Source: Cyanobium sp. PLM2.Bin73
GTDB lineage: Bacteria; Cyanobacteriota; Cyanobacteriia; PCC-6307; Cyanobiaceae
Assembly (NCBI GenBank): GCA_007694915.1
Contig: REEV01000083.1
Span: forward strand, 1-45,963
Length of the DNA: 45,963 bases
Direction of reading: 5' to 3'
Part shown: positions 1 to 45,963 of the stretch, piece by piece
Layout of the letters: the number at the start of each line of letters is the position of its first letter
Numbering within the stretch: the first letter of the stretch is position 1
Notes under the pieces: model-generated
The model's input: only the letters and a program-made list of their open reading frames with translations
What the model was told of the DNA's origin: nothing
Database searches by the model: none
Made by a program: the position numbers and the translations under genes

Positions 1-763
1 GAAGTAGCTGTGGTCGTAGCCCTCCCGGCGGCGCAGGGTGAGGGGATGCCCGCTGGCGCTGGCTGCCGCCTCCAGGGCCTGGGGCCGCAGCTGCTCCTCT
101 AGGAAGCCATCGGCCGTGCCCTGATCCACCAGCAGCGCACTGGCCATCCCAGGCCTGCCAGGTCTGGGGATCGGGGGGAAGCAGGTGGCCGAAGGCCTTG
201 CGGCCCCAGGGGCAGTGGCTGGGCTGACTGATCGGCGCGAAGGCCGACACCGAGCGGTAGCGGCCCGGATGGCGCATGGCGACCACCAGGGCACCGTGGC
301 CGCCAATCGAGTGGCCGCTGATCCCGCGCCGGGCCGGATCCAGGGGCAGCTCCGCCTCCAGCAGCGCCGGCAGTTCAGCCGCCACGTAGGTGTGCATGCG
401 GTAGTGGCGGCTCCAGGGCTCCTGGGTGGCATCCACGTAGAAGCCTGCCCCGTGGGCGAAGTCCCAGCCCCCGTCGGGATCATCCGGCACCCCCTCGCCC
501 CGCGGGCTGGTGTCGGGGGCCACCAGGGCCAGCCCCAGCTCGGCCGCCAGGCGTTGCGGGCCTGCCTTCTGCATGAAATTCTCGTCCGTGCAGGTGAGCC
601 CCGAGAGCTGCCACAGCGCTGGCACCGGCTGGCCCTTCAGGGCCTTGGGCGGCAGGAACACCCCCAGCGTCATCGCGCACTGCAGCGCCGGCGCGTGGTG
701 GCGGTAGCGGCGCTGCAGGCCGCCGAAGCAGCGGTGCTCGTTGAGCTGTTCAAGTGCCGGCAT
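1..763 (-). pseudogene. fghA: S-formylglutathione hydrolase, frameshifted and cut by the window edge
   Basis: This is an esterase-D-type alpha/beta hydrolase that would hydrolyse S-formylglutathione to formate and glutathione, the second step of formaldehyde detoxification. The ATG is at 763-761. The N-terminal part shows family hallmarks: a LSGLTCTDENFMQKAG stretch, a nucleophile elbow GHSIGGHGA and SAFAPISQP. At about 145-148 one extra base (GATGGCC where GATGCC is expected) throws the frame. The family C-terminus continues in the next frame with the acid-containing DQGTADGF and the catalytic-His motif GYDHSYF, which runs off the window start. Both halves are otherwise well conserved, so the lesion is recent or a sequencing error. 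The partner adhC lies directly upstream and is also broken, which favours real decay of the pathway. Confidence 0.85.
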
Positions 764-779
764 GGATGGGGACTGATCG

Positions 780-830
780 GGTGGCATCAGACAGGTGGCA
801 TCAGATCGGTTCGAATCAGATCGGATGGCA

Positions 831-835
<5 letters not shown>
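780..835. repeat. Short interspersed direct repeats between fghA and adhC remnants
   Basis: The spacer contains GGTGGCATCAGA at 780-791 and 794-805, and a variant GGATGGCATCAGA at 823-835 that runs into the adhC stop codon. ATCAGATCGG occurs at 800-809 and 815-824. The spacer therefore looks built by local slippage duplications of the adhC 3' end. No terminator or promoter is evident. Confidence 0.6.
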
Positions 836-1570
<735 letters not shown>

Positions 1571-1610
1571 CTAGCGGGCCCGTACGGTGCCCGCAGGCAT
1601 CCGGGCGGGG

Positions 1611-2300
1611 ATGGGTAGCGGTGGGTTGACGACCTTTGGACGTGGGTGTCTGCAGTTTGTTCGGGATACGCCTCCGCCGGTCTGGGCCTGCCTGGCGTTT
1701 GTGCTGCTGGCCTCGCTCTGGACCCAGTCACTCCCGGCGGAATCACATCTGGCCCGGCATCTGGCATCCCAGGAAGGGTTCTTTGAGCAGGCTTCCGCCG
1801 CGTTTCTGATCGCCGCAGCTCTGCTGGCCCTGGTGTCGTGGATCGTCAGCGGCTCTTGCCTGTGGTTGGCCACTGGGGTGGTGACCCTCTATGCCGGCAT
1901 GAGGGAACTGCATTTTCATACTCAATTCACCTATCGTTCAGTCCTGTCCATTGGATATTACTTCCGCGATCGGGCTCCACTGGGCGAGAGAATCAGTGTG
2001 GCTCTGTTGATTTTTCCCTGTCTGTTAGCGATCGCCTATCTTCTGCGGCAGGCCTGGATTCACAGGGATTGCTGGCTCACCACAAGCTGGCCTTACGATC
2101 AGCGCTTGGGACCGTTGCGGGCGTGGGGCCTGTGGATCCTGATCCTGTTCGGCTGCAGCCAGATTGTCGATCAGTATCCGGGATGGTTCGTATTTCTGCC
2201 GGGCCGAATCGACACCTTTGAGGCCGTTGTTGAAACCGGCCTCTGGCTTGCGGTGCTGCTTCTCGTGGTTGAGTTGAAGCCTCGATTTTTGCGCCGTTGA
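1611..2300 (+). CDS. Polytopic membrane protein of unknown function inserted between adhC remnants
   Basis: The product is a 229-residue integral membrane protein with about six hydrophobic segments (starting near [69 protein letters not shown] and [13 protein letters not shown]). I do not recognise the family. The loop motifs [12 protein letters not shown] and [13 protein letters not shown] recall a widespread uncharacterised membrane family with conserved acidic residues near membrane borders. I chose ATG 1611; an in-frame GTG at 1587 would add eight residues. Base composition and codon use (more A/T in third positions, for example 1915-2040) are unlike the GC-rich neighbours. It also lies on the strand opposite to the broken adhC pieces. 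Both points suggest acquisition or relocation. A GCGATCGC octamer lies inside it at 2028-2035. Confidence 0.72.
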
Positions 2301-2332
2301 GGCCTGGCAACGCCATGGGCGATGGCCCCCTA

Positions 2333-2610
2333 ATTCCGGCGGGTTGAGCGGGATCACGTGGTCGCCCACGGCCAGGGAAGTGACGCCGGGGCCCACCTCT
2401 TCCACGATCGCGCCGCCCTCGTGCCCCAGCACCGCCGGAAACAGGCCCTCCGGATCGGCGCCCGAGAGGGTGAAGGCGTCGGTATGGCACACGCTGCTGG
2501 CCACCACCCGCAGCAGCACCTCTGCCGCGTCGGGCGGCGCCACGTCGATCTCGGCGACTTCCAGGGGCTCACCCGCAGCCCCAGGCCACGGCGGCGCGGG
2601 AGCGGATCAT
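2333..2610 (-). pseudogene. adhC: Class III alcohol dehydrogenase copy B, N-terminal fragment
   Basis: This second adhC remnant starts at ATG 2610-2608 ([10 protein letters not shown]). One extra base near 2580 (TGGGGCTGCGG instead of TGGGCTGCGG) puts a TGA in frame after 13 codons. In the corrected frame it reads [20 protein letters not shown], then the zinc-site region [19 protein letters not shown], then the [12 protein letters not shown] block and [12 protein letters not shown]. Homology stops near 2333, where the structural-zinc cysteines should begin. It differs from copy A at several residues (VASS versus VATG, PPDAAE versus PPQVGE), so the two are diverged paralogues or alleles rather than a fresh duplication. 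It retains exactly a part that copy A lacks. Confidence 0.85.
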
Positions 2611-2621
2611 CGGGGCGGCAG
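2498..2621. repeat. adhC: Imperfect direct repeat, right copy (adhC 5' end)
   Basis: This is the partner of 1423-1545, in the same orientation about 1,075 bases away. The last 45 bases (to GGGGCGGCAG) are nearly identical to the left copy except for the one-base insertion. Recombination between the two copies would delete the membrane-protein gene. Confidence 0.8.
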
Positions 2622-2668
2622 GCGGGGGCAGCCCGTATCCTCGGCCCCAGCAGGGGCCCAGGCATCCC

Positions 2669-3574
2669 GTGGCAGATCCAACCGGCTGCAGCGGGTCTGA
2701 GGAACACCCTCCGAGCTCCCTGACGCGCATCGTCTGGGCTCTGTGGTTTCAGGGCGAGGAGAACGCCCCTGAGATCGTGCGCTGCTGCCTGGCGTCGTGG
2801 CGGCGTCTCAACCCCGGTTGGCAGGTGATCGTGCTGGATCGCGGCACGGTGGCCCGCTACGCCGACGTGGGATTGCCGGCGCCGGTGTTCGCGGCGCTGG
2901 GGGTGCAGATGCAGGCCAACCTGGTGCGGCTGGCGCTGCTGCTCAGCCATGGGGGTGTGTGGGCCGACGCCACCACCCTCTGCGTGCGGCCCCTCGATGA
3001 GGTGATCCATGGGCTGGTGGCGCCCAGCGGCTTCTTCGCCTTCTCCAACGCCTCCCGGGAGCGGCTGCTCTCCAACTGGTTTCTGGCGGCCGTTCCGCAG
3101 CATCCGATCGTGGCCGGTGTGCGCGCGCGTCTGATCGGCCACTTCAGCGCCCATCCGCCGCTGCCCCGCTACCCCAGTTGGCAGCGGCTGCTGCACAAAG
3201 CGGCACGGGAGCTGTTCAAGCTCCACCCGGCCGCCACCCGACTGTGGCTGCTGCCGCCGGTGATCGCCCTGACCGGCCCCTATCCCTACTTCCTGTTCCA
3301 CTACAGCTTCGCGGATCTGCTCGCCCGGGACCGGCTGTTCCGGGAGCTCTGGGCCCGCACCCCGCGGCGCTTCAACCGCCAGGGCAAGACCCTCTCCCGC
3401 CTCGCCCTGAGCCCTGCCGCCGACGCTGAGGCCAGCGCCGCCCTGGCCAGCGCCGCCAGCACCGGGCTGTTCAAGCTGTCGTGGAAGAATCCGGCCGTGG
3501 CGGCCATTCCGGCCGGCACGCTCCTGGCCGACGCCCTCGCCCCCTACCGCGACGGCTTGCCAGCGGAGGGCTGA
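2669..3574 (+). CDS. Capsular polysaccharide synthesis-type glycosyltransferase
   Basis: The product is about 301 residues and resembles the Caps_synth/GT32-like family, which transfers sugars in surface polysaccharide assembly. Family features in order are the N-terminal IVWALWFQGEENAPEIV, a Rossmann-type WQVIVLDRGTV, then QANLVRLALLLSHGGVW leading into WADATTLCVRPL near residue 98, which matches the DXD-like nucleotide-sugar/metal motif region. The middle has FFAFSNAS and NWFLAAVPQHPIV, typical of the family. The GTG at 2669 is the only good upstream start; the true start may be slightly downstream, since homology begins near residue 18. The 3' end overlaps the convergent GT39-like gene by 31 bases. 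The neighbouring membrane glycosyltransferase supports a role in envelope glycan or O-antigen synthesis (inference). Confidence 0.75.
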   Translation: MADPTGCSGSEEHPPSSLTRIVWALWFQGEENAPEIVRCCLASWRRLNPGWQVIVLDRGTVARYADVGLPAPVFAALGVQMQANLVRLALLLSHGGVWADATTLCVRPLDEVIHGLVAPSGFFAFSNASRERLLSNWFLAAVPQHPIVAGVRARLIGHFSAHPPLPRYPSWQRLLHKAARELFKLHPAATRLWLLPPVIALTGPYPYFLFHYSFADLLARDRLFRELWARTPRRFNRQGKTLSRLALSPAADAEASAALASAASTGLFKLSWKNPAVAAIPAGTLLADALAPYRDGLPAEG

Positions 3575-5115
3575 TCTTCTGGCACCCCGGCCTTCACCAG
3601 GGCGCTGGCGGGCAAGGCGTGCACCAGCAGCTTGAAGCGCTCCTGGGGCGCCCAGCGGACCGGTGCCGACATCGCCCTGAAGCTCTCGGGCTCCGGCGCC
3701 TGCAGTCCCGCCGCCGCCAGCCCCTCGAGCAGCCCGCTGAGGCCCCGGCCGTCGCGGTCGTCATCGGCGGCCACCAGCAGCACGGTGCCTTCCCCGTTGT
3801 CCAGCAGGGCCTGAAACCGTGGCACGACGTGGGCCGGCAGCACCGGCCCATCGGTGAACACTCGCCTGGCGTTGCCGCCCACGAAGCTGTCGGAGGAGAT
3901 CACCAGGATCGGCGCGCCCTGGCGCTGACGGATCTCTTCCAGCAACTCCACGATCGGGGCGTTGAGGGCGCTGGTACGCCGCAGCGTCCCAGCCAGGGGG
4001 ATCCGTGCCGGCAACGCCACGCTCACCACCGCTGCCGCCAGGCCGGCGCTCTGCAGAGAGGCCCGCAGCCGGCGGGGCGGCGGGGCGGGTCCGCTCAGCA
4101 CCGCCAGCAGGGCCGGGGCGTAGAAGAGCAGGTTCTGATACCAGCGGTCCTTGATCCGGGTGGCTCCACTCACCAGGATCACCACCGTCAGCACCACCGC
4201 AATCGCCAGCGGCAGACGGCACAGCAGACGCTGGCCGGTGTTGGCGGGGGGCTGGAGCCGGTTGGCGATCAGCACCAGACCCACGATCCAGAGCGGTGTG
4301 AGGAAGGCGATGGCGTTCAGGGCGGCGCTGCCGAGTCCCCGCAGCTGGGCGATGGGAAAGGCCGTCTCCGCTTGCAGTTTGTCGAGGCCGCCCAGGGCGA
4401 GATCAGGCTGGGCCAGTGCCCAGAGCAGGTGGGGCGCCAGCAGGCCCGCGAAGATGGCCAGGGAGATCAGCATCCTGACGTTCAGCAGGCAGCGGCGGAA
4501 GGCGGGCAGGCTCAGACCCGCCAGCACAGCCGCCAGCAGAAACACTCCGAAGGTGTATTTGCTGAGCATGCCGCCGGCGCTCAGCACCCCCGCCAGGGCG
4601 TAGTTGCCGGCTGTGGGGCTGGTCTGGAGCCGCAGCAGTTGCAGCAGGGTGAGCGAGGCCAGCAGCGTGGCCAGCACCGAGTGGGTGAGATCGCGCTGCG
4701 ATTCCCAGGCGAACTGGGGGATCAGGGCGATGCCGGCAACGGTGATGCAGTGCTGGGCGTGGCTGAACCGGAGCAGCCGGCCGATCTGCAGCAGGCTCGC
4801 CACCAGGGCGCTGAGGATGGCCACCTTGAGGGCCAGCAGGGGCCCCAGGGCAGGACCGGTGAGGTCCAGCAGCAGTTTGGCCAGCCAGGTGTAGAGGGGT
4901 GGCTGGGATCCATAGCCCCACTGCCACAGCTGGCTGCGCACCAGTTCCGCTGCCTGGTCGGTCTCGGCGGTGATGGAGAACAGCCGCTGCGATGCTGCGT
5001 TGAGTGCGAACCATCCCGTCGCCAGCAGCCAGAGCGCCACCGGCCCGGGCAGTCGCAGGACCTGGGCGGAAGGGGCAGCCTTCAGGACGCCGCCAGCCCG
5101 TGGTTCAGGCGGCAA
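3544..5115 (-). CDS. GT39/ArnT-like membrane glycosyltransferase
   Basis: The product is a 523-residue polytopic protein of the dolichyl-phosphate-mannose protein mannosyltransferase/ArnT class, which uses polyprenyl-phosphate sugars on the periplasmic side of the membrane. After a first hydrophobic helix comes the ETDQAAE motif near residue 50 in the first large loop, equivalent to the catalytic acidic pair, then GYGSQPPLYTWL near residue 68, a hallmark of the family. About ten more hydrophobic segments follow, then a soluble C-terminal domain of about 150 residues. The assigned start is TTG at 5115-5113, overlapping the dnaB stop by about 11 bases, which suggests translational coupling. No ATG or GTG lies before the first helix. 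Substrate unknown; an envelope glycan is likely. Confidence 0.75.
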   Translation of the reverse strand: MPPEPRAGGVLKAAPSAQVLRLPGPVALWLLATGWFALNAASQRLFSITAETDQAAELVRSQLWQWGYGSQPPLYTWLAKLLLDLTGPALGPLLALKVAILSALVASLLQIGRLLRFSHAQHCITVAGIALIPQFAWESQRDLTHSVLATLLASLTLLQLLRLQTSPTAGNYALAGVLSAGGMLSKYTFGVFLLAAVLAGLSLPAFRRCLLNVRMLISLAIFAGLLAPHLLWALAQPDLALGGLDKLQAETAFPIAQLRGLGSAALNAIAFLTPLWIVGLVLIANRLQPPANTGQRLLCRLPLAIAVVLTVVILVSGATRIKDRWYQNLLFYAPALLAVLSGPAPPPRRLRASLQSAGLAAAVVSVALPARIPLAGTLRRTSALNAPIVELLEEIRQRQGAPILVISSDSFVGGNARRVFTDGPVLPAHVVPRFQALLDNGEGTVLLVAADDDRDGRGLSGLLEGLAAAGLQAPEPESFRAMSAPVRWAPQERFKLLVHALPASALVKAGVPEDQPSAGKPSR

Positions 5116-6511
5116 GGTTGCGGAAGCGGGTGAACTGGGGCTCGAACAGCAGCTTCACCGTGCCCACCGGCCCGTTGCGGTGCTTGGTCACGATCACCTC
5201 GGTGATGCCGCGATCGGCCGTTTCCGGGTTGTAGTACTCGTCGCGGTAGATCATCAGCACCAGATCGGCGTCCTGCTCGATCGAGCCCGACTCGCGCAGA
5301 TCGCTGAGCATCGGCCGCTTGTTGGTGCGCGACTCCACCCCCCGGCTGAGCTGGGAGAGGGCGATCACCGGCACGTTCAGCTCCCTGGCCAGGCCCTTGA
5401 GGCCGCGGGTGATGCGCGAGAGCTCCTGCACCCGGTTGTCTGGGGTGGAGCCCTCCATCAGCTGCAGATAGTCGATCACCACCAGTCCCAGCTCGCGCCC
5501 CTGTTCGGCCATCAGCCGCCGGCACAGGGAGCGCATCTCCAGCACGCCGGCGTTGGGCTTGTCGTCGATGAACAGCGGCAGCTGGCCGAGGGTGTTGATG
5601 CCCTGGCCCAGCAGGGGCCACTCCTCCTGCTGCAGGCGGCCGGTGCGCAGCCGGCCGCTCTCGATCCCCACCTCCATCGACAGCAGCCGGTAGGTGAGCT
5701 GTTCCTTGCTCATCTCCAGGCTGAACACGCACACCGGCAGGCTGTGCAGCTGGGCCACGTTCTTGGCGATGTTGAGCACGATCGAGGTTTTGCCCATCGC
5801 CGGCCGCCCGGCAACGATGATCAGATCGCTGCGCTGCAGGCCCTGGGTGATGGCGTCGAGGTCGTAGAAGTTCACCGGCAGGCCCGCCACCGCCGTGCCC
5901 AACGAGCGGCTCTCGATCTCGTTGAAGGTGGAGGTGAGGATCTCGGCGGTGGGGGTGAGGCCGCTGCTGGGCTTCTCCTGGCTGATGGCGAAGATCTTCT
6001 GCTCGGCCTCGTCGAGCACCATCTCCATCGGTTTGCCCTGGTCGAAGCCCAGGGCGATCACCTCATTGCCGGAGCGGATCAGCTGGCGACGCAGGAACTT
6101 GTCCATCACCAGGCGGGCCACCTGATCGATGGAGGCGGTGGAGGTGATGCGCTCCACCAGCTCCACAAGCCGACCGCTGCCGCCCACCTTCTCCAACGCG
6201 CCCGTGTCCGCCAGCCAGGCGGTCATGGCGGTGAGATCGGTGGGTTTGCCCTGGCTGTGCAGCATCAGGGCGGTGCGGTAGATCTCCCGGTGGGCACCGA
6301 GGTAGAAGGCCTCCGGCCTGAGCACGTCGGCGATCCGGGCGATCGCCTCGGGATCGAGCAGGATGCCGCCCAGCACCGCCTCCTCGGCCTCCAGGTTCTG
6401 GGGCGGCACCGAATTGGGCAGGGCCTCGAAGCGGGCCTCGCCGCTGGCTTGGCTGCGGTCCAGGGCGCGGTCCCGGTCGCGGCCGTTGGGGTTCAGGGGA
6501 ACGCTCACCAT
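5105..6511 (-). CDS. dnaB: Replicative DNA helicase DnaB
   Basis: This is the hexameric 5'-3' helicase that unwinds DNA at the replication fork and recruits primase. The product is 468 residues, the usual length. The N-terminal domain begins with VPPQNLEAEEAVLGGILLD near residue 35. The RecA-like C-terminal domain has Walker A GRPAMGKTS near residue 235, the Walker B-like LGLVVIDYLQLM, and the DnaB signature SQLSRGVE followed by RPMLSDLRESGSIEQDAD. The start is ATG at 6511. It is uninterrupted: there is no intein at the Walker A or other sites that carry inteins in some cyanobacteria. It lies downstream of rplI, the common bacterial rplI-dnaB order, but a terminator-like hairpin separates the two. 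Confidence 0.97.
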   Translation of the reverse strand: MVSVPLNPNGRDRDRALDRSQASGEARFEALPNSVPPQNLEAEEAVLGGILLDPEAIARIADVLRPEAFYLGAHREIYRTALMLHSQGKPTDLTAMTAWLADTGALEKVGGSGRLVELVERITSTASIDQVARLVMDKFLRRQLIRSGNEVIALGFDQGKPMEMVLDEAEQKIFAISQEKPSSGLTPTAEILTSTFNEIESRSLGTAVAGLPVNFYDLDAITQGLQRSDLIIVAGRPAMGKTSIVLNIAKNVAQLHSLPVCVFSLEMSKEQLTYRLLSMEVGIESGRLRTGRLQQEEWPLLGQGINTLGQLPLFIDDKPNAGVLEMRSLCRRLMAEQGRELGLVVIDYLQLMEGSTPDNRVQELSRITRGLKGLARELNVPVIALSQLSRGVESRTNKRPMLSDLRESGSIEQDADLVLMIYRDEYYNPETADRGITEVIVTKHRNGPVGTVKLLFEPQFTRFRNLAA

Positions 6512-6633
6512 CGGCGATCGGGGAGGCGGGGTGACCGGGTGCAGGCTGCCCGGAGGCGGGGGCCGGGCTGTTCACTCTGCCGTGTGGGGGACGCTTTGAC
6601 CAGCCGCCGGGCACTGGCTGTGGGGTTCCCAGA

Positions 6634-6660
6634 CAAAAGCCACCCCAGGGGTGGGGTGGC
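6634..6660 (-). terminator. Rho-independent terminator of rplI
   Basis: Read on the minus strand, a perfect nine-base stem (GCCACCCCA paired with TGGGGTGGC, four-base loop) is followed by TTTTG. It lies about 54 bases after the rplI stop and 120 bases before the dnaB start, so it would end or attenuate rplI transcription and leave dnaB to its own promoter. Confidence 0.8.
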
Positions 6661-6713
6661 TGGCGACGGATCGGACAGCAGTGGCGTGGCGCCGTCCGTG
6701 GCGCTGCCGGGAC

Positions 6714-7172
6714 TCAGTGGCTCACCACTTCCAGGTTGAGCTCGGCGGTGACCTCGGGGTGCAGCTTCACCTGCACCTTGTAGGAGCCGGTGCGATGGAT
6801 CTCGGGCACGAGGATGGCGCGCCGATCCACATCTTTCTTCGTGGCGGCCTCGATGGCCTCGGCCACGTCGCCGTTGGTCACGGTGCCGAACAGCACGTCG
6901 TCGCCGCCCGTCTGCTTCTTGACGGTGAAGCGGCCGATGGTGGCTAGGGCGGTGCGGAAAGCCTCGGCCTCGGCCTTGAGGGCGGCCTGGCGCTCGGCTT
7001 CCTTGGCCCGGCGGGCCTCCACCTGGCGCATCACCGCAGACGTCACCGGTACGGCCTTGCCGGTGGGCACCAGGAAATTACGGGCGTAACCGGGGGCCAC
7101 ATCCACCAGATCCCCGTCCTTGCCCAGGCTGAGGACGTCTTCCTGGAGGACGACTTGTACGCGCTTGGCCAT
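6714..7172 (-). CDS. rplI: 50S ribosomal protein L9
   Basis: This large-subunit protein binds 23S rRNA with its N domain and extends outward through a long helix. The product is 152 residues, the usual length. The N-terminal signature reads [21 protein letters not shown] followed by [13 protein letters not shown]. The central Ala/Glu/Lys-rich connecting helix spans about residues 45-75. The C-terminal domain contains [14 protein letters not shown] and ends LNLEVVSH. The ATG at 7172 starts MAKRVQVVL, as in the family. A terminator follows at 6634-6660 and dnaB lies downstream. Confidence 0.97.
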
Positions 7173-7266
7173 GGATAAAACGGTGGGGGGAGGGAATCAC
7201 GAGCCGATCGGCAACCCTAGATCAGGGATGGTTCCCCGATCAGGGCTTGTCCGGGCATCCCCGGGC

Positions 7267-8268
7267 TCAGCGCCGCGAGCCGAGTGCCGCCGCCGCGGGC
7301 AGGCGCACCTGCCGGGCCAGGCCCAGCTTCCGCATCAGGCGGATGTGCTGCCAGGTGAGGTCGATCTGGGGGCCGAAGCCGTGGCGGGCCGAATGGGGGA
7401 AGGCGTGGTGGTTGTTGTGCCAGCCCTCGCCGAAGGTGAGTGCCGCCACCCACCAATTGTTCTTGGAGTTGTCGCCACTGGCGTGGGCCACGCCACCCCA
7501 GCAGTGGGTGGCGGAATTCACCAACCAGGTGCAGTGATACACGATCACCAGGCGCAGGGGGATGCCCCACAGCACCAGGGCCCAGCCGCCGGCGCCGGTG
7601 ACCGTGCCGATCCAGAAGAGCAGGCCGGCCAGGGGCAGCTGCAGCAGCAGGAACCAGTTGTTCAGCCAGCGGTAGTAGGGATCCCTGGCCAGGTCGCCGG
7701 TGAGCCGGGGCACGGCCGACATGGCGGGGATGGTGTGGAACATCCAGCCCATGTGGCTCCACCAGAAGCCCTTCAGGCTGGTGTGGTGGTCGACTTCGGT
7801 GTCGGAGAACTTGTGGTGGTGGCGGTGCAGGCCCACCCAGTCGATCGGACCGTGCTGGCAGCTGAGGGCGCCGCAGGTGGTGAAGAAACGCTCCAGCCAG
7901 CGGGGCACCCGGAAAGCCCGGTGGCTGAGCATGCGGTGGTAGCCCAGGGTCACGCCCAGGCAGGCGGTGACCCAGTAGAGCACCAGGAAGCTGGCCACGG
8001 CCGGCAGGCTCCAGAAGCGGGGCAGCAGGGCCACCAGGGCCAGCACATGGATGGTCACCATGTAGGTGATGGTGCCCCAGCGGGTGCCGCGCTTGACCCT
8101 GGGCTCGGGTTCGCCGGTGCGGGCCAGATGCAGGGCCTCGGCCCGGCGCAGGCCCCGCTCGCCGGCGTTGATGAAGGCGGGCTTGCGGGTGCCACGGGAG
8201 GAGGGTCGCCGGCCCTGGGCCGAAGCCCCGTTGCGCGCTCCTGATCGTGTGGCGGTTGTAGCGGCCAT
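7267..8268 (-). CDS. desC: Acyl-lipid delta-9 fatty acid desaturase
   Basis: This membrane di-iron desaturase introduces the first double bond in membrane-lipid acyl chains, using ferredoxin as electron donor in cyanobacteria. All three histidine boxes are present: HRMLSH near residue 110, HRHHH near 147 and HNNHH near 284, with hydrophobic segments before box 1 and between boxes 2 and 3. Family landmarks include GVTLGYHRMLSHRAF, HGPIDWVGLHRHHH and GEGWHNNHHAFPHSARHG. I place the start at ATG 8268 (MAATTATRSG, 333 residues); an in-frame ATG at 8289 would add seven residues. The first 50 residues are basic and low in complexity, so the functional start may be later still. It is divergent from the gene at 8298 with almost no spacer. 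Confidence 0.93.
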   Translation of the reverse strand: MAATTATRSGARNGASAQGRRPSSRGTRKPAFINAGERGLRRAEALHLARTGEPEPRVKRGTRWGTITYMVTIHVLALVALLPRFWSLPAVASFLVLYWVTACLGVTLGYHRMLSHRAFRVPRWLERFFTTCGALSCQHGPIDWVGLHRHHHKFSDTEVDHHTSLKGFWWSHMGWMFHTIPAMSAVPRLTGDLARDPYYRWLNNWFLLLQLPLAGLLFWIGTVTGAGGWALVLWGIPLRLVIVYHCTWLVNSATHCWGGVAHASGDNSKNNWWVAALTFGEGWHNNHHAFPHSARHGFGPQIDLTWQHIRLMRKLGLARQVRLPAAAALGSRR

Positions 8269-8291
8269 AGCGGACCGGCTCCTGATCAATC

Positions 8292-8322
8292 GCTACGATG
8301 GTAGCAATACGAATTCGGATTG
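8292..8322. promoter_or_regulatory. Two abutting inverted repeats at the desC/8298 divergent start region
   Basis: GCTAC-GATG-GTAGC (8292-8305) is a perfect five-base inverted repeat with a four-base spacer. It abuts CAAT-AC-GAATTC-GG-ATTG (8305-8322), a palindrome with two mismatched positions. Both overlap the first codons of the plus-strand gene if its ATG at 8298 is used. They could be an operator controlling the divergent pair, in which case GTG at 8334 would be the real start of the plus-strand gene. Confidence 0.4.
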
Positions 8323-9146
8323 CGAGCCAATACGTGGGTTATCGGGATGACCTCACCGCCGGCCGGGTGGCCTTCGCCCACCTGATCCGCGTGTGGCACG
8401 GCCGCAACGGCTGGAGCCACCGGGTGCTGCCGGGCCTGGCTGAGGCCCTCGACCTGGGCCGCGTGCACAACTCCCAGCTGTCGATGCTGCGCAACGGCAA
8501 GCTCGCGTCCCCCGGGCCCGAGGTGTTCCTGGCCCTGGGCCGGATCAACCAGCTGCTGGCCGATCAGGCCGCCGGCGGCAGCCTCGCCCCCGAGCTGCGC
8601 CAGCGCCTGGTGGCCCACCCCGAACTGCTGGCGGCCCTGGAGGCCTCGGCCCTGCCGGTGCAGGCTCCCGACGAGCCGGTGCTGGGGCCCGGTGAGCTGC
8701 TGGAGGTGTTCGTGGGCCTGCGCCAGCCGCCGGCGGCCTTTGATCTGCGCATCGCCGACGCCGAGGCCGCCGCTCTCAGTGCCGCCCTGGCCGACCTCCT
8801 CTGTGCCGGCCGCCCCTGGCGGCTCTGCCGGGAGCCGGTGCTGGCCGCCTACCCAGTGGCCAAGCGCCAGCGGCGCGAGCGCTTCGCCGAGGTGATGGCC
8901 GGCCAGCGCGACTACAGCGCCGCTGAGCTGGATGCGGAACTGCCCGACCTGAGCCTCACCCTGGCGGCCCTGGGGGGCGCCGGGGACAACGGGCTGCAGA
9001 GCGATCAGGTGCTCGAACTGCTGCGCCGGCGGGCCCGGGAGCTGGAGGAGCGCGGCTGGGCGGCGGCGCCCCAGAGCGATCTCGGTGCAGCGATTCGGGC
9101 CCAGCTGGGGGCGGTGGCGGTGGCCGGTCCGCACCCCGGCGCATGA
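8298..9146 (+). CDS. Conserved hypothetical protein, possible helix-turn-helix
   Basis: The product is 282 residues, soluble and rich in Ala, Leu and Arg, with no signal peptide or membrane helix. Residues about 50-95 (LAEALDLGRVHNSQLSMLRN, then GKLASPGPEVFLALGRINQ) look like a helix-turn-helix/XRE-like fold in spacing, but I cannot confirm DNA binding. The C-terminal half is helical. ATG 8298 gives the listed length; in-frame GTG 8334 (VGYRDDLTAG) is an alternative, because two palindromes cover the ATG region. Its TGA overlaps the ATG of the next gene (ATGA), so it is probably translationally coupled to the PLP lyase. Cellular role unknown. Confidence 0.7.
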   Translation: MVAIRIRIASQYVGYRDDLTAGRVAFAHLIRVWHGRNGWSHRVLPGLAEALDLGRVHNSQLSMLRNGKLASPGPEVFLALGRINQLLADQAAGGSLAPELRQRLVAHPELLAALEASALPVQAPDEPVLGPGELLEVFVGLRQPPAAFDLRIADAEAAALSAALADLLCAGRPWRLCREPVLAAYPVAKRQRRERFAEVMAGQRDYSAAELDAELPDLSLTLAALGGAGDNGLQSDQVLELLRRRARELEERGWAAAPQSDLGAAIRAQLGAVAVAGPHPGA

Positions 9147-10417
9147 GCGCCAGCGCCTGGGCCGCCGAGCGGCTGGCCTCCGAACGGCTGGCCGCCGCCG
9201 AGGCGGCGATCGCCCCCCTGGCCGCAACCCACACCGCCGCGGTGCAGCCCCGGCTGGAGCGGGTTCTGGCCGCCTTTGCCGCCGAGCGGGTGGGGGTGCA
9301 GCACTTCGCCTCGGTGAGCGGCTACGGCCATGGCGACCAGGGCCGGGAGGTGCTGGATCGGGTGTTCGCCCGGGTGCTGCAGGCCGAGGTCGCGGCAGTG
9401 CGCCTGCAGTTCGTGAGCGGCACCCACGCCATCGCCGCCGCCCTGTTCGGGGTGCTGCGACCCGGCGATCGGCTGCTGGCCCTCAGCGGCCGCCCCTACG
9501 ACACCCTCGAGGAGGTGATCGGCCTGCGCGGCAGCGGCCAGGGATCCCTGGCTGAGTTCGGCATCCGCTACGACGAGCTCGACCTGCTGCCCAATGGCGG
9601 CCTCGACTGGGACGGCCTGGCCGACGCCCTGGCGCCGCCCACCCGGATGGTGCTGATCCAGCGCAGCCGTGGCTACAGCTGGCGGCCATCGCTGGAGGTG
9701 GCCACGATCGGCGCTCTGGTGGAGCGGGTGAAGCGCCTGCAGCCGGGCTGTGTGGTGTTCGTGGACAACTGCTACGGCGAGCTGGTGGAGCCCCGGGAGC
9801 CCACCGCCGTGGGGGCCGACCTGATCGCCGGCTCGCTGATCAAGAACCTGGGCGGCACCATCGCCCCCACCGGCGGCTACGTGGCCGGCCGCGCCGAGCT
9901 GGTGGAGCAGGCCTGCTGCCGGCTCACCGCCCCGGGCATCGGCAGCGAGGGGGGCACCAGCTTCGATCTCAACCGTCTGCTGTTCCAGGGGCTGTTCCTG
10001 GCACCGCAGATGGTGGCCGAGGCGCTGATTTCAGCCGAGCTCACCGCCCAGGTGTTCCGTGACCTGGGCTTCGCCGTGGATCCCCTGCCTGGCGCCGCCC
10101 GCAGCGACGTGATCCAGGCCGTGCGGCTGGGTGATCCCGAGCTGCTGAAGGCCGTGTGCCGCGCCTTCCAGGCCGCCTCGCCCATCGGCGCCTACCTCGA
10201 TCCGGTGCCGGCGCCGATGCCCGGCTACGCCAGCGAGCTGCTGATGGCCGGCGGCACCTTCATCGATGGCAGCACCAGCGAGTTCTCCGCCGACGGGCCG
10301 CTGCGCGAGCCCTACGTGCTCTACGTGCAGGGCGGCACCCACCGGGCCCATGCCGCCATCGCCCTGCAACGGGCCCTGACGGCGATCAGCGAATCCCACC
10401 GCCTTCCGACAGACTGA
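9143..10417 (+). CDS. PLP-dependent lyase, aluminium-resistance / methionine gamma-lyase-like family
   Basis: The product is 424 residues of the fold-type I PLP family often annotated as cystathionine beta-lyase family protein involved in aluminium resistance. Landmarks in order are HFASVSGYGHGDQGREVLD near residue 55, the cofactor-phosphate region FVSGTHAIAAALFGVLRPGD, VVFVDNCYGELVE with the PLP-contacting Asp, and the Schiff-base lysine in GSLIKNLGGTIAPTGGY near residue 233. The C-terminus contains PMPGYASELLMAGGTFI. Length is normal. The natural substrate of the family is not established; sulfur amino acid cleavage is inferred from homology. It overlaps the upstream gene by four bases and lies 27 bases before gcvH. 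Confidence 0.85.
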   Translation: MSASAWAAERLASERLAAAEAAIAPLAATHTAAVQPRLERVLAAFAAERVGVQHFASVSGYGHGDQGREVLDRVFARVLQAEVAAVRLQFVSGTHAIAAALFGVLRPGDRLLALSGRPYDTLEEVIGLRGSGQGSLAEFGIRYDELDLLPNGGLDWDGLADALAPPTRMVLIQRSRGYSWRPSLEVATIGALVERVKRLQPGCVVFVDNCYGELVEPREPTAVGADLIAGSLIKNLGGTIAPTGGYVAGRAELVEQACCRLTAPGIGSEGGTSFDLNRLLFQGLFLAPQMVAEALISAELTAQVFRDLGFAVDPLPGAARSDVIQAVRLGDPELLKAVCRAFQAASPIGAYLDPVPAPMPGYASELLMAGGTFIDGSTSEFSADGPLREPYVLYVQGGTHRAHAAIALQRALTAISESHRLPTD

Positions 10418-10444
10418 GCGGCACCGAATCCGGGCCCGTCTGCC

Positions 10445-10837
10445 ATGGCGCTCAGCTTCCCCAGCGACTGCCGCTACGCCGACAGCCATGAATACGTGCG
10501 GCCGGAGGGGGAGCGCGTGCGCCTCGGTCTCAGTGCCTTCGCCGTGGATCAGCTTGGCGACATCGTCTTCGTGGAGCTGCCGGAGGTGGGGGCCGAGCTC
10601 AGCTGTGGCCAGACCTTCGGCAGTGTGGAGTCGGTGAAGGCGGTGGAGGATCTTCTGGCGCCCATCAGCGGCGTGGTGGAAGCCCGCAACGAGGCGGTGC
10701 TGGCCAACCCCGAGGAGCTGCAGAACGACCCCTATGGCGAGGGCTGGCTGCTGCTGGTGCGTCCCGGAGCGCCCGAGCAGCTCGACGCCCTGATGCCTGC
10801 CGACACCTATGCCACCAAGGTGCAGGGCCAGTCATGA
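10445..10837 (+). CDS. gcvH: Glycine cleavage system H protein
   Basis: This lipoyl carrier shuttles the methylamine intermediate of glycine decarboxylation between the P, T and L proteins, central to photorespiratory glycine breakdown in cyanobacteria. The product is 130 residues, the standard length. Landmarks are [10 protein letters not shown] at the N-terminus, [13 protein letters not shown], and the lipoylation site [19 protein letters not shown] near residue 65, where the Lys of SVKAV carries lipoate. The C-terminus has [12 protein letters not shown]. Start ATG 10445. Its TGA overlaps the gcvP ATG (ATGA), so H and P are translationally coupled. gcvT is not in this window. Confidence 0.96.
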
Positions 10838-13800
10838 ACGGGCGGACGGCGATGACCAGGACGGAGTTCAGCGAGCGCCACCTGGGCCCGGGTGCCTCCG
10901 AGCAGGCCCGGATGCTGGCCGAGCTGGGGCTGGACAGCCTGGAGCAGCTGGCCGAGCAGGTGGTGCCGGCCGACATCCTGCTGCCCCCCGAGGCCGCCGC
11001 CGAGGGCTTGCCCAAGCCCTGCGACGAGGCCCTGGCCCTGGCCGAGCTGGCCGCGATCGCCGCCCGGAATCGGGTGGTGCGATCGCTCATCGGCCAGGGG
11101 TACTACGGCACGGCCACCCCGGCGCTGATCCAGCGCCATGTGTTCGAGAACCCTGCCTGGTACACCGCCTATACCCCCTACCAGGCCGAGATCGCCCAGG
11201 GCCGCCTCGAGGCCCTGCTCAACTTCCAGACCCTGATCAGCGAGCTCACCGGCCTGCCGATCGCCAACGCCTCCCTGCTCGATGAGGCCACCGCCGCCGC
11301 CGAGGCCATGGCCCTGGCCCGGGCGGTCTGCGGGCGGCCCGGCGCCGCCCGCTTCCTGGTGGACCGCCAGGTGTTCCCCCAGACCCTGGCGGTGCTGCAG
11401 ACCCGGGCTGAGCCCCTCGGCATCAGCCTGGAGCTGGTGGACGCCGAAGGCCTGGCCACCCAGGCTGCCGCCGGCGATGTGCCGGCCCTGAGCGCCGATG
11501 CCTTCGGTCTGCTGCTGCAGCTGCCCGGCGACCGCGGCCGGCTCTGGGATCCGGCGCCGCTGCTGGCCGCCGCCGGCGAGGCCGGGCTGATCCGGGCCGT
11601 GGCCATCGATCCCCTCGCCCAGGTGCTGCTGGCGCCGGTGGGCGAGCTGGGGGCCGACATCGCCGTGGGCAGCGCCCAGCGCTACGGCGTGCCCATGGGT
11701 GGCGGCGGCCCCCATGCGGCCTTTTTCGCCACCCGTGAGGCCTACAAGCGCCAGATCCCCGGCCGCCTGGTGGGGCGCTCCCGCGATGCCGAGGGCCGCC
11801 CGGCCCTGCGCCTGGCCCTGCAGACTCGCGAGCAGCACATCCGCCGCGACCGGGCCACCAGCAACATCTGCACCGCCCAGGTGCTGCTGGCGGTGATGGC
11901 CGGCTTCTACGCCGTGCACCACGGTCCGGATGGCCTGGCGGCCATCGCCGCCCGCATCGCCCGCCTGCGCCAGGCCCTGGTGGCGGCCCTGGCGGCCCTG
12001 GGCCTTGAAAGCGAAGCCGGTCCCGGCTTCGGCACCGTGGTGCTGCCCGCCGCCGATCCCGACGGCCTGCTAGCCGCCGCCCTGGCCGGCGGCTTCAACC
12101 TGCGCCGCCACCCGGATGGGGTGGGCATCAGCCTCGATGAGTGCAGCGGCGTGGCCGAGCTGCGCCAGCTGCTGGCGGCCCTGGCGGGAGCGCCGGGTGC
12201 CGGCGCCCCTTCAGCCACCGGCGCCCCAGCCGCACCCGTGCCGACCGCCCTGGCCGCCGCCTGGGATGCCCTGGAGCGGGCCCTGGAGCAGCCTGATCAG
12301 CTCTGGCAGCAGGCCTGGCAGGGCGGCTCCAGCCCCCTGCCCCGCCGCCAGGGACCCTGGCTGAGCCAGCCGGTGTTCCACCAGCACCGCAGCGAAACCG
12401 AACTGCTGCGCTACATCCAGCGCCTGGTGGCCCGCGATTTCTCCCTGGTGCACGGGATGATCCCGCTGGGCAGCTGCACCATGAAGCTCAACGCGGCGGC
12501 CGAGCTGCTGCCGGTGAGCTGGCCCGCCTTCGCCCAGCTGCACCCCTTCGCCCCCGCCGACCAGCGGGCCGGCTACGGACGCCTGGCGGCCGAGCTGGAG
12601 CAGTGGCTGGCGGCGATCACCGGCTTCGCCGGCGTGTCGCTGCAGCCCAACGCCGGCTCCCAGGGGGAATACGCGGGCCTGCTGGCGATCCGCGCCTGGC
12701 ACCGCAGCCGCGGCGAGCAGCACCGGGACGTGTGCCTGATCCCCACCAGTGCCCACGGCACCAACCCGGCCAGCGCTGTGATGGCGGGGCTGCGGGTGGT
12801 GGCGGTGGCCTGTGACGGGCAGGGCAACGTGGATCTGGCCGATCTGGAGGCCAAGGCCGACGCCCACGCCGGTCGACTGGCAGCCCTGATGGTCACCTAC
12901 CCCTCCACCCACGGGGTGTTCGAGCCCGCCATCCGCCGCATCTGCGCGCTGGTGCACGAGCGCGGCGGCCAGGTGTACCTCGACGGCGCCAACCTCAACG
13001 CCCAGGTGGGGCTGTGCAAACCGGGGCTCTACGGGGCCGATGTCTGCCACCTCAACCTGCACAAGACCTTCTGCATCCCCCATGGCGGCGGCGGACCGGG
13101 GGTGGGGCCGATCGCCGTCGCCGCGCACCTGCTGCCCTTCCTGCCCGGGGCCCCCGGCGAGCACGGGGCGGCGGTGGGGCCGGTGGCGGCGGCGTCCCTG
13201 GGCAGCGCCTCGATCCTGCCGATCAGCTGGATGTACATCCGCATGATGGGCGGTTCCGGCCTGCGCACCGCCAGCCAGGTGGCCCTGCTGGCCGCCAACC
13301 TGATCGCCGAGCGGCTCCAGCCCCACTTTCCGGTGCTCTATCGCGGCAGCGGTGGAGAGGCGGGTCGGGGCCGGGTGGCCCACGAGTGCATCCTCGATCT
13401 GCGGCCGCTCAAGCGCAGCTGCGGTCTGGAGGTGGACGACCTGGCCAAGCGCCTCATGGACTACGGCTTCCATGCCCCCACCGTGAGCTGGCCGGTGGCC
13501 GGCACGGTGATGGTGGAGCCCACCGAGAGCGAATCCCTGGCGGAACTCAACCGCTTCTGCGCCGCCATGATCGCCATCCGCGCCGAGGCGGCTGCCATCG
13601 AGCGGGGCGAGGCCGACTCCCTCGACAACCCTCTCAAGCGTGCTCCCCACACCCTGGCGGCGCTCACCGCCGAGGACTGGGGGCGGCCCTACACCCGGGC
13701 GCAGGCCGCCTTCCCGGCGGGGGAGGAGCAGCGGCAGCAGAAGTTCTGGCCGGCGGTGGCCCGGGTCGACAACGCCTATGGCGATCGCAACCTGGTGTGC

Positions 13801-13893
13801 ACCTGCCCGTCAGTGGAGGAGCTGGCGGAGGTCGACTCGGTGGAGGATGGCCGGCCCGCCGCTCAGGCCGATCCGGCCGTGGCCCTGGCCTGA
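10834..13893 (+). CDS. gcvP: Glycine dehydrogenase (decarboxylating), P protein
   Basis: This PLP enzyme decarboxylates glycine and passes the aminomethyl group to lipoyl-GcvH. The product is 1,019 residues: the single-chain form with two homologous aminotransferase-like halves. The N-terminal half begins at [17 protein letters not shown] and includes [20 protein letters not shown]. The C-terminal half has [49 protein letters not shown] and the PLP lysine in [20 protein letters not shown] near residue 743. It overlaps gcvH by four bases. ATG 10834 is used; ATG 10852 six codons later is a possible alternative. The last 30 residues are variable, acidic and Ala-rich. The PLP lyase upstream may be cotranscribed. 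Confidence 0.97.
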
Positions 13894-14031
13894 GGGCGAT
13901 CCGGGGCCATAATGTGCCCGGGCGAACCTGAAATCCTCAGGTTTTCTTTGGTACCTGGCCCTTGCCGTTGCGGTCCCCTTGTGGTGCAACTGCAACGGCC
14001 AGCTACTTGTCCGCTTTCCGGTGTGTGGATC

Positions 14032-14244
14032 ATGAACGGCAGTACTTCAGGCGGACCGCCCTCCGGCCGTGATGCCAGCGGCGGCACCAGCTCAGGCACC
14101 AGCTCAGGCACCAACGTGGTGCGGGTGCCGTTCGGCGTGCGCCGCGCCCGCCGCAGCCGTCCGGCCCGGCCCGAACGCTGGGCCACCGTGGTGCTGCCCT
14201 TCCAGAGCGGCAGCGATCCCACCCCGCCGCCCCAGGCGGCCTGA
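14032..14244 (+). CDS. Small basic protein with Ser-Gly-Thr repeats
   Basis: The product is about 70 residues from ATG 14032 (MNGSTSGGPPSGRD). The N-terminal third is a low-complexity Ser/Gly/Thr linker containing SSGTSSGT; the middle is strongly basic ([20 protein letters not shown]); the end is WATVVLPFQSGSDPTPPP. I do not recognise a family, but the organised basic core and conserved-looking WATVVLPFQ suggest a real small protein. An upstream in-frame ATG at 13912 would add 40 residues but lies only 19 bases from the gcvP stop. The spacer 13894-14031 may hold its own promoter; I could not identify one with confidence. Convergent with flv1 across 29 bases. Confidence 0.5.
   Translation: MNGSTSGGPPSGRDASGGTSSGTSSGTNVVRVPFGVRRARRSRPARPERWATVVLPFQSGSDPTPPPQAA
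14083..14113. repeat. 12-base tandem repeat inside the small basic protein
   Basis: GGCACCAGCTCA occurs twice perfectly (14083-14094, 14095-14106) followed by a partial third copy. It encodes the GTSSGTSSGT linker and is an obvious site for length variation between strains. Confidence 0.75.
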
Positions 14245-14273
14245 CGCGCCCGCTGGCCTCCTGCCCGCGCCGA

Positions 14274-16112
14274 TCAGTAGTTGGCGCCGCTGCGGCGCTG
14301 GTGCACCGCCGTGGTGGCGCTGGCATCCAGCACGGCGCCGCGCTCCACCTGGGCGTAGAGCAGCCAGTGGTCGCCGCACTCCATGCGCTGCTGCACCCTG
14401 GCCTCCAGCCAGGCCAGGGCCTCAGGCAGCAACGGCTGGCCGCCGGGGCTGGTCTCCAGCTCCAGGCCGGAAAAGCGATCGGCTCCCGGGGTGAAGGGTT
14501 TGAGGAACTGGCGCATCGGCCCGTTCTCCCGGCCGGCCGCCAGCACGTTGAGGGCGAAGCGGTCGCCGATGTGCAGCAGGGTTTCCACCGCCCGCTCCTT
14601 GGCTACGGCCACCGTGAAGCCCGGTGGCGTGAAACTGGCCTGGCTGACCCAGCTGGCCACCATGGCGCCGCTGAGGCGGCCCTCGCCCTCCCCCTTCACC
14701 GTGGTGAGCACGCACAGCGACCCCAGCACCCGGCCCAGGGCCTGGATCGCCGGTTCGCTGCGGCTCTCCTGCATCCCGCCCGCAGCCGTGCGCCGATCGC
14801 TGCGCTTCTGGGCCGTCCGCAGCTGCCGACCGAGGGCGGTGCCCGTTTCCTCGATGGCCTTGAGGCGGGCTGCATCGGGGCTGAACTTCACCTTGATGGG
14901 CTCGAAGGCGAACTGGAAGCCGCCATCGCGCAGCTTGCTCTCCAGCAGGTCGAGCGCTTCTCCGCTCCAGCCGAAGCTGCCGAACACCCCCACCGGCTTG
15001 GCGCGGTCGCCCTCGGCCAGCACCGTGCCCAGGGCTGAGACGATCGGCGTGGGTGCGTGGCCTCCCAGAGTGGGCGAGCCGATCAGCAGGGCGTCACAGG
15101 AGCGGATCACCTCCAGCAGGTGCTCCGGTTCGCTGAACTCGCAGTTGATGCTCTCCACCCGCACGCCGGTGCGCGCCACCCCCTGGGCGAGAGCATCGGC
15201 GATGGCGGCGGTGTTGCCGTAGGCGCTGGCGAACAGCAGCGCCACCGACTGGCTGCTGCGTTCGCTGCTCTCGCCCCAGCGCCGGTAGTCGGCCAGCAGG
15301 CTGCGCCAGCTCTCGGCGATCGCCGGGCCATGCCCGGGAGCGATGGTGCGGATCTCCAGCTCCTCGAGCCGGTCCACCACCGTCTCCACCTGACGGGCCA
15401 TGGGGGCCATCAGGCAGTCGTAGAAATAGCGGCGGTCTTCCTCGCTGCTGCTGCGGTTGGTCTCCGCCCAGCGCTCGCTGCAGAGGTGGGCGGCGAAGAA
15501 CTTGCCGCTCATCAGCAGGCCGGTGGTCTCCTCGAAGGCCAGCAGGGCTCCCGGCCAGCGGGGGGTTGGGGCCGGGATCAGGCGCAGCACATGGCCGCCG
15601 CCCAGTTCGCGGCCGGCCTCCTGCTTCACCACATCCAGGGGCGGCAGCGGCGGCGGCTCGCTGGTGGGCGGCTCGTCGGCAGTGCCCGCCTGGGTGGGTT
15701 TGCGCTGGCTCCAGAGCTGCTCCAGCAGCCGCGCCCCGGGGTTGGACACCACCAGCATCAGGGCGGGCCAGCGTTCGGCCAGCTGACGCAGCAGGGCCAC
15801 CCGGTTGGGGTTCACGTGGCCCACCACCACCTTCAGGGCGGCGTCGGCCGGCACCAGGGCCGCCAGCTGCTCCAGGTAGGGCTTGGCGAAGGAGGCCCCC
15901 GGCGGGTGCACCAGCACCGGCGGCATCGGGCGCCCGATGCTGCTGCTGCCCGGCAGGAACAGGAAGCTGTTGGCGCTGGTGCCGCGCTCCAGGCCGTACT
16001 CCACCTCGAAGCGCAGCCGGGAGGGGCTCAGGCCCCGCAGGCACACCAGCCCCTGATCGATCGGCAGCACCAGCACGCGCCGGTCGCTGGCCACCGCAGC
16101 GCTGGCCGCCAT
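14274..16112 (-). CDS. flv1: Flavodiiron protein Flv1-type (diflavin flavoprotein)
   Basis: The 612-residue cyanobacterial class-C flavodiiron protein has a metallo-beta-lactamase-like domain (about 1-270), a flavodoxin-like domain (about 285-430, with FASAYGNTAAIADAL as FMN loop) and a flavin-reductase-like domain (about 455-612, with GAMVASWVSQASFTPPG). With Flv3 it reduces O2 to water using photosynthetic electrons. The di-iron ligands are largely lost: the HxExDH motif reads GHVNPNR near residue 97, the next His position reads PRWPG near 183, and the Asp position reads SGKFF near 203, while the last His survives in PGHGP. Such a non-canonical site is typical of Flv1 partners, so this is probably natural. 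A Pro/Glu-rich insert lies near residues 140-160. Its ATG overlaps the flv3 stop by one base (TGATG). Confidence 0.92.
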   Translation of the reverse strand: MAASAAVASDRRVLVLPIDQGLVCLRGLSPSRLRFEVEYGLERGTSANSFLFLPGSSSIGRPMPPVLVHPPGASFAKPYLEQLAALVPADAALKVVVGHVNPNRVALLRQLAERWPALMLVVSNPGARLLEQLWSQRKPTQAGTADEPPTSEPPPLPPLDVVKQEAGRELGGGHVLRLIPAPTPRWPGALLAFEETTGLLMSGKFFAAHLCSERWAETNRSSSEEDRRYFYDCLMAPMARQVETVVDRLEELEIRTIAPGHGPAIAESWRSLLADYRRWGESSERSSQSVALLFASAYGNTAAIADALAQGVARTGVRVESINCEFSEPEHLLEVIRSCDALLIGSPTLGGHAPTPIVSALGTVLAEGDRAKPVGVFGSFGWSGEALDLLESKLRDGGFQFAFEPIKVKFSPDAARLKAIEETGTALGRQLRTAQKRSDRRTAAGGMQESRSEPAIQALGRVLGSLCVLTTVKGEGEGRLSGAMVASWVSQASFTPPGFTVAVAKERAVETLLHIGDRFALNVLAAGRENGPMRQFLKPFTPGADRFSGLELETSPGGQPLLPEALAWLEARVQQRMECGDHWLLYAQVERGAVLDASATTAVHQRRSGANY

Positions 16113-17890
16113 CAGTAGTGGTTCCCCACCTTGCGGTGATGCACGGCGGTGTGGGCCTGGGTGTCGGCCACATTGCCCTGCTCCACCACGGCGTAGATGA
16201 TCCAGTGGTCGGGACCCTCGAGGCGCTGCACCACCCGGCAGCCCAGGAAGGCCAGGGCGTCACCGAGCACCGGTCCGCCGGTGGCCATCCCATCCAGGGT
16301 GCTGACGCCGGCGAAGCGGTCGGCGCCGGGCGGGAAGCGGCGCAGGAAATGGCGCAGCAGCTCCTGGTGGTTGTGCTCCCCGAGGATGTTGAGCACGAAG
16401 CGGTCATCCACCTGCATCAGCGCCTCGATCGCCCGGTCCTTGGCCACGGCCACGGTGATCCCCGGCGGATCGAAGCTGGCCTGGCTCACCCAGCTGGCCA
16501 CCATGGCGCCGCTGCGGGCGTCGGGCCCCTCGCCCTGGCGCGCCGTCACCACGTAGAGCCCGCCCGAGAGGCGGCCGAGGGCCTTGTCCAGGTCGCCATC
16601 GAGGGCCTTCATGGCGGCGATGGTTCTGGCCTTGGTGAGCAGCTGGCCCAGGTCGGTGCCGGCCTCCTCGCAGCGCTGGTAGTCGCCGGTGTGGGGCACC
16701 TGGCGGATGCGCAGGGGCTCGAAGGCGCTCTTCTGGCCCAGGGCCCGCAGCTGGCCGGCCACGGTGTCGATTGGCTGGTCGTTGCCGCCGAAGGCGTCGT
16801 AGCAGGCCACCCATTGCTTGGGCTTGAGGGCCGCCAGCAGGGTGCCCACCGAGGCCTGCAGATCGGCGTCGGGTTCGGCCGGCCAGGTGGGCACCACCAC
16901 CGCCGCCGCCTCACCCACCAGCGCCGAGAGCTCCTGGGTATCGGTGGCGCGCAGGTCCACCAGCTGCACCTGGGCGCCGGCCTTGTCGATGCCGTGGGCG
17001 ATCGCCTGGCTGAGGCGGTCGCAGAAGCCGTACTGGCTCACGTAGCAAACGGCGACGTAGGTCTCGCCGGCGCTGCGCTCACTGCTCCAGCTGCGGTAGT
17101 CGTCGAGCCAGAGGCTCAGGTGGTGGCGCAGCAGCGGGCCATGGCCCACGGCGATGGTGGAGATCTCGGGCAGGGCGTCCATGCGCTTCATCGCCTGCAG
17201 CACGCTGCGGGCGTTGGGCCCCATCAGGCACTCGTAGTAGAAGCGGAAATCCGGGGCGATGGCGCCGGGATCCACATCAAAAAGATCCTCGGAGCAGTAA
17301 TGCAGGCCGAAGGCATCGCAGGTGTAGAGGATGCCGGTGCCGTGATCAAAGGAGAAGATCGTGTCCGGCCAGTGCAGATTGGGAGCGCTCAGAAACGCGA
17401 AGCGGTGCCGCACGCCGCTCTCGGGGTTGGTGCCCAGATCCAGCTCCTCGCCGCTCTTCACTGCCCGGCTCCGGAACGGCCGGTGCACCTGGTCTTCGAG
17501 AAACTGGATGGCCACCTTGGAGGCCACGATCTCGATCTCCGGGTTGAGCTCCAGCAGGTGGCCGATCAGGCCGGAGTGGTCGGGCTCGGTGTGGCTCACG
17601 ATCAGGTGATCGATGGCCTTCGGGTCGATCTGCTCCTCCAGCAGCGGCAACCAGGAGCCGGCGAACTTGAGGTGGCTGGTGTCGATCAGGGCGGTGCGCT
17701 CCCCCCGCACCAGAAAGCTGTTGTAGGTGGTGCCGTTGCGCAGGCCGAACTCGATGTCGAAGCGGCTGCGGTCCCAGTCGAGTGAGCGAATGGCAGTGGT
17801 GTCGGCGGCGATCTCCTGCCGCTGGAGGCTCAGGCGCGGCTCGGCCTGGGGGCCCGTGGTGGAGGCGACGGCGGGGGCTGGGGCCGGCAT
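16112..17890 (-). CDS. flv3: Flavodiiron protein Flv3-type (diflavin flavoprotein)
   Basis: The 592-residue class-C flavodiiron protein pairs with Flv1 in Mehler-like oxygen photoreduction. The N-terminal di-iron domain keeps the complete ligand set: SHTEPDHSG near residue 97, NLHWPDTIF near 170, CDAFGLHYCSEDLFD near 190 and VGHGPLLRHH near 248. The flavodoxin domain follows (VCYVSQYGFCDRLSQAIAHG near 280), then the flavin-reductase domain with SGAMVASWVSQASFDPPG. The ATG at 17890 is preceded by a perfect AGGAGG eight bases upstream. It lies 34 bases after the MEKHL gene stop, on the same strand, so it may be cotranscribed with the SNF2-SWIM-MEKHL genes. flv1 follows with a one-base overlap. 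Confidence 0.94.
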   Translation of the reverse strand: MPAPAPAVASTTGPQAEPRLSLQRQEIAADTTAIRSLDWDRSRFDIEFGLRNGTTYNSFLVRGERTALIDTSHLKFAGSWLPLLEEQIDPKAIDHLIVSHTEPDHSGLIGHLLELNPEIEIVASKVAIQFLEDQVHRPFRSRAVKSGEELDLGTNPESGVRHRFAFLSAPNLHWPDTIFSFDHGTGILYTCDAFGLHYCSEDLFDVDPGAIAPDFRFYYECLMGPNARSVLQAMKRMDALPEISTIAVGHGPLLRHHLSLWLDDYRSWSSERSAGETYVAVCYVSQYGFCDRLSQAIAHGIDKAGAQVQLVDLRATDTQELSALVGEAAAVVVPTWPAEPDADLQASVGTLLAALKPKQWVACYDAFGGNDQPIDTVAGQLRALGQKSAFEPLRIRQVPHTGDYQRCEEAGTDLGQLLTKARTIAAMKALDGDLDKALGRLSGGLYVVTARQGEGPDARSGAMVASWVSQASFDPPGITVAVAKDRAIEALMQVDDRFVLNILGEHNHQELLRHFLRRFPPGADRFAGVSTLDGMATGGPVLGDALAFLGCRVVQRLEGPDHWIIYAVVEQGNVADTQAHTAVHHRKVGNHY

Positions 17891-17898
17891 GGTCCGAT

Positions 17899-17904
17899 CC
17901 TCCT
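17899..17904 (-). promoter_or_regulatory. Perfect Shine-Dalgarno of flv3
   Basis: AGGAGG on the minus strand, eight bases before the flv3 ATG at 17890. It stands out because many genes in this window have weak or no recognisable Shine-Dalgarno, and it fixes the flv3 start. Confidence 0.75.
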
Positions 17905-17924
17905 GAGACGACGGGGTGCGGGGG

Positions 17925-18452
17925 TCAGCCTAGGGAGGAGGGTCTGGGCTCAGGCAGCCACCACCAGCTGCTGAAGCGGGCCGCCTGGCCGCAGGGCTGG
18001 CCCTGGGCATCGGGCAGGGTCCAGAGGCGGGCGCCGGTGATCTGGAAGCGCCGGCCACCGCTGTCCACGCGGATGCCGCTGTAGTGCTGCAGGGCACCGC
18101 CGCCCTGGGCCCGGCGCAGGGCCTGGCCGCGGCTGCCGCGCTCCGCTCGCGGTGCGGTGAGCCGCGAGGGCATCCCCACCAGCTCTCCCCAGCGGCGCCG
18201 CCACAGGCCCAGGGCGGCCCGGTTGGCATAGGTGAGCCGCGGGCCGGGGTCTGCCCCGGGGTCCTGGCCGTCGTGGGCGAGCACCACCAGCGGCGCGGCG
18301 AATAGGGCCTGGGCCCACTGCAGCGGGCTGGCGTCAGCGGCCAGTCCGGCCACCAGGGGCGTGCCGAAGGCATGGCTGTGGCTCGCGAGGATGCGCTTCG
18401 CCAGGGCCACTGTGGGGACCGTGAGCCACGGCGACGGAGCGGGTTCAGGCAC
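17925..18452 (-). CDS. MEKHL domain protein
   Basis: The product is about 175 residues, matching the stand-alone MEKHL-domain proteins of cyanobacteria, a PAS-related sensory fold also found at the C-terminus of plant class III HD-ZIP factors. Seen are ILASHSHAFGTPLVAG, ALFAAPLVVLAHDG, LTYANRAALGLWRRRWGELV, GMPSRLTAPRAERGSR and HYSGIRVDSGGRRFQI, and the end GQAARFSSWWWL. These agree with my recollection of the family. I place the start at GTG 18452, which overlaps the SWIM gene stop (GTGCCTGA); the long upstream extension in this frame is antisense-like low complexity. No membrane helix. Ligand unknown. Position between a SWIM protein and flv3 suggests shared transcription. Confidence 0.75.
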   Translation of the reverse strand: MPEPAPSPWLTVPTVALAKRILASHSHAFGTPLVAGLAADASPLQWAQALFAAPLVVLAHDGQDPGADPGPRLTYANRAALGLWRRRWGELVGMPSRLTAPRAERGSRGQALRRAQGGGALQHYSGIRVDSGGRRFQITGARLWTLPDAQGQPCGQAARFSSWWWLPEPRPSSLG

Positions 18453-19347
18453 TGCCGTTGCCGCCGGCCTGTTCCTGGCCGTTGCCCATGGCCTGGGCCA
18501 GGGCCAGGGAGGCCATGTGGCTGCCGTGGGCGCGGATGTGCTCGAGAAACAGCCGGTTGGCCTCGGGGAAGCGGGGCTCCTCGGCCAGGGGCAGCGGGCC
18601 GGCCGCATCCAGACCGGTGTCGCCCTCGAGGGCGGGAGTGATCACCACCAGATCCGGATCCAGGGCGGCGCCGTAACGCCACCAGCGGCTGGGATCGGTG
18701 ATCGCCGCATGCACCGCCGGCGGGGCGGCCTCGGTGGCTGCCGGCTCCTGGCCGCTGGCGCGGGCCTGGCGGGCCTGCCGAGCCAGGGCTCGCCGGCGGC
18801 GCTTGGCCAGATCGCCGAGCAGCTGGGCGCGGGTGCGGCCGCGCAGCTGGAACAGCACGAACGGGTCTTCGCTGAAGCGCTCGCCCATCAGGTAGAAGAC
18901 GGCGCTGATGTGCTTGCAGGGATTGGCCTTGTCGGGGCAGCTGCACTCGCTGCGCACCTCCTGGAGCTTGAACGGGAACAGCCGCTTGCCGCTGGCGGCA
19001 AAGGCCCGCTCGATGTCGGCGGGCATCAGCCCGGCCAGCAGCTGGGCCGACCAGCGAGCCTTCTGGCTGAGGGCGTCGAGCACGTAGCCCCAGTCTTCGT
19101 CGCTGAGCACATCGAGCCAGAGCTTCACCTTGTAGGGCTCCTCGTCGCTGCCCTGCACGCGGGCATGCACCCGCCGGCCCTCGAAGCGGATCGAGGTCAC
19201 GTTGCCGGAGCGGGCGTACTCCCAGGCGCGCTCCAGGCGCTTCTTGAAGCGGTAGGCCTGGATCAGCTCCATCCACTGCTCCACCCACCAGGGCTGCTGG
19301 GCCAGACCCTCGTCGCCGAGCTGGGTGCCGATCGGAGTGTTGGTCAT
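18445..19347 (-). CDS. SWIM zinc finger protein
   Basis: The product is 300 residues. The SWIM signature CxCx(n)CxH is seen as CSCPDKANPCKH at about residues 134-145, preceded by VHARVQGSDEEPYKVKLWL and followed by ISAVFYLMGERFSEDPFVLF, the usual layout of bacterial SWIM proteins. SWIM domains bind zinc and are thought to mediate DNA or protein contacts. Bacterial SWIM proteins are known to be encoded beside SNF2-family helicases, and here a SNF2 gene lies one gene upstream. The ATG at 19347 overlaps the ceramidase-like gene stop (ATGA), and its own stop overlaps the MEKHL start. The C-terminus after a basic RRRRALARQAR stretch is Ala/Pro-rich and ends in a helical region. Confidence 0.88.
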   Translation of the reverse strand: MTNTPIGTQLGDEGLAQQPWWVEQWMELIQAYRFKKRLERAWEYARSGNVTSIRFEGRRVHARVQGSDEEPYKVKLWLDVLSDEDWGYVLDALSQKARWSAQLLAGLMPADIERAFAASGKRLFPFKLQEVRSECSCPDKANPCKHISAVFYLMGERFSEDPFVLFQLRGRTRAQLLGDLAKRRRRALARQARQARASGQEPAATEAAPPAVHAAITDPSRWWRYGAALDPDLVVITPALEGDTGLDAAGPLPLAEEPRFPEANRLFLEHIRAHGSHMASLALAQAMGNGQEQAGGNGSA

Positions 19348-20006
19348 GGCTGGGTGCGGGGGGCAGGGGGGGCGGAAGCGGACGCCGGTGGCATGAGGGC
19401 CGCGGCGGCCAGGGCCAGCACCACGGCATTGAGCAGGTGCCAGAGGAAATGGCTGCCCACCGGCAGCCACGGACACACCACTTGATCGATGCTGCGCAGC
19501 AGCAGCGAGAGGCTGAACACGCCCCCCGCCAGCAGCAGCTGGGGGCGCTGGCGCCGCTGCAGCTCGCGCCAGCCCAGCACCAGCAGCACCACCAGGGTGG
19601 GGCCGTAGTAGGCCAGCGATCCGTTCAGCAGCTGGGGCCCGGCTCGGCTGGCCAGGGTGGCCAGCAGGTAGAGCGCCACCAGCAGCAGCGCGGCGGCGGC
19701 CCCCAGGGTGGTGCGGCGGCGCAGGTAGAGCCACAGGAACAGCAGCTGGAACAGCAGGATCGGCACCACGTCGGCCAGCAGGGCCCAGGGCGTGGCCAGG
19801 GTGTGAAACAGGGTGCTGCCCACGCCGATGGCCACCGCCAGGGTGGCCAGGCCGGCGAGGCCTGGATCACCGCCCAGCCCCAGCCGCCGGGCCCGGGCCT
19901 GGATCCACCAGGCCGCGATCAGAAAAGCCGCGTTGGTCACGGCATTCACCGGTTCGGCCAGCAGGCCGGGGCCCAGGCGTTCGCAGTAGTGGTTGAGGGT
20001 GGTCAT
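19344..20006 (-). CDS. Ceramidase-like (CREST-type) membrane hydrolase
   Basis: The product is a 220-residue polytopic membrane protein with about seven hydrophobic segments. The N-terminus NHYCERLGPGLLAEPVNAVTN, the GVGSTLFHTLATPWALLADVV segment split over helices 2-3 (Ser, His and Asp of the proposed metal-hydrolase site), and the C-terminal HFLWHLLNA (paired His) match the ceramidase/CREST superfamily pattern. Substrate in a cyanobacterium is unknown; an amide- or ester-linked lipid is a guess. The ATG at 20006 is four bases from the SNF2 stop and its TGA overlaps the SWIM ATG. It thus sits inside a nuclear-acting gene pair, an odd placement for a membrane lipid hydrolase. Confidence 0.75.
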   Translation of the reverse strand: MTTLNHYCERLGPGLLAEPVNAVTNAAFLIAAWWIQARARRLGLGGDPGLAGLATLAVAIGVGSTLFHTLATPWALLADVVPILLFQLLFLWLYLRRRTTLGAAAALLLVALYLLATLASRAGPQLLNGSLAYYGPTLVVLLVLGWRELQRRQRPQLLLAGGVFSLSLLLRSIDQVVCPWLPVGSHFLWHLLNAVVLALAAAALMPPASASAPPAPRTQP

Positions 20007-20010
20007 TGGC

Positions 20011-23000
20011 TCAGGCGTCCGCGTCGCCGAGGGCCACCAGGTCCCGGAGCTGGCCCATGTCCAGCCCCCCCAGCCACTCCTCGCCGGAGCCCACGATCTC
20101 CTCGGCCAGCCTCGATTTCTCGCGGATCATGCGGTCGATGCGCTCCTCCACCGAACTGCTGGTGATGAACTTGTGCACGAGCACCCGGTTCTGCTGGCCG
20201 ATGCGGTAAGCGCGGTCGGTGGCCTGGTTCTCCACCGCCGGGTTCCACCAGCGGTCGATGTGGAACACGTGGCTGGCGCGGGTGAGGTTGAGGCCCACAC
20301 CGCCGGCCTTGAGCGAGAGCAGGAACAGCTGCGGGCCGCGGGGATCCTCCTGGAAGCGGTCCACCATCGCCTGGCGCTCGCCCTTGCTGGTGTTGCCGTA
20401 GAGGAAGGGCACCTCCTGGCGCCAGCGGCGCTGCAGGTGGGCCTTGAGCAGGTGGCCCCACTCGGCGAACTGGGTGAACAGCAGGGCGCGATCGCCCGCC
20501 TCGATCACCTCCTCGAGGATCTCCTCCAGGCGCTGGAGCTTGGCGCTGCGGGCGGCGAACTCGCCGCTGCCGTTGCCGGTCAGGGCGGCATCGCTGGATT
20601 CGCCCAGGGCCAGGGCCGGGTGGTTGCACACCTGCTTGAGCTTGGTGAGCAGCGCCAGCACCTGGCCGTGCTTCTGGCCCAGCGGCGCGCGGGCGATGGT
20701 GTCGAGGCTCTCCTCCACGGTGCGGGTGTAGAGCTTGCGCTGCTCGGGGCTGAGCCCCACCCACTCCTGCAGCTCCACCTTCTCCGGCAGGTCGGAGATG
20801 ATCGATTTGTCGGTTTTCAGCCGGCGCAGGATGAAGGGGCCCACGCGGGCCTTGAGATCGCGCAGGGAGGCCATGTCGCCATAACGCTCGATCGGCAGCC
20901 GGTAGCGCTGGTGGAAGAAGGCCTCATCGCCGAGCACCATCGGGTTGAGGAAGTCCATCAGGGCCCAAAGCTCGCCCACCCGGTTCTCCACCGGCGTACC
21001 CGTGAGCGCGATCCGGAAGCGGCTGCCGCGGCTGGCCCTCGAGCCCCTGCCGCCGCCGTTGCCCGCCCGCGCCAGGTCGCGGGCGGCCATCGACTGTTTG
21101 GCCTGGGGGTTCTTGATCGCCTGGGCCTCGTCGATCACCAGCCCCTGCCAGTCGATGCTCTCCAGCAGCTCGCTGTCGCGCTGCAGCAGGCCGTAGCTGG
21201 TGAGCACCAGATCCACCCCCTTGAGGGCCTTTTTGAGCGCCGCTTCGCTGGCGGCGCGCCGGGGCCCGTAGTGCTCCCGCACACCCAGGTCGGGGGTGAA
21301 CGCCGCCGCCTCCCGCTTCCAGTTGGTCAGCACCGAGGTGGGGGCCACCAGCAGCACCGGCCGCTTCAGTTCCTCCTCCGCCTTGAGGTGCTGCAGGAAG
21401 GCCAGCAGCTGGATCGTCTTGCCCAGGCCCATGTCGTCGGCCAGGCAGGCGCCCTGATCAAAGCGGTGTAGGAAGGCCAGCCAGCCCAGGCCACGCTCCT
21501 GATAGGGCCGCAGCTGGCCGGAGAAGCCGGGCGGGGCCGGCAGGGGATCGGGGGCCTTCTGCTGGTGGTATTGCTCCAGCACCGCCTGCAGCCGCGGGCC
21601 GGCGGTGAAGGCGTGCACCGGCAGGCGGTGGAAGGTGTCGCCCTCGCTGGCGGTGAGCCGCAGGGCGTCGTCGAGGCTGAGGCCGGGGTCGGCGTTGCAA
21701 AAGCGCTCGGCGTTGCGCAGGTCGCTGGGCCGCAGCTCGATCCACACCCCCCGGTGCTGCACCAGCGGGCTGCGCTTGGTCTGCAGCCGCTCCAGCTCGC
21801 GCAGGTTGAGGGTGACGCCGCCGATCATGAACTCCCAGCTCCACACCAGGCTTTCGCCGAGGGTGAACCCCCGCGAGCGCTCCGGCAGCTCGGCCGTGAC
21901 CGCCAGCCCCAGCCGGCTGGCCAGTCCGCCCGAGAGGCTGCCGGGCAGCACCACCCCCACGCCCACGTCCCGCAGCTGGGCGGCGGCGGTGCGCACCAGC
22001 ACGAAGGCCTCGGCGGGGGTGAGCTGCATGCCCTCGGGGGTGGCCGAATCCAGGCCCCGCTCGATCGGCTCGAACACGCTCAGGGCCCGGCCCAGCCCCT
22101 CCAGCAGCAGTTCGCTGGGCTGGGGCACGGCCACCTCCCCGAGCTGGAGGGTGCGGTCGCCCGCATCCCAGGCCGCCGCCGCCGGCAGCCTCAGGCTGGG
22201 GTCGGCCTCCGCCTGCAGGCTGAAGCTGAGCTCCCAGAGCTCCTGCCCTTCGGGGGGGGTGAACAGCTCCAGGCAGGCCCGGGCCGGGGCCACCCGCCCC
22301 GCCACCGCCTCACGCCAGTGGTGGGTGGCGATGGTGAGGCGCTCCAGCTCCTCCTCATCGAGCCGCAGGCTGCCGTCGCCCTTGCCCAGACCCTTCTGCC
22401 AGGCCAGCAGCAGGGGGTCGAGACCCTCCGGCGCGCTCTGGAACCCGGCCCGCAGCTGGCCGTCGAGCAGGGCCGCCAGCAGGCTGGCCACCCGCAGCCG
22501 CCCGCTGCCGGGCCGGCGGCAGGCCAGGGCCGGGTCGCCCTCCAGGCCCGCCGCCAGCGCGCAGGTGGCCACCTGGGGGATGCCCATGGCCAGCTCCTCC
22601 AGCCGGCGGCGGTCGCCCTCGCGGTTGAGCAGCGGCTGCCAGCGGGCCCGTCCGTCCTCGATCATCGGCAGCCAGCGGCCGCGGGCGATCAGGCTCAGGG
22701 CCCAGCGCTGCAGATGGCTCCACCAGCGCAGCTCATCGGCCATCTCCGGGTGACCGGCGGCCAGGGGCAGGCCGCTGAGCCAGTCGGCGGCCCCGGCCGG
22801 ATCCAGGGCCCAGCCCTCCACCTGCCAGGGCCACCATTGCAGCTGTTTGGGGATCGGCTCGCCTGCCTGCAGGGGCAGGCCGCTCCAGCTGTCGTCGCCG
22901 CTGCGCCGTCCCCGGCCGGCCTGGCTGCGGCTGGGCAGGGTGAGGGTGGCGCGGGCCGGCCGCAGGGCCTCACTCCAGAGCTCGTTGTCATCGAGCCAGT

Positions 23001-23154
23001 CGGCCACCTCGTCGGCGCTCAGGGCCAGGGGATGGGCCGGCGCCTCCCGCTCCGGCTCCACCGGACTGGCCACGCGCCAGGTGTCACCCCACAGGAACAG
23101 CCGGCCACCGGGTCCGTCGGGGGGAAACAGCCAGGTGGCGTGCAGCAGGCTCAT
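20011..23154 (-). CDS. SNF2-family DEAD/DEAH-box helicase
   Basis: The product is a 1,047-residue Swi2/Snf2 ATPase. The N-terminal about 550 residues form the bacterial SNF2-associated region (with LFTPPEGQELWELSFSLQAE near residue 300). The motor begins at LRPYQERGLGWLAFL, with Walker A DDMGLGKTIQ near 575, LLVAPTSVLTNWKRE, DEAQ box VIDEAQAIKN near 676 and TGTPVENRVGELW. The second lobe has LLFTQFAEWGHLL near 893 and the motif V-VI block SLKAGGVGLNLTRASHV, then RWWNPAVENQATDRAYRIGQ. A short Gly/Arg/Ser-rich insert (GNGGGRGSRASRGSR) lies between motifs II and III. It would translocate on duplex DNA or remodel protein-DNA complexes. First gene of a four- to six-gene run with SWIM, MEKHL and flavodiiron genes. 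Confidence 0.93.
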   Translation of the reverse strand: MSLLHATWLFPPDGPGGRLFLWGDTWRVASPVEPEREAPAHPLALSADEVADWLDDNELWSEALRPARATLTLPSRSQAGRGRRSGDDSWSGLPLQAGEPIPKQLQWWPWQVEGWALDPAGAADWLSGLPLAAGHPEMADELRWWSHLQRWALSLIARGRWLPMIEDGRARWQPLLNREGDRRRLEELAMGIPQVATCALAAGLEGDPALACRRPGSGRLRVASLLAALLDGQLRAGFQSAPEGLDPLLLAWQKGLGKGDGSLRLDEEELERLTIATHHWREAVAGRVAPARACLELFTPPEGQELWELSFSLQAEADPSLRLPAAAAWDAGDRTLQLGEVAVPQPSELLLEGLGRALSVFEPIERGLDSATPEGMQLTPAEAFVLVRTAAAQLRDVGVGVVLPGSLSGGLASRLGLAVTAELPERSRGFTLGESLVWSWEFMIGGVTLNLRELERLQTKRSPLVQHRGVWIELRPSDLRNAERFCNADPGLSLDDALRLTASEGDTFHRLPVHAFTAGPRLQAVLEQYHQQKAPDPLPAPPGFSGQLRPYQERGLGWLAFLHRFDQGACLADDMGLGKTIQLLAFLQHLKAEEELKRPVLLVAPTSVLTNWKREAAAFTPDLGVREHYGPRRAASEAALKKALKGVDLVLTSYGLLQRDSELLESIDWQGLVIDEAQAIKNPQAKQSMAARDLARAGNGGGRGSRASRGSRFRIALTGTPVENRVGELWALMDFLNPMVLGDEAFFHQRYRLPIERYGDMASLRDLKARVGPFILRRLKTDKSIISDLPEKVELQEWVGLSPEQRKLYTRTVEESLDTIARAPLGQKHGQVLALLTKLKQVCNHPALALGESSDAALTGNGSGEFAARSAKLQRLEEILEEVIEAGDRALLFTQFAEWGHLLKAHLQRRWRQEVPFLYGNTSKGERQAMVDRFQEDPRGPQLFLLSLKAGGVGLNLTRASHVFHIDRWWNPAVENQATDRAYRIGQQNRVLVHKFITSSSVEERIDRMIREKSRLAEEIVGSGEEWLGGLDMGQLRDLVALGDADA

Positions 23155-23164
23155 CCCAGGGTGT

Positions 23165-23665
23165 TCAGGGCCGGTGGGTGGAGGCCTGGGCGCCGGCGGC
23201 CGGGCCGGCGGTGCGCGAGGGCAGGACGCGTTGGGCGACCAGGCGGGCTCCGTGCAGCACCAGGGCGGCGCCGACCAGCGGCAACCAGGTGCGAATCAGC
23301 TCCATCATCACAGTCGGCGCGACCGCCATCACGGCGGACGGCAGCGGGCAGTGGGTTGGCCAGTCGGCCAGGGGCGGCAGGCCCAGGCTGTGGATGCCGC
23401 ACACCGCCCCCACCAGGCCCGCCTGCAGGTGGCTGTCGTCAGGATCCACCCGCTGCAGGTGGAAGGCCAGCAGGCCGTAGAGCAGGCCGCAGCCGCCGGC
23501 CCGCAGGGCCGCCTCCAGCCCCAGCGGCAGGCCGAGCAGCAGGGCGGCGACGCCGGCCCCCAGCGCCCAGGCGATCGAGCGCAGGCGCAGCTGCTGGCGG
23601 GATGGCGCGGTGGCGGCCTGGCTCACGGTGACGCCCGAGGGGGCAGGGCCTCTGGGGGCGATCAT
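23165..23665 (-). CDS. Small hydrophobic membrane protein, unknown
   Basis: The product is about 166 residues with three to four hydrophobic segments: IAWALGAGVAALLLGLPLGL, GGCGLLYGLLAFHL, a weakly hydrophobic stretch around LVGAVCGIHSLGL, and LIRTWLPLVGAALVLHGARL. The acidic loop HLQRVDPDDSHLQAG between helices 2 and 3 is its most distinctive motif. I do not recognise the family. ATG 23665 is chosen; GTG 23623 (VSQAATAPSRQQ) is equally possible and would leave more room for a promoter between it and the divergent sulfotransferase gene. It lies ten bases upstream of the SNF2 gene on the same strand, so it may head that operon. Confidence 0.6.
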   Translation of the reverse strand: MIAPRGPAPSGVTVSQAATAPSRQQLRLRSIAWALGAGVAALLLGLPLGLEAALRAGGCGLLYGLLAFHLQRVDPDDSHLQAGLVGAVCGIHSLGLPPLADWPTHCPLPSAVMAVAPTVMMELIRTWLPLVGAALVLHGARLVAQRVLPSRTAGPAAGAQASTHRP

Positions 23666-23684
23666 GCTCCCCTGCCGGTCTGCC

Positions 23685-24803
23685 ATGCCGCTCCAGCGCA
23701 CCCTCCACCTCCACGCCGGCCCCCACAAAACCGCCAGCACCTATCTGCAGGCCCGCCTGCAGGCCAACCGCCGGGCTCTGGAGCGGCTGGGTCTGCGCTA
23801 CCCCACCCCCTGGCGCGAACACTCCCACCGCCATCTGGCCCGGGCCCTGCGGGCCGGCCGGCGTGAGGTGTTCGATCAGTTGCTACGCCGCCAGGGGCGC
23901 TGGAGCGGTGACCTGCTGCTCAGCGCCGAGCACTTCGTGCCCCTGCTGGAGCGGCGCGAGGCCATTGAGCAGTTGCGGCAGGCCGCCGCCACCCACGGCT
24001 ACCGGTTGCACGTGATCAGCGTGGTGCGGCCCCAGGAGGAGCTGCTCAACTCCTTCTACGCCCACGCCCTGGGCCGGCTCTATGGCAGCCCGGGCTTCCG
24101 GGCCTACGTGCGCGCCCAGCTGGCGGGACGGCGGGTGCGCGGCGCCGGCCGGCGCCGCTGGATCCACATGGCCCCCCTGGCGCTGGATTTCGAGCGGCGC
24201 TTCGCTCCCCTGCTGGCCGCTGGCGGGGTGCGGGCCTCGTTCCTGCCCTTCCGCCCGCGCCAGGGGGACCTGTATGAGCAGCTGATGGCGACCCTGGATC
24301 TGCCCGCCGGCCCCTGGCGGCCGGCGCCGCCGGACCAGGCCAATGAGCAGCTCGGCCGCCGCGGGCTGGGGGTGGCCCTTCTGCTCAATCAGCGCCTCGA
24401 TGGCCTGCCCCTGCGCCGCAACCGCCTGATCGCCGAGCACGGTCTCAACCGGCTGGTGGAGCGGCTGCGGGAGCGGGCCCGGAAGCGCGGCTGGGTGCAG
24501 GAGCGCTTCAGCGGCTGGGAGGCCGGGCTGCTGGAGCGGGTGCGCCAGCGCTACGGCGCCGCCAATGGGCGCTTTGCCGCCCGGGTGTGGGGGCAGCCCT
24601 GGGCTGCCTGCTTCGCCGCCGCTGGCCCGGCCGCCACCGGTCCGGCCGACGCAGAGGTCAGCCCAGGCATCCCCGCCCCGGCGGGGATGGTGCTGGATGG
24701 CGAGGTGGAGCGGGAGGCCGAGCGGCTGTTCGAGCGCTACCGGCGGGACCTGCCGGCGCCGCTGCGCCGGGCCGCTGAGCGAACATGCCCCTCGAGGGCT
24801 TGA
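23685..24803 (+). CDS. Sulfotransferase-like protein
   Basis: The product is about 372 residues. The N-terminal P-loop-like [18 protein letters not shown] fits the 5'-phosphosulfate loop of PAPS-dependent sulfotransferases (HxGxxKTxTT/S), and [19 protein letters not shown] near residue 105 fits the 3'-phosphate-binding motif (RxxxxLxSxY). The C-terminal half is Arg-rich and variable. Acceptor unknown; a surface polysaccharide is a common inference for cyanobacterial members. ATG 23685 is used because the P-loop begins about eight residues later; the upstream extension is antisense to the divergent gene. Its end overlaps a possible upstream start (24785) of alaS. Confidence 0.7.
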
Positions 24804-24814
24804 ACATCCGCGCC

Positions 24815-27538
24815 ATGGCCGCCGCCACCCCCCGCACCGGTCGCTCCCAGGCCGCCCGCCCCCGCAGCGGCGCCGAGATCCGCGCCGCCTTCCTCGACTT
24901 CTACGAGCAGCGGGGGCACCAGCGCATGGCCAGCGCCTCCCTGGTGCCGGACGACCCCACGGTGCTGCTCACCATCGCCGGCATGCTGCCCTTCAAGCCG
25001 GTGTTTCTGGGCCAGGTGGAGCGGCCGGCGCCCCGGGCCACCAGCAGCCAGAAGTGCATCCGCACCAACGACATCGAGAACGTGGGCCGCACGGCGCGGC
25101 ACCACACCTTCTTCGAGATGCTCGGCAATTTTTCGTTTGGCGATTACTTCAAGGAGCAGGCGATTCAGTGGGCCTGGGAGCTCTCCACCGAGGTGTTCGG
25201 GCTGGATCCACGCCATCTCGTGGTGAGCGTGTTCCGCGACGACGACGAGGCCGAGGCGATCTGGCGCGATGGGGTGGGCGTGAACCCCAAGCGCATCATC
25301 CGCATGGATGAGGCCGACAACTTCTGGGCCTCCGGCCCCACCGGCCCCTGCGGCCCCTGCTCGGAGATCTACTACGACTTCAGGCCAGAACTCGGCGACG
25401 ACGGCATCGATCTGGAGGACGACACGCGCTTCATCGAGTTCTACAACCTGGTGTTCATGCAGTACAACCGCGACGCAGGCGGCAGCCTCACGCCGCTGGC
25501 GAGTCGCAACATCGACACTGGCCTGGGCCTGGAGCGCATGGCCCAGATCCTGCAGGGCGTGCCGAACAACTACGAAACCGATCTCATCTATCCCCTGATC
25601 GAGACGGCGTCCGCTCTGGCGGGGGTGGACTACCGCGCCCTCGATGCGAAGGGCCAGACGAGCCTGAAGGTGATCGGAGACCACGCCCGTGCCATCACCC
25701 AGCTGATCGGCGATGGCGTCACCGCCAGCAATCTCGGCCGCGGCTACATCCTGCGCCGGTTGCTGCGCCGCGTGGTGCGCCACGGCCGTCTGCTGGGCAT
25801 CGACAAGCCCTTCCTCACGGCGATGGGCGAGGCCTCGATCGTCCTGATGGCCTGGGCCTATCCCCAGCTGCAGGAGCGCCGCGAGGTGATCCTGGCCGAG
25901 CTGGCGCGCGAAGAAGCCCGCTTCCTGGACACCCTGGAGCGGGGCGAGAAGCTGCTGGCGGAGGTGCTGGCCAGCAAGCCGCAGCAGATCAGCGGCGCCC
26001 AGGCCTTCGAGCTCTACGACACCTATGGCTTCCCCCTGGAGCTCACCGAGGAGATCGCCGAGGAGCACGGCCTCAGCGTCGACGCCGCGGGCTTCGAGGC
26101 GGCGATGGAGGAGCAGCGCCAGCGGGCCAAGGCCGCGGCGGTGAGCATCGACCTCACCCTGCAGGAGGCCATTGATCAGGTGGCGGCCAGGGCCGATGCC
26201 ACCGCCTTCAAGGGCTACGAGGCCCTGGAGCACCCCAGCTGCGTGCTGGCCCTGGTGGTGAACGGCGAGCCGGCCACCCGGGCCAGCGCCGGCGACAGCG
26301 TGCAGCTGGTGCTCGATTCCACCCCCTTCTACGGCGAGGGCGGCGGCCAGGTAGGGGATCGGGGTGTGCTGCTCGGTGGCGGCGACCAGACCAGCGTCGA
26401 TGCCGGCGTGATCGTGAGCATCGAGGGGGTGAGCCGCAACCGCTCGGTGTTCGTGCACAGCGGCCAGATCGAGCGCGGCAGCGTGGCGGTGGGCGACCTG
26501 CTCACCGCCCGGGTGGACGCCGCCTGCCGGCGCCGTGCCCAGGCGAATCACACGGCCACCCACCTGCTGCAGGCGGCGCTCAAGCAGGTGGTGGATCCGG
26601 GCATCGGCCAGGCGGGTTCGCTGGTGGACTTCGATCGCCTGCGCTTCGACTTCCACTGCCCCCGGGCCGTGACCCCGGCCGAGCTGGAGCAGATCGAGGC
26701 CCTGATCAACGGCTGGATCAGCGAGGCCCACATCCTGCAGGTGCAGGAGATGGCGATCGATGCCGCCAGGGCCGCCGGCGCGGTGGCGATGTTCGGCGAG
26801 AAGTACGCCGAGGTGGTGCGGGTGGTGGACGTGCCCGGCGTGTCGATGGAGCTCTGCGGCGGCACCCACGTGGCCAACACCGCCGAGATCGGCCTGTTCA
26901 AGATCATCAGCGAGAGCGGCGTGGCCGCCGGCATCCGCCGCATTGAGGCGGTGGCCGGCCCGGCGGTGCTGACTTACCTCAACGAGCGCGAGGCGGTGGT
27001 GAAGCCCCTGGCCGAGCGCTTCAAGGCCCAGCCCGGCGAGATCGTGGAGCGGGTGAGCCAGCTGGCCGACGAGCTCAAGGCCACCCAGAAGGCCCTGGCG
27101 GCGGCCCGCAGCGAGCTGGCGGCAGCCAAGGCCTCAGCGCTGGCGGCCCAGGCGGAGCCGCTTGTGCCGGCCTCGGCTGCCGGTGTCGATGGCGAGCCCT
27201 TCCAGCTGTTGGTGGCCCGCCTGGATGGGGTGGATGGGGCCGGCCTGCAGAGCGCCGCCCAGGGCCTGGCGGACCAGCTCGGCGACGGCGCCGCGGTGGT
27301 GCTGGGCGGTCTGCCCGATCCAGCCGACCTGGGCAAGGTGGTGCTCGTGGCGGCCTTCGGCAACGGGGTGATCGCTTCCGGGCAGAAAGCGGGCGCCTTC
27401 ATCGGCGGCATCGCCAAGCTCTGCGGCGGCGGCGGCGGCGGCCGCCCCAACCTGGCCCAGGCCGGTGGGCGCGATGGTGCGGCCCTGGATGGGGCCCTGG
27501 AGCAGGCACGGTCAGAGCTGCGTGCCGCTCTCGGCTGA
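24815..27538 (+). CDS. alaS: Alanine-tRNA ligase
   Basis: This class II synthetase charges tRNA-Ala and edits mischarged Ser/Gly. The catalytic domain begins [20 protein letters not shown] with [38 protein letters not shown] (motif 2) and [15 protein letters not shown]. The editing domain carries its zinc ligands: HTATHLL near residue 579 and [13 protein letters not shown] near 680. The C-terminal oligomerisation/C-Ala domain has [20 protein letters not shown] and ends at 27538. With ATG 24815 (MAAATPRTG) it is 907 residues; ATG 24785 is ten codons upstream and would overlap the sulfotransferase gene. Convergent with the SIMPL gene after eight bases. Confidence 0.97.
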
Positions 27539-27546
27539 CGGTCCGG

Positions 27547-28257
27547 TCAAGAGGCGCAGAACACCACCTGCAGCTGCAGGCGATCGGTGGGCCGGGCCAG
27601 CTCATCGGGATCGAAGGGCGGCACGGCAGCATCGGCCGCCGCCATCGTCCGCATGGGCATCGGCCGCGGCCCCCCCTCCACCACCACCTGGAGCGGCTGG
27701 AGCCGGCCCAGCCCGATGGCGTCGGCCATGTCCTGGGCCTGCTCGAGGGCGTCCTGGTAGGCGAGCTGCAGCAGCCGGCGGCGTGTCTCCCGGTTCCCGC
27801 CGGCATCGGCGCGGGTGCCCACCGGCGCCAGACGCACCCCGGGCAGGCTGCCCACCTGGCGCACCAGCTGTTGCAGGCGCTGGGGCTGCAGGCGGCCCTG
27901 CACCGAGAGGTTGGCCTCCACCAGCGCCGGCCGGCCGCGCTGAGCCGGCCGCGGCCAGGTGGATGGTGAGCTCACCCGCAGCTCCTCCACATCCAGCCCC
28001 TGCAGGGCCGTGCGCACCGCCGCCAGGCGCCGCTGCAGCTCCGCCAGGGCCGCTTCGGCCGTGTCTCCCTCGGCCTCCAGGCGCAGGGAGACATCGAGGG
28101 CGTCGATGGCACGCTGGATCTCTGCAGTGCCGCGGCTCTCGAGCACGGTGCCGCCGCAGCTGAGCTGCACCTGGGTCTGCCCCAGAGCCGCTCCGCCCAG
28201 GGCCAGCGCCAGCAGGGGCGCGGGGAGCAGCAGTCTGGCCAGCACAGATTGAGCCAT
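27547..28257 (-). CDS. SIMPL-domain secreted/periplasmic protein
   Basis: The product is 236 residues. A Sec-type signal peptide is visible: the hydrophobic core LLLPAPLLALALGGAALG ends near residue 26. The mature part fits the SIMPL (DUF541) fold: VSLRLEAEGDTAEAALAEL with regularly spaced Ala, LDVEELRVSSPSTWP, VEANLSVQGRL, RRRLLQLAYQDALEQAQDMADAIG, then a terminal strand LQVVFCAS. The family is periplasmic and poorly characterised, with reports linking it to stress and signalling. The ATG at 28257 is used. The stop lies eight bases from the alaS stop (convergent), and the gene lies 51 bases downstream of speA on the same strand. Confidence 0.82.
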   Translation of the reverse strand: MAQSVLARLLLPAPLLALALGGAALGQTQVQLSCGGTVLESRGTAEIQRAIDALDVSLRLEAEGDTAEAALAELQRRLAAVRTALQGLDVEELRVSSPSTWPRPAQRGRPALVEANLSVQGRLQPQRLQQLVRQVGSLPGVRLAPVGTRADAGGNRETRRRLLQLAYQDALEQAQDMADAIGLGRLQPLQVVVEGGPRPMPMRTMAAADAAVPPFDPDELARPTDRLQLQVVFCAS

Positions 28258-28308
28258 CGGTTGATCAAGAGCGCCAGGTCCAGCTTGGCCCTTGATGGGA
28301 TGGCGGTC

Positions 28309-30327
28309 TCAGCAGGCCTGCAGGTAGGTGGTCTGCCGCAGGCTCGTTTCCAGGTGATCCATCAGCCGGCGGGCGTCACCGATGGCCAGCTGCCCCTGGG
28401 CGATCGCCGTTTCACTGGCCATGCGCAGCCGCTCCAGCAGTAGCTGGGGATCGTGCTCCATGGCCTGCAGCACCTCGGCGTTGGTGTCGCCCCGCACCAC
28501 GTGGTCCACGCGGTAGCCGCCCCCGGGGGCCAGGCGGATGTGCACGGCGTTGGTGCTGCCGAACAGGTTGTGCAGGTTGCCCATCACCTCCTGGTAGGCG
28601 CCGGCCAGGAACAGGCCGATCCAGTAGGGCTCGCCGGCGCGCAGAGGGTGGAGCTCCAGCAGGGTCTTCACCTGGCCGCGATCGATGAAGCGGGCCAGTT
28701 TGCCGTCGGAATCGCAGGTGAGATCGGCGAAGCTGCCCAGCCGGCTGGGAGCCTCGTCCAGCCGCTGCAGGGGCAGCACCGGAAACAGCTGGTCGATCGC
28801 CCAGGTGTCCGGGGCTGAGCGGAACACAGACAGGTTGGCGTAGTAGGTGGCGGCCAGGGCGGCGGGCAGGGCCTGAAGCTCCTGGGGGATCGCCAGACCG
28901 GCGGGCAGCCGGGCCAGCCGCTCGGCGATCCCCTGACAGCAGGCCCAGGTGAGCTGTTCGGCCAGGCCCCGCTCCGGCAGGCCCAGGTAGCCCAGGCGGA
29001 AGGCGGCCAGGGCGTCGTCCTTGAACTTGAGCGCGTCGTTCCAGGCCTCCTGCAGACGCTCCAGGCCGGCGCCGATGGCCTCGGCGTCATCGGCCGGTAT
29101 CGCGCTGATCACGGCGTGGGTCTCGCGCAGGTTGCGCAGGATCAGGGCCTCGTCGCTGACGGCGGCCGGCACCGCTCCGGGCAGGCCGCCGCTGCCGAGC
29201 ACGTCGAACACCAGCACCGAGAAGTGGCTGGCGAGGGCACGCCCGCTCTCGCTCACCAGCGTGGGCACGGCCACGTCGGCGCCGTCGCAGCACTCCCGCA
29301 CGGTGGCCACCACGTCGTTGGCGTAGTTCTGCAGGGAGTAGTTCTTGGAGGCGGCTGTGGCGGTGCGGCTGCCGTCGTAGTCGATGCCCAGGCCGCCGCC
29401 CACATCCAGATAGCCCATCGGTGCCCCCAGGCGGGTGAGCTCGGCGTAGATCTGCCCGGCCTCCTGCAGGGCGTCCTTGAGCACGGCGATGTCGTTGATC
29501 TGACTGCCGATGTGGAAGTGCAGCAGCCGCAGTTCGCCCAGCAGACCGGCCTCCCGCAGCGCCTCCACCGTGGCCAGCAGGTCGGGCACTGACAGGCCGA
29601 ACTTGGCCTTCTCGCCCACCGAGCTGCCCCAGCGGCCGGTGCTGCGGGTGGCCAGCTTGGCGCGGATGCCGATCAGCGGTGCGGCCCCCAGGGCGTGGCT
29701 GGCGGCGATGATCCGCTCCACCTCATCGGACTGCTCGATCACCACCACTGGCTGGCGGCCGAGGCGCCGGGCCAGGATCGCCGTTTCGATGTAGCGCTGG
29801 TCCTTGTAGCCGTTGCAGATCAGCAGCGCCTGGGGGTCGTCCACCAGGGAGAGGGCGATCAGCAGTTCGGCCTTGCTGCCTGCCTCCAGGCCGAAGTGCC
29901 AGCGCCGCCCGCTCTCCACCAGCTGCTCCACCACGTGGCGCTGCTGGTTGCACTTCACTGGGAACACGCCCTGGTAACGGCCGGCGTAGCCGTACTGGGC
30001 GATCGCCCGCTCGAAGGCGCCGTGCAGCCGCTCCAGCCGGTCTTCGAGGATGTCGTCGAAGCGGATCAGCAGCGGCAGGCCGAGGTTGCGGCCCTGCAGT
30101 TCGTCCACCAGTTCCACCAGGTCGAGGGAGCCGCCCCGGTCGCCGCGGGGCTGCACCATCACATGGCCGCTCTCGCTTACCGAAAAGTAGGGATCGCCCC
30201 AGCGATCGAGGCCGTAGAGGGCGGCGCCATCGGCAGCGCTCCAGCCGGTGGCGGCTGCGCTCGACTGGCCGGCCTGCTGCCGGTCGGTGGCGGTGAGCGT
30301 GGCGCGGGTGGGATCGGCGAGCACCAT
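28309..30327 (-). CDS. speA: Biosynthetic arginine decarboxylase
   Basis: This PLP enzyme (fold type III) converts arginine to agmatine for polyamine synthesis and arginine catabolism. The product is 672 residues, normal for the family. It shows the N-terminal LDRWGDPYFSVSESGHV, the PLP lysine in GVFPVKCNQQRHVVEQLV near residue 125, GLEAGSKAELLIAL, LLICNGYKDQRYIETA, LLHFHIGSQINDI near 275, YLDVGGGLGIDYDGS, LVSESGRAL and the C-terminal HNLFGSTNAVHI. The start is ATG at 30327. A SIMPL gene follows on the same strand; the 206-base divergent spacer toward ndk carries a 13-base tandem repeat. Confidence 0.96.
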   Translation of the reverse strand: MVLADPTRATLTATDRQQAGQSSAAATGWSAADGAALYGLDRWGDPYFSVSESGHVMVQPRGDRGGSLDLVELVDELQGRNLGLPLLIRFDDILEDRLERLHGAFERAIAQYGYAGRYQGVFPVKCNQQRHVVEQLVESGRRWHFGLEAGSKAELLIALSLVDDPQALLICNGYKDQRYIETAILARRLGRQPVVVIEQSDEVERIIAASHALGAAPLIGIRAKLATRSTGRWGSSVGEKAKFGLSVPDLLATVEALREAGLLGELRLLHFHIGSQINDIAVLKDALQEAGQIYAELTRLGAPMGYLDVGGGLGIDYDGSRTATAASKNYSLQNYANDVVATVRECCDGADVAVPTLVSESGRALASHFSVLVFDVLGSGGLPGAVPAAVSDEALILRNLRETHAVISAIPADDAEAIGAGLERLQEAWNDALKFKDDALAAFRLGYLGLPERGLAEQLTWACCQGIAERLARLPAGLAIPQELQALPAALAATYYANLSVFRSAPDTWAIDQLFPVLPLQRLDEAPSRLGSFADLTCDSDGKLARFIDRGQVKTLLELHPLRAGEPYWIGLFLAGAYQEVMGNLHNLFGSTNAVHIRLAPGGGYRVDHVVRGDTNAEVLQAMEHDPQLLLERLRMASETAIAQGQLAIGDARRLMDHLETSLRQTTYLQAC

Positions 30328-30371
30328 GGAAGCGGGGGCGAGGTGGCCGATCGGTTCGGGTGCTGTGAATG

Positions 30372-30397
30372 TAGGGGGATCAGCTAGGGGGATCAGC
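30372..30397. repeat. Perfect 13-base tandem repeat between speA and ndk
   Basis: TAGGGGGATCAGC is repeated head to tail twice (30372-30384, 30385-30397), 45 bases upstream of the speA ATG. It may be a protein-binding site pair or simply slippage. The rest of the 30328-30533 spacer shows no clear promoter. Confidence 0.7.
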
Positions 30398-30533
30398 GAT
30401 GGCCTGATTCCACCGTTCGACCAGGGTCAGGGGTCAGAAATCCCCATCCCTGCGGTTGCCGCCCTGGGGAGGCCTGTGCTTGCCAACCGGCAGGGCCGCC
30501 GCACACGATGGCGCCATCCCTCTCCCGGCCCCC

Positions 30534-30992
30534 ATGACTGCTGAACGCACCTTCATCGCCATCAAGCCCGACGGCGTGCAGCGGGGGCTGGTGGGCGAGA
30601 TTCTGGGGCGCTTCGAGCGCAAGGGCTTCAAGCTGGTGGGTCTCAAGCAGCTCACCCCCAGCCGCGAGCTGGCTGAGCAGCACTACGGCGTGCACCGGGA
30701 GCGCCCCTTCTTCGCCGGCCTGGTGGAGTTCATCACCTCCGGCCCGGTGGTGGCGATGGTGTGGGAGGGCGACGGGGTGATCGCCAGCGCCCGCAAGCTG
30801 ATCGGTGCGACCAAGCCCCTGGAGGCCGAGCCCGGCACCATCCGCGGCGATCTGGCGGTGAACATCGGCCGCAACGTGATCCACGGCTCCGACGCCCCTG
30901 AAACCGCCGCATTCGAGATCGGCCTCTGGTTCCAGCCCTCCGAGCTGAGCGACTGGAGCCCCGCCGATCAGGTGTGGCGTGTCGAGGGCTGA
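30534..30992 (+). CDS. ndk: Nucleoside diphosphate kinase
   Basis: This enzyme transfers the gamma-phosphate of ATP to other (d)NDPs through a phospho-histidine. The product is 152 residues, the usual size. It begins [19 protein letters not shown], with [18 protein letters not shown], the [22 protein letters not shown] block, [19 protein letters not shown], and the catalytic His in [16 protein letters not shown] near residue 117. The ATG at 30534 is fixed by homology. Its 3' end overlaps the convergent thiO gene by about 25 bases. Confidence 0.97.
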
Positions 30993-32128
30993 AATCGATC
31001 CCAGCGAAAGGCCCGCAGCAGATCCCCCATGCCGGCGTCGGCCTGGCCGGCGCCCACCAGCTCCCGGCTGATCAGTTCTGCCGTGATCGCCGCCAGCAGC
31101 ACGCCGTTGCGGTAGTGGCCGGTGGCCAGCCACAGCCCCTCGATCGCCGAGGGGCCCAGCAGCGGGGCCTGATCGGGCGTTCCCGGCCGGAACCCCCACC
31201 AGCGCTCCATCGGCGGCCAGTGGGCGGCGGCGGGCAGCAGGGTCTCGATGCCCTCCTCCAGCTGACGCTGGCCCTGGGGGGTGAGGCCATCGCCGAAGCC
31301 CGCCTCGGGCTCACTGGTGGCCCCAACCACCAGCAGGCCGTCCCGGCGCGGCACCAGGTAGGTGCCGGGTCCGAACACCACCCGCCGCAGGGCCTCCCGG
31401 GGGCCCTGCAGCGACAGCATCTGCCCCTTGATCGGCACCACCGGGAGGTTGGGCAGAAGCCGCGCGCTCCAGGCACCGCCGCTGAGCACCGCCCGCCGGC
31501 TGGCGATGCGCTGCTCCTGCCCCTGCACCGTGAGCGTCCACACCCCGTCCAGCCGGCCGGCCGCGGTGTCGAGCCCCAGCACCTCCGTGCCTTCGTGGAA
31601 GCGCACGCCCAGGGCGGTGCAGGCCCGCTCCAGGGCCCGCATCAGCCGCCGGCGGTTGTCGATCTGGCCGTCCTGGAGAAACAGCACCCCGGCCCGCCAG
31701 CGGGGGCCGATGCCGACCACCTCCCGCTCCAGGCCGGCGCGATCAAGGGGAATGCCGTGGCCGGTGGTGGGGTAGGCATCCCGCTCCGCCGCCGTGGCGA
31801 AGGGCACCACGATGCCGCAGCGCCAGAGCCCGCAGGAGAGCCCGGCATCGGCCTCGATGTCGGCCACCCAGCCCGGGATGCGCTCCAGACTTCGCCGCCC
31901 CAGCTCGAGCAGGGGTCCCTCCAGCCCCTCGGCATGGGGGGCCAGCATGCCGGCAGCCACGAACCCGGCCGCCTCGCTGCGCCGCCGGCTCAGCACCAGC
32001 ACCCGTTCGCCGCGGCGCGCCAGGGCATGGGCCGTGGCCAGGCCCAGCAGACCACCGCCGAGCACCAGCACCGGCTCGCCCCCCGCTGCCGCCATGGCCT
32101 CCACCTGTCGGATTGGTTCGTCCAGCAT
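30968..32128 (-). CDS. thiO: Glycine oxidase ThiO-type FAD oxidoreductase
   Basis: This is a DAO-family flavoenzyme that oxidises glycine to iminoglycine for the thiazole ring of thiamine. The product is about 386 residues. The FAD-binding dinucleotide motif is [20 protein letters not shown] near residue 15, followed by [21 protein letters not shown]. The substrate domain has [12 protein letters not shown] and [18 protein letters not shown]; then [31 protein letters not shown], and the C-terminal FAD contact [18 protein letters not shown] use ATG 32128 ([11 protein letters not shown]); ATG 32095 (MAAAGGEP) or ATG 32197 are alternatives. Divergent from gatB across 85 bases and overlapping ndk at the 3' end. 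Confidence 0.9.
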
Positions 32129-32213
32129 CTCCGAGCGATTGCTGCTGGCACTCACATTGCTGATCTGCCGCACTGCCGCTCCATAGGATCGGCCCATCGA
32201 CCGCGCGACAGGG

Positions 32214-33698
32214 ATGGCAGGGCAGGCAGCTGGGCAAGGCGACTGGGAGGCCGTGATCGGCCTGGAGACCCACGTGCAGCTGGACACCGCCAGCAAGATC
32301 TTCACTTGCGCTTCCACCACCTTCGGCGACGACCCCAACACCCACATCGATCCTGTGGTGTGCGGTCTGCCGGGCACCCTGCCGGTGCTGAATCAGAAGG
32401 TGCTGGAGTATGCGGTGAAGGCGGCGATGGCGCTCAACCTGCAGATTGCCAAGCACAGCAAGTTTGACCGCAAGCAATATTTCTACCCCGACCTGCCCAA
32501 GAACTACCAGATCTCCCAGTACGACGAACCGATCGCGGAAGACGGCTGGATCGAGGTGGAGGTGGCCGAAAAGGGCAAGGAGACCTACACCAAAACGATC
32601 GGCATCGAACGCCTGCACATGGAGGAGGACGCCGGCAAACTCGTGCACGCCGGCAGCGACCGCCTGGCCGGCTCCACCCATTCGCTGGTGGACTACAACC
32701 GCGCCGGCGTGGCCCTGGCGGAGATTGTCAGCAAGCCGGATCTGCGCACCGGCCGCGAAGCCGCTGAATACGCCGCTGAGATCCGCAGGATCATGCGCTA
32801 TCTGGGCGTGAGCGACGGCAACATGCAGGAGGGTTCGCTGCGCTGTGATGTGAACATCTCGGTGCGGCGCGGCCCCGAGGCCCCCTTCGGCACGAAGGTG
32901 GAAATCAAGAACATGAACTCGTTCTCCGCCATCCAGAAGGCGATCGATTACGAGATCCAGCGTCAGATCAAGGCCTACGAGGCCGGTGAGCCGGTGGTGC
33001 AGGAAACTCGTCTCTGGGACGAGGGTAAGCAGCTCACCAAGAGCATGCGTTCAAAAGAAGGCGCCAGCGACTACCGCTACTTCCCCGATCCCGATCTCGG
33101 TCCGATCGAGGTGGGCGCCACGCTGCGCGAGGGCTGGCGGGCCGAGCTGCCGGAGCTGCCGGCCGCCAAGCGCCACCGCTATGCCGAGCAGCTGGGCCTT
33201 TCCCAGTACGACGCCCGCGTGCTCACCGACGAACGGCCGATGGCCGACTACTTCGAGGCCGTGGTGGCCGCCGGTGCCGACCCCAAGGCGGCGGCCAACT
33301 GGATCAGCGGCGACATCGCCGCCCATGTGAACGCCAACCGGCTCTCCTACGCCGAGCTGCCCTTCCGGCCCGAGCAGCTGGCGGAGATGGTGGGGATGAT
33401 CGAGGGCGGCGTGATCAGCGGCAAGATCGCCAAGGAGATCCTGCCAGAACTGCTGGAGCAGGGCGGCTCCCCGAAGGCGCTCGTGGACGAGCGCAGCCTG
33501 GGCATGATCAGCGACCCCGCGGCGATCACGGCGATTGTGGAGGAGCTGCTGGCCGCCCATCCTGAGGAGGTGGAGGCCTTCCGCGGCGGCAAGACCAAGC
33601 TGCAGGGCTTCTTCGTGGGTCAGCTGATGAAGCGCACGGGCGGCAAGGCCGACCCCAAACTCGCCAACCAGATCCTCAACCAGAAGCTCAAGAGTTGA
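32214..33698 (+). CDS. gatB: Asp-tRNA(Asn)/Glu-tRNA(Gln) amidotransferase subunit B
   Basis: This is the tRNA-binding and kinase subunit of GatCAB, which converts Glu-tRNA-Gln (and Asp-tRNA-Asn) to the amidated form. The product is 494 residues, the normal length. Landmarks are WEAVIGLETHVQLDTASKIF, CGLPGTLPVLN, FDRKQYFYPDLPKNYQISQ, HMEEDAGKLVH, SLVDYNRAGVALAEIVSKPD, SDGNMQEGSLRCDVNISVR, GTKVEIKNMNSFSAIQKAI, SKEGASDYRYFPDPDL and the helical tail with GFFVGQLMKRTGGKADPKL. ATG 32214 is the start. It stands alone, as gatB usually does in cyanobacteria, and is divergent from thiO. Confidence 0.97.
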   Translation: MAGQAAGQGDWEAVIGLETHVQLDTASKIFTCASTTFGDDPNTHIDPVVCGLPGTLPVLNQKVLEYAVKAAMALNLQIAKHSKFDRKQYFYPDLPKNYQISQYDEPIAEDGWIEVEVAEKGKETYTKTIGIERLHMEEDAGKLVHAGSDRLAGSTHSLVDYNRAGVALAEIVSKPDLRTGREAAEYAAEIRRIMRYLGVSDGNMQEGSLRCDVNISVRRGPEAPFGTKVEIKNMNSFSAIQKAIDYEIQRQIKAYEAGEPVVQETRLWDEGKQLTKSMRSKEGASDYRYFPDPDLGPIEVGATLREGWRAELPELPAAKRHRYAEQLGLSQYDARVLTDERPMADYFEAVVAAGADPKAAANWISGDIAAHVNANRLSYAELPFRPEQLAEMVGMIEGGVISGKIAKEILPELLEQGGSPKALVDERSLGMISDPAAITAIVEELLAAHPEEVEAFRGGKTKLQGFFVGQLMKRTGGKADPKLANQILNQKLKS

Positions 33699-33746
33699 GT
33701 TCTGAGCTGGATTCAGCCGGGTTGGATTCAGGCCACCGCGTTCGTC

Positions 33747-34724
33747 ATGGCCGCGGCGGCCGTGGTCGGCAACGACTCCTTGCAGACCCTGGGCACATTT
33801 CTCAGCAGCAACCGCGGGCGCACGCCGTTGCCGGCTCAGATGGCGTTCCTGCTGGGGCTTACGGCCGTGGTGCTGGGCCTGGGCTGGTGGCTCAACGGTG
33901 GGGATCCGGCCTGGGGTCGGCTGGCCCAGTTCCCCCTCCCGGACGCCATCGGCTGGATCGACCTGCTGCCTCCCCTGGCGGTGCTGCTGCTCACCCGCTG
34001 GGGCGCGCCGGTGAGCACCTCGGTGCTGTTGCTCACGGCCATCGCCCCCGCCAACGCGGGTCCGGTGCTGCTCCGTTCGCTGATCGGCTACGGCCTGGCG
34101 TTCGCTACCGCGCTGCTGCTCTACGGGGCTGTGCTGTGGCTGCTGGAGCGGCCGTTGCTTGACGCTCAGCACAGCGGCGAGCCGGAGCCAGAACTGACTG
34201 GCGTCGCTGCTGCGGGCCTCGAGCCAGGCGACGCAGCGGATGCGCCCCGGTGGCTGGTGCTGCAGTGGCTGTCCACCGCCTGGCTGTGGAGTCAGTGGCT
34301 GGTGCACGACCTGGCAAACATTTTCATTCTGCTGCCCCGCCAGCTCCAGGCCTGGCAGCTGGGACTCTCGGCCGCCGCGCTCGGCGGCGGCCTGTGCGCC
34401 CTGGTGGCCTGGGGCGGGGGGCCGATCCAGCGGATGGTGCAGGACAAGGTGAACACCAGTCATCTGCGCTCCGCCACCCTGATCGATCTGCTGTTCGGGG
34501 CCCTGCTGCTGGCCCTGGCCCGGTTCAGCCCCACGCCCCTGAGCACCACCTGGGTGTTTCTGGGCCTGCTGGCCGGCCGCGAGCTGGGCCTGCTGCTGCG
34601 CCTTCGGCACCGACCGGCGCTGGAGGTGGGGGCGGTGCTGGTCGGCGACCTGGGGAAGGCCTCGCTGGCACTGGCGCTGAGCCTGGCGGTGGCGCTGCTG
34701 ATCCAGCCCCTCAAGGCGCTTTAG
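33747..34724 (+). CDS. PiT-like polytopic membrane protein
   Basis: The product is about 325 residues with roughly eight hydrophobic segments. It distantly resembles PiT-type phosphate permeases: GNDSLQTLGTFLSSN near the N-terminus is in the position of the PiT GANDxxNAxGT signature, and WLVHDLANIFILLPR resembles the second, inverted copy. PVSTSVLLL and LSTTWVFLGLLAGRE resemble the PiT VSTTH motif. Actual transport is unproven. ATG 33747 cuts the first hydrophobic segment: the same frame upstream (WIQPGWIQATAFV) continues the helix back to the gatB stop at 33696-33698 without an ATG, GTG or TTG. A CTG or ATT start, or a mutated start, is therefore possible. The 3' end overlaps the convergent DUF2236-CoaE gene by 14 bases. 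Confidence 0.65.
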   Translation: MAAAAVVGNDSLQTLGTFLSSNRGRTPLPAQMAFLLGLTAVVLGLGWWLNGGDPAWGRLAQFPLPDAIGWIDLLPPLAVLLLTRWGAPVSTSVLLLTAIAPANAGPVLLRSLIGYGLAFATALLLYGAVLWLLERPLLDAQHSGEPEPELTGVAAAGLEPGDAADAPRWLVLQWLSTAWLWSQWLVHDLANIFILLPRQLQAWQLGLSAAALGGGLCALVAWGGGPIQRMVQDKVNTSHLRSATLIDLLFGALLLALARFSPTPLSTTWVFLGLLAGRELGLLLRLRHRPALEVGAVLVGDLGKASLALALSLAVALLIQPLKAL

Positions 34725-36276
34725 CCGGACCGAATGAACCCTGCCCCAGTCTCCGGTCCCTCAGCGCCCGCTCCACCTCCACCGCCAGCCGATCCGGCCC
34801 GCCCCTGTTGTCGATCACCCAATCGACCAGGGGGCGCTTACGAGCGAGGGGCCACTGGGCGGCGATGCGGGCACGGGCCTCGCTGTCGCTGAGGCCATCG
34901 CGCACCACCAGCCGTTGCAGCTGCTGGGCTTCATCGCAGTCCACCAGCCATACCTCGCTGCACAGCGATTCCAGCTCGGCCTCGAACAGCAGCGGAATCA
35001 TCAGCACCACCACCGGCGCCGCGGCCAGCCGCTGCAGCTCCGTGGCAAACCGCTCCCGCACCAACGGATGCACCAAACGCTCCAGCCACTGGCGTTCAAC
35101 GGCATCGGCGAACACAATCCGTCCCAGGGCCGCCCGATCAAGGGCGGGAGGCGCCATGTCGGCACCATCGCCCGGGCCCGGGGTCGCCCGCACCGGTTCC
35201 CCGTAGCGCTCCAGCACCTCCAGCGCCCCCGCGCTGCCCGCGGCCAGGGCCTCGCGGGCGTACGCATCGGCATCCAGCACCGGCAAGCCCCGGGCCGCCA
35301 CCAGTGCCCCCACGCTGCTCTTCCCCGAGGCGATGCCGCCGGTGAGGCCAATGCGGCGCTGGCGGCCGGTCCAGCGGGGGCGGTTGAGGCGCTCCAGCAT
35401 GGCGGGCGGCCCCAGCTGCTCGAGCCTGAAGCTGCTGCCGTAGCTGGGGGTGGGACGCTCCGAGTAGAAGCGGCTTCCCTGCGGCGGCCTCAGCCGCTGC
35501 CAGCGGTTCAGCAGCAGGCTGCGCAGCCGCAGGCCAGACCGCACCAGGGTGCGCAGCACTCCGGAGGCTGCGGGCCAGCCCAGCGGCATCGCCAGCTCCG
35601 GCTCGACCACCGCCTGCAGCAGACCCCGCACGGCAGGCCGCAGCGGCTCGGGCCAGTCCGAAAGCAGCATCGCCAGCGTGGCGTCAGCCACGCGCCGGTT
35701 GCTGGCGGCCGGCCGGAAGAGCTCCCGCTCCACCCGCGCGTTGAGGGCCAGCAGGCCGTCCAGGCTGGCGGGAATGGCGCCGATCCCCATGCGCCCACCC
35801 ACATGGCGCCAGAAGCGGAACAGCGCCTGCCGCTCCTCGGGCCGCAGGGGCCGCCAGCCGTAGCGCTCCAGCCAGCGGATCGGCTCGGCCACGAAGGTGC
35901 TGAGCACGTAGAGGAAGTCGTCGTTGGTGATTGCGTAGGCGCCGTGGATGCGGTTCATGCGGCTGATCACCGCCGCACCGGCCGGGCTGTCGGGGCTGTG
36001 GCGCAGCAGTTCCGCCACCATCAGGCCGGTGTCGTCGTAGCGCTTGCGCGGCCGCTGCTGGAATTCCCCCGTGCGGCTGAGCAGCCCGGAGATCGAGGGC
36101 AGGCAGAAGGTCTTGAGCAGGGCCAGCTCCAGGGAGCGGGTGATGTCCCAGGGGAACAGCACGCCGGCCAGCCGCTTGCAGATCGCCACAGCCTCGGCAT
36201 CGAGCTCGGCATCGAGCTCGGCATCGAGTCCTCCCTCCAGATCGGCCCCTCCCCCCAGAGCGCCGCGAGCATCCAT
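34711..36276 (-). CDS. coaE: Fused MpaB-type oxygenase-like domain (DUF2236) and dephospho-CoA kinase
   Basis: A single uninterrupted frame encodes about 521 residues. Residues 28-290 resemble the DUF2236/MpaB-rubber-oxygenase catalytic domain (FPWDITRSLELALLKTF, SRMNRIHGAYAITNDDFLY, TFVAEPIRWLERYGWRPL, FWRHVGGRMGIGAIP). Residues about 306-521 are CoaE, which phosphorylates dephospho-CoA in the last step of CoA synthesis: Walker A IGLTGGIASGKSSVG near 312, LDADAYAREAL, LVHPLVRERF, LMIPLLFEAELESLCSEVWLV and a QLQRLVVRDGLSDSEARARIA lid. The join SSFRLEQLGPPAMLERLNRP has no stop; the Met there could start a separate CoaE. Elsewhere CoaE is a stand-alone protein of about 200 residues, so either this is a true fusion or two overlapping products. 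ATG 36276 follows from homology; the open frame further upstream is antisense to argJ. Confidence 0.8.
   Translation of the reverse strand: MDARGALGGGADLEGGLDAELDAELDAEAVAICKRLAGVLFPWDITRSLELALLKTFCLPSISGLLSRTGEFQQRPRKRYDDTGLMVAELLRHSPDSPAGAAVISRMNRIHGAYAITNDDFLYVLSTFVAEPIRWLERYGWRPLRPEERQALFRFWRHVGGRMGIGAIPASLDGLLALNARVERELFRPAASNRRVADATLAMLLSDWPEPLRPAVRGLLQAVVEPELAMPLGWPAASGVLRTLVRSGLRLRSLLLNRWQRLRPPQGSRFYSERPTPSYGSSFRLEQLGPPAMLERLNRPRWTGRQRRIGLTGGIASGKSSVGALVAARGLPVLDADAYAREALAAGSAGALEVLERYGEPVRATPGPGDGADMAPPALDRAALGRIVFADAVERQWLERLVHPLVRERFATELQRLAAAPVVVLMIPLLFEAELESLCSEVWLVDCDEAQQLQRLVVRDGLSDSEARARIAAQWPLARKRPLVDWVIDNRGGPDRLAVEVERALRDRRLGQGSFGPAKAP
36193..36228. repeat. Three perfect 12-base tandem repeats in the 5' end of the DUF2236-CoaE gene
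   Basis: CTCGGCATCGAG occurs three times head to tail (36193-36204, 36205-36216, 36217-36228), encoding the repeated tetrapeptide LDAE on the minus strand just before the conserved domain. Each unit is twelve bases, so length changes keep the frame. Confidence 0.85.
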
Positions 36277-36349
36277 CGGTTGGTCCACTGCCCCTGTCGC
36301 TGCAGGTTCAGTCTGCGCAGCGGCGGCCCAGGCAGGTCTGGGATTCAGG

Positions 36350-36376
36350 ATGGCCCCAGTGGCGGCCCCGCATTGA
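36350..36376 (+). other. Eight-codon upstream ORF overlapping the argJ start
   Basis: ATG 36350 opens MAPVAAPH and stops at TGA 36374-36376, which overlaps the argJ TTG start as TTGA. This mimics the ATGA coupling seen elsewhere in the window and could help ribosomes use the weak TTG start. It may also be chance; no strong Shine-Dalgarno precedes it. Confidence 0.3.
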
Positions 36377-37617
36377 CCCACCCCTGGCACCCGATCCCCG
36401 GTGGCATCACCGCCCCGGCCGGCTTCCGGGCCGCGGCCGTCACCGCCGGCCTCAAGCCCTCCGGCAATCCCGATCTGGTCCTGCTGCTGGCCCCCGAGGG
36501 CGCCGTGTGCGCCGGCACCTTCACCACGTCGCTGGTGCGGGCCGCCTGCGTGGACCTCTGCGCCGAGCGCCTGGCGGTCAGTGGCGGCCACGCCCGGGCG
36601 GTGCTGATCAATTCGGGCCAGGCCAACGCCTGCACAGGTGAGCGGGGCCTGGCCGACAGCCTGCGCGCCACCGCGGCCACGGCAGGGCGCCTGGGCCTGC
36701 GCCCCGAGGAGGTGCTGATCTGCTCCACCGGCGTGATCGGCGTGCCGATCCCCATGGACCGCCTGGAGGCCGGCCTCGATCCCCTGGTGGCGGCCCTCAG
36801 CCCCCACGCCGGCCCGGCGGCAGCCCGGGCGATCCTCACCACCGATCTGGTGGACAAACAGATCGCCCTGGAGGCCTCCCTCCGCGGCCGCACGGTGCGC
36901 ATCGGCGGCATGGCCAAGGGGTCGGGGATGATTCACCCGGCCATGGCCACGATGCTGGGCTATCTGAGCTGCGATGCCGGCGTGCCGGCTGAGCTCTGGC
37001 AGGCGATGGTGAAGCGGGCGGTGGAGCGTTCCTTCAACGCGATCACGGTGGACGGCGACACCAGCACCAACGACACGTTGCTGGCCTTTGCCGCCGGCGA
37101 CTCCCTGCCCCCGGAGCACCTCGAGGCGTTGGAGGCCGGCCTGACGGAGGCGCTGCAGCACCTGGCGCGCGCCATCGCCCGCGACGGTGAGGGCGCCACC
37201 TGCCTGATCGAGGTGCAGGTGGAGGGTGCGGCCGATGGGGCCGGCGCCCGCGCCATCGCCCGCACCGTGTGCGGTTCGTCGCTGGTCAAGTGCGCCGTGC
37301 ACGGCCGCGACCCCAACTGGGGCCGGATCGTGGCCGCCGCCGGCCGGGCGGGTGTGGGCTTTCACGCCACTGCCGTGGCCCTGTGGCTGGGAGACCACCA
37401 GCTGATGGCCGCTGGCGAGCCGCTGGCCTTCGACCGGCCGGCCGCCTCCGCCTACCTGCGCGAGCGCGCCGCCGGCTCCTACCTGGGCGGCAGCGGCCCG
37501 GGCGGTGACACCGTGCTGATCCGCCTGCGGGTGGGCGACGGTCCCGGCCGCGGCGTGGCCTGGGGCTGCGACCTCTCTGATCAGTACGTGCGCATCAACG
37601 CCGACTACACCACCTAA
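36373..37617 (+). CDS. argJ: Bifunctional ornithine acetyltransferase / N-acetylglutamate synthase
   Basis: ArgJ recycles the acetyl group from N-acetylornithine to glutamate in arginine synthesis. It is made as a precursor that cleaves itself before a conserved Thr. The product is 414 residues. Landmarks are HPIPGGITAPAGFRAAAV, FTTSLVRAACVD, LINSGQANACTG, ICSTGVIGVPIPMDRLEAGL, IGGMAKGSGMIHPAMATML (autocleavage between Ala and Thr of MATML near residue 192), NAITVDGDTSTNDTLLAFA, GSSLVKCAVHGRDPNWGRI and the C-terminal QYVRINADYTT. The best start is TTG at 36373 (THPWHPIPGG follows); no ATG precedes the conserved region in frame. A tiny ORF (36350-36376) ends overlapping this TTG. Confidence 0.95.
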   Translation: MTHPWHPIPGGITAPAGFRAAAVTAGLKPSGNPDLVLLLAPEGAVCAGTFTTSLVRAACVDLCAERLAVSGGHARAVLINSGQANACTGERGLADSLRATAATAGRLGLRPEEVLICSTGVIGVPIPMDRLEAGLDPLVAALSPHAGPAAARAILTTDLVDKQIALEASLRGRTVRIGGMAKGSGMIHPAMATMLGYLSCDAGVPAELWQAMVKRAVERSFNAITVDGDTSTNDTLLAFAAGDSLPPEHLEALEAGLTEALQHLARAIARDGEGATCLIEVQVEGAADGAGARAIARTVCGSSLVKCAVHGRDPNWGRIVAAAGRAGVGFHATAVALWLGDHQLMAAGEPLAFDRPAASAYLRERAAGSYLGGSGPGGDTVLIRLRVGDGPGRGVAWGCDLSDQYVRINADYTT

Positions 37618-37626
37618 TCTCCCCCG

Positions 37627-38109
37627 ATGGTGAATCCAGCCCCGGTTCGCTCGTCTCGGCACCTGGTGTCCCAACCCTGGACGGTCCCCCTGATTGCGGG
37701 CCTGTGTTTTGGGCTCGGCTATGGCGTGGTGCAGCGGCTGATGAAGCTGGAACTGCCCCAGCAGGGACAGCTGGTGGAGTCGTTCCGCATGAAGGAGTTT
37801 CCCGGCACCACCCTGGAGAGCCTGCGGCTGAAGGTGGGTGAGCAACCCCGCTCGATCCGTGGCGACCTCGGCGCCCTGGAGCAGGAGGAGCAGCAGCGCA
37901 AGGCCGAGACCGAGCGGCGCCAGCGGGAGCAGGAGCTGGAGGCCGAGCGGCAGCGCGAGCGGCTGGCGCCACCCCTCAGCCGCGAGCTGGAGCCTGCCCC
38001 CGCCCCACTGCCGCGCCCCGCCCCGGCACCAGCTCCCCCGCCCGCCGCCGACCCCCTGCCGCCCCTGGATCCCCCCATCACGCCACCGTTCGAGCCGCTC
38101 ACTCCCTGA
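37627..38109 (+). CDS. Single-pass membrane protein with coiled coil and Pro-rich tail
   Basis: The product is 160 residues. One N-terminal membrane segment (WTVPLIAGLCFGLGYGVVQRL) is followed by FRMKEFPGTTLESLRLKVGE. Next comes a highly charged helical stretch (QEEQQRKAETERRQREQELE) likely to form a coiled coil, and then a proline/alanine-rich tail rich in PAPAPLPRP-like repeats. The MKEFPGTTLESLRLK block looks conserved and suggests a cyanobacterial family of unknown function. It begins ten bases after argJ and is followed by another small gene and the ABC1 kinase gene, all on the plus strand, so they may form one transcript. Confidence 0.65.
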   Translation: MVNPAPVRSSRHLVSQPWTVPLIAGLCFGLGYGVVQRLMKLELPQQGQLVESFRMKEFPGTTLESLRLKVGEQPRSIRGDLGALEQEEQQRKAETERRQREQELEAERQRERLAPPLSRELEPAPAPLPRPAPAPAPPPAADPLPPLDPPITPPFEPLTP

Positions 38110-38151
38110 AGCCTCCATCTGCCACAGTTCCCCCAGCTGCGGCCGGCCGCC

Positions 38152-38496
38152 ATGCCCGCTCCCCAGACCCTGATGCAGGCGGTGGTCGCCCGGCTGGGTG
38201 CCCGCCTCGGCAGTGGTCTGCTGGATGCGGCCGCCAATGCCGCCGTGGTGCTCCAGGACGCACCGGAGCAGGTGCGCCGCGAGCTGCGGCTGTTCTGGGA
38301 TGAGGTGGAGCGGGAGGCCCAGCGGCTGGAGCGCGACGCGGCCCAGCCCTCCCCAACGGCCGGCGCGGCCAGAGCCGGGTCGAGGGCTGATGAGGCTGGC
38401 TCGGCGGTGGTCTCAGCCGCCGACGTGCAGGGCCGCATCGATGGGCTGAGGGCCCAGGTGGCCGGGTTCAGCCGTCGCCTCGACCAGGTGCCGTGA
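38152..38496 (+). CDS. Small helical conserved hypothetical protein
   Basis: The product is 114 residues, soluble and mostly helical. The N-terminus QTLMQAVVARLGARLGSGLLD and LRLFWDEVEREAQRLERDA are amphipathic, the middle is a disordered Ala/Gly/Ser linker, and the end VQGRIDGLRAQVAGFSRRLD is a short coiled coil. I do not recognise it by name. Its TGA overlaps the GTG start of the ABC1 kinase gene (GTGA), so it is probably translationally coupled and may act with that kinase. Confidence 0.65.
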   Translation: MPAPQTLMQAVVARLGARLGSGLLDAAANAAVVLQDAPEQVRRELRLFWDEVEREAQRLERDAAQPSPTAGAARAGSRADEAGSAVVSAADVQGRIDGLRAQVAGFSRRLDQVP

Positions 38497-40178
38497 TCGC
38501 CCGCCCTCTGTTCTGGCGCCCCCTGCGGATCTGGTGGCTGGCCCTGCGCCTGACCCTGGGACTGTGGTGGGACGGCCAGAGCTGGACCTATCCCGGCGGC
38601 CCCACCCCCGAGCGCCGCTCCCGGCGGGCCCGCCGGCGCTCGCGCTGGCTCACCACCGAGTTCCTGGCCCTGGGGTCGGCCTTCATCAAACTGGGTCAGC
38701 TGCTCTCAGCCCGGCCCGATGTGTTGCCCGCCGAGCTGGTGGAGGAACTGGCCCTGCTGCAGGACAGCGTGCCCGCCTTCCCCTTCGCCGTGGTGCAGGA
38801 ACTGCTGGAGGCGGAACTGGGGGAACGCTGCGCCGAGATCATCGATCTCGAACCCAGCCCCCTGGGGTCGGCCAGCCTGGCCCAGGTGCACCGCGCCAGC
38901 CTGCGCAGCGGTCGCCAGGTGGTGCTCAAGGTGCAGCGGCCGGGGCTGGAGCATCTCTTCCGCCTGGATCTTGAGGTTTTGCAGCAGGTGGCGGCCCTGG
39001 TGCAGCGGCATCCCCGCTGGGGCCAGGGCCGCGACTGGATCGGCATCGCCAAGGAATGCCGGCGGGTGCTGCTGCGGGAGCTCGACTTCCGCCTCGAGGC
39101 CGAACACGCCGCCCGTTTCCGCCAGCAGTTTCTCGACGACCCCGGCATCCGCATCCCGGCGGTGATCTGGGAGCTCAGTGCCCGCCGGGTGCTCTGCCTC
39201 GACTACGTGCCGGGCATCAAGGTGACCGACCGCCAGGGCCTGCTGGAGAGCGGCATCGATCCGGCGGCGGTGGCTGAGAAGGGAGCCGCCAGCTACCTGC
39301 AGCAGCTGGTGCGCTTCGGCTTCTTCCACGCCGATCCCCACCCCGGCAACCTGGCGGTGGCCCCCGATGGTGCCCTCATCTACTACGACTTCGGGATGAT
39401 GGGCCAGATCTCGGCGCGGCTGCGCTCGCGCCTGGGCCGGATGGTGCGGGCCGCCGCCGGCCGCGATGCCGGTGGCCTGGTGCAGGAGCTGCAGGCCGCC
39501 GGGGTGATCGCGGCGGGGGTGGATCCCGGACCGGTGCGGCGTCTGGTGCGGGTGATGCTCACCGAGGCCCTGACGCCGCCGTTTTCGGCCAACGTGATCA
39601 GCAAGCTCTCCGGAGATCTCAACGCGTTGGTGTACGGCCAGCCGTTTCGGGTGCCTCCGGAGCTGATCTTCGTGATGCGGGCCCTGTCCACCTTCGAGGG
39701 GGTGGGCCGCAGCCTCGATCCCGGCTTTAGCCTGGTATCGATCGCCCGCCCCTACCTGCTTCCCCTGATGACCTCAAGCGGCGGACCCGGTGGCGTTGGC
39801 GGAGGGCCGGGCGGCTCCGATCTCTTCGGCGAGCTCTCCCGCCAGGCCGCCGAGGTGGGCAGCCGCGCCTTGGGCATTCCGAGGCGTCTCGATGAGAGCC
39901 TGCTGCGCATCGAGCAGGGGGATTTGCAGGTGCAGATCCGTGCCGGTGAAACCGACCGCCTGCTGCGCCGTCTGGCCCTGGCCCAGCAGAGTGCCGGCCA
40001 GTCGATGCTGCTGGCCGGTCTGGCGGTGGCGGCCGCCTTGCTGGCCAGCAGTGAGCGGCCCGCCCTGGTGGCGGTCCCCCTGGTGCTGGGGGTGCCGGTG
40101 GGGCTGAGCTGGCTGAAGCTGCAGGGCCGCCTCAAGCGCGACGGCCGCCTCGATCAGCTGCCGGGGGTGGGCGGTTAA
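38493..40178 (+). CDS. ABC1/UbiB-family atypical kinase
   Basis: The product is 561 residues of the AarF/ABC1K/UbiB family, ATP-binding atypical kinases linked to quinone and lipid metabolism in chloroplasts and cyanobacteria. The family-specific KxGQ motif is in FIKLGQLLSARPD near residue 65; the Ala-rich loop GSASLAQVHRA near 125 replaces the usual Gly-rich loop; the ATP lysine is in VVLKVQRPG near 148; the catalytic-loop equivalent FFHADPHPGN is near 278 and the metal-binding YYDFGMMG near 297. The C-terminus has two hydrophobic helices (MLLAGLAVAAALLAS and LVAVPLVLGVPVGLSWL), so it is membrane-anchored. GTG start overlaps the previous stop. Its TAA overlaps the stop of the convergent YidB-like gene. 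Confidence 0.9.
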   Translation: MIARPLFWRPLRIWWLALRLTLGLWWDGQSWTYPGGPTPERRSRRARRRSRWLTTEFLALGSAFIKLGQLLSARPDVLPAELVEELALLQDSVPAFPFAVVQELLEAELGERCAEIIDLEPSPLGSASLAQVHRASLRSGRQVVLKVQRPGLEHLFRLDLEVLQQVAALVQRHPRWGQGRDWIGIAKECRRVLLRELDFRLEAEHAARFRQQFLDDPGIRIPAVIWELSARRVLCLDYVPGIKVTDRQGLLESGIDPAAVAEKGAASYLQQLVRFGFFHADPHPGNLAVAPDGALIYYDFGMMGQISARLRSRLGRMVRAAAGRDAGGLVQELQAAGVIAAGVDPGPVRRLVRVMLTEALTPPFSANVISKLSGDLNALVYGQPFRVPPELIFVMRALSTFEGVGRSLDPGFSLVSIARPYLLPLMTSSGGPGGVGGGPGGSDLFGELSRQAAEVGSRALGIPRRLDESLLRIEQGDLQVQIRAGETDRLLRRLALAQQSAGQSMLLAGLAVAAALLASSERPALVAVPLVLGVPVGLSWLKLQGRLKRDGRLDQLPGVGG

Positions 40179-40504
40179 GTCAGGCGGCCGTTGGGGCTGA
40201 GCTGATCAATCACCTTGGGCAGGCTCTGGGCTATCAGGGCGGAGGCCTGCCTGGGGTCGACCCCGAGCTTCTGGGCCAGGTCCTGGATCCTGCTGTTGCC
40301 GAGCACTGCGGCAATCTGGTCTGCCGAGACCTGCTTGTTGTCACCGGTGCCCACCCAGCTGGCGAAAGCCTCGGACAACTGACCCTTCTGAAGGGTGGCG
40401 GCGATGCCCTCCACCCCGCCGAAACCCTGGATCAGCTGGTTGACCACCGGAGCCTTGTCTCCGGCAACGGCGGAAACAACAGAATTGACAAGGGAATTGA
40501 GCAT
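40175..40504 (-). CDS. YidB-like protein
   Basis: The product is 109 residues from ATG 40504. The pattern SLVNSVVSAVAGDKAPVVNQ, LIQGFGGVEGIAATLQKGQL, FASWVGTGDNKQVSADQI and QDLAQKLGVDPRQASALIAQ, then SLPKVIDQLSPNGRL, matches the YidB/DUF937 family of small helical proteins. Function is not established. The gene is convergent with the ABC1 kinase gene (stops overlap). Two perfect inverted repeats lie 7-37 bases upstream of the ATG and could form hairpins in the leader. Base composition is slightly lower in GC than the neighbours (for example ACAGAATTGACAAGGGAATTG on the plus strand near 40478). Confidence 0.85.
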   Translation of the reverse strand: MLNSLVNSVVSAVAGDKAPVVNQLIQGFGGVEGIAATLQKGQLSEAFASWVGTGDNKQVSADQIAAVLGNSRIQDLAQKLGVDPRQASALIAQSLPKVIDQLSPNGRLT

Positions 40505-40510
40505 CGCTGG

Positions 40511-40541
40511 GATCCGATTCGGATCCAGCCTGCTCAGGCTG
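40511..40541. promoter_or_regulatory. Two adjacent perfect inverted repeats upstream of the YidB-like gene
   Basis: GATCCGA-T-TCGGATC (40511-40525) and CAGCCTG-CT-CAGGCTG (40526-40541) are perfect palindromes placed back to back, six bases before the ATG at 40504 on the minus strand. They could act as operator sites or as hairpins that control translation; no U-rich tail follows, so a terminator is unlikely. Confidence 0.55.
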
Positions 40542-40848
40542 CAGCGAGCCCACAACGCCTTGTTACATCCATCACCCTTCTGGCTGGATCTGTGGGGTAT
40601 TGAAAAGCCCTCTGGCTCGCGATCAGCGGCAGCGGCGGACACGGCCCGGATGGCCAGTTCGTTCTCGGCGCGCTCCTGCTGGTTGTACTTGGCCACCCGC
40701 TTGGAGCAGCTGAGGGAAGTCGTTCTCACGCTGCACCAAAGTGATTGCGCTCTGCGGACTTTTCCGTCGGCGTCTCCCTGGTGATGGACAAGGCCCTCCA
40801 CTTGGCAACCCTCTGCGAAAATCGGTGCGTCTGGCACGCTCTTGCTCT
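40542..40848. other. Spacer between YidB-like gene and hisC, no convincing gene
   Basis: About 300 bases without a supported gene. On the minus strand a charged segment with KRVAKYNQQERAENELAIRA (about 40640-40705) looks more protein-like than the rest, but it has no plausible start, no recognisable family and it merges into the YidB leader. It could be a gene relic. The region is lower in GC than its surroundings and should contain the promoters of both divergent genes; I could not pick them with confidence. Confidence 0.4.
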
Positions 40849-41961
40849 GTGACCCGACCTCCTTTCCCCGCGGCGCGCCAGGAGGTGGAGAGCTTGCAGG
40901 CCTACAGCGCCCCCCTGGAGGGCCGGCGGGGCCTGCTGCGGCTCGACTTCAACGAGAACACCATCGGCCCCAGCCCGAAGGTGGTGGAGGCGCTGCGGGC
41001 GATCCCGGCCGATCACCTCGCCATCTATCCCGAATACGACGGCCTGCGCGAGGCGGTGGTGGCCAACCTCAGCCAAGCGGGATTGGCCCATCCCCTCGGC
41101 CCCGACCAGATCGGCCTGTTCAACGGCGTCGACGCCGCCATCCACGCCATCTTCCACGCCTACGGCGAGCGCGGTGACACCCTGCTCAGCACCAGTCCCA
41201 CCTTTGGCTATTACACCCCCTGCGCTCACATGCAGGGCATGGCCATCGAGGCCATCCCCTACGAGGGCCCCGGGTTCGCCTTTCCGCTGGCGGCGATCCG
41301 CCGGGTGCTGCTCGATGAGCCCTGTCCGCGGCTGCTGCTGATCTGCAACCCCAACAACCCCACCGGCACTCGCCTGGCGCCGCAGCCGATCCTGGAGCTG
41401 GCGGCCGCCGCGCCGCGCACCCTGGTGGTGGTGGACGAGCTCTACGAAGCCTTCGCCGGCGACAGCGTGCTGCCGCTGGCCGACTTCGCCGCCACGCCCA
41501 ACCTGGTGGTGCTGCGCTCCCTGGCCAAGACGGCCGGGCTGGCGGGCCTGCGCATCGGGTTCGCCATGGGCGCCGCTCCGGTGATCGACCGCATCGGCCG
41601 TGTCACCGGGCCTTACGACATCAACAGCCTTGCGGTGACGGCCGCCCACGCCGCCCTGGCCGACCAGCCCTACACCGACGCCTACGTGGCCGAGGTGCTG
41701 CGGGCCCGGGCCTGGCTGCTGGCCCAGCTCCAGGCCGCCGGCGTACGCCACCATGCCGCCGGCGGCAACTACCTGCTGATCTGGCCCCAGGCCCCGGCTG
41801 CCGAGGTGGACCAGCGTCTGCGCCAGGCCGGCATCCTGGTGCGCTCGATGGCCGGCAAGCCCCTGATCGAGGGCTCCCTGCGGGTGAGCCTGGGCACCAC
41901 GGAGCAGATGCAGCGGTTCTGGCAGGCCTACCAGGCAGCCGACCCCTCGACGACACCGTGA
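40849..41961 (+). CDS. hisC: Histidinol-phosphate aminotransferase family protein
   Basis: This is a class I/II PLP aminotransferase, likely histidinol-phosphate:2-oxoglutarate aminotransferase in histidine synthesis. The product is 370 residues from GTG 40849 (VTRPPFPAARQEVESLQAY). Landmarks are LRLDFNENTIGPSPKVVEAL, YPEYDGLREAV, the PLP-phosphate region GVDAAIHAIFHAYG, LLLICNPNNPTGT, VVVDELYEAFA and the PLP lysine in RSLAKTAGLAGLRIGF near residue 226, then SLRVSLGTTEQM at the end. Aromatic amino acid or other close aminotransferases cannot be excluded, because cyanobacteria often have more than one HisC-like protein. A hairpin covers its stop and that of the convergent MBL gene. Confidence 0.85.
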   Translation: MTRPPFPAARQEVESLQAYSAPLEGRRGLLRLDFNENTIGPSPKVVEALRAIPADHLAIYPEYDGLREAVVANLSQAGLAHPLGPDQIGLFNGVDAAIHAIFHAYGERGDTLLSTSPTFGYYTPCAHMQGMAIEAIPYEGPGFAFPLAAIRRVLLDEPCPRLLLICNPNNPTGTRLAPQPILELAAAAPRTLVVVDELYEAFAGDSVLPLADFAATPNLVVLRSLAKTAGLAGLRIGFAMGAAPVIDRIGRVTGPYDINSLAVTAAHAALADQPYTDAYVAEVLRARAWLLAQLQAAGVRHHAAGGNYLLIWPQAPAAEVDQRLRQAGILVRSMAGKPLIEGSLRVSLGTTEQMQRFWQAYQAADPSTTP

Positions 41962-41982
41962 TCAGCGCCGCGCCCTGATCAC
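41958..41982. terminator. Perfect inverted repeat spanning both convergent stop codons
   Basis: GTGATCAG (41958-41965), a nine-base GC-rich loop, then CTGATCAC (41975-41982). The hisC TGA and the MBL TGA both lie inside the arms. It is a candidate bidirectional transcription end, but it lacks a U-tract on either strand. Confidence 0.45.
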
Positions 41983-42710
41983 CGCAGCACCTTGATCGTG
42001 GGCCCTTCGCCCAGGCTGGTCGAGAGGTTGACGGTGCGGCCGGGGCGCTGCACCGCTGCGCCAGCCATGGACTGCAGGAAGGGCTCCACGCTGCCCTGAT
42101 CGCAGCCGGGGGGCACGGGGCCGCTCACGTACTGCACCGGAATCACCACCCGCGGGCGCAGCTCCCGTACCACCTCGGCCGCCTCGCTGCCATCAAACAC
42201 CTTGGCGCCGCCGCCCACCCCCAGGATCAGCACGTCCGGGCGGCCGAGCAGCACCTTGTCGGCGGGGCTCAGGGGGCCGGCGGTGCCGCCCATGTGCACG
42301 AAGCTCAGGCCCCCCTGCTGCCAGCGCCAGAGGGTGGCCCGGCCGAAGCGTCGTCCGCCCACGCGATCCCGGGGGGTGCTGATGCCCTCGATGCGCAGGC
42401 CGCCCACCTGGAAGCTGCCGGGATCGGCCAGGAACCGTCCCGTGGCCACCGGGGCCCCCTCATCCAGCAGGCGGCTGCTGGCCAGGATCACCGTGGCGTT
42501 CACCCGCGGCTCGCTCAGGCCGGCGGCGCAGCCCACCGCCCGGAAGGGATTGAGCAGCACCCGGGACCCGCCCCCCTGGATCAGCAGGGCGCTGTGGCCG
42601 TAGCTGGTGATCGACACGCTGGCCGCTGCCGCCGCCGGCAGCAGGGCGGCCTGCAGGGTGACGGCCGGCAGCGCCAGGGCCGTGGCGGCAAGGGTAGGCA
42701 GCAGTCGCAT
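41979..42710 (-). CDS. Secreted metallo-beta-lactamase-fold protein with degenerate metal site
   Basis: The product is 243 residues. A signal peptide is visible (LLPTLAATALALPAVTLQAALL, cleavage after the following Ala run near residue 30). The mature protein begins with the MBL/UlaG-like strand pair VSITSYGHSALLIQGGGSRVLL and has LSFVHMGGTAGPLSPADKVLL, VDVLIL-like LGRPDVLILGVGGGAKV, and LRPRVVIPVQY. Where the metal-binding HxHxDH motif should follow the second strand, the sequence reads VILASSRLLDEGAP, so the histidines are replaced. An enzyme using the usual dinuclear zinc site is therefore doubtful; a binding or structural role is possible. ATG at 42710. Convergent with hisC and 97 bases downstream of trpG on the same strand. 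Confidence 0.75.
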   Translation of the reverse strand: MRLLPTLAATALALPAVTLQAALLPAAAAASVSITSYGHSALLIQGGGSRVLLNPFRAVGCAAGLSEPRVNATVILASSRLLDEGAPVATGRFLADPGSFQVGGLRIEGISTPRDRVGGRRFGRATLWRWQQGGLSFVHMGGTAGPLSPADKVLLGRPDVLILGVGGGAKVFDGSEAAEVVRELRPRVVIPVQYVSGPVPPGCDQGSVEPFLQSMAGAAVQRPGRTVNLSTSLGEGPTIKVLR

Positions 42711-42807
42711 CGGCGCAGCCCATCAGGGCAGCCAGCAGGGTCGCGACGCTACTGCAGGTGTCGGGGCCAACCCTCGCCGGGGGGACGCTCGGGCGGCTGC
42801 CTGCGGC

Positions 42808-43413
42808 TCAGGGGGCCGGCTGCCCTTCCGCCTGGCGCAGGAAGTTGGCCAGGAGCTCGTGGCCGGCCTCGGTGAGCACGCTCTCGGGGTGGAACTGCAC
42901 CCCCTCGATGTGGGGGTACTGGCGGTGGCGCAGGCCCATGATCGTGCCGTCCTCCAGCCAGGCGGTGATCTCCAGGCATGCAGGCAGGGTGTCGCGCTCG
43001 GCGACCAGGCTGTGGTAGCGGGTGGCGGTGAGCGGGCAGGGCAGCCCCGCGAACACCCCCTGGTTGTCGTGCAGCACCGGCGAGGTCTTGCCGTGCATCA
43101 GCTCCGGTGCCCGCACCACCTGGCCGCCGTACACCTGGGCGATCGCCTGGTGGCCCAGGCACACCCCCAGGGTGGGCACGCTGGGGCTGAGCTCCCGCAG
43201 CACCTCCAGGCACACCCCCGACTGGTTGGGGTCGCCGGGGCCCGGTGAGATCAGGATCGCGGCTGGCTGCAGCGCCCGGATCTGCTCCAGGGAGAGGGCG
43301 TCGTTGCGTTCCACCCGCAGCTCGGCCGCTAGGGGGTGCTCGCCGGCCAGTTCACCCAGGTACTGCACCAGGTTGAATGTGAAGCTGTCGTAGTTGTCCA
43401 GCACCAGCAGCAT
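42808..43413 (-). CDS. trpG: Anthranilate/aminodeoxychorismate synthase glutaminase component
   Basis: This class I glutamine amidotransferase supplies ammonia to TrpE (and possibly PabB) for tryptophan or folate synthesis. The product is 201 residues. It begins [20 protein letters not shown], with [20 protein letters not shown], the nucleophile Cys in [16 protein letters not shown] near residue 83, [32 protein letters not shown], and the His-Glu pair in [21 protein letters not shown] near 173. ATG 43413 is fixed by homology. It closes the prfB-DUF3285-ybeY-dgkA-trpG run, 63 bases after dgkA. Confidence 0.95.
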
Positions 43414-43476
43414 CGGTCTCCTGTCCCAACGCCGGACCGGCGCCGCACGCGTGCCCCCATTCAAAGGCCGCGGCGG

Positions 43477-43968
43477 TCAGAGACCGATCCGGAGCAGCAG
43501 CGGTGGGGCCAGCAGCAGCACGGCGATCAGCAGCGAGGCCATGGCGCCCACCAGCACGGCGGCGGCAGCGCAGTCCTTGGCGATGCGGGCCAGGGGATGG
43601 AACTGGCGGCCGATGGCCAGATCCACCACCGCCTCGGTGGCGGTGTTGATCAGCTCCAGCACCAGCACCGCCGCCACCGTGAGCACCAGCACGGCCAGCT
43701 GCGGTGCCGGCAGCTGCAGCCACAGGCCGAGGCCGAACACCACCGCCCCGGTGATCACGTGGATGCGGAAGTTGCGCTGGCTGCGGAAGCCGTACACCAA
43801 TCCCTGGGCCGCGTAGCGGAAGCTGGCGGGCAGGTCGTTGGCCACCGTCCAGGCCCCCAGCCGTGCCGTGCGCCCGCGCCTCCTCAGCATCGGCGCCACG
43901 GCGATGGGTCCGGCCGGCCGCTCCTCGGGGCCCTGGGCGTCGGCAGCAGAAAGGGGCAGGGGCAGCAC
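43477..43968 (-). CDS. dgkA: Diacylglycerol/undecaprenol kinase family protein
   Basis: This small membrane kinase phosphorylates diacylglycerol or undecaprenol. The core reads SFRYAAQGLVYGFRSQRNFR, IHVITGAVVFGLGLWLQL, VLVLTVAAVLVLELINTATE (the ELINTAIE signature with catalytic Glu) and AVVDLAIGRQFHPLARIAKD, with the conserved AKDxxAAAV start of the last helices. About four membrane helices. The N-terminus is uncertain: GTG 43968 is listed (163 residues); ATG 43890 (MLRRRGRTARLG) gives 137 residues; an ATG at 44049 would overlap ybeY by about 29 bases. The order ybeY then dgkA is common in bacteria. Confidence 0.88.
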   Translation of the reverse strand: MLPLPLSAADAQGPEERPAGPIAVAPMLRRRGRTARLGAWTVANDLPASFRYAAQGLVYGFRSQRNFRIHVITGAVVFGLGLWLQLPAPQLAVLVLTVAAVLVLELINTATEAVVDLAIGRQFHPLARIAKDCAAAAVLVGAMASLLIAVLLLAPPLLLRIGL

Positions 43969-44020
43969 GGTCTCCGCGGAAGCCGAAGGAAACCTACCTG
44001 TGGTGTCCAGGCTGAACCCA

Positions 44021-44596
44021 TCACGTGAGCAAACGCTCTTGCCGCGCAAGCATCGCCGCCAGGCTGGCGTCGTCGGGGTGGTCCCAGCCCAGCAGGTGCA
44101 GCAGCCCGTGGCTGACCAGGAACTGCAGTTCCCGCACCAGGTGGTGGCCGTGGTCTTCGGCCTGGCGGGCGGCCGTCTCCAGGGAGATCACGATGTCGCC
44201 CAGCTCCAGGGGGTCGGGGTCGCTCGCGATCCCGGGGGGCATGGGCGGCGGCGGTCCCGCCTCCAGGCCGGCCTCGCGTGTGGCGAAGGCCAGCACGTCG
44301 GTGGGCTTGGCCAGCCCGCGCCAGTGGGCGTTGAGCTCGGCGATCTGCCCATCCCCCACCAGGTTCAGCCCCAGGCTGTAGGCGGGCGAGCGCAGCTCGG
44401 GCGGCAGCTCGGCGGCCAGCTGCCGCAGCCAGCCGCTCAGCAGCTCCTGCCAGGACGCGGCGCCGGCCTCGGGATCGGCCCACGGACCGGCAGCGCCGAT
44501 CAGAGGCGGCGGCAGGGCCCCGTCGGCGGAGAAGGCCAGGTCGAGGTCCAGGTCAACCGGGTCCACCGCCATTGCCGGTGAGGCCACTTCAGCCAC
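44021..44596 (-). CDS. ybeY: Endoribonuclease YbeY
   Basis: This metal-dependent RNase takes part in 16S rRNA 3' end maturation and ribosome quality control. The product is 191 residues, longer than the usual 150-170 because of an N-terminal extension. The conserved core has YSLGLNLVGDGQIAELNAHW, GLAKPTDVLAFATRE, LELGDIVISLETAARQAEDH and the zinc motif HGLLHLLGWDHPDD near residue 161 (three His). ATG 44596 overlaps the DUF3285 gene stop by eight bases (ATGGCTGA); ATG 44572 is an alternative. Part of the prfB-to-trpG cluster. Confidence 0.94.
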   Translation of the reverse strand: MAEVASPAMAVDPVDLDLDLAFSADGALPPPLIGAAGPWADPEAGAASWQELLSGWLRQLAAELPPELRSPAYSLGLNLVGDGQIAELNAHWRGLAKPTDVLAFATREAGLEAGPPPPMPPGIASDPDPLELGDIVISLETAARQAEDHGHHLVRELQFLVSHGLLHLLGWDHPDDASLAAMLARQERLLT

Positions 44597-44762
44597 CGGG
44601 CAGTTGGGGCCGGCCCAGCCAGGCGATCAGGGTGATGAAGGCCAGGAAGCCTGCGGCGGTGAGGCCGAAGTGCAGCAAACTCTGGCGTCCCTTGCGCACC
44701 ATGTTGCGCATCGCCAGCTTCACGAAGCTGGGCTTTTCCTGTGGTGCTGCGGGATCAGTCAT
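44589..44762 (-). CDS. DUF3285 family small membrane protein
   Basis: The product is 57 residues with one membrane helix. The sequence [20 protein letters not shown] followed by [21 protein letters not shown] is the DUF3285 pattern, a family restricted to cyanobacteria and of unknown function. ATG 44762 overlaps the prfB stop (ATGACTGA) and its own TGA overlaps the ybeY ATG, so three genes are translationally linked. The conserved placement between the release factor and the rRNA-processing nuclease hints at a ribosome- or membrane-related task (inference). Confidence 0.88.
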
Positions 44763-45919
44763 CGCCGCTGCCTCCCCCCACATCCACGCCGGCATGCAGC
44801 AGGGTCTGGATGAAGGGATCGAGGTCGCCGTTCATCACCCCCTGCACGTCGGTGGTTTCGTGCTGGGTGCGCAGGTCTTTCACCATCTGATAGGGGTGAA
44901 ACACGTAGTTGCGGATCTGGTTGCCCCAGGCCGCCTCCACGATGTCGCCGCGGATGTCGGCGATCTCGGCAGCCCGCTGTTCCTGGGCGATCACCAGCAG
45001 TTTGGCCATTAGCAGGGCCATGGCCTTCTCCTTGTTCTGCAGCTGGGAGCGCTCCTGGGTGCAGCGCACGGCCAGGCCGGTGGGGATGTGCAGGATGCGC
45101 ACGGCCGTCTCCACCTTGTTCACGTTCTGGCCGCCGGCGCCGCCCGAGCGCGAGGTGGTGATCTCCAGATCCTTCTCGGGGATGTCGAGTTTCACCTCTT
45201 CCTCGATCTTGGGCATCACCTCCACGCCGGCAAAGCTGGTCTGGCGCTTGTCGTTGGCGTTGAACGGCGAGATGCGCACCAGCCGATGGGTGCCCTTCTC
45301 GTTGCGCAGGTAGCCGTAGGCGTAGCGGCCCTCGATCTCGATGGTGGCGCTCTTGATGCCCGCTTCCTCACCATCGCTGAGCTCGTCCACGGTCACCCGC
45401 ATGCCGTGGTCCTCGGCCCAGCGGGTGTACATACGCAGCAGCATCTGGGCCCAGTCCTGGGCATCGGTGCCGCCGGCTCCGGCGTTGATACTGATCACGG
45501 CGCCCTCCTTGTCGTAGGGGCCGGAGAGCAGGCGCTCCAGTTCCCAGCGATCGAGTTCGGCGCGCAGACCCTGCAGGCCCTGGTTGGCCTCGGCGAGCAG
45601 ATCGGCGTCGGGCTCAAGCTCGTAGAGCTCCAGGGTGGCCTCGGCGTCAGCGACGAGCCCGCGCCAGCGCTGGAGCTGCTCCAGCTGGGCCTTGACCTCG
45701 TCGAGCTGGCGCATCTTGGCCTGGGCCTGTTTCTGGTCGTCCCAGAAATCGGGCTGGGAGGCCAGCTGCTCCAGATCCTGCTGGCGGGCTTTCAGGGCAG
45801 CTTCGTCAAAGACAGTCCTGGGCCTGGCCCAGGCGGTCGGTGAGCTCGGAGAGGTCGCGCTTGAAGTCGGTGAGGTCGAGCAGCACGGGCGCGCTGCCGG
45901 AGGCGGTGGTAGCGGTCAC
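44755..45919 (-). CDS. prfB: Peptide chain release factor 2 (programmed +1 frameshift)
   Basis: RF2 terminates translation at UGA and UAA. GTG 45919 starts [20 protein letters not shown]; after 37 codons the frame meets CTT TGA C (45811-45805). A +1 shift on CTT continues as [15 protein letters not shown] and on to 44755, giving about 387 residues. The stop-recognition tripeptide SPF is in [13 protein letters not shown]; the peptidyl-transferase motif GGQ is in [19 protein letters not shown]. The in-frame UGA gives the known autoregulation: when RF2 is low, frameshifting makes more RF2. The start is near the window edge; no earlier ATG is visible. The stop overlaps the DUF3285 gene start. Confidence 0.94.
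45805..45816 (-). promoter_or_regulatory. prfB recoding site (CTT TGA C)
   Basis: On the minus strand the context is CAGGAC TGT CTT TGA C. The slippery CTT codon followed by TGA C is identical to the Escherichia coli prfB core. CAGGAC three bases before CTT takes the place of the AGGGGG stimulatory Shine-Dalgarno-like element, though it is a weaker match. Confidence 0.9.
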
Positions 45920-45963
45920 GGCGGAGTGCGTTAGGCCTGTCTCGACCGTACTCAATGGCGCCG

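Follow-up and report, generated by a model that had tools for sequence, protein, structure and literature searches.

A single gene in the window, that is, in the whole stretch of 45,963 nucleotides from Cyanobium sp. PLM2.Bin73 that was analysed, encodes a predicted two-enzyme protein, with an oxygenase-like domain of the MPAB_Lcp_cat (DUF2236) family in its N-terminal half and a dephospho-CoA kinase (CoaE) in its C-terminal half. The gene is one open reading frame of 521 aa on the minus strand (34711-36276), which begins with an ATG at 36276 and contains zero internal stops. The preliminary description of this DNA had proposed an MpaB/DUF2236-CoaE fusion uninterrupted by a stop codon, and the proposal is borne out: both domains are recognised in one frame, and their architecture is conserved. 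In the reading that we regard as probable, the protein consists of an essential kinase and a dispensable oxygenase that is under purifying selection, the two being merely tethered. The features of the locus are as follows.

34711..36276, minus strand: fused open reading frame, 521 aa, with homology along its length in 26 of 400 family genomes
35491..36195, minus strand: oxygenase core, residues 28-262, predicted helical globin-type domain, MPAB_Lcp_cat / DUF2236 (PF09995 53.2 bits, cut-off 23; model and fold)
36028..36042, minus strand: Arg79-Tyr-Asp-Asp-Thr83, invariant in 41 of 41 aligned homologues and aligned to KRADDT of 8s1j
35944..35946, minus strand: His111, candidate proximal haem ligand (His198 in Lcp), invariant in 41 of 41 and aligned to the His of NKIH in 8s1j
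35383..35490, minus strand: oxygenase C-terminal tail, residues 263-298, ..RFYSERPTPSYG..LEQLGPPAMLERLN, conserved in stand-alone homologues
35398..35400, minus strand: Met293, internal in-frame ATG, with a Met at the same place in 12 of 25 fusions
35353..35382, minus strand: junction, residues 299-308, RPRWTGRQRR, resembling the N-terminus of the stand-alone CoaE of relatives
34801..35352, minus strand: predicted dephospho-CoA kinase domain CoaE, residues 309-492, P-loop GLTGGIASGKS (profile and fold matches)
36373..37617, plus strand: argJ, divergent neighbour, TTG start inferred (PF01960, E 7.6e-136)
32214..33698, plus strand: gatB, convergent neighbour flanking the fusion opposite argJ (profile match and locus comparison)

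Occurrence of the fusion

The window carries the cyanobacterial argJ-coaE-gatB locus, on contig C122 of a 2.7-Mb genome. A match to argJ was present in all the fused loci except L116, at a distance that varies (approximately 4.5 kb in L062 and L081).

In a search of 60 relatives, the full fusion was found in 7 of the 13 genomes of the genus, including the genome of the window itself; two genomes of the same genus (G006 and G007) possess a CoaE without the N-terminal domain, and four others (completeness 77-94%) gave no match. The search for other DUF2236-CoaE fusions that the preliminary description had called for was extended to 400 genomes of the family Cyanobiaceae, 349 of which gave a match. 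The same single-frame fusion was found in 26 of them, distributed over 8 genera, a fusion being counted if the alignment ran from residue 30 or earlier to residue 377 or later; G675 and G564 are cut ahead of the kinase end. One TGA was reported in each of the rows of G009, G422, G517 and G473; the TGA of G009 is the gene's own stop, and G422 is open across both domains. Genomes with the fusion include one-contig assemblies (G002, G286 and G541) and, among the best 80 of 453 relatives, named records such as Cyanobium sp. CH-040, Cyanobium sp. ATX 6A2, Synechococcus sp. WH 5701 and others.

A stop codon in the supposed linker, which was to be looked for in related genomes, was not encountered. 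After removal of duplicates, and with the window counted, 27 fetched loci contain both parts, and in all 27 these lie in one frame, a result of 0 broken frames in 27 that is partly a matter of definition, because 'fused' was defined through the open frame, and no locus with both parts failed. Two separate adjacent genes were not present in any of the fetched loci. Because the same undivided frame recurs in so many genomes (26 of 400), an assembly artefact is ruled out. That an assembly or frame error has joined two adjacent genes has, in fact, a negligible probability, considering that some of these genomes are in one contig and that the fusion is also found in named strains.

Outside the family, 64 genomes of the class gave a match, always with open frames of no more than 365 aa at the match and never with a fusion, and no coaE hit was obtained in the 38 fetched loci (L118-L156 without L125). 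No shared neighbour of the free-standing copies was seen by eye in seven loci with script-called genes.

The kinase and oxygenase domains

Dephospho-CoA kinase uses ATP to convert dephospho-CoA into CoA, which is the last step to coenzyme A, and is an essential enzyme. The C-terminal half of the fused protein matched the CoaE profile PF01121 with 165 bits (E 1.4e-48) over residues 309-492 (profile positions 3-176 of 180), and the CoaE equivalog model TIGR00152 with 147.1 bits against a curated cut-off of 65.55. The P-loop GxTGGIxSGKS and the DAD motif of CoaE are intact in the window, and most of their residues are invariant in 25 fusions. A Foldseek search matched the kinase part to solved CoaE folds (9dug, E 8.9e-11; E. 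coli 1n3b_B, E 1.2e-10). Profile, motifs and fold thus agree in assigning this half to the dephospho-CoA kinases, and kinase activity is predicted.

The fused CoaE is the sole PF01121 match in the genome of the window, and a single CoaE match was likewise found in G002, G010 and G286, so that this half of the protein would be the only recognisable dephospho-CoA kinase of the cell. Three other genomes (G004, G541 and G615) possess a second coaE within approximately 10 kb of the fusion, either broken into pieces whose frame changes or interrupted by a stop. The state of these copies fits a redundant gene in decay, its function being served by the fused coaE; in the single-contig assembly G541, the breakage might conceivably also be due to a sequencing error.

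The N-terminal part, when scanned alone (35377-36216), matched PF09995 (MPAB_Lcp_cat) with 53.2 bits (E 5.6e-14) against a cut-off of 23. It should be noted that the same profile was not reported when the whole window protein was scanned, either at E<=0.01 or at E<=10, and that, in five other fusions entered from where the homology begins, both PF09995 and CoaE were scored in one protein. The miss looks like an effect of the HMMER filter and not of divergence, because, among the columns with a conservation of 90% or higher, there is a single one in which the window copy differs; strong divergence of the domain is ruled out as the cause, since the miss vanishes when the domain is scanned alone. 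No NCBIfam name was found for the N-terminal domain.

A profile of 41 homologues compared with the PDB sequences retrieved the trans-anethole oxygenase 8s1j (E 3.3e-12), placing KRADDT under KRYDDT and NKIH under NRIH. The model of the N-terminal domain (41 sequences; pLDDT 92.9, pTM 0.90) led to the same enzyme in a fold search (8s1j_B, E 2.3e-5). It superposed on 8s1j_A with Z 24.3 and an rmsd of 2.6 A over 258 aligned residues, and on the latex-clearing protein fold of Lcp (5o1m_A) with Z 19.5 over 251 aligned residues, while globins remained far below the oxygenases (Z about 9-10).

The residues R79, T83 and H111 are invariant in 41 of the 41 aligned homologues. By manual count, the Arg-x3-Thr spacing of R79 and T83 equals that of Arg164-x3-Thr168 in Lcp, and His111 sits 28 residues past Thr83, the corresponding distance in Lcp being 30; the equivalence of the active sites is drawn through spacing for Lcp and through alignment for 8s1j. 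According to a study of Lcp (PMC5522427), the Arg164Ala variant has zero residual activity and Thr168Ala 2%, and the haem is bound on its proximal side by His198. For Nro1, a recent member of the group, a spectrum that suggests a b-type haem is reported (PMC12724181).

Profile, active-site residues and fold all place the domain in MPAB_Lcp_cat, and haem binding and cleavage of a C=C bond are predicted for it, being the best inference from its sequence and model. The N-terminal half would thus be an oxygenase with a globin fold and a b-type haem, from the group that comprises MpaB, Lcp and trans-anethole oxygenase, and would most likely split the C=C bond of a hydrophobic substrate by means of O2.

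Pairwise dN/dS of the oxygenase core ranged from 0.07 to 0.50 (10 pairs), which indicates that the core is under purifying selection. The tail and the junction reached up to 1.04 and 0.94, respectively, in single pairs, on few sites. By deduction, the oxygenase frame would be shielded from decay, because a stop or a frameshift there would cost the cell its essential kinase as well; on the side of the free copies, this deduction draws on three broken ones (L114, L125 and L065 of G164). The selection seen on the core would be more than such protection of the reading frame could give by itself.

The junction and the relation between the two activities

The preliminary description had placed a linker of about 15 residues at 35385-35420. 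This assignment has to be abandoned, as the segment belongs instead to the C-terminal tail of the oxygenase, a conserved feature that stand-alone homologues share: it encodes part of LGPPAMLERLN, and free-standing homologues are similar near their C-terminus (e.g. LGPPQMLPKLN in G037). In the model of the N-terminal domain the tail has ten-residue pLDDT means of 80-92, and folds with the domain. The tail is followed by RPRWTGRQRR, which resembles the start of a stand-alone CoaE; two genes therefore appear to have been joined nearly end to end.

The in-frame Met (35400) had been regarded as the start of the CoaE part, and a short CoaE made from it had been offered, as an alternative, as a second product of the gene. 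A Met is found at the same place in just 12 of the 25 aligned fusions, in addition to which L109 has one in its shortened junction; 10 of the 25 lack Met altogether over the 45 residues that lead up to the kinase. The codon at the place of Met293 is TTG, a possible start, in L062 and L090 (both among the ten Met-less fusions), and CTG, CAG or CGG in the remaining ones. This survey, with Met absent in about half of the fusions, rules out an internal start as a conserved feature. Use of such a start in the window to yield a stand-alone CoaE, beside or in place of the fused protein, appears unlikely: the ATG at 35400 has GGGG upstream, and a Met in 12 fusions and TTG in two more would be compatible with initiation there, but the codons of the other fusions and the ten sequences without any Met argue against it, and the position of Met293 in the conserved oxygenase tail explains its presence through the conservation of the tail.

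The model of the whole fusion (25 sequences) gave a pLDDT of 78.1 and a pTM of 0.50, with ten-residue pLDDT means <50 at residues 267-299, a stretch that takes in most of the oxygenase tail, and no interface between the domains was confidently predicted in it. The junction residues are conserved among the fusions. This conservation, together with the globin-type fold (in spite of the globins scoring far below the oxygenases), might be taken to suggest that the N-terminal part is a haem-containing, globin-like sensor through which O2, redox state or haem supply regulates the kinase. If this were true, CoA synthesis would answer to oxygen or to the photosynthetic state. We consider it rather improbable, because the domain is missing from two genomes of the genus itself (G006 and G007), because no confident interface was predicted, and because invariance extends beyond the haem ligand to the Arg/Thr pair needed for catalysis in Lcp.

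The same two genomes speak against a role of the domain as a folding or solubility partner of the kinase. A precedent for such a role exists in the UPF0157 domain of mycobacterial CoaE, as reported in PMC2765170, but a pure chaperone would not require an invariant oxygenase active site, and this explanation is very unlikely. A metabolic pair, in which the acid or aldehyde product of the oxygenase is then activated with CoA and tethering lifts the local CoA supply, is highly improbable as well. Cleavage of the MpaB type does give aldehyde and acid products, according to PMC12724181; however, the product of CoaE is CoA and not an acyl-CoA, and the fusion is directly flanked in the window by argJ on one side and by an unnamed frame, ahead of gatB, on the other, with no acyl-CoA ligase.

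A bolder alternative seems possible but doubtful, namely that the protein is a haem-gated CoA kinase sensing O2 or redox state, or else that gene entanglement keeps a dispensable oxygenase from decay by holding it before the essential kinase. The preferred reading remains that of mere tethering, which we infer to give the two activities common expression and dosage without mutual regulation. The preliminary description had supposed that the fusion ties CoA synthesis to an oxidase-like protein; this holds in the physical sense, but the kinase appears independent of the N-terminal domain, because the CoaE of G006 and G007 exists without it.

History of the fusion and comparison with known systems

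In the tree of the N-terminal domain (55 rows), 19 free-standing copies from Cyanobiaceae group in a single clade (98/97.8). A clade of the fused copies together with the free marine copy L114 was not rejected (p-AU 0.129), and a fused clade without L114 was rejected (p-AU 4.9e-6). The wider tree of the domain showed 5 label changes, two contig-end loci being counted as free. The CoaE, gatB and argJ trees showed 13, 8 and 12 label changes, respectively, and a single fused clade is ruled out in each of them (p-AU 6.8e-5, 5e-89 and 1.8e-39).

Synonymous divergence is unequal between the halves of the gene: in 209 of 300 pairs dS is smaller for the N-terminal part than for the CoaE part, and in some the difference is strong (0.12 vs 0.47 in the pair L085-L103), which suggests recombination inside the gene. 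The oxygenase part therefore seems to have been joined once, and its present scatter to result from some mixture of losses and exchange, the CoaE, gatB and argJ trees splitting the fused loci without deciding between losses and transfers. An oxygenase gene of the kind that is free-standing in other bacteria would have joined coaE, at its 5' end, within the argJ-coaE-gatB locus, probably in a single event and almost end to end, to be later lost in some lineages and exchanged by recombination.

Loss of the oxygenase would be expected to proceed through in-frame deletion or a reset start. The CoaE frame of G006 retains the leader and the oxygenase tail of its fused relatives, but the core is gone: 43 nt are found where L098 and L099 have 790 nt, with a net loss of 747 nt (3 x 249 nt). 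Judging from its sequence, G006 is clearly an in-frame deletion fossil of oxygenase loss, and G007 is compatible with the same expectation. Relict oxygenase tails are possible in G538 (MPDRLNGTRW) and G468, and G441, where the tail is present at a contig end, may be a cut fusion.

Within one family the domain is found fused, free-standing, deleted and as a relict, which amounts to a natural experiment on the gain and loss of a fusion to an essential gene, and bears on whether such a fusion protects the frame of the passenger. The parts of the protein are known, and the architecture appears to be new: MPAB_Lcp_cat together with CoaE was not found in the papers searched. Searches that combined dephospho-CoA kinase with DUF2236, or with an oxygenase and Cyanobium, retrieved none, in a literature that covered few subscription papers; those for CoaE domain fusions did not retrieve this architecture, those for MpaB oxygenases in cyanobacteria retrieved just a different MpaB, and none were found under the name MPAB_Lcp_cat. 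A new domain architecture round an essential enzyme, kept in named strains, would provide a handle on the little-studied bacterial haem oxygenases.

Among the closest known counterparts of the N-terminal domain are free-standing MPAB_Lcp_cat genes of other cyanobacteria and of Rhodococcus, which are 43-51% identical to it and in many cases possess the tail, but are unfused. With trans-anethole oxygenase (8s1j) and the C=C cleaving oxygenases of the MpaB family, the domain shares the fold and the KR-x-DDT and N-x-IH motifs; identity to 8s1j is 18-19% in fold alignments, and that enzyme is stand-alone, unlike the fused domain. Lcp (5o1m, 5o1l) has the same fold and, through spacing, the Arg-x3-Thr and His signature, but is only 13% identical, and the place of its distal Lys167 is occupied, by spacing, by an Asp in the N-terminal domain. 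It is also larger than this domain and extracellular (PMC5522427).

On the kinase side, mycobacterial CoaE-UPF0157 likewise combines CoaE with an extra domain, but the domain is a different one and is attached to the other (C-terminal) end of the kinase. The NCBIfam model PRK03333, which is presumably the model of the UPF0157-type CoaE, gave 138.6 bits, below its cut-off of 215, and aligned with the kinase part only (profile positions 3-193 of 395), which places the fused protein outside the CoaE-UPF0157 type. The mouse bifunctional CoA synthase (2f6r) was among the fold matches of the kinase part. In that enzyme CoaE is also the C-terminal half, and it is paired with the enzyme that acts one step earlier in CoA synthesis; in the Cyanobiaceae fusion, in contrast, the partner of CoaE is a predicted oxygenase.

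Sequence around the fusion gene

The following features lie next to or within the gene for the fusion of the MPAB_Lcp_cat/DUF2236 oxygenase domain with CoaE (window 34711-36276, - strand, 521 aa), or in the corresponding loci of relatives.

Window 33747-34724, + strand: frame of 325 aa, no Pfam match
Window 36193-36228: the 12-mer CTCGGCATCGAG, present three times without a mismatch
L099:5915-5942: perfect inverted repeat between argJ and the fusion start
L071:5741-5766: perfect inverted repeat between argJ and the fusion start

The 325 aa frame and the fusion overlap tail to tail by 14 bases, and among the fetched loci the frame is matched, in pieces, only in the nearest relative (L069/L077, one genome). 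The 12-mers encode LDAE three times close to the N-terminus of the window protein; the related genomes G012 and G005 lack the full set of three. The argJ gene seems to start with TTG at window 36373, and just upstream of the conserved start no in-frame ATG is seen. The inverted repeat (arms GGCAGGATG / CATCCTGCC, with a loop of 8 nt) was absent from the searched stretches of the window, L077 and L078.

Remnants of a second coaE

Fragments of a second coaE were located close to an intact fusion in three loci of relatives.

L068:11901-12086: one stretch
L178:6733-7330: one stretch
L177:9271-9547 and 13784-14059: two stretches

These pieces lie in differing frames or contain stops, and in L068 and L177 they are accompanied by fragments of gatB. 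The coaE and gatB fragments are relics of another copy.

Loss and decay of the oxygenase domain

L066:5312-5354 and flanks (G006, same genus): in-frame deletion of the oxygenase core

In G006, the leader and the oxygenase tail are still present in front of CoaE. In some Cyanobium-type strains, free-standing oxygenases, i.e. copies without the CoaE part, carry a different C-terminal extension after the MPAB domain (L087, L091, L097, L100, L102, L111), which reads ..TEDGWIIEARVTKD..LLERVIAS and in L087 and L097 gave no Pfam match (E<=0.1). Free-standing copies can also decay: that of G164 (L065:5785-6231) is truncated and has a stop within the active-site motif, the marine L114 contains one nonsense codon, and L125 a frame shift.
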